Part shown: piece after piece, positions 1-64,000 of the stretch
Layout: each line of letters begins with the position of its first letter
Numbering within the stretch: the stretch's first letter is position 1
From: Clitopilus passeckerianus
Taxonomy: Eukaryota; Basidiomycota; Agaricomycetes; Agaricales; Entolomataceae
Length of the DNA stretch: 64,000 nucleotides
Direction of reading: 5' to 3'
Assembly: GCA_944990035.1 (NCBI GenBank)
Contig: CALYLX010000067.1
Location: forward strand, 310,001-374,000
The notes under the pieces: model-generated
What the model saw: the letters and a program-made list of their open reading frames with translations, nothing else
Database searches by the model: none
Told to the model about the DNA's origin: nothing
Program-made: the position numbers and the translations under genes

Positions 1-453
1 AACATCGTTCGGACTGGTATGATATCCGAACGCGTTTGACTCCCGGAAATCTGAGTGAGGTCCGCCAGGCTTCCTAGTTTCATCAACCTCACCGTCCGTA
101 TTAAACCGAAGTCATCTTTCTTTCCGAAATGATTGACTTACGCTGCTTTCAAGCATCTTTTCAAGCCAGTCCTCTTCTCTCAAAGAGCAGTGAGGAAGCT
201 TTTTCTGGGTTCAGGATGAGCACACGTTTCCTTGACCATCAAATATGTGAGAGGTCACAACCCTCCTTCAGGCTGAGCCGTCCATGGTGGTGGACACAAA
301 ACGTATGCCGCTCCCTCCGTGGGAGCTGGTTGTTATCCTCGATTACAAGTTGGAAGAAACCGGGGTAGTTTGTGGAGGAAGCTTGCGGAGAGGACTGTGA
401 GATGCACTGTGAACGGGGTAAGTCAAAGGTTATGGCCATTTACTCCGATGGCG

Positions 454-747
454 TCATTCGTCTGGTGATTCAACGTTTATTGTGGTAATTTCACTCCCGG
501 TAAAGGCATTGGTTGGCTCAACCGTATGCTCGATGCAACAATTCATGATCTCGTCCAAGCTATCAGGATCACCGTCCGACTCAGAAGGAACGGGGGGAGT
601 GTAGAGTCGATCATTGTTTACGTTAGACTTCAGCAGAAACGAAAACCATCCTTCCGCTTTCCTCCTAACCGGAGGACTAAGCTGAGGGCTAGGTTGACGA
701 AAAGGAGAAGGCGTGCATAGCAAGGTATTAGCGTTTCTCGGAGCCAT
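454..747 (-). CDS. Possible small Ser/Pro-rich hypothetical protein
   Basis: A 97-codon open frame starts at a true ATG (745-747). The product is rich in Ser and Pro near its start (CTPSPFRQPSPQLSPP) and acidic afterwards (SESDGDPDSLDE). This composition is typical of disordered fungal proteins and differs from most shadow frames here. A second open stretch lies downstream on the same strand (about 239-439) and has a plausible donor at its end, so this could be the first exon of a longer gene. I could not join the two without a stop codon. No domain is recognised. It may be non-coding. Confidence 0.3.
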   Translation of the reverse strand: MAPRNANTLLCTPSPFRQPSPQLSPPVRRKAEGWFSFLLKSNVNNDRLYTPPVPSESDGDPDSLDEIMNCCIEHTVEPTNAFTGSEITTINVESPDE

Positions 748-1548
748 AACAAGTCTGGTTTATGGAGTACGAAATAAGGTTGGTAGGCTTTCTGCATCTC
801 GGTTTGCTTGCTCAGTGACGGCTTTTGTCTGCGTGCATTCGCTGACAACTTGATGATATGTACTCCAAGGCACAGAAACTGCAGAAGCAATGGGGTCAGT
901 ATGGCCAGTGACTTTCTTTTACACCCAACAGGAGTACTCCTATATTCAACTATTACAGGTACTATGATTCGTAACTACGATTATAACAATCTCATCACAA
1001 AAACTCGAGGAATTCTATGTTACGTTCGGTGTGACGGCCCGCTGCACTAAGTATGATCGGTTCGGAAGCCGGAAGCCGAGAACATTTTCTATCAACTTGA
1101 ATGAACCAACACTTCGTTGGCTTCGAGGTGTTTGCCTTGGGACGTACCAATCATCTGCGGCGTAGTCGTGCGTAGTTGTGTGCTACGCCCGATGTATTGT
1201 ATTGACAGGACCCCAGGCGAATATAGTCGAGTCACCCGTAAATCCACGAGAGCCGGCTCGACGCGTTATGGCGGCAGTGGTATCAATCAAGCATTTGCCA
1301 ATCTGCTTAGCTACCTAGCCGTGTATCCCTATTCAAGGTTCCAAATCGAGCGACGATACTTTGTCGAGTTTTTTGACCTTGGCCCTTCACAAACGTGGCC
1401 ATTCACGAAATCCTCATTACGCGCCCACCGCATGTGACCATATTCTGGTCGTTGTCAAAACCTAATATCTTGGAGTTTCCGTTGATCAAGGAGGAAGAAT
1501 AGAGGGGCTTTGATATTTGGGGACCGTGCCTCGCCGATATCCTTGGTC

Positions 1549-1556
1549 TATTTAAG
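1549..1556 (+). promoter_or_regulatory. TATA-like element of the BBE-like oxidase gene
   Basis: TATTTAAG lies 48 bp before the ATG and is followed by a pyrimidine-rich stretch, the usual layout of a basidiomycete core promoter. Confidence 0.45.
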
Positions 1557-1603
1557 ACCACCAGCTTTACCACTTTTACTCCAACGATCCACACTCATCA
1601 ATC

Positions 1604-3282
1604 ATGACTGACCTCGCCACATTCAAATCATCGTTCAAAGGCGATCTTGTCCTGCCTGATGATGCAAACTTCGCCAAGGCTATCGCACGCTGGTCTGTCA
1701 CTGCTGAACGAAAGGCTGCCATCGTTGCGTTCGTGAAGGACGAGGAAGATGTCGCACTTGCCATCAAGTACGCGAAGGCAAACAAGCTTCCCATCGCCAT
1801 TCGCGGAGGAGGTCACAACCCAGCTGGTGCCTCCTCTATTGAAGGAGGGCTCGTCATCGATCTCTCTAAGTATCTCAACGGTGTGAGGGTCGATCCTGAA
1901 AAGAAGCTGGTGTACGCCGGAGGTGGTGCTATATGGGAAACCGTCGATAAAGAGGCGATCAAACACGGTCTTGCCACCGTTGGTGGAACAGTCAACCATG
2001 TACGAGGCACATTTATTATCAATTGCGTCTTGGCACTGAACTGGCGTTACTCAGACTGGTATTGGCGGTCTGATTCTTGGCGGAGGCTTTGGATGGCTTA
2101 GCGGTTCCTATGGCCTTGCGATTGATAATCTTGTCCAAGTCAGGATTGTCACAGCATCTGGAGAGGCCGTCACCGCAAACGAATCGACCAACCCCGAACT
2201 CCTCTGGGCCCTCAAGGGTGGAGGATCTAATTTTGGCGTCGTTACTGAATTTGTTCTCAAGGTTTACCCTCAGAGAGCTACAGTATACGCCGGACCTCTC
2301 ATCTTCATACCTCCTCAAACCCAAAAATTGAACGAAGCTACGACTGAATGGTACAAGAATGCTGGGGAGAAGGAAGCCATGCTTCAGGTCGCATCGGTTG
2401 GTCCTGACGGAAACGTAAGTACTTTCTATTTTCGTGACATCGATCTTCTGTGGGCTCAGAATGGTTTTCTATTTATAGCCTGCAATTATTGCACTTCTCT
2501 TCTACAATGGTTCTGAGGCCGAAGGACGCGCTGCATTCAAGGCTTTCCTGGACATTGGTATAGCTCTTACCGGATTTCTTTGCAAGATTGTGTGCTTACG
2601 ACCCATCCAGGTCCTGTCGCCGACCATTCCACGGAGGTTCCCTATGAGGTCGTCAACTCCCTGCAGGTACCAAATACTCCTGCAACGCCTTCCATCTCGA
2701 AGACTAATTCATTTTCCACCAGAACAAACAAGCCTTCCACGGTCAAGGAATCTACTTCAAAGGTGTCTCCCCTCGCCTACCCGCCGAGATGAACATGCCA
2801 GTAGCTCACCAACGCGTCATCGAAATCACCAAGTCGCCTGAAAGTGGTGGCATCCGTCCCTCGCTTATCTACGAGTACTTCCCTCTCACGAAGGTCAATT
2901 CGATCGCTTCGGATGCCACGGCATTCCCTAGGGATATTACGCCTAGCGTGTTGATGTTCATTGCTTGGCCCGGTGAGAAAGACCGTGAACTCGTCAATGG
3001 GAAGTCGAGGGTGCAGATGGCGAGGGAGTTTGCTAATGAGCTGTCGGATATTATTTCGCAAGGTCATGATCAATTTAGCTTGGGCTATACGAACTATGGT
3101 ATGCGGTACTACTTCTTCGCAGCTAATTGTCACTAACACTTCAAGCAGACGTCGATGGAGAGGGTAGCAAAGATAAAGCCGTGCTAGCATTTGGTCAAAA
3201 CTACCCCAAGATGCAGAAGGTGAAGAAGCAGTGGGATCCTGAGTTGTTCTTCAACAGGTGGTTCCCTATCACACCCGCATGA
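1604..3282 (+). CDS. BBE-like FAD-dependent oxidoreductase
   Basis: Predicted flavoenzyme of the berberine-bridge-enzyme-like (FAD-linked oxidase, 6-hydroxy-D-nicotine-oxidase-like) family, which oxidises alcohols, amines or sugars with oxygen. Six exons join in frame: 1604-1999, 2055-2414, 2479-2557, 2611-2666, 2723-3098 and 3149-3282, giving 466 residues, a normal family length. The FAD-binding loop RGGGHN (about residues 67-72) holds the His that usually carries covalent flavin. The second loop reads VGGTVNHTGIGGL across the first intron, with His where bicovalent members have Cys, so a single covalent link is expected. GGGFGWLSGSYG follows. No signal peptide is visible, so it is probably intracellular. 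It ends 120 bp before the convergent peptidase gene. The substrate cannot be told. It lies 16 kb from the terpene cluster, so a role there is only a possibility. Confidence 0.93.
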
Positions 3283-3402
3283 AAGGATTCTAGTTGATGT
3301 ATCCAATGTATCACAATCTCAACTGTACTATAGCTAGGCACGATAACGTTGCAATCAAGTCTCCGCTCACATATCTCTACTGGTGAAGATATGAACCCTC
3401 TG

Positions 3403-5621
3403 CTACGAAGAATCTGGGCCAGTGAATTTGAAGATCTTCTCATAGAAGGCAAACTCTGTCTCGAGGGCATGCTTGAGATTCGGCTCTTGTTCGAATCCGT
3501 GACCCTCTCCTGGGTAGAGGACGTAATCGATGACACCTCCCTTAGCTCTTACACCCTCCACAATAAGCTCTGCTTGCTCTTTGGGCACCACGGTGTCGAC
3601 GTCGCCTTGCAGAATCTGGGAATAGGGACATCTCAGCAGCATGTTCCCGAAACGCCTACAAAATCACTCACTAGTAAAGGGGAAACAATGTTATCAACAT
3701 GGTTCACAGGCGACCTTTGCTTAAACCGCTCTGGATCCGTCTCTGGCGTGTTCCCAACCAGGGTGCACATATAGTGGGACTCGAATTTATGCATCCCCTT
3801 CACCAACTGTGTCAGGTCCGATATTCCGTAGAATGAACACCCAGCCGCGAAGGTGGTAACATTCGGCCCGTTGGCCAGTGCCGCTAAGGTTGTGTATCCT
3901 CCCGCCGATCCCCCGCGGATGATTACGCGTTTCGGGTCGATGAGGTTGTAGGGCGCTTGGGAGAGGATGTTCACTGATTCGATGCAGTCGGAAACGTCGA
4001 CTAGGCCCCAGTTGTCGCTCAGGCGGTCGACATAGGCTCGACCGTAACCGCTGGAACCGCCGTAGTTTACGTCTAGCCTGTATCGCCCGTCAATAATCGG
4101 TGGTGAATACGACATATGGGACGAGTTACCATGCAAATCCTCTTGAAGTAAAGTACTTCCCGTGCCAGTTCAGGGCTTGGGATTGAGAGCTCGTAGGGCC
4201 TCCGTGTACGTACACCGCACAAGGAGGAAGTTCGCCTTCGATACTGGACCCTGAGTATTCTGGATTCTTCGGCTCGTAGAAGACCACATGGATGGGGTCT
4301 CCAGACGTGGGAGACTTCAAAGTCATAGGTTTCGGGGATGAGATATAGTCTTTCGAGACAGGTGGACCAGTCATGTTTTTGAGAGTGGTGAGGGTGGGCT
4401 GGGTGTTCCGAGAGAAATCTGAGAATGTCAGTTTCACGATGCATGGTGCGTCGTCGACAGTTTGGGCCTTGAATACGACTTCGTTTCGGGTACGGGAGAC
4501 AGTGCGCAGGTAGTCAGCGACGACAAATGGGCTTTCTATGTCCTGGGTAATTGAGCCTGTTTGGAGATCAACGAGACGAAGCTGGGTTCTTCCATCCCGT
4601 GTGGGTGCAAAAAGTGCGTATCTCCCTTCTTCATCAACGACGGCGTAGGGAAAGACGCTCAGACTCCACTGAATGGTCCCATATTCAGCTTCATCTGGCT
4701 GAGCCAAAACTGGTGCAGAGACTTTGTTGCTGTACTTCCAGGGATTAGAATAACCAGATTCGTCAGAGGTAAAGATAACGCTGTCATTGGAGGACCATGA
4801 GGGAAATGTGCAACTGATAGTCTGTGGCTTGCCTCCGGCTACCACTTCATTCTTGAGTGCAAGGCCAGACGAGGTCATTACGACATCTGCGATGTGGATC
4901 TCCGACCCTTCCCAAGGAACATCGGGATGATTCCATTGCTGCCATACCAGGCGACTCCCGTCCGGTGAGAGCTGCGGACAGGCGTAAAAGTCGGCACCAG
5001 CAGCAAGGGTAGAGACTGTATTGGTGTTGACGGAGATGACGCAAAGTTTGTTAATGATTTTGGATGGGATGTCGACGGTGTGATCTTCTACGATGGAGAT
5101 AAGGAAGTGGCTAAACGCTGGGTGAGGTATGAGGCCGGCATAGCGGAGAGCCTTATTATCTGTGGTGCTGATGTATGAGAGGTGGATCACAATGCACGAA
5201 CGTACAAAGACATACCGGGGGTTATGGGAGTAGGGTCATGTCCGTGAGACATTCTGTAGACTCTACCGTCTCCGGAGTGGGAGAAGTAGACGACTCCACC
5301 ATATACGGTAGCAGCAGCTCCGCCATATTCATGAACCTTGCTTCGTACATCCCAGGTTTTCCCGACCACGTCTTTGCCGGTCTCAGTTTCCACTAGCACA
5401 GAGCACCCTGCTTCAGAAGGTCTATTCTCAATATGATAGATCCTGGAAGTGAGTGGATCTACGAGAACGTCGTTTATCTTGTTGACCTGCCATCGGAATC
5501 ATTGATCAACACCGCTGAACGTAAACAAGCATTGGCGTGAAAAAGTACGCACCCCTTTCACTATCGCTTCTGCAGTCACAGCCGACGACCAGGTGCCGTA
5601 CGGAGCAGATTTCAAGGACAT
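3403..5621 (-). CDS. S9 prolyl oligopeptidase family peptidase
   Basis: Serine peptidase of the S9 family (dipeptidyl/acylaminoacyl-peptidase type) that would cleave short peptides. Five exons, 5621-5553, 5486-5216, 5159-4130, 4077-3672 and 3615-3403, join to 662 residues with no frame problem. The N-terminal 400 or so residues form a beta-propeller-like part (repeated strands such as FPSWSSNDSVIFTSDESG). The C-terminal part is the alpha/beta hydrolase. The catalytic residues are visible: Ser in RGGSAGG, Asp in LQGDVDTVVP and His in GEGHGF. VYVHGGPTS is the oxyanion-side loop. No signal peptide is seen, so it is probably cytosolic. Its 3' end faces that of the FAD oxidase. Macrocyclising prolyl oligopeptidases of mushrooms are a different S9A branch, and nothing here suggests that activity. 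Confidence 0.93.
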
Positions 5622-6340
5622 GGCAGTGAATATTCAAGTTTGGAGATAACCGAAGTAATCTCGAATACACCAAACCTGCCATTTCTGGGACGATCATGTG
5701 CATCACTTGTACATGCTTCTCTGGCTATCTGAGCATGGAAACGTTCAATCAAGGTTGATGTTCAAGAAGTCTCAGGTACTCTGAAGTATAGATGATAGTC
5801 CGTAAGGACTACTAGAGCTAGCAGCCCGTGCTAGTAGCCAGCTGCCTAGCAATACCTTTCTTCACAGGTGTGGTGGTTGATGAAGCACATCTATCCTTAT
5901 TTCAATGGCTGAGAGCGCGCCGGTTCAATCAGTCAATATCTCGTACAGAAATTTAAGAAACATACGCACAATATGTGCAGCAGAAGTTCCCCATCCAACT
6001 GAAGGTGTTGGTTCAGGTTCAGGACCTTGTATCTGCCAGTGGCAGTGAGCGCCTAACTATACACAGCCACATCTATCTAGGAAGCAACACGTGACCTTGA
6101 GCCATTCGTCCGGTTGAGCCGAACCGAGTTTGCCTTTCTTTCCTGATCCTCGACGTGCAATTCAGTTCTTCAACTAGCAAGCTTCGTTCCAAGCTTACCG
6201 TTGCTATTCAATGCTGAAAGCTACAAAAGTAATAAATTCTGTCAACCCGCTCGCAAGCTAGGAGTAATTTTTGGCACGCCTTCCTTTTGGAGGTTTGAAA
6301 TGGACCAACTCAGCAAAAGTCTAAGATCATTGTAAGCTTC
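5622..6340. other. Intergenic region between S9 peptidase and the many-exon gene
   Basis: It is the shared upstream region of two divergent genes. A short imperfect inverted repeat (CTAGAGCTAGCAGCCC and nearby CTAGTAGC copies) sits around 5810-5840. I see no reading frame worth calling. Confidence 0.4.
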
Positions 6341-9300
6341 ATGGGGACCCATGATTATGACGCTCTTGGTGGATCTGAGACTACCACAAACCTTGACTGT
6401 TGCACCCAAACCATCAAGAACATCGCAAGTGATCTATGGGTATGTAGCACTAGATGCCCTTGGTACATCAACCAGCTGACTTTGTGCAGGTTTCAAAACA
6501 GCTCTAAAGCGTTTCTTTGGTTCCCATGAAAAGAAAGATAACGAACCAGCAGTTGAAGATACTGTTTCGGTGAACTCCGCTGATAACTGTGAAATATGTC
6601 GAGCTCGGGCGGCTGAGGCACGGGGTGGTCGAGACAGCGAACCACATTACAAGAAGTCTGCCTCCAAACCTGCGCATTCGGAACCAGCTGCAGCTGGTGG
6701 AAGCAAGCCTTCGCCTGATTCAAGCCTAGCGTTTCGCGGTAGGGATGAGCCCAAACCAGACTACTACGGTCAGGTTCCTCAGGCCTCTGCTGCACGTAGT
6801 GATACAAAGGACCCCGTTGGCGCTCGCAGGGAACAAGATAAAGGTGTAGCTCAAGGTTCGAATTTTCATTATCTCTTGTTAGCTCCTATTACCTGACCGC
6901 TTGCTGTAGAGTTTTCCGATCGCTCTCCTGCGGCTCGCTACAGAGACCTGCACCACGATCCCGGTAATTCATGTATGTTGTGGCTCTAATTGAATCATGC
7001 TAACTCAAACCACAGACGTGACACCTTCCACGAAAGATCGTCTTGACACGTTGCCACGAGGCAGAGATGACGGCAAACAATCTGCCACAGGCAAATCTCA
7101 TCCAAGTGCACCAGAGTCGCGTTTCTACGAGCCTGGAAGTGACATTGATAAAGGTGAGATCCTGCAAATTCCTTCGCTTCTCTCATAGTAACTAATGTAT
7201 CCTCAGGTCGACGTACTGGGATTGACATTCCTCCGGGGGAAGTCACCAAACAAAGCAGGGAGGGCAACCAACAGCTCTCATCTCGTCATGGTGGGTGTGC
7301 GATCGATGTTTAATCTGCAACTACTCACGTAGGCCTAGATATTCCAACGAACGACCAGCCACCCAGTCAGCATATCGATGATCATGACAAGGGCTTCGTT
7401 GGTACGTGGTTATCCCGCCGTATCGTTGGGGCTTTATTAAAAGCATCCTTCAGGACTTGGTCGCACTCCTGGCCCTTCTACCACGCTCATGTCCGATACG
7501 AAGAATGGCAAAGAACCAAGTGAGGCTGTCATACTTCTCTGTTCACATCTTTGTTAACTAGGTTCACTTCTAGATCCATTCGACTTCGGTCATGGCGCCC
7601 CGAAACTCGAAGAAGCACGAGCTGACACTGGACGACTCCCAGATACACCTGGCCGGAGTAAGTCCATTCATGTCCAGCTCTCCTTCAACTTTGCTAACTT
7701 GCGTCTCAGAATTGAACAGCAACGCTCCAGAATTCGTACCCGGAACCAAGAACCCCTTCAGACACCCGGAGACGTCTGGGACTGCTCACAAGGAAGGAAC
7801 AACCACTCAGAAGGATTCAGCTGTTCCTCGGGGTTTAGCGGCTAGTGGTGTTCTCGGCGCTGGTGCGGGTGCATATGCAGCTCATGAATTGGGTCGTGGT
7901 AATTATTCTCCTCAATGTGGCGACAACACTTTGGCTAAAGGACATTTAGATCATCCAGGCTACGGTCACCAGGGCGAAGATGCCACCCACGACAACTCTG
8001 CCACAAAGGGTGCTCCTGGCGGTGTCGATGTCAATCGGACCCAAACACCTGTTTCTCTCGCTGAACACTCTCGAGGTCCGAACACTTGCATCTTCCGCCC
8101 TTTTTCACACTAATGTACATTTCAGATCGGTTAGGCCCTCCCAGCCCTCCTCTGAGCGAGAAAGAGCGCTCGAGGGAAGTAGAGATACGAGACGAGATGG
8201 ATTCGCAGAAGTTTGATGGGAGGGAGGCGACTCCGGTTGGGCGTGAACATGAACGAGAACGTGAGGGCTCCAAGTTGGGTGAAGCGGCTGCTGTCGGAGG
8301 TGGGGTTGGTGCAGGTGCCGCTGTTGCTGGGGGTGCCGCCGCTCGTAGCCACGAGAAACGGGACCAGGCTTCTGGAGAAGGACGAACAGCAAATGGATCT
8401 AATGGTAAATTTTTTCGCTCCATCTTGGGTCGTGTCTCTGACATTCCTTTGCAAGTTCCGAAGTCAGGCCAAGCAAAGGACACGGCACCTGAATTGGAGA
8501 CCCAGAAACTTGATAAAGATGGAGACATTGGTGCTTTTGCTAGTTGTGAACCCGTTGCAGGAACTTCAGACCGCGGTCGAGGTCTGTATATTCCACGTAC
8601 TATCAACGTTGTACGTTATTGACCTACTTCTATCTCAGGTCAATCCTCACGAGGGCTCCAAGGAACTGGAGCTCCCCGTGATGCAGGTGCTGGAGAGCTT
8701 GCTCCTCCTCATGCCGGTGGTCACAGAGCTGGCCTTGCACAGAAATCCACAGACACAGACACTGCCCGGAAGGCAGCACCATTCGACGCTGGATCTGATT
8801 CAGCTGCAGGTGTTGCCGCAGGATCTGGAGCCAGGGCAGCTGGCGCAGCTAACAATCATCCAGGTAAGCGTCATTGGCACGACTGACATTGTCTTTTGTT
8901 GACCGTCATCCCAGACAAGAAAGATATGAAAGCAGCTGGCGTGCAGCAGCCGACAGCAGGGATGGCCGCTCAGCCGCTCAAACTCAACAATGAAGATGTC
9001 AGCACCGACGATAAGGGTATATCAGGCCATTCAGTCTCAACCAACCGGAACACGGTTCCTTCCTCGGATGTTGATGACCCGTTTGGAGCTGTTAGAGGCG
9101 GGAACCCAGGTTATCGTGACTTGGACTCGGCCAACCCTAAATACGGCACTGATGACACTACAGGTATGCAATATACTGCGTCATCGACCCCCTGACTGTC
9201 TTGCTTATTATTTGGCCTCCCAAGGTCCTCATGCTTCTTCAGCCATGGCCACACAAGCTCATGATATTGAAGGTGCTCAATCTGCTCGAGGTACCGGAGG

Positions 9301-12300
9301 ACGTGGAAAAGCTGCTGCTGGAGTTGGACTGGCGGCTGGCGCTACTGCTGCTGCAGGAACGGGAGCCGCCCTGACTGGTCGGAAGTCCTCCAACAGGCCT
9401 GAAGGTAAATGCTTCCTTGATGTTCAATAGTCACGTTCTTATCGATATGCAGGAGATCCGAATAGTGGTCAAATTGACGTTCCACAATTGGGCGCGTCTC
9501 CGGCCAAGGATTCCGAAGACCTTGCCATCCCAGGAGTCAACAAACCAGCAAGGGACAACGGACTCGGCAATACCTATGGTTCCTCTCACCACCACCCGAA
9601 CCAATTGTTAGCAGGCGCCGACCAGAAATCGTGTCCACCCGCCGTTGCCTTTCAAGACCAGTTCGATGAACGAGGAACTTGCTTCGGTGAGTACACTTCA
9701 TAACATCTTCGAATCCCGTAATGGCTATAGGCCATCTTATCAGTTCCTATGTCCACAGGATCTGTCAACCCACCTATATCTTGCCCAGAAGAGGAACTGT
9801 TTGAGGAAGACGATCACGGCATGATCCCTTGTCATCAAGCCCTAGCTGCCTCTCGTGCATCCCCGAACGCAGCTCGTAATATCATACAGGCTCGTTCTGC
9901 TGCCACCGTCACCGCAGGTGTTGCTGCCCTTGGTGCCGGAGTTGCTGCTACTTCCAGTTCGGGTAAGTACATAAGTTATGGGTGCGAAAGTCCCTCTAAG
10001 CGCAACCAACAGCAGGGAAACGGCCCCTTTCATCAACACCATCTCAGCTGTACACCATCCCTGGCACAGCAATCCCGGTCACCCCAACCGATGAGGGCAA
10101 CAGCACGGTGTCAACCTCGGGAATCGGTGTCTTTTCGAACGGACCTGACCACGGTGAAGAAAATGCGCCCACCAGCACGGTGTCTAGACATGCTGATGAG
10201 GCTGATATCGACGATGTGATGGCTCCATCATCTGTTGGAGGACTCTCGGCTCCGACAGCCACAGTTGCTGCACAATCGGCTCCAGAAGAGCAATCTTCTC
10301 GCGTTCGAGGTATTTGATCATCCCAGTGGCCCCCTTCACCCTACTGACATAAAATCAGATGCTGCAGAAAGGCCCGATCAAACCAACAACAAGGCACAAC
10401 CTGGTCGGGCTAGTCCAAGTATTGCTGCTGGCATTGCGGGTGCTACCGCTCTGCTAGCAGGGGCCTTCGGTTTTGACATCAGAAGGGAAGACGCCGGGGA
10501 AAGCCCCCCCCCAAGCCCGTGCAGCCGCAGGTACGAAGGCTTTACAACGTGTTTAACGATCGTTATTCACGTTCGCCGTTTCCAGAACCGACCTCGACTC
10601 ACCCCAACATGTCGGAAACTCAAGCGTCCGAACCATCTTCTCGAGGCGATGATGCCAGTCTGTCTCCCAGTACACCAAGGCAAGCAGGGCATCGGAACAG
10701 GCCCGATGCAATTGGTACTAGCACGCCTAGCGATGAAGATGCCTGGACAAGATTACCACCTGAGCAGAAACCGTCTGAAGGAATTGTCCGTCCTCAAGCT
10801 GTGCCAGTAGATTCCGAATCTCAATACAGTGAAGAGTCGCTTATTGCGCATCTTGGAAGTCGGGGGAAAGTTTCAAGTACAGAAAGGGTTCCTCGTGAAA
10901 ACACTATCGCTGGTGCCGATACGGGCCTGTTGTCTACAGGTGCCGCTGCGACATTGTCAAGCCATATTAAAAGTATGTTACGCCCCTTGTGATACATGCC
11001 ACCTTGCTTATAGTTCCCCTGCAGGTCAAGGCGCCCGGGAGGCTCCCGAACCAGAATCACCACGATACATTCCGGGAACATCGTGGACTGGTGATGATGA
11101 AATCAGGTCCACCCCCATTTCTCCAGGTGTGGCTGACGCGAAAACTCCATCTGCCATGGCCCCTCGCTCGGAACATTCCTTTCCTTCAGAAGATGAATCA
11201 GTTCGAGCATCACGTCATTCTGAAGCTATGCCAGGCGACTGGAATTTGGAGACCACAGAGGAGGGTTTGGGAGATACAAGCACCCACACTAGTGCCAAGG
11301 AGTACACCTTTCCCACTACCAGACCGGAGGACTCCAAGATTAACCGAGAGCTCGACAGAGTTGCAAACGTTGGCGGTGGCCCCGGGCTGCTCTCTGGAGG
11401 CATCTCAGATGTGATCAGACGTGAATCCACGACGGGGGGAGACACTTCAGTGAATGGTAAGCCCAGTGTCTATTACCCATTCTGGCTACGCTAACCGACG
11501 AGCTCCACAGCTGCCCCGTCCACAGAGCAGTCTTCTAAGGGTAGTTCTGAAGTAGATAGTGGAGATGTAGTTGCGAGGGATTTTGCTCGTCAGCGACAAT
11601 CTGAAGGTCAGTAGAACCATAATTGGGACGAATTGGTCTAATGCCTAAATGTAGATCTTCCTTCTTCCACCGTGGGGCCGCAGGCTCATGAACCGGCCAC
11701 CTTAGCGACTGGTCGCTCGGATATAACTTCGACCCGGGCGTTCGAAGAAGCCCTTGCTAGCAATGAGCACCAGAACAGTGTGTAATCTCCCAAGAATCTC
11801 GGAAGGAGTTTTTCACCTCATTCGGCATCCTCTTGTAGTGCTGCGCACTCCACGCTTTACAGACGACGTTCCCTCACCTCTCGGGAAGGGTCAAACTCAT
11901 GGAACAAACCACCCAGCAGAAAAGGAAGTGGCAGGAGCAGGTGGGCTGGCTGCTGGCACCGCAGGCCTAGGGCAGCGTAGAGGCAGTGCGTACAGTCTAC
12001 TGAACTCTCCCCATTCGATGTCAATGACCGGTGGTATTACAGGCGAAACCCTATTGCCCCACGTTGGGCCACGATCTGGATCTACAGGCGGTGAGTGTCG
12101 GCGTCTAGATCAGATAATCGGATTACGATTTGACGTCGGTAATAGTGGCCACCATCGAGGAACCATACATTTACAAGCGCCCGACTTCTCTGACAGACCG
12201 AATTTTCCCAGAATCGGCCGTGCGAGAAGGTGATTACACATACTTTTTGGTCAGCATCTGTATTCTCAATGATTCCAGAAACCTCAGGCCCTCTCGCCAA

Positions 12301-12657
12301 TGCTGTCCCAGTTAGAACTGGTAAACGACCCGCCGAAAACCTCGGCACCAAACACCTCTCTTCTGATGAAGAAGATCCACAAGATGTTGAAAGTGATTAC
12401 GAAACGGTATGGAATACCACACCTTTCGCGCACCTTTTACTGAGGATTGCACAGGAAGAGGATGAAGAACCTCTCTTGCTGAGGGATGACCTCGCAGAGG
12501 CAGCCCCTATTTTCCCTTCCATGCAACACGGAGATCCTGTGCTTGACAAAGAAGGTTAGCAAGCGTCGCCTTCTACCAGTGAAAGATTCTGACATCTTCC
12601 GTAGTTGTGGATCATCAGGAGCATTACACTGGCGTTCTGGCGCACGATTTGACATAA
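6341..12657 (+). CDS. Many-exon disordered protein with Gly/Ala-rich repeats
   Basis: I do not recognise a named family. Following splice sites by eye gives about 25 exons of 70-480 bp joined by introns of about 45-70 bp. Donors lie near 6857, 6963, 7155, 7289, 7400, 7520, 7657, 8074, 8581, 8862, 9162, 9403, 9686, 9962, 10311, 10531, 10974, 11457, 11607, 11777, 12090, 12230 and 12556. Nearly every junction splits a codon after its first base (phase 1). The product, roughly 1,600-1,700 residues, is mostly polar and acidic, with no Cys-rich or catalytic motif. Nine short Gly/Ala-rich hydrophobic blocks interrupt it, for example AAAVGGGVGAGAAVAGGAAA near 8290. The last exon ends in GVLAHDLT at 12657. 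The first exon is unresolved: the ATG at 6341 only joins the second exon through a weak donor, and an ATG at 6300 also exists. The introns at 7899 and 8404 have lengths divisible by three and no stop codon, so they may be retained. Confidence 0.7.
7840..11980 (+). repeat. Nine dispersed Gly/Ala-rich segments (glycine-zipper-like)
   Basis: Nine coding blocks of 15-25 residues recur inside the many-exon gene, at about 7840-7893, 8281-8345, 8800-8856, 9305-9380, 9890-9958, 10418-10476, 10905-10970, 11360-11410 and 11930-11975. They share small-residue spacing (GxxxG, AxxxA), as in GVLGAGAGAYAAHE, AGVGLAAGATAAAGTG, TAGVAALGAGVAAT and AAGIAGATALLAGAFG. Their DNA is not closely alike, so these are old or convergent protein repeats. 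They could be membrane-associating or self-packing helices. That function is inference only. Confidence 0.6.
10504..10512 (+). other. Nine-C homopolymer that shifts the reading frame
   Basis: The exon around 10370-10530 is open up to a run of nine C. With nine C its donor at 10531 falls in phase 2. With eight it would fall in phase 1, like all the other junctions, and would read naturally into the next exon. As given, joining to the next acceptor meets a stop near 10650. It is either a sequencing or assembly error or a recent frameshift. Confidence 0.55.
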
Positions 12658-13203
12658 AACCGATACCAAACCGGCCCCATGTAAAGCTTAAGCCATACTA
12701 GTGGCCCTGGTTTAAAACTAGCCTTACAATGTTCCACTCCTTATTAGCCTGAAATAATGACTGACTCAATGCATTCCATCTAATGAATATGCACAGGCTA
12801 GAGTTGCGTCGTTGTGCGAATCGACTGCTAGGGCCTAAGGTCAGAGAGCATCCAAGCCCTTCTGTTCGGGGGTTTTTTTTGGAGACTATGCGGCTGTGGC
12901 TCGGGCGCTAACCGTATTGGCGTCAATCTTTCTAGACGCCTGCAGGCTGATAATCAGCTTCACCAGCCAATGATAGGCTGGTATCCACGTCATACAACAA
13001 CGAGGCAGGCATCTCCTTACATGTCGCAGCACGCTGGCTGTGTATATTTTCCCCTCAGGTCCTGTCAGTGGAGCGGCTAGAAAGTATATATCGACCAGGT
13101 CCCCTTATGAGAACGATAGACTCCAGCTCTCACCCGCCCTCGGCTAGTCCAAAGGCTACTCCCTCTTTAAATCCGCGGTCCCTTAACCAAGTCTTTGTGA
13201 AGA
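12658..13203. other. Intergenic region upstream of the small STAND-N-terminal-like gene
   Basis: No reading frame is supported. A TATATATC at 13084-13091 and CTTTAAAT at 13165-13172 are candidate core promoter elements for the gene at 13204. A T8 run occurs near 12873. Confidence 0.4.
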
Positions 13204-13698
13204 ATGCCTTTCGTTGGATGCTCGATCGGTGATCTCATTGCCTTGGTTAACCTGGTGCTCGATGTCACTCGTGCTCTGAACGAGAGCGTTGGCGCCCCGG
13301 CGGAATACCAACAAGCAACCAGGGAGGTTACAAGCCTGGCTAACGTCCTTCTCGCCCTGGAGAAGGTTGTGCAGTACGCAGAGAAGGTTGATCCTTCTGT
13401 TCATAGTTTCCTCGCGGACATGATTTACGACTGCTACGTATTGTTGGGCCAATTCAGGGATGGCGTCGTGAAGTACAAATTGCTCTCGGCGGCCGGGAAG
13501 AATCGTGGTTGGAGATACATGATGAAATCTCTCCGATGGACGTTCTCTGAGAAGAAGCAGCTCGCTAGCATTAGAGAGGCTCTGGCAACACGAAAACAGG
13601 ATATCGTGATCATCCTCCTCTGGTAGGTCGAGGTCAGCCCTGCTCCCTAACAAATCACTGAAACCCGTTACAGTCTTTCGCCTTTGACGCGGGCCTAG
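13204..13698 (+). CDS. Small protein like the fungal STAND/NLR N-terminal domain
   Basis: The product starts MPFVGCSIGDLIALVNLVLD and continues as an all-helical protein (VTRALNESVGAPAEYQQATREV, then LANVLLALEKV). This pattern matches the Helo-like fungal N-terminal domain (PF17111-like) that usually caps NLR/STAND or ankyrin proteins. The simple frame stops at 13626, but a donor (GTAGGT) just before the stop and an acceptor at about 13674 give a better end, ILLCLSPLTRA, at 13698. Either way it is only about 140-150 residues, with no NB-ARC, NACHT or repeat region behind it. It is thus either a free-standing signalling-domain protein or the remnant of a larger gene. The ATG has a good context (AAGAATGCC) and a TATA-like element about 40 bp upstream. 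The family call is from pattern memory only. Confidence 0.5.
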
Positions 13699-14517
13699 AA
13701 ATCAAACTATTTCATCACACGCGCTACCGCAGCATCTAAAAAAACATGGTAATAATCTCTCCTAGAGTAGCATCAAGGATGCGACTGACGCCTCTTTGCC
13801 TAGATCCCTCAATAATTTATCACATTCATTTATCCCCGCTCCAAAGAGCGATATATAACGACCAGTGCCAAGCGCACTCGAGCTCCAGCTATAGATTTGG
13901 AGTAGATTGAAGTGCGTCCCCCTGCCTCGTAGAGCTAGCCGCTCCGAGCGCCCTCCGATGCAGCTTCAAGCATCCTTGCAGGCAAAAACTCTTGCTGTTC
14001 CACAGCTTTCAGATGCTGAGCATCTATGACGCTGGCCAAGCCCAGTACTGTTCAACCATTGCCCGTGCCCTCCATTTGGTACCCGTCAGTATCTCGGCTT
14101 GAGGGCGACCAAGACTGAGATTCTGCTGCATCCGCGTTATTGATGCTTGATGCGTCGGCGACGTGATGAAGCAAGCATCGAGTCTCGTCTTCGGTCTGCT
14201 CTCGCCTAGAATTGTCGAGCCGCTTGAGGTAATCCCTAACCATAGAACTCTAAGTCTCGTATAATAGATAGATACTTTATTGTGAAACTTAGTTCTACAC
14301 ACTTTATAATCACACGTATGCTTCAGATATTCAATACAGACGAAATGGCCGATGCCCGATGGACTCATCGTGTTAATGTCGCCCGTAGAACGTTTCCATT
14401 CCACGCAGTCCCAGGCAAACACAACTAGGTTATAACCGTATACGAGAAGTACAGAAGATAAGGCTATGCCTCAGGTTACGCCAATAATAATAAATGTCAC
14501 GATACACTAGAATGTGA
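13699..14517. other. Intergenic region with no supported gene
   Basis: Only short shadow frames are present. A sequence near 13850 (ATATATAACGACCAGTGCC) loosely recalls the promoter block at 13085 of the preceding gene, but no second copy of that gene follows. Confidence 0.35.
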
Positions 14518-15747
14518 TTAACTGTCCGATGATCCCATCCTCGTTAGTTTGTTCCTTGCAATCTTTGGCTCCTGCGGCCAAGCTTCTCTGTCCGGGGTAC
14601 TGATGGCATGCATTTGGACGTCCCGGGTTTGTGTAATAGGGATTCGGGGTGCAACCGTTGAAGTTATTCTGCCTTTGGACGAGGAGCTATCGTTGCCAGC
14701 CCGAAGAATGACGGTGGTAAAGATAATTCCGATTAGAGGGGTCGCCTAAATAAACTAGGTTCAGTGGCTATTTCTGGGATGCGAGCACCAAACTTACGAG
14801 GGATTCCATTATCTCGATTCTAATGTTATGAGAAGCCAATACAGCTGTATACGCGAGTAGGAAAGCTGCGTTGATAACCCCACTTTCGAGGACAATCCTG
14901 ATTATTCCAATGTATCCTCTATCGGTACCAAGGACTGCCGTACGACGTTGGTGCTGCCAAATTCTAAATACCGACAGACCTTCAGGACGGAGCAATTTAG
15001 ATATTCTGGTAGCCTCATTACTAGATGGGACCTACCAGTGGCCATCGTATTTGCAATGAGACTGAGAGAGAAGAGGGCAAGGCCCCAGCTTGCTTGTCTG
15101 GCCGTTTCCGCGAGGAGATCTACCTTGGACCTCCCAGAGACATCCAGATGTGTAACTTCGTATATAATTTGATATCCAGACACTGTACAATAATGATTAT
15201 CGGCCATCGTGGAGACATGGAGTGAATGCTTCAATACCTGCGCTTCCAACAGAACATAAACTGGGTAAGAGAATGACCCATATATTACGGTTCCATAAGA
15301 CGAAGCAACGATAGATCTTCAAGTAAAGGCTGTCAGGATCTGGTTCGAGTTCGTAGAAAACGGGGGAACCAACAGCAATAATATCTCCAACAAACACTGT
15401 CGTGAAGTAGGTCGCATGTTTTGCCGCGAAGATAGGCTGCGTCAGATTATTCAGGTAGGCCAAACGCTCTTCTCTGGTCAGAGGTATGAATGCACGATAG
15501 GTTTGTACACAGGTGAGTGCGATTTTCGTCGTGCCGAGGGAAAACAGAACCGCAGTTGCCAGAAGAAGTACTGGAGACTTTCTCTTCCTGGCAAGGGTAT
15601 GCGCTGTACTTATAGCCAAAGAAACGAACACGCCTGCGAGTAGAGAGACACCGATGAGTCGCACCCTGGTAGCATTAGGATGAAGACCAAACCATAAAGC
15701 ACGGCTTCACAGAGATTCCCTATTAGTTGGGTCTCATCGATGAGCAT
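14518..15747 (-). CDS. Seven-helix membrane protein, basidiomycete family (copy A)
   Basis: Integral membrane protein of a large, uncharacterised agaricomycete family with a GPCR-like layout. No ligand is known and I do not assign one. Six exons join in frame. The first is MLIDETQLIGNLCEAVLYG (ATG at 15747), followed by VFVSLAISTAHTLARKR, then the family signature VFVGDIIA-IYRCFVLWNRN split by an intron. Later exons give LIANTMAT-GLSVFRIWQ and ATPLIGIIFTTVILRAG. A polar tail follows and ends at 14518. The total is about 310 residues, and the helices are visible as hydrophobic runs. The first intron (donor after TATG) is needed, because the uninterrupted frame breaks in helix 1. Copy B next door has the same intron positions, so the two are tandem duplicates. 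Confidence 0.8.
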
Positions 15748-16279
15748 GGTGGTTCAATGGGTCGCAAAGCACAAATTGTGGGAGCCACAGCTACTCCGCT
15801 ACGCATTGTTAATAAGGCAGGCCAACCTCATACAGCCCGTCAGCTGCCACATAGAAACATACAAGGAACTTCGAAGTACTCCGAATTATCTTCGACGATC
15901 ACGATGCATCAATCATCGGAAGATTTTCCATCAGCACATCCTCTCATCTCGCAGAAGGTGAAGAGCGGAGAGCGACCGCACAGCGGCACCCACGGCCTAA
16001 TTGGACAGGCATATCGGTGGTTGCGGTATGTTTACGGTAAATGTAGCCTTTTCATGGCACTGAATGATTAGGAGGTTGGTGTTCTCATCCTTGATAGAGA
16101 CTCCAGCCTTCAGAAGCAAAGTGTGAACCTTGATATAAATATAACATACAAACAACACATGGTGATACAGACATATTAGTATGATGATCACGAAATCCGT
16201 ATAAGCACGCCATCTAGAACCTGATAGAGGAGAAGTCAGTATTTCTCGGCGATCACGGCCGTAGGGAACGAAAGTACCA
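15748..16279. other. Intergenic region between the two seven-helix genes
   Basis: Upstream region of copy A and downstream region of copy B. No gene is supported. The short plus-strand frames have no family resemblance. Confidence 0.4.
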
Positions 16280-17635
16280 TTAGAGCTCCCTGTCGACCTT
16301 AACATCTGGCTCCTTGGTAGAACCCTCGCTGCCTCGACTTATATTAAGGGTATACTCGCTACGGCTACCAGTGCCCAGCGTTGACAGTTCTTGGTTCTCG
16401 CGGAAGTTGATGGCGCCCGGATTCGTTCCTTTCTCGACGGAGCTGGGCGAGACTCGGGTTCTGTAGGACGACTCATGGGCGCTGTTGATGCCTATCCTGA
16501 CAATGACGAGAGAGAAAATGATTCCGACGAGTGGTGAGGCCTAGTTTATGTGAGATAAAGTCGAAAGAGGGAGCGGTTGAAGAATTCTTACCATGTCAGC
16601 AACGATTGGGAGGCTACCTTGGCCCTTCTGGACTTGTAAGACCGTGATGTAGACGATCAGGTAGGCTGTGTTGAGCACACCACTCTCTACGACGATGCGG
16701 GCGATTGGAAGAAGGCGTCCTCGACCAGAAGTGGTCGATCGGGACATCCGGGTCCTTGTAGAGTCGCCACGGATGCCCTCCTTGAATGTCCTTTCATTGC
16801 TCCAGATTCGATATGCGACCAGGGCTGAGAGGTTGAATCAATACTCGGCGACCTCCGTGTAGACCTGGGAGATACACTCACAAGTGGCAATGGCATTCGC
16901 GCATAGAGACAGGACGAAAATGGCAGTTCCATACGTCCAAGGTGACTTGAGGATGAACGATCCTGCTTGGCGATGCTGCGTTGCCCAAATCGTCAAGTAA
17001 GCTAAGACTAGAAAGGATGTTAATGTCCGCCACAGCTGGGGTTCACGAAAAGAGGGTACCTGCGCTGACAATAGAGCAACCCGTCGGAAGTATGATCAGC
17101 CACCAATTGTGTGACCAGATGATGAAGCAGCGGTAGATCTGGGGGACCGTCTCAGGCTCTGTCCGTCACATAAACAATCGATACTTACGGCGATGGCGTC
17201 ACCGAGGATCATCATAGCAAAGAATATGGCCCTTTTGGCGGCATTGATAGGGATCGAGATGTTTGCCAGTCTTGCTTTCCGAAGCGGTCTGTCTAAAGGA
17301 ATGAAAGCATCGAAAAGACTTGCAGTATCGATGATGATCTGAGTAGTTGCTAGTGCAAACATCAGGCTATTCAAATAATGTGTGGTCAGTTATGACGAAG
17401 GTAGGGTTCAAGAATACCGCCACCTACATTGACGTAGCGACTAAGGGAACATTAAGGGGCCCTCCTCGTCTTCGATAAAGAAGGACATAGAGGGTCCCAA
17501 CGGTCAGCACAAAGAATACGCCTGATTCATTTCAGGTAAGACACCAAAAATGACCGTGTTTGAGAACGTTAGGTACAGACCATACAACGCTGCTTCAAGG
17601 ACCAAACCAGCGAGTTCCGCAACGTCAGTTTGCAT
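16280..17635 (-). CDS. Seven-helix membrane protein, basidiomycete family (copy B)
   Basis: Tandem paralogue of the 14518-15747 gene. Exons read in order: MQTDVAELAGLVLEAALYG (ATG at 17635), GVFFVLTVGTLYVLLYRRRG, then LMFALATTQIIIDTASLFDA with MMILGDAIA. These are followed by IYRCFIIWSHNWWLIILPTG, a helix-rich exon (VLAYLTIWATQ), then SLVAYRIWSNE up to IVADM, and finally ASPLVGIIFSLVIVRIG with a Ser-rich cytosolic-type tail ending at 16280. All junctions keep frame, and intron positions match copy A. Length is about 330 residues. The conserved GDAIA/IYRCF and AYRIW signatures place it in the same family. Function is unknown. A sensory or receptor-like role is only an analogy from topology. 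Confidence 0.82.
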
Positions 17636-19462
17636 GATGGCACACGGAGAGGTTACAAGCGCTCCAACCCTGAATACTGCCGATTACATATAGGTAATGC
17701 GCTCAAGACCGCTTGGAGATCATCCATGTTCAATCAACTCTTGGATCGGTGAGCTCTGATTATCAGGAAGCCTCTCTAAATTCCGTATCATCGGTCTTCA
17801 CTTCAATCATTCATGAGCGTCTTCTGCTAATAGAAGCCCCAGAGGATTAGGAAACGGAACAGGTATTGACCTGGAGAACTCCATGGAACACATGGTCGCT
17901 CACTGTCAAGCTGTTTTCTCCCATCTGTTGGGAACAAATTGCTTGTTACAGCGGAGAATATCACAAACTCGTGGTCCACAAGCAACTCCGTTGATCGCCT
18001 TGACATACCCTGGGACTGGTTATCCCTTTGATCCGTCCACGGCCCACCTGCTCCGGTCCTCCTACGGTGGATGTAGTCGGATGCCGCGGCGCGCGCCGCT
18101 CTTTTCCCCAGGACCTTCAAAGTCGATGAACTTTCCCTCGAGCGCCTGAGGGTCTGCTTCCATTCTGAATGATATCGCCGACACTGTGCGTTTTGAATTC
18201 AACATGAACAATAGGGCGGCCCACGTTTCAGCGGATCATAGATTGGGTCGAGCCCGGCGAAGCCGTGCGTACCAACAGCCTCGGTACCGTGGCAACATCT
18301 AACTCAAAGGAGTGACGGTCTCAACAGGTAATCTACACTATTCGTGATGGAGGAAGAAGGAAGCCGCAAATAAGTAGGTATTTATAAATGAGTTATGACA
18401 TTAGTGTTAATCAAGAAGACGCAGTCCGTGAAAGTTGATCAGTTTGAAAGATGTCGCCGATTTCTGCAGCAACTTCAAGTTACTGCAATGGTTTCGGAAC
18501 CTATGATCAACCACGAGTTTTCTATTCTTACAGGCTTGGCTCAGATACACCCATTAAACAGGTACCGGTATCAGGGTCATGGGGCGGACTTGGTTGCCAT
18601 TCCGCAGGCAAGAGTCAAAGGAAGAAGGATTGGGCAATGCTGGAAGAGGGTGCAAATCCCGCTCGGCAGATTTGCTATTGTCAGACCTCCACGTTCGCCA
18701 CGCGGAAAATAGGCTTATCAGGGTGACTGCCACGGTTGAACGAACCCATTACGATCCTGCGACGATTCCATTGTTCCTGGAAGAAGAACAGCCACCTGGT
18801 GAATCGACGGACATAGCTTCCAGTTGGAAGCCAATACAATTAATTCAGTAGATTTTAGCTCTTAGGTTGGAAGGGCCGCTGAGCCACGCGACGGAACTAT
18901 AGGAACAATGTCGCCATCTCAGTTTCTGGAATTCGACGAGTCGAACCCCGCCGAGTTCGATTTTTTGACCAAGTATGTAAGTAGCATAGATGTGTCTGGT
19001 GTATGGATATGTGGTCTCAAGACAAGTGATGATTCCGCAAACAGACGCTAGCGTCTGATTAATGATTTCTGATGCATATCACTGACCACAGCGTTCGAAA
19101 TAACGGAGTCGAGCTCCTATTCGCTCGTTCAGACTTGCAACGGACGCCCAACGAGATCACAGGAACGGCGTCGGGTGTGTGCACCTGCAGAATCCCGGAT
19201 TCTTTTTGGCAACATTGGTCATCAAACATATTCCATCGTGAAGGTACAGATCTGGGAATGGACTCCAAGCTCGTCTCTCATGGAAAAGGTAACGAGCCCA
19301 CTAAAATCGGGTGAGAGCATATGCATTCCCCTTGATGTCCCTACCGTGTCATCATCCGAGTTTTGGCCTGCATATGACTTGTGACGAAGTTCCTGGAGGA
19401 ATCAGAGAGTATATAATGGGCAGAAACACATGCCTTCAAAGCATCCACCTCCCTCCCAAAAA
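17636..19462. other. Region between copy B and the terpene synthase, with coding-like pieces
   Basis: No complete gene can be built. Between about 18395 and 19384 there are plus-strand pieces with protein-like composition, for example one ending RVTATVERTHYDPATIPLF before 18851, a start at 18908 (MSPSQFLEFDESNPAEFDFL) with a GTAAGT donor, and VQIWEWTPSSSLMEKV near 19230. They could be an unrecognised or decayed gene. They are not the start of the terpene synthase, which has its own TATA box at 19410. Confidence 0.35.
19410..19417 (+). promoter_or_regulatory. TATA box of the terpene synthase gene
   Basis: A clean TATATAAT lies 46 bp before the ATG at 19463. It supports that start codon and separates the synthase from the coding-like pieces upstream. 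Confidence 0.6.
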
Positions 19463-21087
19463 ATGGTTAACTTCAATCATCCTCCTACCTTCGTTCTTCG
19501 CAACATATGCGACATCACTGCCAGCGCCTTCGAGCTCAAGGAGAACCCGCGTATAGCAGAAGCGAACTCGGCTGTCCTCAAGTGGTTCGAACAGTAGGTT
19601 TAATCAAGCTTCTAATTAAACGGGTCGCTAAGTCGTCACTGTCAGATTCAATGTCTACGACAAAAAGAAGGCCGACAAGTTCCTCAACGTCGGCAAATTC
19701 AACATCTTCGCTGCTCTGAGCTTTCCAGAGGCTGATCTCGAGCACCTCACAACCTGCTTGATCTTTTTCCTCTGGGCGTTCGCTGTTCGTGACCCCAATT
19801 TTACGTCCCCATTTGTTCTTGCTGACCATGTGGTAGACGGACGACCTTTCGGATGAGGGGGAGTTCCAGTCGCAACCCGACCAGGTGCAGCACGGGCACG
19901 ATATCTCGTGCAGCATACTTGACGACGACGATGCTCCACAGCCTAACTATCCTTACGCCGCAATGTTGTGGGAGTGAGTAACATTTTCTCGGAAGAAGTT
20001 TCAAGAACTGAACATCTCAATTTAATTCAGCTTGCTCCGTCGCCTAAGATCGACAGGCAGAATGGGGATGTACAAGCGGTAAGAAACATGGGATTGTCCA
20101 CCAGCTGAGATACTGACTGCTTCCGCCTTTTGCGTAGGTTCAAGCTGGCATTTTTGGACTTTAGTACCTCTCAGGTCCAGCAATCGACCAATCGAAATGT
20201 CGACCGAATTCCTCCTGTCGAAGAATTTATTCTCATGAGGCGAAACACAATTGGTGCCGCTCTTGTGGAAGGTGCTTTCAGGCAATTCAATCGCTTCGTT
20301 CTCCGAACTAATCCCCTCGATACAGCCATGGTTGAATATTCATTAGATCTCGATATTCCTTCCTATGTATGGGAGCATCCTGTGATTATCGGCATGTCCC
20401 AGGCAACCACTGATATCATGACTTGGCCCAACGTGAGTTCTTCCGGACATCATAGAAACCTTCGCTAATCATTAAAATTATCTCAGGATCTTTGTTCATT
20501 CAACGTGAGTCTCCCTTATGAATTCGCTTAGAAAAGCTTTTCTGACAGGCTGTGCAGAAGGAACAAGCGGACGGCGACTATCAAAATTTGGTCTGCGTTC
20601 TGCAGCACGCGCATGGACTGGAATTGCAAGAAGCTGTGGATCTCTTGACCAAGATGATTTCAGACCGTGTTCAGGACTACGTCGAGCTCAAGAAACAGCT
20701 ACCCTCGTTTGGCCCAGACGTTGACCCTGCGGTGCATAGATACCTCACCGCATTGGAACAATTCGTGCAGGGTACCGTGGTATGGTATTACTCGAGCCCT
20801 CGTAAGTTACCGTATCTTTCCTCGGTCCAGGGTCTCTTTTCTGACATTCGTGGTATTCAGGGTACTTCCGCCACCTTGACCCTCGCGGAAAACCAGAGGT
20901 CCTGATCCACCTTTTCCCCAAATCCGATGCACCAACTTCCCAGCCAGTTGTCGTCCAGGAGAAGAGCCGCACTTTCCTCGAGCGCGAACTTTACCTACCA
21001 GCAAAACGATTATTGGGTGTATTCGTCAACTATGTTGCTATTTCCGTCTTTGGCTATTCAGTGTACAGGCTGTATGGCGATTCATGA
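19463..21087 (+). CDS. Class I sesquiterpene synthase
   Basis: Predicted to ionise and cyclise farnesyl diphosphate to a sesquiterpene hydrocarbon. Nine exons (19463-19593, 19646-19784, 19837-19973, 20031-20078, 20138-20271, 20326-20432, 20487-20504, 20558-20801, 20861-21087) sum to 394 residues in frame. The Mg-binding Asp motif is FLWAFATDDLSDEGE (DDxxD). The diphosphate-sensing Arg lies in RRNTIG. The second metal site is NDLCSFNKEQADGD (NSE type), most of it encoded by an 18-bp exon. The C-terminal RY pair is in YYSSPRYF. This set matches the basidiomycete synthases related to delta-6-protoilludene and pentalenene-type synthases; the exact product cannot be read from sequence. The 54-bp intron at 20272-20325 could be retained in frame. 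The last 30 residues are hydrophobic (VFVNYVAISVFGYSVY), an unusual tail for this normally soluble family. It anchors the terpenoid cluster. Confidence 0.93.
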
Positions 21088-21860
21088 TTATTCCCACCTA
21101 TTTTATTAGATATTTATCAGTATATATATATATTCCTTCGATATTTTAGATCTAGATTAGAATACACGCGATTATTACTATTTGCGGATATTACCCGTGA
21201 CGATAACTCAATATGCTTATCGAGTCGCTCGTCGGTTATCTCGTGAGAATACAGCTGGCGGAGAAATTACAGGTACATCCCCTAGCTATTGATTCTTCGA
21301 GGTTGTGTAAAGTTCAAGCGCTCCGCCGTCTGGAACCCTTTGTGCTGGAAAGAAAAAGTGTGAATGTTCGATATCTTCATGTATGGGAGGCCTCAGGTTA
21401 CGGTTTTCTGGGGTCGGCTATGCTTGCCGGTGCTACTAAGGATGGAAGCCACGTGGGACGGTTATCGCCGAATTCACGCACTTTCACCCCGTCAGTTGTG
21501 AGAGGCTGGACCGGCGGCCGACCTGGGTGTATTGTTGGAGCTGCCATAACGTACTCGACCTGTGCTGTCGTACGTACTAATGTTTACATGTCAGGACGTG
21601 ATTAATCAGATGCGTCTTGCTTCTCGCCATTCCCTTCGAAATTGGCTGGACAGTTCGGGGCTTGCAACCTCCAAACACGCCGAGATGTGCGATTCGGAGG
21701 GATCAGCTGGATGATCATAAGATGAACGAATCCTTATGGTGATCTACGTATGCTCAACCTTCTGGCTCAGGCTCAACTTTTCTAGTTTCAAGACATCTAT
21801 TCGGTATAAGAAACCAGCGAAAGCCAAACATAGTAGTATTAGGAATGTAATAGCTGCCGC
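21088..21860. other. Intergenic region, terpene synthase to MFS transporter
   Basis: Convergent 3' flanks. A TA-rich run (about 21118-21132) lies just after the synthase. One 130-codon open frame at 21213-21605 shows no domain, signal or splice pattern, so I do not call it. Confidence 0.4.
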
Positions 21861-23866
21861 TCATGCCTTCTCTTGTTGAGCTGACACCTCCGCGGCCCGT
21901 TTTCGTCGTTGTAGGATGATCAATGTCGTGGCGAAGCATGCACTTCCCACCATGCTCGTACACTGGGTAAATTGGCCGGTCATTGTGAGGTAAAATAACG
22001 ACGTAGAATCGAAGCTTACCCCGCAGAATACAGCCGGCCGCCACCACTTGAATTCTTCCGTGAGCAGCGCCCCACCAATTGGCGTACCGATAAGCCCGCC
22101 AATCCCTGTGCAGCAAATAAGCGTCAGCCCCGACGCCTGACAACCTGAGAGTCGTCGACTTACCCGAGAAGAAAAACGCGATTCCCATACGTATCCTAGA
22201 AAGGCAGGCTCAAAGTCAATAGAAGTCATAAGGGGAACCGCGAAACATTGCCCACCCCAGCTCCGAGAGGTCGCGGCTCAAGACAACGAGCATTGGGCTA
22301 GTGAGACCGACAACTGAACGGAAAAAGCGGGTCAATGTTAAGTTTTCTCATATGGAGTGAGAAAGGGGTCACTCACAAGAACCGGCGAAGAATCCGTAGA
22401 AGAGGGCAATAAGGACGACACCAGGAATATCCTTGAGTCCAATCATCCCGAAAATAACTGCAGCGCAAGCACCAGTGGCGAAAGTCATCATGTTAATGAC
22501 GCCCAGCTTGTTGGCCAGGAATCCGGGCGCAATACGTCCAATGAAGCTGGAAAAGTTCAGGATAATGAGCTAGGTTACGTTCAGTTTGCATCAAATCGTC
22601 GTTGAATTGAACCTGAGTCCATACCGAGTAGAATGCAAAAGTCTCATTGAGCTTGTGCTGAGTAGCATCTAGTTGAAGATAGAATTGAGGGAAATAGAAT
22701 CCGATGGAGAAGACCAGTAGTCTGCCCACGCCGTCAGCCCGGGAACGCCTTAAATCCACTGAAAACTCACCCAAGAGCAGCAGCAATGTAAGCACCATCC
22801 GTGGAGAGGGATTTGATAATCTTGCCGCTATCCTGGATCGGTGCCTTCTTGGTTGAAACACGTGTCCTCATGAGACAGCAAGCAATGAGCAGTAAACCTG
22901 CTTGCAAGCCCGCGCTAGCTCGAACGGTGTTTCCGAATCCAAGTTTGCCGAAGAGGTTGTTCAACATGATGGGGTGGATGATCGCTCCAAACGAGGCTCC
23001 TGATGCAACGATAGTCATCGCCAATGCACGCTTTGTCGTGAAATATTGAGAGACGACTGCGACGCTAGGCACGTAGGTTAGACCACCTCCGAGTCCAGCA
23101 GCGAAGCCTTGCGCAAGGAACGCCTAAAGACAAACCACGGTCAACGTATGACCTCAGTTTACAGATGGATGCAAATACCTGGTAATACTGCTCTGGTTTT
23201 GCCAGTGAGAGCATAAAAAGTGCGAACACAGTCAGAAGCGATCCTCCCCATAGCAATGGATAACTATTGAGCGACAATTAGCTGAAGTCTCAAGAGATAT
23301 GGGGTCGCAAGTCTTACAAGTGGCCTCGATCAAACAGGCGGCCAGCAAACACCCCGCCAGAGATCAGGAGAAAGGCATTGAAGCTCCCTATCCACCTATA
23401 CCGAATAAGTTAGTTCGATCTCTCCATGAGGCTGGGCTCGAACGTACGATATTGCGGAAGGTGAGGCAGTTGTTATATATTCGCGAACGTAGAAATCTGG
23501 AAGAGCGCTCAGTTATGCCTGAAATCCTCGCAGGTTGGCAAGGTTTACCTTGGTAGACTCCGAATGAGGATGTGTATCTAATTGCCTGGTCAAAAGTGTT
23601 TGCCTCGTGGACAAATGTTTGACTTACCCAAAATTGCACACTTGAATCAGGAATGCGCCTAGAACTGTTATGGATGAGTGGGTTTTAGCATCGTTGCTCC
23701 CTTCTAGTATGTAATACCTACCTGTACACCAAGCCTGGAGGCCTCCATCTGGCGGTTGGCTGGCTGCTGCGGATGCTGACGGCTGTGGTGGTGCTGGTGG
23801 CGGCGAAGGGCTGGTAGCCTTCTCATCATGAGACTGAGAGGTTTGAGTCGCCGTTGCTGAGGACAT
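21861..23866 (-). CDS. MFS transporter, monocarboxylate-porter type
   Basis: Twelve-helix transporter of the fungal monocarboxylate/SLC16-like branch, in the plasma or an internal membrane. The start at 23866 gives a Ser/Pro/Ala-rich cytosolic head, then the family entry motif QPPDGGLQAW and TVLGAFLIQVCNFGYTSSFG. Recognisable parts follow: YVREYITTASPSAISWIGS-type exon, SGGVFAGRLFDRG, GFAAGLGGGLTYVPSVAVVSQYF, SGASFGAIIHPIML, a central loop, then SSFIGRIAPGFLANKLG and GIGGLIGTPIGGALL, ending EVSAQQEKA at 21861. It has about eight to ten short introns. Sitting between the terpene synthase and a P450, it is a candidate exporter of the terpenoid product or importer of a precursor. Many MCT-like genes are not cluster-related, so this role is inference. 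Confidence 0.85.
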
Positions 23867-25205
23867 CGTTGAGCAGGCCAACCTCACAGGTATTGGAAGG
23901 TATTGGAGGAAGAAGGCAAGAAGCAACGAGGGCACCCTACCAAGCTTCTTCTGCTCTAACACGATCAGTTGCTGGAACGTTCCGTGAATCCGTGAATAGC
24001 TCTAAGAAGCGTAGGGCCAACGGCAGGTCCATGCGCGGCGTCATTATCATTCCTTCACAGCCGGTAGAAGCTCTGCGACTGTATGTGGGTTGTCGTTGAT
24101 CGTAGTAGGTCATGAACCTGACTGTTGCGGAAAAGGTAAACTTACGGTTTTGATGGAATGATCGATCAATGATCCGGCAAATCTCGCAATCTGGCCCAAT
24201 CGGCGAAATCAAGCGGATGCTTCTGTGAAGAACTTTCTGTGTTTGAATACAAACGGCAGAGCGACCGCTCGGATAGTCCGTACATAGTTGTAACCTCCCT
24301 GGTAAAACTGCCAAACCGGGCCCCTGGCGGATTGAGACGAATGGACTTACGTCAGAATGCAAACTTTGAATGCTACGAAATATTTTCGGTGCTAGTTGTC
24401 TGCAGGAACAAGCGTACGAGATGGGGACATGGTGCTCGAAACATTCGGCTCCTGCAGGTTCATCGGTCAGCATGCACTCGAACCCAAAAATACAGGAAGC
24501 ATGCTGGGCGGTGCATGTCGCACGATGTGCACATCAAACTGGGCCCAGAAAGGCTTAGGCCGTTTTCCTGTGGAGTCAGAAGGCTTCATCAACCTCGGAT
24601 TTCTTCAGATTCTGGCAGGAAATCGGGGCGAATAGCAAAGCCGTGAAGTCCTCCTACCTCATATCTTCACTGATTGATGAAGTGCTGACACTTCGAAGTT
24701 CTGGATGGAATCAAATCAAATAAAGCTCTATCTGACTGGTCCTCTCTTCGTCTTTGGCATCCCTTGGCTGTGTGAATACGAGTATATGGAATGGAAACAC
24801 TGTTCACATGTGTTTACTGAGCCAATAGATGCTACATGACGACCGCTGTTAACAATGGTAGGGTTGATTTTCCCGGATCATAGGCAAAATTGAACGACAG
24901 TGCGATTCACTCCTCCGTCATTGGTCACCCAGATTCCTATTGATGCTCCCCAATCTTGGACCCATTCCCACGCATTGATCACCGTCAATCAAGTGTAGAC
25001 CCAAACAGCGAAGAGAGGCAGCACCTCACCCGCCTGCCGCAGAATAGGGAAAAATATGCTTGACTTGTACGTACATCGGGTCGACAAGTGGAGCCCCTTT
25101 CGTTCGTTTCCAGCCCGGATGAAATATTAATGATAATAATGATAATGTTACAGTCCTTTCCTCGGAACTACTCGTCTAATGATGTGGTCTACCATGCCAA
25201 ATAAC
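23867..25205. other. Intergenic region upstream of the MFS gene
   Basis: No supported gene. It holds the promoter of the MFS transporter and the 3' flank of the P450 at 25206. A short AT-rich repeat (ATGATAATA units) lies at about 25128-25148. Confidence 0.4.
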
Positions 25206-27377
25206 TCAAGCCTCTTCCTTTGGCACACTACCGCTGATCAAAGACAACGCCTGGGCTGAACGAGGCTTCATGTCGAAATCGAAGTGGTCAGGAACCCTGT
25301 TACGAGAGGTGTCAGGCATTCTCCGTACGATAGACAGCGGATGGAATAGTACCTGAAGATAGAATTACTATAGCAAATTTTTGGTTCAATTACTTGGCCA
25401 TCTGGCCCAGTTTTCTTGGTGATATCCATAGTCGCAAGGATTGAGACCATTAGCAACCAGACTGACGACTCCACTAAGTCGGCTCCGGGACAACGTCTGA
25501 GGACTGAGTCAATACCGTGTGCTGCACGATGAATCCACGATATGATCGTACCTTCGACCGAATCCAAAGATATAGTTGCGAGGGTCGCGTCGTTTTCTGA
25601 GCTCAGGGTCCTGGACATCTGTGAAGTGGGTGGGATCGAACGCATTGGGGTTCGGGAATAGAGTTTCATCGCGTAGAATGGCCCTGTGCCAAAGTTTAAC
25701 CTCAATGCGGTAGGCTTGGGAAAGCAGATTCGACTCACCAGATGTTCGCAATGACCTATGCATTGAATTGAATTCAATGAGCAACGGTACCGAAACAGCC
25801 TGTGTGAAGACGTACAATGCAGTTTTTGGGGATGTACATCCCACGATAGACGTCCTCCTGAGAGGTATAGTGTGGCAAATCTGAACGTGATATCAGAGTT
25901 GAAACAAAGTTCCTGACACAGCGCGTGACTTACTTAGTGGCGTAGGGACGCCCCACCGCCAGACCTCGGACATAACCGCCTCGACTATGAAAATAACTCA
26001 ATCAACGATGACGAGGAACAATAAAAGACCGTACCGTAGGGAAGGGCCTCTCTATCCCCGAAGTCGGGGAGGCGATCAGGGCCAACAACTTTGTCGATCT
26101 CGATTTGGGCCTTCCTCATCACCTCCGGATGCAGGGTCATCGCCAGAATGAACTGTGATATCGTGGTCACAGTCTAAATGACAGGCGCGCAACACGCCAA
26201 TATGAGCACATGGGTGTGGGTATTGAAAAAGTTAAACACAAGCTTACCGTGTCTGCGCTTGCGGCGTACATGGAATTGGCGCTGTACATGAGGTCATGCT
26301 CCAAATTTGCGTCAAGGTTTTCCTCCCCTAGAAATTTTGAGCAGAAGGAGGGCATTATTGTTCCTTCACGCTGAATGGGTGTCGTCAGACCCCTAAAGCA
26401 AACAAAAGAGGGACGATGACGTACAGCTTCAACCTTGGAATTCTCGAAAGGTGCACTAATGAACTCAGTCATCTTGGGTTTCCATATCGCTGCCTTACGT
26501 TTGAACCCTGCACCAGGGAACCAGCTCGGTATATGGCGAAGGAAAGGGAAGATGTCGACAGGCCAGATTCCGCTCCCTGCAGCGATCTCATTGGCGAGGA
26601 TAGCCAGACATTCTTCCGCGATCATGAGGTACTTATCGTCGGCTGATTTGACCTTGTAACCATAGACGACAGCAAGAGTAAGGCCACCAGCGTACTTGCG
26701 GATGTCGGCTAAGTAGTTTGAGGGGTCCTTCATGAGTGCACGAAGGAAGACTCCTGTTTCGGATTCGATCATGGGGTGATAGGCAGGGATACTCCTAGGT
26801 CCAAGAGTTTGCTGGATGTATCGTCTCTGGCGCCTAAATGTGTCGTTGTACTTGGACAGAGGTACCTGCAGACGGGTCGGAAGTTGTAAGTGAGAGCATT
26901 TCGAGGCGGACTTACCATCTTGTCAACGCCACATCTAAGTTCAGTCAAGTTAGTCAGGGGCCGAAAGGGGTGCTGAAGCCACTTACAGCGCGCCAGACAT
27001 CTGCAGAGTAGGCCTATCAGAATAGATTGCTCCACGTTTTTCGAGTAGTTCATCTGCGGCTTCCGGACTGCTTGCCACAACAATGTGCCAATCCAAGACC
27101 TGAAGGTGGCAGACATCACCTACGGTAACGAGCAGTTAGTTCCGAGAGGTCCAACGAACAGAAACAGCTACAGACCATATTTTCGTGACCACTCCGTGGC
27201 AGTGAGCCAGAGCTCTTTGATGGTGAAGTCAAGAATGTTGCCGACAATCGGAACCGGCCGAGGACCGGGAGGCAAAGGTAGCTTCGAGCGTGGCCGCCTC
27301 CAGAGCGCCAGAAGAGCAACGGTGGCAGCGGATACTGCTAAGGCAGAAAGCAGAGACTGGGGTATTTCGTTCGACAT
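25206..27377 (-). CDS. Cytochrome P450 (cluster P450-1)
   Basis: Heme monooxygenase anchored to the ER by its N-terminal helix (residues about 8-25), followed by the hinge [15 protein letters not shown]. Other marks are the C-helix RYGDQFRRQRR, the I-helix region MYAASADT then TVTTISQF, the K-helix EVWR (ExxR), and the heme loop FGFGRRRCPGA with the Cys ligand. An intron splits the RRR codons, and the acceptor at TCCTCAG is the one that keeps frame. It ends SGSVPKEEA at 25206. About 13 exons give about 510 residues. It resembles the many agaricomycete P450s annotated as O-methylsterigmatocystin oxidoreductase-like (CYP64-type). It is divergent from the FAD monooxygenase, sharing a 711-bp promoter. 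It probably hydroxylates the terpene skeleton. Confidence 0.92.
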
Positions 27378-28088
27378 ACTGAAAGATTCGACGATGGTGA
27401 CTTAGAAGTTAGAGACTCCAGCGTTCTTTGATTTTATGATTCTTCAGACAACCCCTGAATTGGCTTCGAAGATTCCGTTTCCCCCATTTCCCTGAAAACG
27501 GAAATGGAAAAACAAGTGTTCACATACCGCAAAGGCACCGACCACACGGTCACAGTGGAACTGGTTTCAATGGATCTGGTCAATTCAATCATGCCTTGAT
27601 CTTGCCAGAACTGTATACACTTGTTTGAAAAACCTCGGTCTCCTCAGATCTGCAACAACAGGCAACAACCGTTACTGCTCCGCTGGCCACTCCCGGAGGC
27701 AATCATCGTCGTTTCTATTCTCGAATACACAACCCATGAGCTGTTTCAACTCCAAGGAAATATCGGTATCTGGGTCATCACACGCCCATTGTAGGAGGAA
27801 TTTTTAGCACCAGCCGCATCAGAAGCCAAGGAAGCCTTCGAATCCTGATGTCGATGTGGACAGAACCCTACATTGAGCCTACAAGCCAAATCAGGTTCTT
27901 TCGATGATACTAGGGGTTCTGACTAAGATGGTATCACGAAGGTAGAGACGACATCGTTTCAAAGGATCGACCAGCGCCAATTATAACGGAAGGGACGACG
28001 GAGGAAATATAATTCAGCTCACTCAAAAGCGTCTGTGGTCAACGACCAGTTGTTAACAAACTATCCTTGGCTTTCAACTACATCCTCA
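27378..28088. promoter_or_regulatory. Bidirectional promoter, P450-1 and FAD monooxygenase
   Basis: These 711 bp separate two divergent cluster genes and contain no supported coding sequence. A TATAAT at 28008-28013 lies 76 bp before the monooxygenase ATG. A shared promoter of this kind often co-regulates pathway genes, and that is inference here. Confidence 0.5.
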
Positions 28089-29950
28089 ATGGCAACTTCA
28101 CCTCGATTCCGTGTCGCCGTCAGGTAAGTCTAGCCACCGCTATGTAAATTCCCTTGCTGATCGATATGTCCGTAGCGGAGGTGGCATTGGCGGATTGGCT
28201 CTTGCAGCGTTCATTTGCTTCCACGCAAAGGACATTGCTGTTGACATCTACGAGACCAAGCCCGAGATCTCATCCATTGGCGCCGGTATCGCTATTTGGA
28301 AGCGTACCTGGCAGACGCTTCAAGACATCGGGCTTGAAGAAGAAGTCCAGAAGCGCAACCTTCCCCTGCCCAAGGATGGCGAAGGTGAGAAGGTCCAAGA
28401 GTGACGATGTGATCTGCCCTAACCTTCTTCTTTCCCCTAGTGCGTGGGCCTATCTTCCGGAAGGCCGATCAGCCTACGGAGGGCGTCGACTTCCACAACC
28501 ATATGATGCCCTGTGAGTAGACATTCCGGCTTGCAACGTCACCTTCTAACCTTTCAACTCATAGATGGCCCCTTGACTGTTCCTCGACCAATTCTCCTCG
28601 ACATGCTCAAGTCTCGCCTGGGTGATCTGTGCCAAATCTACACCTCGTCTGGCGTAGTCAGTTACGAGGAACTGCCAAGTGGTGGTGTCGAGATCAAGTT
28701 GAAGGGCGGAGTGACTCGAACTGCTGACCTGCTCATTGGTTGTGACGGTGTCCATTCTCCCGTACGATCAACACTGTTCAAGACTCTCGCGAAGGTGGAC
28801 CCTTCGAAAGACTATACGAAGTATTGCGAGCCTAAATGGAGGTGCGTCTACGTTGACCTTTCATTCAGATGATCGGCGTGCTGAACGTTTTGGTAGTGGA
28901 ACACTTGCGTACCGTGGAATGGTAAACCGCGAAGAACTGAGGAAGAAGAACCCAAAGAGCTTGGCTCTCGACCAGGCCAGACTCGTACGTGTCCCTATAT
29001 ATCTACTTTATAGAGTCCCTCATATTGACATTGGTCTGTTTAGTGGTGCGGAAAGACCAAAGTGAGAGAAACCCTCCTTCAAACATCCATCATGCCTAAC
29101 CAGTCATAGCATGCCGTAACCCATCCATTCGGTGACCTCGTCAACCTCGTCTGCTTCTTCAACGAGGAGGACGGTTTTGGAAAACTTTACACCGACCCCT
29201 GGACCGCCGACGTGGAGCCTGAAGAGGTCATTAGGTGCTACCCAGGCTGGGATCCTGATCTCGTGGAGGTCGTTTCTGTGAGTCTCAGCGAGTCCTTCGA
29301 ACCTTAGCCGGTCATTGACAAGGATCTCTCGCAGATGATCAAAGCACCAAATAGATGGGCTATTCATGTCGTCGAGCCCCTACCATTTTCTGTGCACGGG
29401 CATGTTGGCCTACTTGGTGATGCTGTGAGTCGACCTTTCTCGGATTGCGTAGCAGGAAAGGCTGACGATGGATGGCTTTACCAGGCTCATGCAATGACAC
29501 CCCATCAAGGTATCGGAGGTGGACAAGCCATCGAGGTGGGAGAACATTTGATGGTCTGATAGAGTGATAGAGCATTGATTGTTGAGATCCTAATCACAGG
29601 ACGCATTTATCCTCGGACGTCTACTGGCTCATGAGAAGACAACCAAGGAAAACCTCACCAAGATTCTTGAGATTTATCAGGAAGTTCGTTTGGCACCAGC
29701 TCAGCTCGCTGCAGAGCGCTCTTGGAACAACGGTCAGTTGCCGTTTTGCCTACGGCATTTCATCCTTTTTGACACCATCATAGGACTCCTTTACGACTTC
29801 GTTCACCCTGACTTCCAGATTTCAGATGATGCAACTGCGGAGGATCTCAAGCGTGTCGGGGAAGCCGTTGGAACTGCGTTTGCCTGGCTCGGGAAGGGAG
29901 GGTGTGATGATGAGTGGACGAAGGCTGAGGCTCTGATTAATAAGATCTGA
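28089..29950 (+). CDS. FAD-dependent monooxygenase, salicylate-hydroxylase-like
   Basis: Group A flavoprotein monooxygenase that would hydroxylate or epoxidise a substrate using NAD(P)H and oxygen. The first exon MATSPRFRVAV joins across an intron to SGGGIGGLALAAF, the GxGxxG dinucleotide-binding loop, with the acidic end of the fold at DIYETKPEIS. The middle motif TADLLIGCDGVHSPVR is the DG signature. The late GD motif is GLLGDA, split by an intron from AHAMTPHQGIGGGQAIEDAF. The gene ends ALINKI at 29950. About nine exons give about 450 residues. There is no signal peptide or membrane helix. The divergent P450 partner and the nearby synthase suggest an oxidative tailoring role in the terpenoid pathway. 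The substrate is unknown. Confidence 0.9.
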
Positions 29951-32778
29951 GCTGAAGATTGGCGCACATATAGATATATAGACGTTCGTGTTATGGTTTT
30001 GAATGGGCTCCAATCCATTATTGTTGTCCTCCTTCACGGTTGCGTATGAGTGCTTTATTGGACGAACTCGTTTAACTAGTCAGGCTTCACTTTGTCAAAG
30101 AACCTACTACTAGGACATACTCAGTCCTTACATCATATCATCGACAAGAGTTCTTCTCAATGTTCGGACGTTGTTGAAGGATGAGAGTTGGTTAGCGTTT
30201 CCTTAATATGAAAGCAGGCCTTTGGCAGGTCTCTAGCACAAGTTCCCACAGCTTCGTTGCCAGTGGCCTTAACAGAGCATAGCTGTACTAAATTGTGGTG
30301 AACCTTTTGGTTGGTACTGGTCGAAGAACTGCTTTGAATCTCTCGTAGGGAACAGGGATGGCCATAGGGGGTATGTTGTTGAATAACAGACGGCACAGGA
30401 CACAATGTTGTTAGTTCCAACGTTACTGGTCGAACGAGCGTGATGAGGAATAGAAATAATCCCTGGATTCTCTGGTTATCTCTATTCCTTCATGGGAAAG
30501 CAACTGAAAGAAATCTGTTCAATGGTCACATTGACCAGCTGGTTAGCTTATCGCGCGAATTATTTAGCCGTTTCCCTTAGTACTGCGCAATGACCTCACC
30601 ACCATATCCACTTCAGCAATAGGCCTCGGCAACGACTGGTCGCGAAGTTGCGTATACACCTGAGTCTCAAGCACTTCCGGTGGTCTTTAAATTAATGCGG
30701 GAAGCATGAGATATGGAATTTAAGAACTGTGTATGCCTAACCCTCTATAGTAGGAACCAACGATTCTTTCGGCTCACTTCTACTAGTATAGCGCAATTAT
30801 GCGTCTCAGCGGTGAAGTTCCTGACGGAATAGACCTGTTCAGCTTAGCTATTTCTACCGTCAAATCTATCTAAAGGTACACAGCCCCTCGCTGAGTCTTG
30901 ATGATGTGACTTGGTGATACTGCGACTAACTCCCTCGTCCTTGAAGCTTGAAGAGCCATTGGTCAAGTTTTTTGCTTTTATGTAGTCCAAGGAAGCATCC
31001 CACGGAGCTCTTAATTACCTTGAATACGTCTCCTTGTGGGTGTTTACCTGCCCAAATGCGTGATGGAATGCGCCCAGCAGGCAAGCCCAGCTGTGTTGAC
31101 GGAGAAGGCCACCGGCCAAGCCTCTGCTCTGATTAGAAAGACACTTTTAGCATTTAACCCCCGCAAGTACTACGCCTCAGAGTACCATAAAGAGTCGAGA
31201 TTACCAGAACATCCATTATGTAACTTTTCAAAACATTCGGGGCCGTTGGTTCAAGCAAACACTCAAGGCAGGATTCAAAGAAAGGCCCTCAGTGAAAGCT
31301 CGGATCAACGGAAATGTCGGCCCGCCTCCTTACAAAGCGCCTGCGTACTCTAAGTTCCCACGATTGCCACTAGGTTTCGGTCAACTTGAACTCTCTAATC
31401 GTTGCTCATAAAATACTATTCAGTGAGTTATATGCCTTACAAACATTGCTCTCGGCCTCAAGGAGGACTATAACTCAGATGAAAGGAATGGAAGTCACGA
31501 AGTGCGGCCGTTCGACTCTTTCCAAGCTCCTTATCCCCATGTTCGGCACCATCCTCAGTGGGCAGGATATTCGGGTGCTATTTCACGAACGGCGTGCTTT
31601 ACTTGCTACTAATTCTTATAAGTTTGTTGCATAACGCGTGGCAACCTTCTAGAAAGAGCGACAAGGAAGTGTTCTCCCTCGGCCCGACAAACTCTTATGG
31701 GACTAGTGCAGCGCCTCTCATCCCACAAGGAGTCTGCTGAGGGCCGAGGGAAGTTTGTGCGCTGCTTTCATGCCCTCAAAGAATACTATAAGCCTTGAAT
31801 TTCCGGCAGCATCGTGGAAAGCAGCATGGAAGACAGCAGCAGCGCAAGTACAAGATGATTATCAATCACTTCTGATCTCCCTTTCGCGTTAGACTCTGTC
31901 CAAGACATCGCTTCTCAACATGTCAACTTCTTTGCCTCTCAGCCATGATCAAGTCATGATCTTCAGGCTGCCGACGTTGTCCCGGAAGAAAGAAAGAACC
32001 TCATTCTGATTAATCGCCACCTGCGGGATGATCTGGCGTTGGATCTTCCCGGCGGCCTTGACATGCGTATGGCTCAAAAACTTGTTTGCTCTTTCTTGAC
32101 GACGCCCTGGTGCAGTCTAAGAGCAACTGGCTTCAACGGATAGCTGGCAGATACTCGACGGAAAACATAGACAAGCGTGCGACAATTTCAATCGCCAATT
32201 CAGAGGTTTCCACACACTCGGGACCACAAACGGGCCCAAGTTTGTATGGGACTGGCGACTCCAAATGACCAGGTCCGGGGTTGCTGGCATTTGTGCGAAC
32301 TTTTCGAAAAGAAAGCAACTATTTGAAGCTTTCATCTTGAACGGAACACTGGCAAACCTTCAACTTTGGTTGGCTGTGCCCCACTGGCAGTCTGTCAGCA
32401 AAGCTGAGTCAATCGTCATTGAAGTCGCCATTACCGACGGTACACGATAGCTATCAGGCTCCACCTGATTTGAAGATTCTAACAATAGACGAGAACATCC
32501 GAGCTCCGACTAACGGGATGCATGCGGAGCTGGCCTGCATCTCCAATTCGGGCGGACGCGCCTTATTCAGGCGACGCGATACTGCCTTCGGTGACGTCGA
32601 TCAGCATGGACCCAGAGCATAGAAAGGATTTTGAAGATACAGAGTGGCAGCTGATCCAAATGTCAACGGCGTATCGGAACACTTGCCTTCCCTGAGATTC
32701 GCCAAATGAGAGCATACAACTGCACCCTTATATCAGAGGGGCTTCTAACGCGACTTTCTTCCAGTTCATTCGCTTGAC
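29951..32778. other. Gene-poor 2.8 kb inside the terpenoid region
   Basis: No gene can be supported. Around 31676-31750 short arms CCCTCGGCCC and GGGCCGAGGG form an inverted repeat 50-60 bp apart. A coding-like piece near 32300-32449 (LFEAFILNGTLANLQLWLA) has no start or family. This could be decayed gene or transposon sequence. A TATATC at 32729-32734 belongs to the next P450. Confidence 0.35.
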
Positions 32779-34930
32779 ATGGCCCCCACCCTCGATATCA
32801 CTTCTTCGGCCACGCTCCTTAGCGCTGCTGCCTTGATCTGGGTCGCTCTCAAGTTAGCGTCCAAGAACAAGATAAATCTACCTCCTGGACCGCCCAGTGA
32901 TCCCCTCATTGGACACCTACGCGTGCTTCTCAATGCTCATGGCAGAGAGCACATGGCCTTCTACGAGCTTGGTCAGAAATACGGTGAGTAAACTCATACT
33001 CCACGTAAATGGGCGTTTTCTCATGTACCCTAGGTGACGTCGTCCACCTCGACTATTTGGGCAAAAGGGTCGTCGTGGTAAACGGCTACGAAGCCGCTAA
33101 CGAGCTCCTCGATAAGCGAGGTTCTATCTATAGCTCGAGGCCGAGAACAGTATTCAATGAGATGTACGCAGCTCATTACCTCTGATCCATTCGCGTCGCT
33201 GAAACCGCAGCTAGCATGGGTATTACTCAGGACCTCTCATTAATGGCTTACGGAGATGACTTCCGGGTTCATCGGCGACTTTTCACAAAATACTTCCGTC
33301 AAGAATATGTTAAAGGTCACCATTCAATGCAGACGCGCGAAGCCCGTGCGCTCTTGAAAAAGCTCCTGGCGAATCCTGCGGATTATGAGGACCATCTCTT
33401 TAGGTGAGATTGTATTTCAAGATGCGATTGCTACCACTGGTCTCATTGCCCGAAAGATTTGCGACTGCTGTCACGATCGAAGTAGCGTATGGTCATACAG
33501 TCACCGACAAAAGCGATCCATACGTCAAGATAGCTGATGATGTGCAGAAACAAGTGTTGCCTGCTTTGGTTCCGACCAATCCATTTGCAGCAGATCTTGC
33601 GATCACTTTCCCCTTCTGTAAGACCAACTCCTCCTTCCATTGGCCATTCAACTGAGCGCTTCCTCCAGTGAAGTACATGCCCGAATGGTTCCCTGGGGCC
33701 TTCCATGCTCGACGTGCCCGCAACGCTAGGAAATACGTGACCGATTACTACGAGTACCCGATGAAGCATGTTTCTGAACAAATGGTGAGTCCGAGAACTA
33801 GTCCCGATTAGGTGCAATTCATGACCAACTTGGATGCCGATAGCAACAAGGGACTGCAAAACCTTCCTTCCTTGCAACTCAGTTGGATGAGTATCAGTCG
33901 GGCGAAGCTGATAAAGCTATGAACATGGGCCACATCAAGGGAGCCGCAGCCATGATCTACCAGGCCGGGACGGGAACTGTAAGCTCCGTTTACAAGGAAT
34001 CCGAGAGTACCGCTCACATTGGATGTGTTAGATGCACTCATGGCTCACTGGTCTCATTGCGTCTTTGCTGACTCATCCTGAGTGTCTCAAGAAAGTTCAG
34101 AGCGAATTGGATAGTGTCGTTGGGTCCGATCGTCTACCCACCTTCGAGGACCGGGACTCTCTACCCTATCTCGAGCGGTGTCTGTGGGAAGTTCACAGGT
34201 AAAATTCTAGAAATCTAAAAAACTGCGGCATATTGACACTTGACACCTACAGGCATAATCCGACACTCCCCCTACGTACGTCCATGTATTCCTTTCTAGT
34301 AACTCGTCACTGATTATGCTTCAGTTCCACATGCTTCTGTTGCAGAGGATATCTACGACGGAGTCCATATTCCCAAGGGTTCAATCATAATGGGCAACGT
34401 CAGGTAAGAGCATCCGCCGAGATGACTCCGATGACGGCCGGACTGATGACAACCTGCTCCCTCTCCAGAGGAATCTCCTGGGATGAGAGAGTGTACAAGA
34501 ATCCCCGCGTATACAATCCCGATCGTTATGCTCCCAGGCCTCATGGGCCTGGGGAACCTCCCATGGTTGCAGCTTTTGGTTGGGGAAGAAGGTGCGTCCT
34601 TTGCTACTTAGACCTCCCAACCTTTGTTTCTTACAGTGAAGCATTAGGATATGCCCTGGCCGATGGTTCGGAACCGACAGCGTGTTCATCGCCGCTGCTA
34701 GCCTTCTTTCTACAATGGATATTAAGAAACCCCTTGACGCACAAGGGAAGGAATACATTCCTAATATCGAATTTAGCTTCAGCGGCACCGCGAGGTCAGT
34801 CCGGCAGTTCTTCGCTCTGAGAACAGAGCATTCTGACAAGCTTTCTGGCAGTCATCCAAAACCATTTGAATGCAGGATCGTGCCGAGAAGCGACATGGCC
34901 CGAAAACTCATCTCTTCCGAGATTGAGTAA
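32779..34930 (+). CDS. Cytochrome P450 (cluster P450-2)
   Basis: ER-anchored heme monooxygenase. The N-terminal helix is followed by INLPPGPPSDPLIGH. The C-helix region reads YGDDFRVHRRLF, the I-helix AAAMIYQAGTGT, and the K-helix WEVHRHNP (ExxR). The heme loop is FGWGRRICPGR, again split by an intron before the Cys. It ends LISSEIE at 34930. About twelve small exons give about 520 residues. It is a close paralogue of the P450 at 37438, with the same exon layout and long shared stretches such as [13 protein letters not shown] ERCLWEVHR and the [16 protein letters not shown] block. This indicates tandem duplication inside the cluster. A TATA-like TATATC lies 50 bp upstream of the ATG. Confidence 0.92.
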
Positions 34931-35033
34931 ATCAGAATTCGTTCTGCTCTTTCTTCTCTGCATGCCTGTATCCTTATATCCATTTTTGCAATACATATAC
35001 CTTCGACTCATCTAACGTCGAAGGCTCGCATGA

Positions 35034-35360
35034 TCAAGTTCTTGGTTCCTTACCTCTAGCATTATCAGATTTGCCATTCGACAACCTGCAGTTGCAGAAG
35101 TTTGATAACGGTCTGTCGTCACTGCCACTGGGAGATTGGACCATGATCTGATCTCCATCACGGATGCATATTGGCTTTAAGAGCACGTCTTGGCAGACAT
35201 GTAGATCCTGGATAACCATCTCCTGACTCTTGGCGAATTCAAACCTCTCGAAACGAATGAATCTGAAGTCACCTGTAGCAGCTAGTAGCCTGCCGCTATC
35301 GGGGGCACCGGGAGCATACGTAAATTCAAGCTTACTCTGGTCAGAGTGATAACAACCCAT
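35034..35360 (-). CDS. Possible small hypothetical protein or gene fragment
   Basis: An ATG at 35358-35360 opens 108 codons (MGCYHSDQSKLEFTYAPGAP at the start, ending in GKEPRT). Composition is balanced and protein-like, but no domain, signal peptide or partner exon is evident. It lies directly downstream of P450-2 on the opposite strand, between two cluster P450s. It may be a remnant. Confidence 0.25.
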   Translation of the reverse strand: MGCYHSDQSKLEFTYAPGAPDSGRLLAATGDFRFIRFERFEFAKSQEMVIQDLHVCQDVLLKPICIRDGDQIMVQSPSGSDDRPLSNFCNCRLSNGKSDNARGKEPRT

Positions 35361-37364
35361 CGTTTCAGCAGCAACGACGTTGTGCAAATCCTAATCGTTT
35401 ACTGACTGAACTCGCAAAGGAAAGGTTGTAATTTCCCCAATTGGCGACTCAAGTCGAGTCACTTGGCGTTGACTCGTCTAGGAGGGGCGGCATTTTCTCT
35501 GATAGCCGATTTTCTTCCCAAGATTCTCAAGTGTCGGAAGTACATCAAGTTGGATCTTTCTTTAGAGGAGCATCTAGGAGCCTCTTTTTGAACAGCGTGT
35601 CTCAATAAGGCCTAACCATGCGAGTGGAACTGGCACTTGACTTCAGACTCTTGAGACCTTTCCCGGAGGCTTCCACGCGCTACTCCCCAAATCGGCCTGA
35701 CAAGCATCCCGAATCTTTTGGACTGGTTCCTGTAGATATGCCTCATCTGCAGCGCTTCAATGCCTATCTTCAGTTTAGTACCTGGTTGTCAACTTGTGTC
35801 ATCTCGTAAGGGATCTCCACCTGGATTAGTCCGAGACCTCGAGTAGATTCTTACCACACAGTTGTTACTTGAGGGCAACACAGAGTTCGAAGAACCTTGA
35901 CTTCACAAGCCGTCTGAGCCATCTTGGCATCCCCTCTTCGCTTAGAGGCCTATCTAGAGGCAAGGCTCAAAGTCTCATCCTTTCGCCTGCACAACTATCC
36001 CGTTCCCAGAAAGACTTAGAACAAGACTACTAGTACTGAGTACCAAGTTCCTGCTTGATTCTCACTGGTCATCTAGGAATTCTCAATCCTTCTCAGGCTC
36101 ATCCAAGCTTGCAAAAACTGAGCTAAATCAATGACAGCTGCTCATCCCTTCCATTCTAGACTAGCTTCAGATAATGTGCCCTTTGGAAATGGTTGTGCGG
36201 CCACAGTCTGTCCCGAGGCTCGGACCGACCTTCACTGCGGGCAAGCTACAACGAATTAGCTTGTACTTCAGTTTACACAAGAGCTAGGCTGTCATATGAG
36301 TGCACTGGTGTGTTTTGAAATTAGCTTCGCCTCGTCTTGACGATACAGAAGCAACCCCGAATCCGAAGCTGGGATGGCCAAGGCGAGCTTGAAGGAGTTC
36401 GGCCCGAGGGCGTAAGTATAGGGGAAGGCGGCAGATTCCATGATCCGACATCACTTTGTTCCCTTGCATCCGATTAGCAGGCGAAGGGTTCAACCTCCCC
36501 TTAATGTTCCCTGCGCGGCCAGGCCACACTGAAAGATATGGTGGTGCAATCATAGAAATAGATGTTGCTTGACAATGTAGACATTGAGAGAGGGTTAAGG
36601 AAGCATTGCCATCGTTCATATTCCTCGGTGAATTCGGATCATTGATGCGAATGGGCATCAAGGGGTGGCCAACATTCTAACTTTCAGGCTACTATCCTAG
36701 GCCATCCTCAGTACTTATCGTATCGTTGGGTGCTGCCAGGATGTTGCTCTCTCTCGCGCTAGTCAGCTGATCTGATCCCTAGGCTGTTCTGCGATTACGA
36801 TTTCAGGCAAAGATCGTGATAGAAAGCAACTAGGTACCTGCTAAGTACCGAACTCAATACAGTCGCTGTCAGCAGACGGCCAGCAGACAACTCGCAATGT
36901 TGCAGGAAACCTTACAGAAATCGAATCAATGGACAAGCACCGCCAACAGCCAAATGTGGTCAAATGTAATGCTCATGAGGTGGAACCGTCGTTCGCTTGC
37001 TTCAAAGGGACCGGAGGCCTGAGGAGCAGCCAAAACTCGTCAATGTATGATGGCTTGGGATCAGAAACGAAATCAAGCGGCGCTTGGTGACTTGGTCACT
37101 CCACAAACTTTGCAGCCTCCACGTCTGTCTGTTTTAGTTGCTCGAAAGTGGTCTGGTTAACATTGGCCAATGACTGGTGACCTACTATGTCCATACGGTC
37201 CATTGGCTGTGGCATAATGCCTGGTAAGTGCTCTCCTCATTTCTTCGGTTCCTGACTCCCATTTATTAAAAATTCCCATGACGTTCAGAACACCTGATGG
37301 GATTTGGCAGCTGGCGTAGAATGCACTACACCACTTAAACGGCGCCACCAACACGCGTGGAACT

Positions 37365-37371
37365 TATATAT
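37365..37371 (+). promoter_or_regulatory. TATA box of P450-3
   Basis: TATATAT lies 67-73 bp before the ATG at 37438, after a GC-rich stretch. Confidence 0.5.
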
Positions 37372-37437
37372 CCAGCTTAGCGAAAATGAGAACAATCACC
37401 AGGCTCTTCAGCCTTTCCACACTCTAGTGCTTCAGAT

Positions 37438-39540
37438 ATGACCTCTGTGACTGCTTCATCCACTGCAACGGTGCTTGCTGCGAGCGCTGCTACTTTGGCC
37501 GCTTACCACTTCCTCGTAAAGAGAAAGCAGAAGCTCCCTCCGGCACCACCAAGCGATCCCATCATTGGCCACCTTCGAGTTCTCCTGGATGCACAAGGAC
37601 GAGAGGAAATGGCCTTCTATGAGCTCGGGAAGAAATACGGTGAGTCATAATGCAATCACTTGGCCTGACTAAGTGAAGCCATGCGAAATACAGGGGGCGT
37701 TGTTCACCTTGACATCATGGGGCAACGAATTGTAGTGGTGAACGATGCCGACGCTGCATACGAGCTATTGGAGAAACGAGGAGCTATATATTGCTCCCGG
37801 CCGCGAACTGTGATGAATGAAATGTAAGCACCTCTGGGATTCCTGAATCTGTATTTGACGGTTGAATATTTTACCAGTATGGGCGTCACGCAAGACCTTT
37901 CACTAATGCCGTACGGGGAAGACTTCCGGATTCATCGTCGCCTCTTCATGAGATACTTCCGCCAGGACTCTGTGAAGGCAAATCATCCTATGCAGGCCCG
38001 AGAAGCCCGTGTTCTGCTAAAGAGCATGGCGTCACAACCCGAAGATTACGAGAAACACTTATTCCAGTATGTTGTACCCACCAAATGCAGATATCTTCGG
38101 ATGTTGAGCTCTCTCTAGGTTCGCCACTGCAGTAACGATTGGACTCGCTTACGGTCATACGCTCACTGGAGAGGATGACCCGTACGTCAGGATTGCGGAT
38201 GAAGTGCAGTCATATATCTTGCCAGCCCTGGTTCCGTCGAATCCATTTGCTGCAGGCCTTGCTCTTGCCTTCCCTTTCTGTGAGATCCACATTTCCCTAG
38301 TCATGGTGCTTGCTAACCTCTTAAACCCCAGTGAAGTATTTGCCCGAATGGATCCCTGGTGCCTATCATCCTAGACGAGCCTACAACGCAAGGCCCTACG
38401 TGACGAACTACTATGAATATCCGCTCCAGGATGTGTCCCGCCAGCTTGTACGTCTGGGATCGTCCTTTTAAAACTTTCACTCATAAATGTGCACCAACAG
38501 CAACAAGGAACGGCCAAACCGTCATTCCTTGCAACGCAGCTTGATGAATTCCAGTCAGGCGAGGCGGATAAGTCGTTGACTATGACGCATATCAAAGGTG
38601 CAGCGGCCATGATCTACGAAGCCGGCACCGGAACAGTAAGAGCTATCTCATCCGTACAATAGTCTCCGCTCACCCACCGCTGTCATAGATGCATTCCACG
38701 CTTTCCATCCTTATCGCAGCAATGGTCCTGCATCCAGAATGTCTCGAGAAGATTCAAGATGAGATTGACCAAGTCATTGGACAAGACCGGCTGCCGAGTT
38801 TCGACGATCGGGACTCCCTTCCTTATCTTGAAAGATGCCTTTGGGAAGTCCACAGATGGAACCCAACGCTGCCATTGCGTACGTCCCGATGCTCTCACGT
38901 TTGCCTGAACCTTGACTGACCTTCGACATACTTCAGTCCCACATGCCAGTGTTGACGAAGACGTCTATGAAGGCGTGTACATCCCGAAAGGCGCTATTGT
39001 AATGGGTAACGTCAGGTAAGATGCAGTTGATTCTGTCCGGATGGCGGCCGTACTAATCTACCATTCAATTCTTTCAGAGGAATTTCGTGGAATGAGAAGG
39101 TTTACAAGGATCCGTTTACCTACAACCCCGACCGTTATCTCCCTGGGCCGGATGGGGCAGCCGAACCCCTCCTCCAGGCGGCGTTTGGATGGGGGAGAAG
39201 GCAAGTCATGCTGGTGGTCGTTCTTCGTTCTGGGTTACTAACCTACTTCTAGGATCTGTCCTGGTCGATGGTTTGGACAGGACAGCGTTTGGATAGCTGC
39301 TGCTTGCATGCTTGCCACCATGAACGTCCGAAGGCCAGTAGACGCAAATGGCAATGAGTACCTGCCGAAGATTGAGTTCAAATTTAGCGGTATTGCGAGG
39401 TAAGTATTTAAACAGGATGACAGTCGGGTCCCGGTTTTTGATTGCGTTTTGACAGCCACCCTCTGCCGTTTGAGTGCCGTATCGAGCCTCGGAATGCAAA
39501 AGCATTGAAACTTATCTCTGACCTGGACACAACGGCTTGA
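37438..39540 (+). CDS. Cytochrome P450 (cluster P450-3)
   Basis: Tandem paralogue of P450-2. The start [20 protein letters not shown] forms the membrane anchor, then [19 protein letters not shown]. Other marks are the C-helix [12 protein letters not shown], the I-helix [12 protein letters not shown], the K-helix WEVHRWNP, and the heme loop [14 protein letters not shown] with Cys. The gene ends LISDLDTTA at 39540. Exon borders match those of P450-2 throughout, for example the phase-2 break after EKRG...MNEI and the break inside the heme loop. All key residues are present, so both copies should be active, perhaps on successive sites of the same terpene skeleton. It marks the right edge of the recognisable cluster. 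Confidence 0.93.
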
Positions 39541-40094
39541 AAGCCGACACATGATAATCATTCTTGTACAACTTTAATCTGGGCTCTTTCGTAGTATACG
39601 GAGAGCTCTGTGGGTCTGTTATTACGTCTAATTTAGGTCATCTGGGCCTTTCGCTGTCCACAGTCCCAGTCGCTGATTGCGCAGCATTTTTTTGGCGTTT
39701 TGTCAAACATGAAATTTTCAAAGAAAGGTGATAGATGCAATAGCGTGTAATCAAAACGCAATTTCAGCGTTTGTACGAAAGGAGTGTCTCGGCCCCAATG
39801 TTGCCTCCCTCCTAGTGCTCTTGCAAGTAATATACATACTACCCAGGTCGAAGCCGACTCAGGCTGACAGACGATGAGAATAAAATGTCGTGGGTAAGCA
39901 ATGCGGCCACGTGACAGTCGCGTCGCGTCTTCTCCGGATCGGAATCTCGGAACAGGCTTGCCGCCAACTACCACTACATTAACCACAGGCTTCACGACTT
40001 CCTGTTGTCCCAACAAGCAGTCGTTCATGAAAGGCGCGAAAGGTGACTGATACTACAATACTTGGAGAACTATTTGTAACCATTTCGAGGGCAG
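39541..40094. other. Intergenic region, P450-3 to DUF6535 gene
   Basis: No supported gene. Minus-strand frames here are shadows without family resemblance. Confidence 0.4.
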
Positions 40095-42798
40095 ATGCAA
40101 AACCACGAACGGGCCAAACAATCGGAATCCGACGATGATGCGTGCGGAAAACTGTGGGACGTGTATCTCAATGAAGCTCAACGGTATGACGAAGGGCTCG
40201 TCAAAAGCTGGAAAGAAGACATGGATGTTACGCTGGTTTTCGTGAGTTGCCCTGCTTCGGGTGGTCGGAAATTTTGTTGATAGCAAGCTACAGTCCGGTC
40301 TTTATTCCGCTGTTCTGACAGCGTTCATAATCGAGAATTACAGAAACCTAAAGGAAGATCCAACAGAGGTCTCGGCAGTGCTACTTCAGAAAATACTCGC
40401 GCAGCTTGGTGATGGCGAGTCTTCCTCAGCAGACTCAATAGCCAATGGTGCATTCGTCGTCGCCCCCTCTGCTCTCGCGAGTAATGTACTGTGGTTCCTG
40501 AGCTTGACCCTGGCGCTTCTCTGTGCATTTCTGGCCACGCTTGTGCAACAATGGACTCGCCATTTTCTCCACAGAACAACGATTCTGCGGTCACCCACTG
40601 CACGAGCCCGTCTCTTCTCCTTCTTGTATTTCGGCCTCAAGGATTGCCACATGCATACAGTAGTGGATGTGATACCATCCCTCCTTCATTGCTCACTGTT
40701 CTGTTTTTTTGCCGGACTGGTGGCCTTCCTTTACGAAGTCAATGAAGTTGTTACGTGGCTCATGGCCGGCGCTTTGATCCTTATCACTCTGGTATACGCC
40801 ATTTTCACGATCCTCCCAGTCATGAAATTGAACTCCTCTTATCAAACTCCCCTCTCCCCCGTAATTTGGCGCTTATGGAGGAGCATCCGATTTACTTCCC
40901 ACTCTTCGACTCTTCAACCCCATCCAAAATCAGTCCTTCCAACCTCCCATGCAAACCATACGGCATCGAAGTGCAATCAGGTGCAATTCAAGCGAAGACT
41001 AGCAGACGCAATGGTGGCAGCCTCACACCACGACCGTCACAGCAGAGAGTCTTTGTCCATCACCTGGACTCTGCGATCCTTAAACGACGATGACGAACTT
41101 CTTCCTTTCGTCGAGTCCCTTCCGGACGTCATCTATGGTCCGAGTGGTCTACGTACCAACAACTTTCATATCATCAAGCCCCTTTTGGAGACCGCAGATC
41201 CACACATCGACATTATTTCTCGAACCATGACATTAATGTCAAATGCTGGAAATCCTTGGTTTGGCACGAAACACCGACAACGGTGTCGTAGTGCATGTCC
41301 AAGGTTATTGTGGACCATAGCACACATGTTGCTCAGCTATCCCGAACGATTTTCCCTGGACGTAACAGGACGGACTTGTTGGTTTGCCCCAGAGATTCTG
41401 GATGCTCTCCAAGACGGCATGGACCACGACACCGTGGACAAATCATACGGAATATCCGCAGCCGCACTCTGTGCTTTTACAGGGGAACATTTACGCGTCG
41501 ACTCGTCCAAGAGCTCAGTATTGGAAAAACCGGAATATCGTCGCAGCCTATCCCTTTTCTCAGACGAGTCCGATATTCTGGCTAGTTACCTGAATTACGC
41601 CTTCGACACACTCCCATACCAATTTGAGCACACATGCTCGTTACTTGGAATCGACAGGTACAGGGATGTCCCCATTTTTGTCCAGGAATTATCCAAGAAG
41701 CTTCGCCCAAACTCAGATCCTCAACCTAACAAAATGGCGGATCTGGATCGAATCTTTGCCGTTTTGTTCAAGCGATGTTACGGCTCTGATGCCGCCGACC
41801 CCGCCGTACGATACATCGCCAAACGTGTAGAATTGGATGGCTGGACAACTACCTCGCATATTTGGGCCGCCTTTGCCACGAAATTAGGGCTTGTCTATAT
41901 GTTCGTAACGAAGCATTACATTGCCACCACCCATTGGAGTTGCATGCTTCGAGAAATGCTGTTTTATCTGAGCCCTAGATGGGCGCAGATGGGACACATT
42001 CCTTTGAGCACGTTCTGGAGAGACGCACTGCTTATGCTCCAGTCTCCTGAAGCAACAGCAAACAGGTCCCCGTCCGGCTTGTCGCTCTTCTACATGATTC
42101 AGATCATGGGCCTCAAAGTGATAGCTGTTTCACCCGCTACCTCAGACTATCATTTCCCGGAACTCGTACTCGAGATACTTACCCACCACAACGAACAACA
42201 CCAAGCAACGCCAGGCGTTCCTGATGCTGCTCCTCCACCCGTCACATCGCCAAAGAACACGCCAGAGGATGTTAATCGGCTTTTGTCGCAGCGACTATTC
42301 CAAATTGTTGGCCAGGTCGCTCAAGATTTCGACCTGAAAGACTACGCTCAAGCCACGACAGCCAGAGATACCCTCGAGTACCTCTACCTCCTTGGGCTCG
42401 ACAATGTCTTATCCCTTTCCATCGCATCGGACACAGCAATCAGGCTGGCGGATCGTACGAAGGTTTTATGCGGATATTGGAGGGGACAGGACGCCTATCG
42501 GGATGGAGATGCACGGCAGGAGGTATTAATGCTGATCTGGCAGCTATGGGCTCCGTTTATTGAAAGATCTGACCCGTCAATATCACCTGCTCTGAAGACG
42601 CTTTCGGAAGCAGCGGATATCGTTGGCAAATTTGAATTCATGAAGATGGCCTCGAAGGGTAAAACAGTGTGGATAGATGACTTCGAGAAGGATTGGAGAC
42701 CACGGAACGGGAAGTTTAGACCCGTCGATTACAGTAGAATCAACCTTAAGACTCAGATAGAAAGGCTCAAAGTAGCGTTGGTCCCCAAGGCTTCGTAG
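40095..42798 (+). CDS. DUF6535 membrane protein
   Basis: Member of a large uncharacterised agaricomycete family defined by an N-terminal DUF6535 with several helices. A first exon (40095-40241) joins across a 52-bp intron (40242-40293) to one long exon, giving 883 residues. The joined core reads WKEDMDVTLVF-SGLYSAVLTAFIIENY, the family signature. Helices follow at ALASNVLWFLSLTLALLCAFL, in a second pair (SLLHCSLFCFFAGLVAFLY), and at WLMAGALILITLVYAIF. The C-terminal 600 residues are soluble-looking, helical and without a recognised domain. No cluster role is implied. Function is unknown for the whole family. Confidence 0.88.
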
Positions 42799-42874
42799 CT
42801 GCCGAATAAATATTTCATCCAATGCTTGCTATTGATACAACGGGTATACAAGTCGTTCATAATCTTAATTGCCA

Positions 42875-43803
42875 TTCCATAACTTGGGTCCTGGAACCTA
42901 TTCACCAGAACGTCAGGAAATACGACTGGAGACTAGTTTGAAACCACTTACTGTATAGGCCGTTGGTACGGGATCGTAGATGTTTAGCGTGACCTCAGGG
43001 TCTATAATGAGGTGAGTAGTATATTCGAAGTGTCGAGAACGATTCAACATACTGGTAGGTGAAACGTAGCCTGGAATGGACACCTTCGGGGTTGGGGTTC
43101 CGGCGCCTCCCCCAGTGACCTTAATTTGTGCGCAGGAAACGTACCATTCTGGGTCGTCTATGAGGTGTAGGCCGATTTGTTCAATCCTAACGAGGTACTG
43201 TAAATCACTTTGAATTAGTTCTGATGTTATCAGGAATTTCGCAAGGACAGACCTCTCCAGGAGGTGTCTCCTTCGGGATGGTACTGTATAGCTCGCTTGC
43301 GCCGTAATCCACGAAGCCGAAAGTCCCATCGCCAATGATACTCCACTCAGCAAACTAGAAATGTTGGGGTCAAATGAAGTTCGACGCTTTCCGATCAACT
43401 CTACCTTGAACCACTTGGAACCACTACCATCCCAATCAGCGACCTTCATGCCACTGGGAGGTGCGCCCAGGTATAATGCTGCAGGGCCTTGATGGAAGAT
43501 AGTATTGTTGAGGAGGACAAAGCCTATCTTATCTCCAGCAGCCACGTCGACGGTTGCAGTTGCCGGATAGGGGTTTGCATTGCAGGTGATGTTCTTCGAC
43601 ATAACGTCCTTGAGCGGGTACTCGTCAACAGGCTGCCTAACGGCTGCCGTTGAGTTAATCGACCCCGCCATAAGTGTATGGAAAATGTCTAGTAGGAGGG
43701 GTCAGAATCGCGGTTCCTTTGGATAGAATAGTCAACTTACAGTGTGCCGAAGCGCATTGTAGTTGGGCCAGTGCGGCAAATCCAAAGAGAGCAGAGAATT
43801 TCA
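42875..43803 (-). CDS. AA9 lytic polysaccharide monooxygenase
   Basis: Secreted copper enzyme that oxidatively cleaves cellulose or related glucans. The start MKFSALFGFAALAQLQCASA is a signal peptide. Splicing completes the codon after it to give HYIFHTL, so the mature protein begins with the His of the copper brace. The second brace His is in TIFHQGPAALYLG, and the axial Tyr is in EWYVSCAQIKV. The core also has GDKIGFVLLNN, WFKFAEWSIIGDG, PPGEYLVRIEQIGLH and the family end VPGPKLWNGN. Five introns all keep frame. Length is about 235 residues, with no cellulose-binding module. This gene indicates a plant-biomass-degrading lifestyle. Confidence 0.93.
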
Positions 43804-44453
43804 TGGTGCGAACGAATCTAGGAATGAAAATCGAGGAAAACCTGGCGACTGAAAGTTCAGGTTGTTTTCAGTGGCGCCTTTATAATCCTTCAAGGATAAA
43901 AGCTCTCCACAATTCGAAGACATGTTGCAGCCTCGGAGAATATGCAGCAGGGAAATCCTGCAGGTAGTGGTTACCGTAGCGCAGCGAAAGAGTCCTGGTA
44001 ACTGCTTGTACAAGGTCCGCCGATTCGACGGATACAAGTGGAGTAAAAACCGAAGTGCAAGTTATTTCTCCGAAATGCCTAGGGCTGGTATAATGTCCAT
44101 GAAATTGATCGGAGGGTATACACCTCGATTACACCAGACCTTGTAGAGCCTGTATGTGGTCACTTGATGTCATATGGCCAAGTAGCGATCAGGATGGCCT
44201 CGGCACCACCATCGTGAACGTGGACAAAGATGTCCGGCTTCCTATTCCTGTCCTCGGCATGGAGCGCCCACTGACAGTATCGGAAAATATTGGAGTCAAG
44301 TCTATATTTTCAAAGATGTGGCGAAAATCTGGGAAAGTTACCAATATAGTTGAGGGAACATCGTTCACAGGAATATAGGGGATGACGAGAAGGAAACAGG
44401 CATCAGTTAATTTCCAAGGAGAGTTAAGGGTTACGAATTGTAATAAAGTTGTC
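43804..44453. other. Promoter region of the AA9 gene and 3' flank of the SHPRH-like gene
   Basis: No reading frame is supported. It holds the upstream region of the LPMO gene on the minus strand. Confidence 0.4.
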
Positions 44454-47400
44454 CTAGGGGTCGTAAGGTAGTCTAGAAGGGCCTGCAATAGCATTCGTAA
44501 AAGCAGAAGAGCCGGCTTGAGTGGCCAAGGGCAACGCTTCGTCTTCAGTAGGGGTATCATTGGCGTTCCCAGGGAGAAGATAATCCAACTCCTCAAACAT
44601 GTGAGGGAACAATATCGCAAGCATGTCGTCAACCCTTAGGTGAACCAAATTAAAACCATATTGCGGGCATCGGGCAGAAGAACATACTTGAAGATGAAGT
44701 CGCCTTTCTTCTGGAGCTTTTTCTTCGGGGAATTATCAATCTTGACCTCTTCCTCTGCTCCAAGGGAGGTGATGTTCAGGGTTCCGGCCGAGTTCTCTTT
44801 CGTGTACAAGGATAGACCCTTTCGGGCTGCCAAGTCAAGGATGCTTCTCTCGACGGTTTCTATGTGCAAGTGACGTGTCAGCTTAGTGAAGGCATGCAGG
44901 GTACGGTTGTCTAACCTTCAGCATAATAGCAGAAAACTGTATAAGAAACCATTACGTGGTACGTTAGCTCAGGGATTGGGACATTGTATTGCCCAACTGA
45001 CCTTCCGTTGGCCGCGTTTGGCCCATGCGATCGATACGGGCAATAGCTGGTGGTCTGGTCAGCACGAGGACCATTCCAAACATCGGAACATCTACCTTGG
45101 ACTTCAAAACCGTGGTGAACGACGCTCTCCAGAAGGAACACACGCGACGCGCAGGTGATGTTAAGCCCAGCATTTTCACGTTCACTGAGGGAATGTTATC
45201 GGTCAATTGCTACCTCGAAGTTAAGATGTTAACGAACCCGTGAAGTAGGAGGACAAGGAGGTCCGGGTTGGATTTGAAGCGCTGAACAGCACTCTCACCC
45301 TTAGACTTCTGGTCGATTCGGAGGCATTGGATGCCTATCCGCGGTAGATTCAGCAACCTGAAAGGACGATACGAAACGCAGCAGCATTACCATTCTCCTT
45401 GAGAGCACGCTCTATGACTAGAGGGGGAAATCAGTCCAAGAACTATACGATGAGCTGAGATATACTTACTCAGCAGGGAATCGGCCCATGCAGAGAACAC
45501 GATACTCTTGGACCCAGGCTCCGAGAACTTGAGATAAAGCAGGTGGCGTACAAGGGTTTGGATCTTGCTGCCGTAGTCACCATACGAGTCCATCCCTTCA
45601 ATGTTCCCGAACGTGACAGGATCTATCACGGAATGAAGTGAGTTTGTAAAACAGCTGAGGTGGACTACGAAGACGTACCAATATAATTGTATGATATTTG
45701 TCGCCTCGATTTTGGGACAGGTTCTGTGGCCTTGACTCGACCGGCTTGAGCTTCAAGCTGTGCTTCAGCCGCAGCGGCAGACATCTTGACTCTTTGGAGG
45801 GTATCTGGCTCAATGGGGACCCTGGATGCGGGTCATTCATTTACTGAAACCCATAGATGACTGTGACACAAACCTGCACACAGGGCACGTCCTTCCCTCC
45901 CTTCTCTGAATCCAAGCTTTCATGCATGCCTATAAGCATCAGATAAGAGGTATGTTTTGTCGATTACAACGACGGCAATTACTTCACAGAATACATGGGC
46001 GCTGGGTAAGGAATTAGCAACAGAACTCTGGTTTTAGGGTTCGCCCACTCACCAATGTGTGATAAAACCACGAATGAACTCGCAGCGACAGAGGATACAT
46101 GTTCCCTCTTCCTCTTCTTCGTCCTTGTCTGCTTGTCGGTCGACTGCAAGATTTTCCAAGTAGCGTTGACGGGCGCGTTCAGTCTTGATGCCCGTGATGA
46201 GGTCCTCCTTTTCACCTCCGGCTTCAGTTAGGGCATCCAGGAGATCACCTTCCCAGGTGATTTCCGCGACGGAGTCAGATATTTCCTGAAGTTGTCTGAA
46301 GTACAGGATTCGCTGGTTAAATGCCTTCCGTAGAAGAGTAAGGTCAGCGTCCAGCTTGTCCATCGACGAATCTGGTGGATAGATAGTCAGGTGCTGCCAA
46401 TCAGAAGGAAAACCGGGGCTGACTTTGGTCTGAAATAAAGCGGCGTAGCTCCGCGGCATAATCCTTCAGCAGCAATTTCTCTGGATCTTTATCCTTCCCA
46501 ATCTGAGCTTGGGCAGCATTCAAGTCGACGAGGACCTGAGAGTATGGTCAGCCATTGAAGGGTAGGCGCGCCATATAAGGTTGACATACACTTTTAACCG
46601 CCCGACTTTCGACCAGTTTCAAGATGTTCTTCCTCTTCGTCGACAGCTCCACAACCAGGACTTCGTGTTCCGGCCGCAGCTCTACTTCCTCTAAAGCTGT
46701 TCCCAGTGCATTCATGGCGGCGCGGGTCTGGCGATCATGCCTCTCTCGAACGTTGTGAGCAGCAAGAAGGGTTCTTTCAGCTGTGAGTGTGGTGCGACGG
46801 TCCGAAAGCAATGCTGCATATGCTTGCAGATAGGTTTCCGCTTCGCCTTGATTATCCAGGGTTCGCTGGTACTCTTCTCCATCGGCTTGGTCACCCTCTG
46901 CGGTGATTCCTTGTGTCAGCAAGCCAATTATTTGCGTCCTCCAGTCCCAGATCAACGAAGATTGCTGGTTAAGTACGTCGTCGATGATGAAGTTTCCTTC
47001 CGCCAGCTAAACTTTGTGTTAGTGGGACGTTGCACAACGATTTAGCCGGCTCACCAGCTCAATGGAGGCTTCAGTTCGCTTATGAAGGTTAGCTTGCTTC
47101 TGGGAATCGTATTGTTCTTGTAATTCAAGTAAAGGGGTGTCGTCCAGGAACGGTGTCTTGATGAGGAGCGTTTTCTTCGTGAGCTGCTTGGAGGCGCTAT
47201 CATGTTCTAGCAACCCCATAGCCGCAATGGCATCGCTTTGTGTACCTGGGATTCCAGCTGTCAGCCACAGTAAACCTCCCCATGAGCCTGCTTACCGGAC
47301 AGCAAGCCTCGCCGAATCTGATCAGCTGCACCATAGGCCATATTTTCATCTTCCGCATGGGCATCCCCAAGAGAATGATACATGTCGCCTTGAAGGAACT

Positions 47401-50400
47401 TCGCTTGATGGAGAACTATTCGACAATCCCGAAGTCGATTTTGCAAAGCACCTCGTCGCCTGCTTCTTTCTTCGGATGCAGGGTCGTCATCCTCGTCTTC
47501 TGAGTCGGATTCGGAGTCGGCCCTTTCCTTCCCCTTCCCGTTGCTTGAGATGACCTCAGTCCCGTTGGTGCCAGAATCACTGCTTTGACTACCGAGTTTA
47601 TCGAGAGCAGCCTGAACCTCTTCAATAAGTCCCATGGCCTCCGCTTCAGCCTCAATCAGACTATTCAAGGCTGTCCTGAAGCGTCCAAGGTCTTCCCCAT
47701 CTCGGCTTTGCAACTGAGCGATTCGAATGACGACTTGAACCTAGATGGCACTCAGCAAATGTTAAGACTTATAATGGCGGAGATATCCACCTTGGATTTG
47801 ACGTCCTCCATCAACTTGCGCCAGTTCTCGTCTCTCATTCCCTAACACCAGGTAAGCCAAGCGCAGATTTCTAGTTCTATCAGGCATACCTGCAAGACTT
47901 CCTCCATTGTCTTCACAGTTCCTGGCTTGTGGCCGATTCTGTCATTCGGGCGAAGCAACTGCCCCACCTGCAGGAACACGGTCAGTCAAGTCCGCCCGCC
48001 AGCGACAGAATCAACATACCTGCGGGTGCGTGCAGATACCACGGAGTCTTCTGATGACAGAACGAAGAACTTGACCGTCGACTTCCCATCCCTCTACAGC
48101 AGCAACTCCTCGAGCATCAAGTCCAAGTTCCAATAAAGCGGCTTCAAGGGCTTGGTCGTAGACCTGTGCTATACGTTAGCCTATGGGATGACGGCAAAAG
48201 GCTGTACTTACGTGTCTTTCAACTGGCCCAAGCTTGATGTTGACGAGATAGCGTGTTTGTTGCGGGATGGTCAGCTCGTCCTTGACTTGAGACTTGAGGG
48301 TTCTGTGTAACCGTCAATATGTCGCTTTCAGTGTATCGCTATTCACACCCACCGAATCGCATAGGTCTTGAACAACTCAGCAAAGTGGGCAGCACCAAAA
48401 CCTGACGATACCATCCGATTCCAGACCTTATTGTTCCCGATGGCATGATTAACACGAAGGAATCTTGGACATAGTTAGTAAAACGCGCGGGTGGAATGTA
48501 GGGAGAGCTCGTACTTCAGGACGTGGATGAGGTCTGCTACTTGTCCGCGTGCAGGTGTTCCGGAAACAGCAAAGGAGGACAGGCGCGGGATCAAGGAGAC
48601 CATATCCCTAGACCCCTTCGTTAGCTGTGATTTTGTGAGGAAGAGCGCGTACAATACGTACTCAGTTTTGCCACCTCCGACCATCTGAACCTCATCCATG
48701 ACTACACGATACCATTCCACCATAACCAGTGGGCTCCTTGGTCGGTCAACATTCGAGTACGTCGCATTACTCCTCCGAGGCCGATCCGGCGCCGCCAACG
48801 CAACATTGAAATCTGACCTCAACGTGGCATACGTAACGATAACCACATCGAAAGTGTCCACGTAAGAGCACCAGTCTTGGACTTCAATACCATCGTCGGT
48901 ATCGACCTCTTCCTCGTCAACGTCCATAGCGTCCTGTTCTTTCTTTCTGTTCCTCCACCCACCCGTGTTCGGCGTCGCCGTGTGCTGTGCACCAAGCCTC
49001 GTCCCGTTCTTGATGCTCTTCCGAATCTTGCTTTTGGCTTCGTTGATCTGACTTTGAGTAATGGGTACTTGAACTTTAGCCCAGCCGTCGTAGATGAGGA
49101 CTTTCAGAGTAGGCGCATGAATCCTGAGCTCGTCAGCCCACTGTGACGCAAGTGCTGGTGGTGTGACGATGAGTGTGGCCTACATTTGAAACATTAGTTA
49201 GAAGAAGCTGTGAGCGTCAAAATATGTCATGCCTTGGTCTCTTTCACATCCAGTTTCGCCTCGGGATCCCAGCTTGAAATGGTATGATTCCGCCCCGGTG
49301 GGGCAGGGTTGAGCATGATCATGCTTATAGTTTCAACTGTCTTTCCAAGTCCCGGTTCTTCCGCCAGGATACCACCAAATGTAGACGTGAGGTCCGGAGG
49401 TATAGAGGAGACTACGCCGTTGAGGCGGTTGAAGTAGAATGTCGCATTCGATAACTGAATCTTGCCCCAGAAAGAGGGCAGAGAAGAATCCTGAAGGTTT
49501 CTTGTTTCTATCTCGCCGTTCGGAGTAATCATCTTTCCTTCCCTTGAGAGTAGCCATGATACGCTTCGTCGCTGGAAAGGAAGGAGGATTGGTCGAAGTT
49601 CTTGTGGTTGCAGAGCCTCAAAGAGGTTTGAAGATGCGAGTGCTGGCGCAGGACCAAGGATGGAGTAGAAGAAGGGTATGTTGATGGACCCATCGAACGA
49701 CGGTGGAGTAGGGAAGGGTGAAGGGCAAATATATTCAAGGACACGACGTTGGGCATCGTCGACTTCAGTAGCCTTGAATTGTTTATTGGCGCGATGCTTT
49801 GATGGCTCCAACAGCCCTTCCACCTCAAGGTAAACCGAAACAGTGAACTGAAACCGAAATGAAAGGAGGTCGGGTGATTCGTCGAGTAGATGGACTTTGA
49901 GGTGTGTCTGGATAGACGCACACCCAGCAGCATGGAGGATGGCTGAAGCGAAGAAAATATCCTTCATGCGCTCGGGAAGGTCATACCACCCGGCATCAAT
50001 TTCCTCATTGCCGAAAGGCGGTACAAGGAAAAACCAATATGCACTGCGGCCACCAGTGGGGAGCGTCGCAACTAAACGATTCTGGTGAATCGAAAGCCCA
50101 AATGCACCCAAATCGACGCTGCTAAAACCTTTCGTTCGCAACTCTTTGATAGTCTCCTGTAAATCCGCTTCCGAAATCTTTTGCTGTTTGGTAACTTCAA
50201 GTCGGCGCCCAGTAAGACCCTCTGGAATTGTTTCGGAGGTCCTAAACGATATGTTGAACAAATGTTCAATCACTGGTGCATCGGGGGCTGATTTTGGGGT
50301 AGTTTGACGCGAATCTGGCAGGTACGGATAGAGGTTGCCCTCAGGGTACATAATGCCGAGGTACCTCTCGCGCAATACGAATCCATTAACAGTTCGTAGA

Positions 50401-50639
50401 CGCTTTGAAACTTGCTCGTGAGAATCGTCCGTGTCTAGTAGGCGTTTTTTCCCTTTCAAATTGTCGATCTGGGAGTCGTCACTGTCTTCGGAAGAGGCGC
50501 GCTTTTCGACTTGTCGCAATAGTTTGGTTAAAATGTGAACATTCAAAGCAGGTTGATAACCGTTTCCTTTGAACGCTGGCCATATATCTTCTGAAAGTGT
50601 TTGCAACGCCTCAACGTGCTCGGACGTTGTGCTCAGCAT
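44454..50639 (-). CDS. SHPRH/Irc20-like SNF2 helicase with RING finger
   Basis: Large nuclear protein combining a SNF2 ATPase with a RING E3 ubiquitin ligase, the architecture of SHPRH and yeast Irc20 in replication stress and DNA repair. The long first exon (from 50639) covers the N-terminal region and enters the helicase: RPILLPFQRRSVSWLL near 49590, then GGILAEEPGLGKTVETISMI (Walker A GLGKT) near 49340. VVMDEVQMVGGGKT is motif II, in DEVQ form. FAVSGTPARG follows, then a long acidic insert. The RING finger lies around 45880-46110 (CILCRCEF, then CAHVFCE, ACMKAWIQRREGRTCPVC). The second helicase lobe includes SIVFSAWADSLL and AIARIDRMGQTRPTE. The end is SRLPYDP. Many introns give roughly 1,400-1,500 residues. 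Its 5' part has been copied to 52915-53655. Confidence 0.9.
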
Positions 50640-51287
50640 TGAGGGCTGCTGGGCGTTGGTGGCGAAGACGCGTGCTGAGTCGCGTAATTTAAAACTGCCT
50701 CACGTGGCCGTTCACACGTGCTCGGTACCGACGCCCCCGCTCCCGACGCTCCCGCCCTATGCGCCTGCCAATCATAGGGAAGTGCGCCTTTCCTCTTTTG
50801 GGATTCACCGACGCGTCATTCAGCAACGATCAAAACCAAAATCAAACCTTCCCATGGCTTGTCAATTCTCAAGAATCTCAATCAATGCAAGTCAAGGGAC
50901 AGATGGCTGTATGCGTTGACCCTTATGAAGCTGTTGGGCATCAGGGCGTCCATTGCCTGCACAAGCAATTCTGGGCAGGCCGAACGGCCATGTGCACCCC
51001 GAAAGGGGCGCCAGAGTCTCCTATTTTGGTGATAGCCTCCTTCTAGTGGAATTCCTCCGTCCTGGGCCTCCCACTCAATGTGATTCTGTCTTACTCGGCA
51101 ACTGCACTGTCAATTAATTCCCGGGACAATGGGCAGCCGTGACAGCGGGACCTGAGAGCTAAAGATACTTCATGCTCTTGGCCCTGTAAGGAACAACGAG
51201 GCATCACATTACTTCAAGACTCATGAACGACGCCATGTCTTTCATCTTTCTGATGTCAGCCTAGCTGCTCAGCAACCCTCTCGCCTC
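50640..51287. promoter_or_regulatory. Divergent promoter region, SHPRH-like gene and DUF6533 gene 1
   Basis: These 648 bp separate two divergent starts. No gene is supported within it. The matching position in the duplicated unit is 53656-54167, which looks only patchily similar. Confidence 0.4.
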
Positions 51288-52548
51288 ATGATTGACCACC
51301 ACTTTGTGCGCAATGCCGTCTGCCGTGAGTGTCTATCAGTTTGGATGTGAACCGGTAGTTCTGATACAAATGGTTTTCACAGTGGCAGCATTCACTTGCA
51401 TGGCTTGGGAAAGCATACTTACCTGTTGTCAAGAATACAAGCACGTTTGGCGGTCAGTTGTTCTTCACTCTACAGATATTCAGGATCGTAACGAGACTTC
51501 GCCTATCATCAGAGGTGGTTGCAGTGCGTCTGTCAAGTGGCTTTATCTCTTCTCACGATATACCGGCCTCGCAACTCTTCTGTAAGTGAGGAAGTTTCTC
51601 CAATGGTGATCCACTTTGAGCTCAATTTTCCTTCAGAATCAACTGCATTCTCTTGGCGGGCCCTCTTTCTTACGACGATCTGGATAAACCGATATGCCGC
51701 ATCTGGTTCGGCTTCTTGACGATCGCTTTAATGCTGCTCTGGTCAGCAATGGACTCGCTACTAGCGCTGCGAGGTGAGAATGGATCTACATCCGCAATGT
51801 CACCCAAAGCTCATCTCTCTTAGTGTACGCGCTATATCGACGCGATCCAATCATTGGTGCATTTCTTACTGGCCTAACATCAATCAACCTTCTCCTCAAC
51901 ATTGGATTCGGGATGATGGCTACCTGGAAGACTAAGTACGATTTTCGATGCGAAGCCGAACGTGCACCCATTGAGATTCTCTGCTCTGGGTACGCTCCTC
52001 CTTTTCTTGCTTATCCTCGTCAAGAACTAACGTTTCTTCAGCTCCATAACCATATTGAGTAACCTGATGCTATGGTCGATGACACAATACAAGAATATAT
52101 GGGCAGCACGAGACGGAGGGGATACGGCTCCACAGATACGGGTAGTGGCTCGAGACGCTGGATGGGTCTTTTTTGGGCTTCTCGGTGAGTGTATGTTTAG
52201 TCCGCTGATCTTGAAACACTTCTAATCTCCCTGGAAGCCGTCGTCGTATCCCTCGCCCCCTATTCAATTCATGTGCACGTTGCTGGGCATTTCGTTTTTA
52301 TGTCAGTGATCTCCATTACGAATCCCGGATACTTGGAATCTTACGACATGCAATCCACACAGTTGGCCAATAACATTTATTTCGATCTTTGTGCGTCATC
52401 GAACTCCCGCATCCGGCAGATCATTTGCTCACCTATCCTGCCCTTTCAGACGTGCAGACTTATTCTAAACATGCTGTCCTTACACATACCCGATTCAGAC
52501 ACCTTTACGGCACTGTCTACCTATCCCGGACCAATCGATAATTCCTAA
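51288..52548 (+). CDS. DUF6533-type seven-helix membrane protein, copy 1
   Basis: Integral membrane protein of the abundant agaricomycete DUF6533 family (function unknown). The first exon MIDHHFVRNAVC joins to LAAFTCMAWESILTCCQEYK, the family's WEYLLTF-like segment. It continues WLYLFSRYTGLATLL, then NCILLAGPLSYDDLDKP, LWSAMDSLLALRVYALYRRD and WVFFGLLAVVVSLAPY. The late part reads GHFVFIWPITFISIFTCRL and ends in GPIDNS at 52548. About eight short introns all keep frame, giving about 300 residues. The region just past the stop codon is strikingly conserved in copy 2, so an alternative longer tail is possible (see findings). It is divergent from the SHPRH-like gene and is part of a tandem duplication. 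Confidence 0.85.
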
Positions 52549-52805
52549 TTCCGAACTTCATGAGCGTGACCAGCCGTCTGGACCAAGATCTGAATACTGG
52601 CACAGCGTGTTTTAAGCCGTTCGGGACCTTGCCATGCCGATGGCTTCTGCCCCCCGGAAAGCGTTCTCACCCCTTCCACCGGATGGTCTTCACCGAGATT
52701 TCGATGGTAGTTCGCGAGCTGTCCGAGATCTACACGAGAGGTCCAGTATACCATGCTATTCTTGATGAGATGCACATCCTATGGCCGCCTATGAATCTTC
52801 ATTGA
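52549..52805 (+). other. Conserved post-stop segment of DUF6533 copy 1
   Basis: This flank is closely matched by 55414-55530. Joining an earlier donor (GTCTAC, near 52515) to the acceptor at GACCAG (about 52573) would open an 80-codon tail with RLDQDLNTGTACFKPFGTL up to a stop at about 52805. The differences from copy 2 fall mostly on third codon positions of that frame. It may be an alternative C-terminal exon. Confidence 0.4.
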
Positions 52806-52914
52806 CTACAACATTGTCAAGAAACCAGACGGTAGCCCTTCGACCTATCCCTCCGTAGATATCTCCTTCGTTGCGTTGAACACCAAATCTCCAACGTTAG
52901 CCAGAACTGTAATG

Positions 52915-53655
52915 ACGGGAGGTCGACCCTATCAAGTCCTCGAACAGATGAACTTGGAGGCGTGTCTAGGTAGATACATGACTGTCAATGGAAGATGACT
53001 AAAGCGAAGGAAATATCCTTGACACGTTCAGGAGGTCCATACAACGCGGCATCGACATCCTCACTGCCAAAAGGTGGCAAAAGGAAAAACCGATTTCCAA
53101 ACTAGCCACCAGGAGTGAAGGAGGCAACCAAACGATCCTGGTGAATCAAAGGTCGAAGCGCGCCTAAATCCACGCTGGTTAAGTCTCTCTTTCGTAAGTG
53201 CTTGATGGTCTCCTGCGAACCCGCTTCTGCGGCCTTGGGTTGTTGTGGGTATCAAGTTAATGACTGGTCAGATCACCTTGGATTTTGTTGACGGTCCCGA
53301 ATGACATGTTGAATATATGTTCAATTACTGGTGCCTCGGGAGCTGATTTTGGTGTATCTTGGCGCGATTCCACCAAGGATGGATACATGATGTTGTGTGC
53401 AGATAACATAATGCCGAAGGCCCTCTCTTGCAACCTGAATCCACTGACGGTTCGTAGACGCTTGTGTGCTCACCGAGAGTTTCGAATCGCTGTTCTCCGA
53501 GCCGTCACTGCCTTTGGATTGGCCATCTAGGGCATCCAGCAAAATTTTGGTTAAAACATAATGGTTCTTGGTGGGCCAATATGTGGCGGATTAGGGGGTA
53601 GTCCATACATCTTGTGCTAGCGTATCTAACCCTCAACGTGCTCGGACGTTGCCCT
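52915..53655 (-). pseudogene. Degenerate copy of the SHPRH-like gene 5' part
   Basis: This stretch matches 49860-50640 of the SHPRH-like gene in order and strand. Recognisable shared words include GTTCAATCACTGGTGC versus GTTCAATTACTGGTGC, CTGATTTTGG followed by GCGCGATTC-like sequence, ACGGTTCGTAGACGCTT and CAACGTGCTCGGACGTTG. The start codon region is altered (CAGCATT became CAAGTAA), and stops and small indels break the frame. The helicase and RING parts are absent. It lies between the two DUF6533 genes as the left half of the duplicated unit. Confidence 0.82.
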
Positions 53656-54167
53656 CAAGTAATGGTTAAGACGCGGCGTTGATGACAGTCAAGACGCGTC
53701 AGTCAGCAGTTGTTGTTTTGATTCCGCTCGAGGCCCTTAGTGATCAAAACTCCCAGGGCCTGTCAATGCGGCGAGATGGCTAAGTTGATGTAGCCTCAAG
53801 GCCGAGCATACTATCTACACCTGCATTGCCCCGATGATGGGAGAGTTTAAGAGACCGCATCCAGCTGCAGCAGAGAGAGTGGCAAGAGACTTTGGAAGGC
53901 TAAGAGCTATATAAGCCACTCTTTCGTGCCTATTCTCGCTACTGGGCCTTTGAAGTTTCGATGGACTCCCTTCTTGTCCATCAGCAACTCGATCGCATAA
54001 TTAATTCCCAAGGCAAGAGAGCGATGCAGCGCCGCGACATCGGGTCACGAGGATGAAAGTAGTTCCCCACATCTCGACCCTGCAACGACCATTGAGGCAT
54101 ATAGCCCGGACTCAGGAATGACAGGTTTTTCACCTGGTGTCATGCCTATCAGCCCCGCAACAGTTCC
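53656..54167. other. Intergenic region upstream of DUF6533 copy 2
   Basis: Counterpart of the promoter region at 50640-51287. No gene is supported. Confidence 0.4.
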
Positions 54168-55413
54168 ATGGCCGAACATCATTTCGTGCGTAATTCTGTC
54201 TGCTGTGAGTGGTTTGACGGTTCTGGATAGGAATGGATTGTACTTATCTGCACCATTTCGCAGTGGCAGCATTGATTTGTCTCGCTTGGGAGAGTGTGCT
54301 CACCTGCCGGAAGGAGTACAAGCATGTTTGGCGGTGAGCTGTCTTCAGAGTATGCAACCTCTCATTCAAGACTTACAATGTCCTCAGAGGCGGCTTCACA
54401 TTGGTTAAGTTGCTCTATCTATTCTCTCGATATGCAGGCCTTACAGTTCAAGTGTAAGTGGCCAGGTCGAACATCGAGCGCTTGTGTTCTGAAGCGTGCT
54501 CCAGAACTAATTGCGTTCTTCTGGCTGGACCTCTCTCGTATGACGTGCTGGATACACGAACATGCCGCAGATGGTTCGGCTTTCTGACTCTCTCTTCAAT
54601 ACTCCTCTGGGCAGCAATGGACTCAATCCTGGCTCTGCGAGGTGAGTCTGGCCTACATCTTGCCAGGCGACGCTCATTCCCTTTAGTGTACGCGTTATAT
54701 CGACGGGATTTGATCGCTGGTCGCTTTCTCCTCGGCTTTTTAACAATAATCTTTGTCCTCAATCTGGCGCTTGGAACGAAGGCCATTCTCAAGATAGACT
54801 ACGACTTTCGATGTGAAGCTGACGGTGGACCGATCGAGATCCTCTACTTCACGTATGTTCCTATCTACAACTAGCTCCGCTTCCAATTGGATTTTGATAT
54901 TTCCTCAGCTTTATCACCTTGTTAAAGCACTTGATATTATGGTCAATGTCACACAACCGAAAGCTATGGGTAGCACGGAATGAAGGGGCAACAGCCCCGC
55001 TAATAAAGCTAGTTACTCGAGATGCTGGATGGGTCTTTTTTGGGATTCTTGGTATGCATATCCTCGTATGCTCCGCTTGAAACACTCCTAATCTACAGTT
55101 AAGCTATGGTCGTAACCGTTGCTCCCTATACATTCCGCGTGCACGTCGCTGGGCATCTCATTTTTGTGTCAGTGAATCTCGCTTCAACCCTACATATTTA
55201 GTGTCTAACGACACCGAACTCCCACAGATGGCCAATAACATTTATGTCCATCTTTGTAAGTTTTGACGGTTCCGCATTTTACAGGGGACATACTCACCTA
55301 TCCCACTCTTTCAGACCTGCCGGCTTATTCTAAACATGCTAGCTCTACGTATACCCGATTCCGATACCTTTACCGAGCTGTCTACCTATCCTGGACAAAC
55401 CGATAACTCTTAA
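54168..55413 (+). CDS. DUF6533-type seven-helix membrane protein, copy 2
   Basis: Tandem paralogue of 51288-52548 with the same exon layout. MAEHHFVRNSVC joins to LAALICLAWESVLTCRKEYK, then VKLLYLFSRYAGLTVQV, NCVLLAGPLSYDVLDTR, LWAAMDSILALRVYALYRRD and ILKIDYDFRCEADGGPIEI. It continues WVFFGILAMVVTVAPYTF, WPITFMSIFTCRLILNM and ends GQTDNS at 55413. Every splice site and frame is intact, so this copy looks functional, unlike the SHPRH fragment duplicated with it. Coding segments are well conserved while introns have diverged strongly. The duplication is therefore not recent, and the protein has been under selection. Confidence 0.84.
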
Positions 55414-56088
55414 ATTCCGAACTTCACGAGCGTGACCAGCCGTCTGGACCAAGATCTCAACACCTACGCAGCGTGCTTTAAACCGTTCGGAACCTTGCCA
55501 TGCCGATGGCTTCTACCCCAGGGAGCGCCCTAACGCCTTCCCTGCGAATGCTTCTCACCGAGATCTCTGGAGGAAAGCCAAGTTGAATGGCGGTTCGAGA
55601 TCTGGTTCGAGATGTACAGGTCATTCGGATTCACCATGTCGTCCCAGAGGGTTTGAACATCCCGTAATCGTCAACGAACCTCCGCCAATTGCAGGGTGTC
55701 CATCAGCGCTGAAGATGGGGGATGCCTCCATGTGGAGGGTGGTAACGTAGAAGAATCTGCGGGCCTCTCGCATCATGACATTAACACAGTTCGACACTCG
55801 CTTGCTATACAATTCTGGTTCCCCAACAAGCGCTAACTCGCAAATTTTACGGAAGGCCACCAGCCCTCGCCATCTTCAATACTTGCAACCGGACAGGAAG
55901 AAGTAGTGAATTACTCGTCGCCTTGATGCTTAAATCTGCCGGCCAATGCATCCGTGATAAACCCTCCGATGAATTAGACTAAGACTACATGGTATATTAT
56001 GTCAATGAATGAGAAACCAGCCCGTGATATGAATCTCTCCGCGAATAATGAAAAATATATAATGACTGTGAAGGAAGAGGAAAGAGCG
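55414..56088. other. Flank after DUF6533 copy 2
   Basis: The first 120 bp match the post-stop segment of copy 1. A minus-strand open piece at about 55621-55860 (FFYVTTLHMEASPIFSADGH, then PAIGGGS) faintly recalls the region before the glycine loop of agaricomycete protein kinases. It is too short and broken to call. Confidence 0.35.
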
Positions 56089-57319
56089 TTAAACCTCGGT
56101 ACCAAGCCCAATCGACTCCTTGTGTCCCGGCTTGAACGCCATCATGGAAAGAACCTCGTTCGATCCATCAGGGTCGTTATTTCTTGTGGCAGAACCATCC
56201 GAGTTGTAGTGGCTGCTCCCAAATCGAATCTTCGACAACTCCTGGTCGGATACTGTGTTTGCCGACCATGCTCGTCCACGGGCTACACGAAGGACAATCA
56301 GGATGGGCGCCATGCACTATCCGAAAGGATATGTCAGTCGCTGAGCGGTAGAAGTTCTGGAACTGAAACCTTACCTGAATCTGGATAAGAAGTGGGATGA
56401 ATAGATTTGCAGCCGTGTTATGCGATCCATACAAAGAGACGAAGATCAAGGAGACGACGCCATATGGGAGGGCGGACTCGAGTAGGACTGTTGCAATGTT
56501 TGAGTACATCCTGCCGTGATGGGAGCCTATCGCCGTTATAATCTTCTGTCGCATGTAGAGTAGCCGACCGATCAAAAGGCAGGTTAAAAGAATGTTCAAG
56601 CCCATGATTATTGAGAAGTATGGGACGGAGAAGTTGAGAGTTGTGTTTGCCCAGAGGCTTGACTGGGGACGGGAGGCCTGAACAGTAGTGAGGCAGCCAA
56701 ATACTAGAACAGTCGTCAGTAGAGCGAAGAGGTGTAAACGGGATGAAACGTACTCGTTGCGGCTAGCCACGCAAGGATAGGAACGGGTAAGATCCACCAA
56801 CGAGCATAGACAACATAAACACGGTAAATCTACACTTGTGGTCAAATTACAATTCGTCTTCTGAGCTAGGAGGCGACTTACCAGGAGAGCGTCCGCAAGG
56901 AAGCTAATCACGATCGACTCCGCATTTCCCGCAATATTTGTGGCAACAGCTTGTTGTTCAATCAAATAAGCCAGAGGTCCACCAGGGTATCCACGATTGT
57001 TGACATAGACCTCTTGACTAAACCGCATATTCAATGCAATGTTCACCGATCCCAAGCAGAAGAGAATCAGCACGAAGGCCAGCCAAGCCATGTTTCTTGA
57101 GCCATTCCGTGTTCGGTCGGTCACCAGGTAATACGAGCAAGTGCCGGCGACCGCAATGGTTAGACCTACGCGCAATGTCAAAAGTTAAACGGCACCGACA
57201 AGCTTCTGAGCAAGAGAAGACACTCACCGTAGCCGACAGCACCTAGGTAGACTGCTACGAAGTTCACCTGTTCGAGCCATAGCAATCCTGGAGGATCTTG
57301 AGTTGCGTAGGGGTTGGTC
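56089..57319 (-). CDS. Seven-helix membrane protein (third family member type)
   Basis: Integral membrane protein with the same overall layout as the pair at 14.5-17.6 kb, but more distant in sequence. It starts MTNPYATQDPPGLLWLEQVN at 57319, then LTIAVAGTCSYYLVT, WLAFVLILFCLGSVNIALN, IVISFLADALL joined to IYRVYVVYARWWILPVP, and TLNFSVPYFSIIMGLNILL. It continues ALPYGVVSLIFVSLYGSH, LFIPLLIQIQ-CMAPILIVLRVARG and a polar tail ending GLGTEV at 56089. About five introns keep frame, giving about 330 residues. The LADALL/IYR junction mirrors GDAIA/IYRCF of the other family members. Function is unknown. Confidence 0.8.
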
Positions 57320-57998
57320 ATGGTGAGCGGGGAGAACGACTTCGGCGTCCTAGTTCCGACGACATTGAATATATAAAGTGAAAAACGATGTCAAGCATCC
57401 TGACGACTGGAGCACTTGAAGCATGATAATCAAGGGCAGGAGAAAATGCTGCTCGGTGTTAGGCACTTACCCGGCACCAGTGGCTGACAAAGGTGATTCA
57501 ACATCAACTTTGCCAGCCGCAGCCAATGAGGGTAAGCGAAAGAAGGAAACTTGAGTGACATTGGCGTTTTGGTGCTCAACTTGTCGTGAAAAATTGATCT
57601 TTGATGAGTGGGGATTAGGCGCCAGAAAGGGCGGAAAAGACATAGTTCCTCAACATTGTAATGATTTCATTAAAGCTATCCGTCAGTATTCCACGGTGAG
57701 AACTCACAATACTTGGCTTCGTTCGGTATATATCACTATCACCATCGACGGAAGAACAGTTTAAGCAACCAATGAATGCCGACCTGAACCATCTCTGTGT
57801 TATGACTTGAACTTGGGGCAGAAAACTGTAGTTGGCAAATTATCATTAATTCCACCGCGCCTCCTAGAAATACATCATTCCGGTTGTTGGCCGGAAACAA
57901 CCTTTCGACTAGAATACATGCTCAACTACAACCGAATATTGCGAGCCTGAGCCCTATCCCAACCCACAAGCCAGTTTAATCGGGGTTCAGTGAGCCAA
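57320..57998. other. Intergenic region
   Basis: Upstream of the seven-helix gene and downstream of the His-tailed protein gene. No supported reading frame. Confidence 0.4.
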
Positions 57999-58367
57999 CT
58001 AGCCATTATGACTGTCCGCAGAGTGTGAATGTGTATGATGATGATCATTGGCATGATGGGTGGGTTCCATGGTGGGCGATTTCGGCAGGCCGTAAAAGAT
58101 ATCGGGCCTGGGCAGGTGATCGATATTCGTTGTCTTTTGAAGCAAAGATCGAGTTTTGAAAGTGACGACCGTATTTAGGGTTGCGAAGATGAAGACGAGG
58201 GCACAGAGGATGTAGAATAGGGTTACGGTCGTACTTGAGAGCGTCTTGGCTTTTGATTCTGGGATAAAATCCATTTCCGTGGATTCATCCTCGGCGGAGA
58301 CCAGCGGCTTCAACTCTGCGTTAGCACCTTGGAAGTCTCCATCGCTTAGAGATGCATAGTTCGACAT
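57999..58367 (-). CDS. Single-pass membrane protein with His-rich tail
   Basis: A 122-residue protein from an ATG at 58365-58367. It has a polar acidic head (residues 1-45), one clear helix (TLFYILCALVFIFATLNTVV, about 48-67), then the piece LPRPDIFYGLP and a His-rich end (HHANDHHHTHSHSADSHNG). Head, helix and the RPDxFxGL-like piece recall the N-terminal region of some basidiomycete membrane proteins, including the anchor of UstYa-like proteins, but the enzymatic part with HxxHC motifs is missing. The His cluster could bind metal ions. No intron is needed. It lies 2 kb before three UstYa-like genes, so a link to them is possible but unproven. Confidence 0.6.
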   Translation of the reverse strand: MSNYASLSDGDFQGANAELKPLVSAEDESTEMDFIPESKAKTLSSTTVTLFYILCALVFIFATLNTVVTFKTRSLLQKTTNIDHLPRPDIFYGLPKSPTMEPTHHANDHHHTHSHSADSHNG

Positions 58368-59657
58368 TTCTGAGGCAGTATGGTGTGAGTACTGAGGTCG
58401 TCACTGTCAGTGGTAAGGGCAGGCGACTCACAATTATACTAGCAGATGGAGGTGAGCGTGGAGAAACTGGAGCTCGACCCTGCTGCCGTCTGTGTCAGTA
58501 CTCAGGAGCAGTAATCCCATTGCGGAGAGATCCTTACCGAGGGTTCACAGGCTCACACATGGTATGCAGCTCCCTGCAATTGATGAAAGCTTCGCTGAGT
58601 TTGAGGTTACGCGGGGCAACAGTATGATCGATCTCGATTAACGAGAACCAGAGCCTCGGCCTCCGGAAAACCGGTATCTTACAGGCCGCCAATGATGGTA
58701 ACTGGACTCGCAACGTCACGCTAATCCCCAATTCGAAGTCCAAAACGAGCCTGTCAGAGCCCTTATCAATAATAGACAACTGTCCTGTCGTCTGTCATGA
58801 GGGGTAAGTTGCGGAGGAGCATCAAAGCCACCAGAAAGCTCAACAGAATACGGGAGGAGCTAGGATTAGATTGTGATAACAACGACAGAGCTCCATGCGA
58901 TGAGGAAGGCCAAGCTTTGTTCGCAAGCGGCGCATTCCGCAAGTGACTGATAGTGGTCGCAAATACCCACAAAAAGCTCAAGTTGATCGTGGCCGACTTC
59001 TGGATGGCCAACTAGGTCCGGAGTAATCCAATCCCAGTTTTGTCATTTGGTTCTCTCCTCAATTGGCGAAACATTGAGCGGCAAATGTTACGAATAGAAT
59101 CGATGAATAGAATACCTAGTGTTGTCAACTACCATGGGCAGAATGTTACGATTGCAAGCAATGGTAGAATGTTCTACGTCGGAATATGAAGCTTATTTCG
59201 CTTCCTGCGGTCCGGCACATGCAATCTCCATATGCTACCATCGCATTTCATGTAGTCAAACTGGGCTTTGCCGCCCACAAAAGGCATCCGTCTGAGGCCA
59301 TGTTTCAATCCTCCACGCGATGATTGTACGGCAGAAGTTGCAAACAGAGTCGGATCAGGGAATTGGCCACTCAAGGCGTGCCTTTTTCTTCGGAGAGTGG
59401 TAAGCGCCCAGATCACTAAATATGGTCGGAGTAGATACAATGACGAACCACGGTTCGTATTGACATAACTAGTTCGCCCGAGACTTAAACCACTCAGCAG
59501 CTCCTGAAGTGCGAATCATTTCCATTTATCTTTCTCTGTGGACCTGTCAATCGATCTATTTGCCGCGTGGCGATGTCCACTCGAACGGATTGAATAAAGC
59601 CCACACTTTCTTGGAAACTTTGTTTTCCTCCTGTTCAACAAACGCCCGTGAAAAATC
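58368..59657. other. Intergenic region before the small secreted peptide gene
   Basis: No supported gene. Short minus-strand frames near 58534-59011 have no ATG in good context. TGAATAAAG at 59591-59599, followed by a CT-rich stretch, is a likely core promoter for the gene at 59658. Confidence 0.4.
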
Positions 59658-59863
59658 ATGCACGCATTCAGGCAGCTAATCACCGGGCTCGTTGTTGCGG
59701 TCCTTGCAATGAAGGTTGCTCATGCAGCGCCAGGTCAGTTTCCGTTTCGAATTGCCTTCTGGTATGAGCTCAACCCACCGCGTCACTAGTGGTCGAAACT
59801 GTGGATTGCGACGCAGAGGACCTGGAGAGACGTGGAACTGCCAACATTGCACTCTGTCTATGA
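59658..59863 (+). CDS. Small secreted peptide with a dibasic (Kex2-type) site
   Basis: Two exons (59658-59733 and 59790-59863) join in frame to a 49-residue peptide. The first 23-25 residues form a textbook signal peptide (MHAFRQLITGLVVAVLAMKV then AHAAP). The rest is VVETVDCDAEDLERRGTANI plus ALCL. The Arg-Arg pair would be cut by the Kex2 protease, freeing a nine-residue peptide GTANIALCL; two Cys are present in all. A TATA-like element and pyrimidine-rich stretch precede the ATG. The size, leader and dibasic site resemble precursors of secreted fungal peptides. There is no core repeat, unlike classic ustiloxin-type precursors. It is not a lipidated pheromone, since Cys is not at the fourth position from the end. 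A GTATGT...TCTCAG intron may follow in the 3' UTR. Confidence 0.5.
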
Positions 59864-60305
59864 CCGTTCTATGACCATGGTATGTTTCTCAGCTTGGATT
59901 GTCCCAGAATGGTACTGAGAACGTATCTCAGGGTCGACCAGTTCTATGGACGTTGAGAGGTGCCGTCCCTAGCACTGTAAGATGAAACGTGACAACTCGA
60001 TCCTGTGCAGCAACTGTGGAGAGCTGGATCTACACGGACAAAATGCTGCATATTATGACCAACATTATTCTTCGAGGGATTCCTCATTCATAGATGGGGA
60101 TATTGCTACGGCAGCTGTTCTTTAGAGTCGTTTAACGGAATCGTACAAACATGTATAATTAGCATCATTTCTGGAATCTCCAGTATATCGCCGTGTGCCT
60201 TGCTCAGCAATACCTGGTTCCATACCGTCATGACGAAGGTCCACGTCTAACAGTCGATGTAGCTCAGTACTCACCTCGTTCTATTCATGACACGATCGTT
60301 CGATT
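59864..60305. other. Intergenic region, small peptide to UstYa-like gene 1
   Basis: A probable untranslated intron (GTATGT at 59880 to CTCAG near 59930) is visible. No further coding sequence is supported. Confidence 0.35.
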
Positions 60306-60998
60306 ATGTTGACTATCCCGAAACTACGTTCTGAACGCACATTTCTCCTGGTCGTAACTCTGCTACTCGTCTCACTTGCTACGATCGTCTTTCGGGGTCA
60401 GATGACGCGACAGAATGTCCTCGCTGACAGAGAAAATTTCAGACTTGGCTCTTCTGAATCACTCGATGATGTTGTGGGTGAGTACAATCGGCTGGTATTC
60501 CGCTGTCGGAGGATTGAACATCGGATTCAAGTCACAAGCCATCCTCTGACCAAGAAATGGCGTATTTCGCCTCTAGAATCTGTCCACCTGCCTCTGGAGA
60601 ACACGCACCACTTGGATTTTGTAACACCCCTCGGTGACATGGAATGGAACGCGACTCTCCCCGCGGGCGGAGCCGTCGTCTACCTTGGGCCAAATAGGCA
60701 TGCCTACACTGTAGGGATGTTCCATCGGCTCAGATGTCTAAATATCATCCGCAAGAACCTTGCGGAATTCTACGCGGACGATTCTCCCGAAGCCAAGATA
60801 TCCCAGCCCACGTTGGTTCACCACTGCATGAACTATCTACGCCAAATGGTTCTATGCGATTCCGATGTGACGTTGGAGTCCATTCGTTCCGATCGTGGCA
60901 ATCATTTGACGACATGGGAGGTCACCCACGAATGCAAAGATTGGAGCGTTGTATACGAGGAAGCGGAGAAGAATTGGATGCTATTCAATGGGGTCTAG
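60306..60998 (+). CDS. UstYa-like (DUF3328) oxidase-type protein 1
   Basis: Membrane-anchored protein of the UstYa family, whose members catalyse oxidative cyclisation or other tailoring of peptides in ustiloxin-type pathways. The N-terminal helix lies at residues 12-28 (TFLLVVTLLLVSLATIVF). The family core shows YLGPNRHAYTVGMFHRLRCL, then LVHHCMNYLRQMVLCDSDVT, and ends with CKDWSVVYEEA. The second motif (HHCxxYLRQ) is canonical. The first reads HRLRC instead of HxxHC, so its second His is replaced by Arg, which could weaken catalysis. The frame is open without introns. A 54-bp in-frame intron with GTGAGT donor (about 60478-60531) may be removed, giving about 212 residues. Neighbours are a second UstYa-like gene in convergent orientation and a small secreted peptide gene. 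Confidence 0.88.
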   Translation: MLTIPKLRSERTFLLVVTLLLVSLATIVFRGQMTRQNVLADRENFRLGSSESLDDVVGEYNRLVFRCRRIEHRIQVTSHPLTKKWRISPLESVHLPLENTHHLDFVTPLGDMEWNATLPAGGAVVYLGPNRHAYTVGMFHRLRCLNIIRKNLAEFYADDSPEAKISQPTLVHHCMNYLRQMVLCDSDVTLESIRSDRGNHLTTWEVTHECKDWSVVYEEAEKNWMLFNGV

Positions 60999-61108
60999 TG
61001 AATGTCATGTAGTGTTGGCGCCATATTGCGATTGCATTAAGTGTACTTTTAGTTACTTCTCGACCGATATGGTCATGCTTCGTATTCAAAGATGACAATC
61101 CACGAGGT

Positions 61109-61742
61109 CTATCCTAGTGCATCTGCTTTCTGCGAGTTGTTCTCCCATTGAATTCTGTATCCATTCATCACCTGATAGACCTTCTCCCAATCCTTACAGA
61201 CATAACCGGCCGCCGTCCTATCTGTCTCGAAGTTTCTTTCTTCGAAATTTCCCGGCTCCAACGTAAGATCCGCCGAGCAGAGAGCAGATTGTCTGAGATA
61301 GTTTAGGCAGTGTTGAATGTGTCCTGGATTGGCTATACGCGCTTTACCGAATGCAAGGTTCAGCACTCGCAAGCAATGCATCTGGTGGAACATCGAGACC
61401 ATGAAGAGCCTATTTTCCGGCCCGAGCCTGACATAGCCGAAATCAGAACTTGTTAAGGAGAACCATTCGTCATCAGAGCTCTGGCCGAGTAGGGGATAGT
61501 GGACGGTTTCTTCTGCAATCATGAAAACATCTGGCAGCTCTTTGTGCGGGATGGGGAGCGTTGAAGGAAAGTCATGCCCGCGATATGCTATCATAGTCCA
61601 AAATCATGAGACAAAGTATCAGGAATCATTCAAAGAGACACGAACAGTAGGTTCTCTTTTCCCTGAGAGCCCAGACAATGTACAGCAAGCTCAGAAAACT
61701 GATTCCAAGCAGGACACAGGAGGTGAGGGGACGTTGACCCAT
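61109..61742 (-). CDS. UstYa-like (DUF3328) oxidase-type protein 2
   Basis: A second UstYa family protein. The first exon starts at 61742 (MGQRPLTSCVLLGISFLSLL, an N-terminal membrane helix). It joins across a short intron (GTTCGT donor, ATAG acceptor near 61593) to SYRGHDFPSTLPIPHKELPD. The core reads YVRLGPENRLFMVSMFHQMHC with the complete HxxHC motif, then HIQHCLNYLRQSALCSADLT with the second HxxHC-YLRQ motif, and VCKDWEKVYQV. It ends KADALG at 61109. About 190 residues is normal for the family. Both motifs are intact, so this copy should be catalytic. It converges with UstYa-like gene 1 (110 bp between stops), and the S33 hydrolase starts 397 bp beyond its start on the other strand. Confidence 0.9.
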
Positions 61743-62138
61743 GCTCGAACCGATTCGTGCGGGAGAGCAGTGCAACTGGATCCTGGTCTGTTCGTTGTTA
61801 TCGTATCCCTACCTGTATTATTTTTGCAGCTGCATTCGATACAGACGGAACCCCAGGTATACAATATAGTCAAGAGTCGTCAAGCCCTTGCCGAGATACG
61901 GCGCAGACCGAACGTGAAACCTTGAGCTTGAATCCCCAATGCGGAAGTTTTACCCACGGTTCTGTGATGTCTCCGAATGGAATGGACTGTCAACGAACTG
62001 TCACAAATTCACGGATCGCCGGTGCAATTGAAACTTTCGTCAGCTCATCTCCTCTTCCTCGTGGTTCGGTTCGAGTGGTTGAAGGGATTCTCCCCGTTAA
62101 AAGGTAAAGAAAGAAGATGTGATACTCTAGACGCCGTC
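61743..62138. promoter_or_regulatory. Divergent promoter, UstYa-like 2 and S33 hydrolase
   Basis: These 396 bp lie between two divergent start codons. An in-frame ATG at 61977 could extend the hydrolase by 54 residues, but that would bury its signal peptide, so I keep the later start. Confidence 0.4.
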
Positions 62139-63149
62139 ATGCTCGCCTTCAGTCGCCTTCAGTTGATCGTCTCTGCGACCGCGCTCTTGGTAGCAGCTTC
62201 GCCATTTAGCTCACACACAGAGTCGACTATCGCAGAAGGGTTTGCTCCCTTCCCCTATCAGGGAGAAACATACAGCACGTACTACAAGGTTATTGGGAAC
62301 CTGAAATCTCCCTCTCCTCCCGTTGTTGTACTACATGGCGGACCAGGTCTATCTCACGACTATTTGGCCCCGTTTGAGGACCTGGCAACGAAGTACAACC
62401 GTCCAGTTGTCCTCTATGATCAGCTGGGAAACGCGCGTTCTACTCACCTGGATGATAAGCCACAATCATTCTGGACATTCGACCTCTTTACCGGCGAACT
62501 CCAAAATCTTCTCTCACACCTTTCCATCGAGCGGTCATTCGACCTCGTGGGCCATTCTTGGGGTGGCATTCTCGCTTCGGAATTCGAAGTTCGCAAACAA
62601 CCCACTGGTTTGAAGCACCTCGTGCTTTCGGACGCTCCTTCTTCCGCAGCTCTTCAGTCGGAATCTCACCTTCAACTCCTGAAGGCGTTCCCGAAAGATG
62701 TGCAGGAAGGGTTCATTGGTGGGATGACCAATCCCACGGCATTCTACAATGCGCTGACCGTTTACTACGGAGTGCACGCGATGACCCTGAGGCCTGTGCC
62801 AACTGAATACAACTTTACGCTGAGCACAGTCTTTGGACCCCATGGTGATGTCACCGTCGCCAGTGCTCCGTGAGTAATGAGATGTCGACTACCCAAGTTC
62901 TCCCGCTAATCCGAACTCATGTTTAGGATCCTCCAAGATTGGACCATCGTTGATCGCCTCAGCGCAGTTCACGTCCCAACGCTGGTCATTAACGGCAAAA
63001 AAGATATTGTTCAAGACTTCGTCGTGGCGCCATTTGTTGAGAAGATTTCGAAAGCCAAGTGGGTCAAGTTCCAGGAATCAAGTCATACTCCTTTCTGGGA
63101 GGAACGAACCAAATACTTCGAAGTCTTGGACAAGTTCCTATCGGCGTAA
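62139..63149 (+). CDS. Secreted alpha/beta hydrolase, S33 proline-iminopeptidase-like
   Basis: Predicted peptidase or hydrolase of the S33 proline iminopeptidase family, which removes N-terminal proline from peptides. The start MLAFSRLQLIVSATALLVAA is a signal peptide. VVVLHGGPGLSHDY is the oxyanion loop (HGGPG, a family hallmark), and LYDQLGNARST follows. The nucleophile is in LVGHSWGGILASEF. The acid is in VINGKKDIVQDF, and the His in FQESSHTPFWEE. One intron (GTGAGT at about 62870 to TTTAG at about 62926) joins SAP to ILQDWTIVD. Total is about 318 residues, ending FLSA at 63149. Its place beside three UstYa-like genes and a short peptide gene makes a role in trimming a peptide product attractive. 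Small-molecule ester hydrolysis is also possible. Confidence 0.88.
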
Positions 63150-63626
63150 TGTGAGGAACCGAGGGCGAGGCAATCTAGAGATTTATTTACCATACGACAA
63201 CTGTACAAGCCATCTGATTATTCACCGACTTTCGCACTAAGCATGACGAAATACCCACTGACAAGTCCGAGGCGCAACATCCTTCCCAATCGAGAGTCAA
63301 GAACGCACCCAATTGGGATAAGCTGTCAACAGGAGCAAAAGGAGAAGATCTATGCCAACGGCTCTTTACACTCTGTGGGGAAGTGATTGAATGCTCCTAA
63401 GCGGTGAACGTAGAAGAACGTTCCATCTGAATGTTGAAGTAGTCTATACTCGTCTCCACGGACACACCCGTTTGGCGACTCACGCCAAAGATCCGGCGTT
63501 TTCGTATAGTTGCTACATGCATTTGTGACCACATGTGTGCGAACCTGAAGACCAATCAGCCCTCCCAATTGAACTGCTATCAGGGGCAGGGAGATCACAC
63601 TCACCCTTTCATTGAACACCATCGTC
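63150..63626. other. Intergenic region, S33 hydrolase to UstYa-like gene 3
   Basis: No supported gene. Minus-strand frames here are shadows. Confidence 0.4.
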
Positions 63627-64000
63627 ATGTACACTCGTCGAAGCGACAACGTCTATATCCTACCTGCTAGTGTCGTGCATACAGGGCTTGCCGTCCTAGT
63701 TCTATCACTGGTAGTCAACTTCGCAGAGACTTGGATCCGATTTGAGAGCCTGAGAGCAGGCACGATCCCAAGTAAGCCTCGCAAATACCCACACAAGACT
63801 CTATTGAACAGGAAAATTCCAGCGCAAAACTTTACTTGGGCCGAGAAGACGCCGAACCAACTTCCCATTGATGTGCGGCGAGTAGCATTGGAGGTGGTCG
63901 ACTCGGACCGATATGGGATGAATGCGACCAACGACTGGGCATCCATATTTCCTCGCGGTCTCGGCTTCGTGAAAGGAGGAGACGATGGAGAGTTCTACGC
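63627..64000 (+). CDS. UstYa-like (DUF3328) protein 3, cut by the window end
   Basis: From the ATG at 63627 the frame is open to the window edge (124 codons). It starts MYTRRSDNVYILPASVVHTG with an N-terminal helix (GLAVLVLSLVVNFAETW), then a linker. Next comes TWAEKTPNQLPIDVRRVALE, with SDRYGMNATNDWASIFPRGL and GFVKGGDDGEFYA. This layout, from W-x-x-x-x-P-x-x-L-P-I through DW-x-S-x-FPRG to GFV, is the segment that precedes the first HxxHC motif in UstYa proteins. The catalytic motifs would lie beyond the window. I treat it as a third family member by segment pattern, and the call depends on the missing part. Confidence 0.72.
   Translation, partial: MYTRRSDNVYILPASVVHTGLAVLVLSLVVNFAETWIRFESLRAGTIPSKPRKYPHKTLLNRKIPAQNFTWAEKTPNQLPIDVRRVALEVVDSDRYGMNATNDWASIFPRGLGFVKGGDDGEFY

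Follow-up and report, generated by a model that had tools for sequence, protein, structure and literature searches.

We found that the short peptide gene in the window (the whole stretch of 64,000 nucleotides analyzed here, C67:310001-374000 of an assembly of 64.8 Mb in 160 contigs) is, on sequence evidence, a member of a precursor family tied to two further genes, H and 7TM. Three such precursors are each paired with H and 7TM, and the clusters that hold them also contain a degenerate UstYa-A, a canonical UstYa-B and UstYa-C, the membrane protein Y and an S33 peptidase. These observations point to a dedicated Agaricomycete ribosomal-peptide signaling locus in which a Kex2-released, UstYa-modified peptide would have its own receptor, a reading for and against which we see the balance as even. 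The initial annotation had proposed a basidiomycete ribosomal-peptide locus, and this is well supported at the gene level, members of the precursor family being found in two paralogous clusters beside UstYa-A, B, C, Y and S33. It had also proposed that UstYa proteins modify the peptide; this we infer, and in the nearest gene, UstYa-A, only two remain of four histidines with a copper-binding role in a studied relative.

The locus is wider than first reported, since it starts near position 56089 and extends about 5.5 kb beyond the right end of the window. On the reverse strand, 7TM (56089..57321; 336 aa) comprises five exons spliced by hand (57321-57228, 57165-56882, 56829-56754, 56703-56375 and 56316-56089), and H (57999..58367; 122 aa) is a single exon. 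The precursor lies on the forward strand (exons 59658-59733 and 59790-59863), which confirms a 49-residue peptide with one Arg-Arg near UstYa genes, encoded by two exons; its stop codon is 442 bp from the ATG of UstYa-A (forward strand; exons 60306-60477 and 60532-60998; 212 aa; PF11807 E-value 9.6e-19). UstYa-B is on the reverse strand (61109..61742; exons 61742-61646 and 61587-61109; 191 aa), and its second exon, scanned as 61594-61109, matches PF11807 with an E-value of 4.2e-16. The forward-strand gene S33a (62139..63149; exons 62139-62869 and 62927-63149; 317 aa) encodes a proline-iminopeptidase-like protein. UstYa-C (forward strand; PF11807 E-value 5.4e-25) starts at 63627, is cut at 64000 and ends at C67:374340. 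The initial annotation had suggested sequencing to the right of 64000 for the rest of the locus, and the remainder of UstYa-C is indeed followed on C67 by UstYa-D, UstYa-E and Y, all on the reverse strand, and by a second S33 gene, S33b, on the forward strand up to C67:379542 and without an obvious leader. Further genes come after S33b, one of which encodes an RRM protein.

Several copies of this locus are present in the assembly. On contig C69, 15.6 kb of the C67 locus recur with 99.94% identity, and C66 has a copy with 91.8% identity over 14.8 kb; we read the former as a probable assembly duplicate and the latter as the probable other haplotype. C139 holds a paralogous cluster, whose allele is found on C59. 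Both precursor-bearing clusters (C67 and C139) have UstYa-A, B, C, Y and S33, identically ordered. The gene set is real and conserved.

The spliced peptide of the window, MHAFRQLITGLVVAVLAMKVAHAAPVVETVDCDAEDLERRGTANIALCL, can be laid out as MHAFRQLITGLVVAVLAMKVAHAAP VVETVDCDAEDLERR GTANIALCL, with the end GTANIALCL following the single Arg-Arg. In the C66 allele one residue is changed, in the signal part. The C139 cluster encodes two paralogues, MYFFKQMLASALLLLYGGSLVGAAPIAAEDTVECGVAKMAKRSTTSHLALCD and MKLFRQIIATIVLLCGTMSLANATPLPESEATVDCNEADLSRRSSTSHLALCN. In all three precursor genes the first exon is 76 bases long, and a phase-1 intron follows the signal part immediately. The three proteins combine a signal-like leader (judged from hydrophobicity alone) with the conserved motif V[DE]C, a single dibasic site and one end of 9-10 residues: GTANIALCL, STTSHLALCD and SSTSHLALCN, with ALC plus one residue as the common element. 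Across three allele pairs, differences affect 12 of the 92 residues before V[DE]C and none of the 62 from V[DE]C on (Fisher test; P = 0.0017). The lack of a repeated core had been named as a weakness; there is indeed one segment per precursor, but this objection loses weight since no other part of the precursor is as well conserved. The three genes are intact in all alleles read, and the raw dN/dS values over their whole coding sequences are 0.09, 0.68 and 0.41, the first alone departing singly from neutrality (P = 0.014; the others, P = 0.51 and 0.35).

The post-signal part of the window peptide aligns to the two C139 paralogues with z-scores of 5.9 and 8.6 against shuffles, a score reached by none of 20,000 shuffles. 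Searching the whole genome with exon 2 of MKLFRQIIATIVLLCGTMSLANATPLPESEATVDCNEADLSRRSSTSHLALCN yielded four matches (itself, its own allele, its neighbor with an E-value of 0.001 and the neighbor's allele with 0.004), among which the window peptide was not found; exon 2 of the window peptide matched just its own three copies. The kinship between the C67 and C139 precursors is therefore drawn from their shared layout, position and post-signal alignment, the exon-2 genome searches giving no cross-match. A layout scan of 47 kb at four UstYa loci recovered the three known precursors and a single further allele-conserved candidate, an unspliced frame antisense to UstYa-B. It is very improbable that this short reading frame is an artifact or a remnant. 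The Pfam scan of this frame gave no match, and none of the 58 candidates from a search of the protein database with the precursor profile reached an E-value of 10 or below; against a remnant, the three paralogues share one exon layout, every allele read is intact and the end does not change. A chance open frame is ruled out by the paralogues and the unchanged C-terminal end.

Upstream of each precursor, on the other strand, lies an H gene, and beyond H a gene for a multi-helix 7TM protein. On C139 two 7TM-H-peptide units stand in tandem ahead of a single UstYa set. The H proteins are 122-124 aa long, with one hydrophobic stretch and 7-10 histidines in their last 20 residues (8 in the window). 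Genome-wide, all seven matches to H fall at the three precursor modules or at copies of them. For 7TM, seven of 15 genome-wide matches, those with 65-100% identity, are found at the precursor modules alone, and the remaining eight do not exceed 36%. The initial annotation missed H and the Ste2-fold 7TM, whose ties to the peptide are the closest of any gene and point to signaling.

We found 55 homologues of 7TM in the protein database. Models of two of these homologues gave Ste2 as the best match in VIA-align for both, and the class D helix arrangement is present in the modeled homologues. With Foldseek alone, Ste2 ranked first for one model and twelfth for the other, and neither model had a match at an E-value of 0.001 or below. 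A Ste2 fold was also seen in a distant 7TM homologue, which counts against the signaling reading. Identity with Ste2 by sequence was rejected: an exon-by-exon search of the genome with PF02116 (E-value up to 10) gave one weak match, elsewhere than at 7TM; hhalign detected no sequence relation of 7TM to Ste2; and for 44 7TM homologues the 25 Pfam families listed, out of 35, do not include PF02116. A search of solved structures by sequence with the 7TM alignment found none. The modeled 7TM homologues thus match Ste2 best in their predicted fold, without a sequence relation to it.

Three UstYa-like genes had been called initially, and UstYa-A, UstYa-C and exon 2 of UstYa-B all exceed the PF11807 cut-off; a search of solved structures by sequence with the UstYa alignment found none. 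The double HxxHC motif is canonical in UstYa-B (HQMHC and HIQHC), C and E, and, from the DNA read by eye, in the C139 copies of UstYa-B and C. In contrast, the UstYa-A motifs are degenerate (HRLRC and LVHHC), so that two of the four histidines are gone; UstYa-D is degenerate too (HQLEC and HLDFC). Among the best 120 of 183 homologues of UstYa-A, the first motif was recognized in 102, with Arg at the position of the second His in 92 of the 102 and His in 2, a count that reflects conservation within the A-type branch and not independent losses because the query was A-type. The UstYa loci on C114 and C4 each contain one A-type gene (HQLRC and HQLKC, respectively) and one canonical UstYa. According to the accessible text on CctR, a DUF3328 enzyme, alanine mutants of the His and Cys of HxxHC(x)nHxxHC are inactive, and the enzyme works as a dimer in which each monomer holds two copper ions (PMC12435403). 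UstYa-A is, by its motifs, a conserved variant, and it may form a heterodimer with UstYa-B.

The proline-iminopeptidase-like S33 enzyme of the initial annotation is borne out by a match of S33a to Abhydrolase_1 (scanned as the open frame 61977-62873) and by its similarity to the solved proline iminopeptidases 7a6g (E-value 4.5e-61; residues 27-307) and 3wmr (E-value 8.2e-54; residues 32-315); its N-terminus is a hydrophobic leader by eye. Membrane protein Y had no Pfam match and none among solved structures searched by sequence. In genome searches that distant relatives could escape, all seven matches to the S33 subfamily (E-value of 0.001 or below) lie in the C67 cluster (two genes), the C139 cluster (one gene) and their copies, and all 14 matches to Y lie at C67, C139, C114/C8, C4/C116 and copies, the four loci where UstYa pairs of this kind occur.

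The locus resembles those of dikaritins (ustiloxin, phomopsin and asperipin-2a) and of other Kex2/DUF3328 peptides in its secreted precursor, dibasic site, adjoining UstYa genes and peptidase. Unlike dikaritins, it presents one short segment per precursor, no repeated cores and an S33-type peptidase; its UstYa-A is degenerate in a conserved way, and H and 7TM genes come with it as a pair. Unlike the crosslinks of ustiloxin, phomopsin, asperipin and victorin, as given in the available parts of the sources, those of this family would have to do without aromatic residues, none being found after the dibasic site in the three precursors. The precursors are of the Kex2 type, as is yeast alpha-factor, and the modeled fold of the 7TM homologues is predicted to be nearest to Ste2; unlike in the yeast system, 7TM has no sequence relation to Ste2 and UstYa enzymes adjoin. 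An alpha-factor-type precursor was rejected, as the three precursors contain neither repeats nor a Ste13-type XA/XP start (the segments begin with GT, ST and SS). Basidiomycete lipopeptide mating pheromones carry a C-terminal CaaX box; such a pheromone was likewise rejected, the precursors ending in LCL, LCD and LCN, with Cys one residue from the end and no CaaX. The accessible text of one paper reports Ste2 from Ascomycota only, and its section 3.5 describes seven-helix DUF6534 proteins of Agaricomycotina that were proposed as GPCRs (PMC12842992). 7TM is likewise a seven-helix mushroom protein; it differs from those candidates in that no DUF6534 match appears for 44 of its homologues within the 25 Pfam families listed, out of 35. 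Secreted basidiomycete Kex2 peptides with alpha-pheromone features have also been described, in available text whose authors speculate on unknown GPCR partners (PMC6339444); those peptides were found through repeats and Ste13 signatures, whereas the window family lacks both and is encoded next to a candidate receptor gene.

UstYa modification followed by reception through 7TM is the most economical reading, and as a whole it has an about even chance; the steps from Kex2 cleavage onward are those that we infer. In the Golgi, Kex2 would cleave behind the dibasic site. The released segment would then be oxidized or crosslinked by UstYa-B and C, putative copper oxidases by homology to CctR, perhaps acting as A/B heterodimers, and the target would be the conserved Cys or carbons of Leu, Ile or His because the segment contains no Tyr, Phe or Trp. 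H may supply or buffer copper, and S33 may trim the N-terminus of the peptide, which would be secreted and sensed by the neighboring Ste2-fold protein. More tentatively, and with less than even confidence, we suggest a second peptide-pheromone-like system of mushroom-forming fungi beside the mating-type lipopeptides: a Kex2-released, copper-oxidase-modified peptide of 9 or 10 residues with an adjoining Ste2-fold receptor, made by an active UstYa-B together with the conserved pseudo-enzyme UstYa-A, with copper from a His-rich membrane protein. If true, this would link dikaritin-type ribosomal peptides with peptide pheromone signaling.

A review asks, in its accessible part, whether dikaritin-type peptides arose from mating-pheromone peptide genes (PMC9233826). 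The presence of a precursor, copper oxidases and a Ste2-fold protein together makes the questions of pheromone origin and of GPCR partners testable, and the conserved UstYa-A/B split offers a clear hypothesis for why such genes occur in pairs. In Basidiomycota, DUF3328 neighbors were found for 103 of 1680 in a survey of repeat proteins processed by Kex2; as described in its available text, it depends on repeats, so that single-segment precursors such as the window peptide would escape it (PMC7329392). We found no earlier description of a UstYa locus with a GPCR-like gene in the literature searched, most subscription journals being outside it.

The genes could instead make a ribosomal natural product, a dikaritin-like defense compound or antifeedant produced by the UstYa enzymes, with 7TM regulating the cluster or sensing something else. 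UstYa genes, a Kex2-type precursor and a peptidase are the dikaritin layout, and other GPCR classes also occur within fungal biosynthetic clusters, as stated in the accessible text of PMC12842992. However, every precursor comes with an H and a 7TM, even in the C139 tandem with its one common UstYa set, and the short end is strongly kept between alleles rather than diversified; we consider a natural product somewhat unlikely. That two systems merely adjoin, with UstYa, Y and S33 acting on another substrate and 7TM-H-peptide forming a separate module, appears quite unlikely. According to the available part of the source, non-ribosomal peptides, cyclochlorotine among them, are also substrates of UstYa-type enzymes, and two further loci carry UstYa-A/B and Y. 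At C114/C8 these accompany a distant 7TM, with no H match and no precursor of the window layout in 17 kb, scanned with the layout search that recovers the three known precursors. At C4/C116 a PLP-enzyme gene lies between them, with no 7TM or H match and no allele-conserved precursor of the window layout in 10 kb. The synteny named initially as refuting is thus seen in part, since UstYa/Y pairs occur at these two loci without this precursor family. C4/C116 also encodes a non-homologous short secreted peptide (MQFFKAV..., 44 aa if spliced), which was rejected as a fourth member and stays a mere candidate because shuffles often equal its score against the three precursors (1395, 1544 and 11,673 of 20,000).

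The signaling reading, with UstYa enzymes acting on the peptide, is favored over two separate systems by the recurrence of one identically ordered gene set (UstYa-A, B, C, Y and S33) in both precursor clusters, and by other species. 7TM and UstYa-A share one contig in nine of the 12 species found in both homologue lists (the exceptions being Hypholoma, Psilocybe cyanescens and Trametes sanguinea), where one contig was called from the same species and an equal contig size in the two protein lists. The probability of this by chance is about 7e-12, assuming 35-Mb genomes. The comparison used 32 species rows of the 7TM list and 27 of the UstYa-A list, itself 120 of 183 matches, leaving out rows without a named organism and species of the UstYa-A list absent from the 7TM list. 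The named homologues listed for both proteins are presumably all Agaricomycetes, so the fungus carrying the window is assigned to that class as well. Close locus tags for the 7TM/UstYa-A pair were found in four cases: AcW1_003139 and 003136, SCP_1502810 and 1502750, GY45DRAFT_1322808 and 1322804, and BDZ97DRAFT_1834589 and 1834579.

Another locus of this genome, present as two alleles on contigs C4 (stretch L020) and C116 (stretch L021), combines UstYa-A, UstYa-B and the membrane protein Y, and has in its vicinity a candidate short secreted peptide on the minus strand (at 2141 of L020; same in L021). The candidate reads MQFFKAVTALVIFAVAQVVVATPAPGGGCPESDAEDDVLRPGCS once a 54-bp intron is removed, and its frame is intact in both alleles. 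Its similarity to the precursor family (the 49-aa peptide of the window and two paralogues on contig C139) was not significant relative to shuffled sequences. On C4, UstYa-A and UstYa-B flank a gene for a Cys/Met-metabolism PLP enzyme (L020 4902-5403).

We compared by eye Y (L009 8832-7805; L020 7126-7755) with H, the 122-aa His-tailed protein encoded beside the precursor (window 58367-57999). Both start with an acidic N-terminus, followed by a single hydrophobic stretch and a motif resembling LPRP/LRRP; H may derive from Y by shortening and carry a His tail in addition. An open frame with hydrophobic stretches (window 54458-54874, plus strand) presented no match in a Pfam scan.

Among the homologues of the Ste2-fold 7TM gene, entries with contigs of equal length suggest that Gelatoporia, Laetiporus, Trametes cingulata and Taiwanofungus have at least two copies on a single contig (locus tags of the latter stem from different assemblies), resembling the tandem 7TM-H-peptide units of C139.

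The open frame of UstYa-D spans 160 codons on C67, the contig of the window (374572-374892), versus 214 on its near-identical copy C69 (14993-15262) and 215 on the presumed other haplotype, C66 (1229810-1230082). Given the 99.94% identity between C67 and C69 elsewhere, their discrepancy likely represents an assembly difference. Many more PF11807 matches, split over several exons, were observed on C142, C93, C94, C26 and C141, and apparently constitute a separate, expanded UstYa subfamily.
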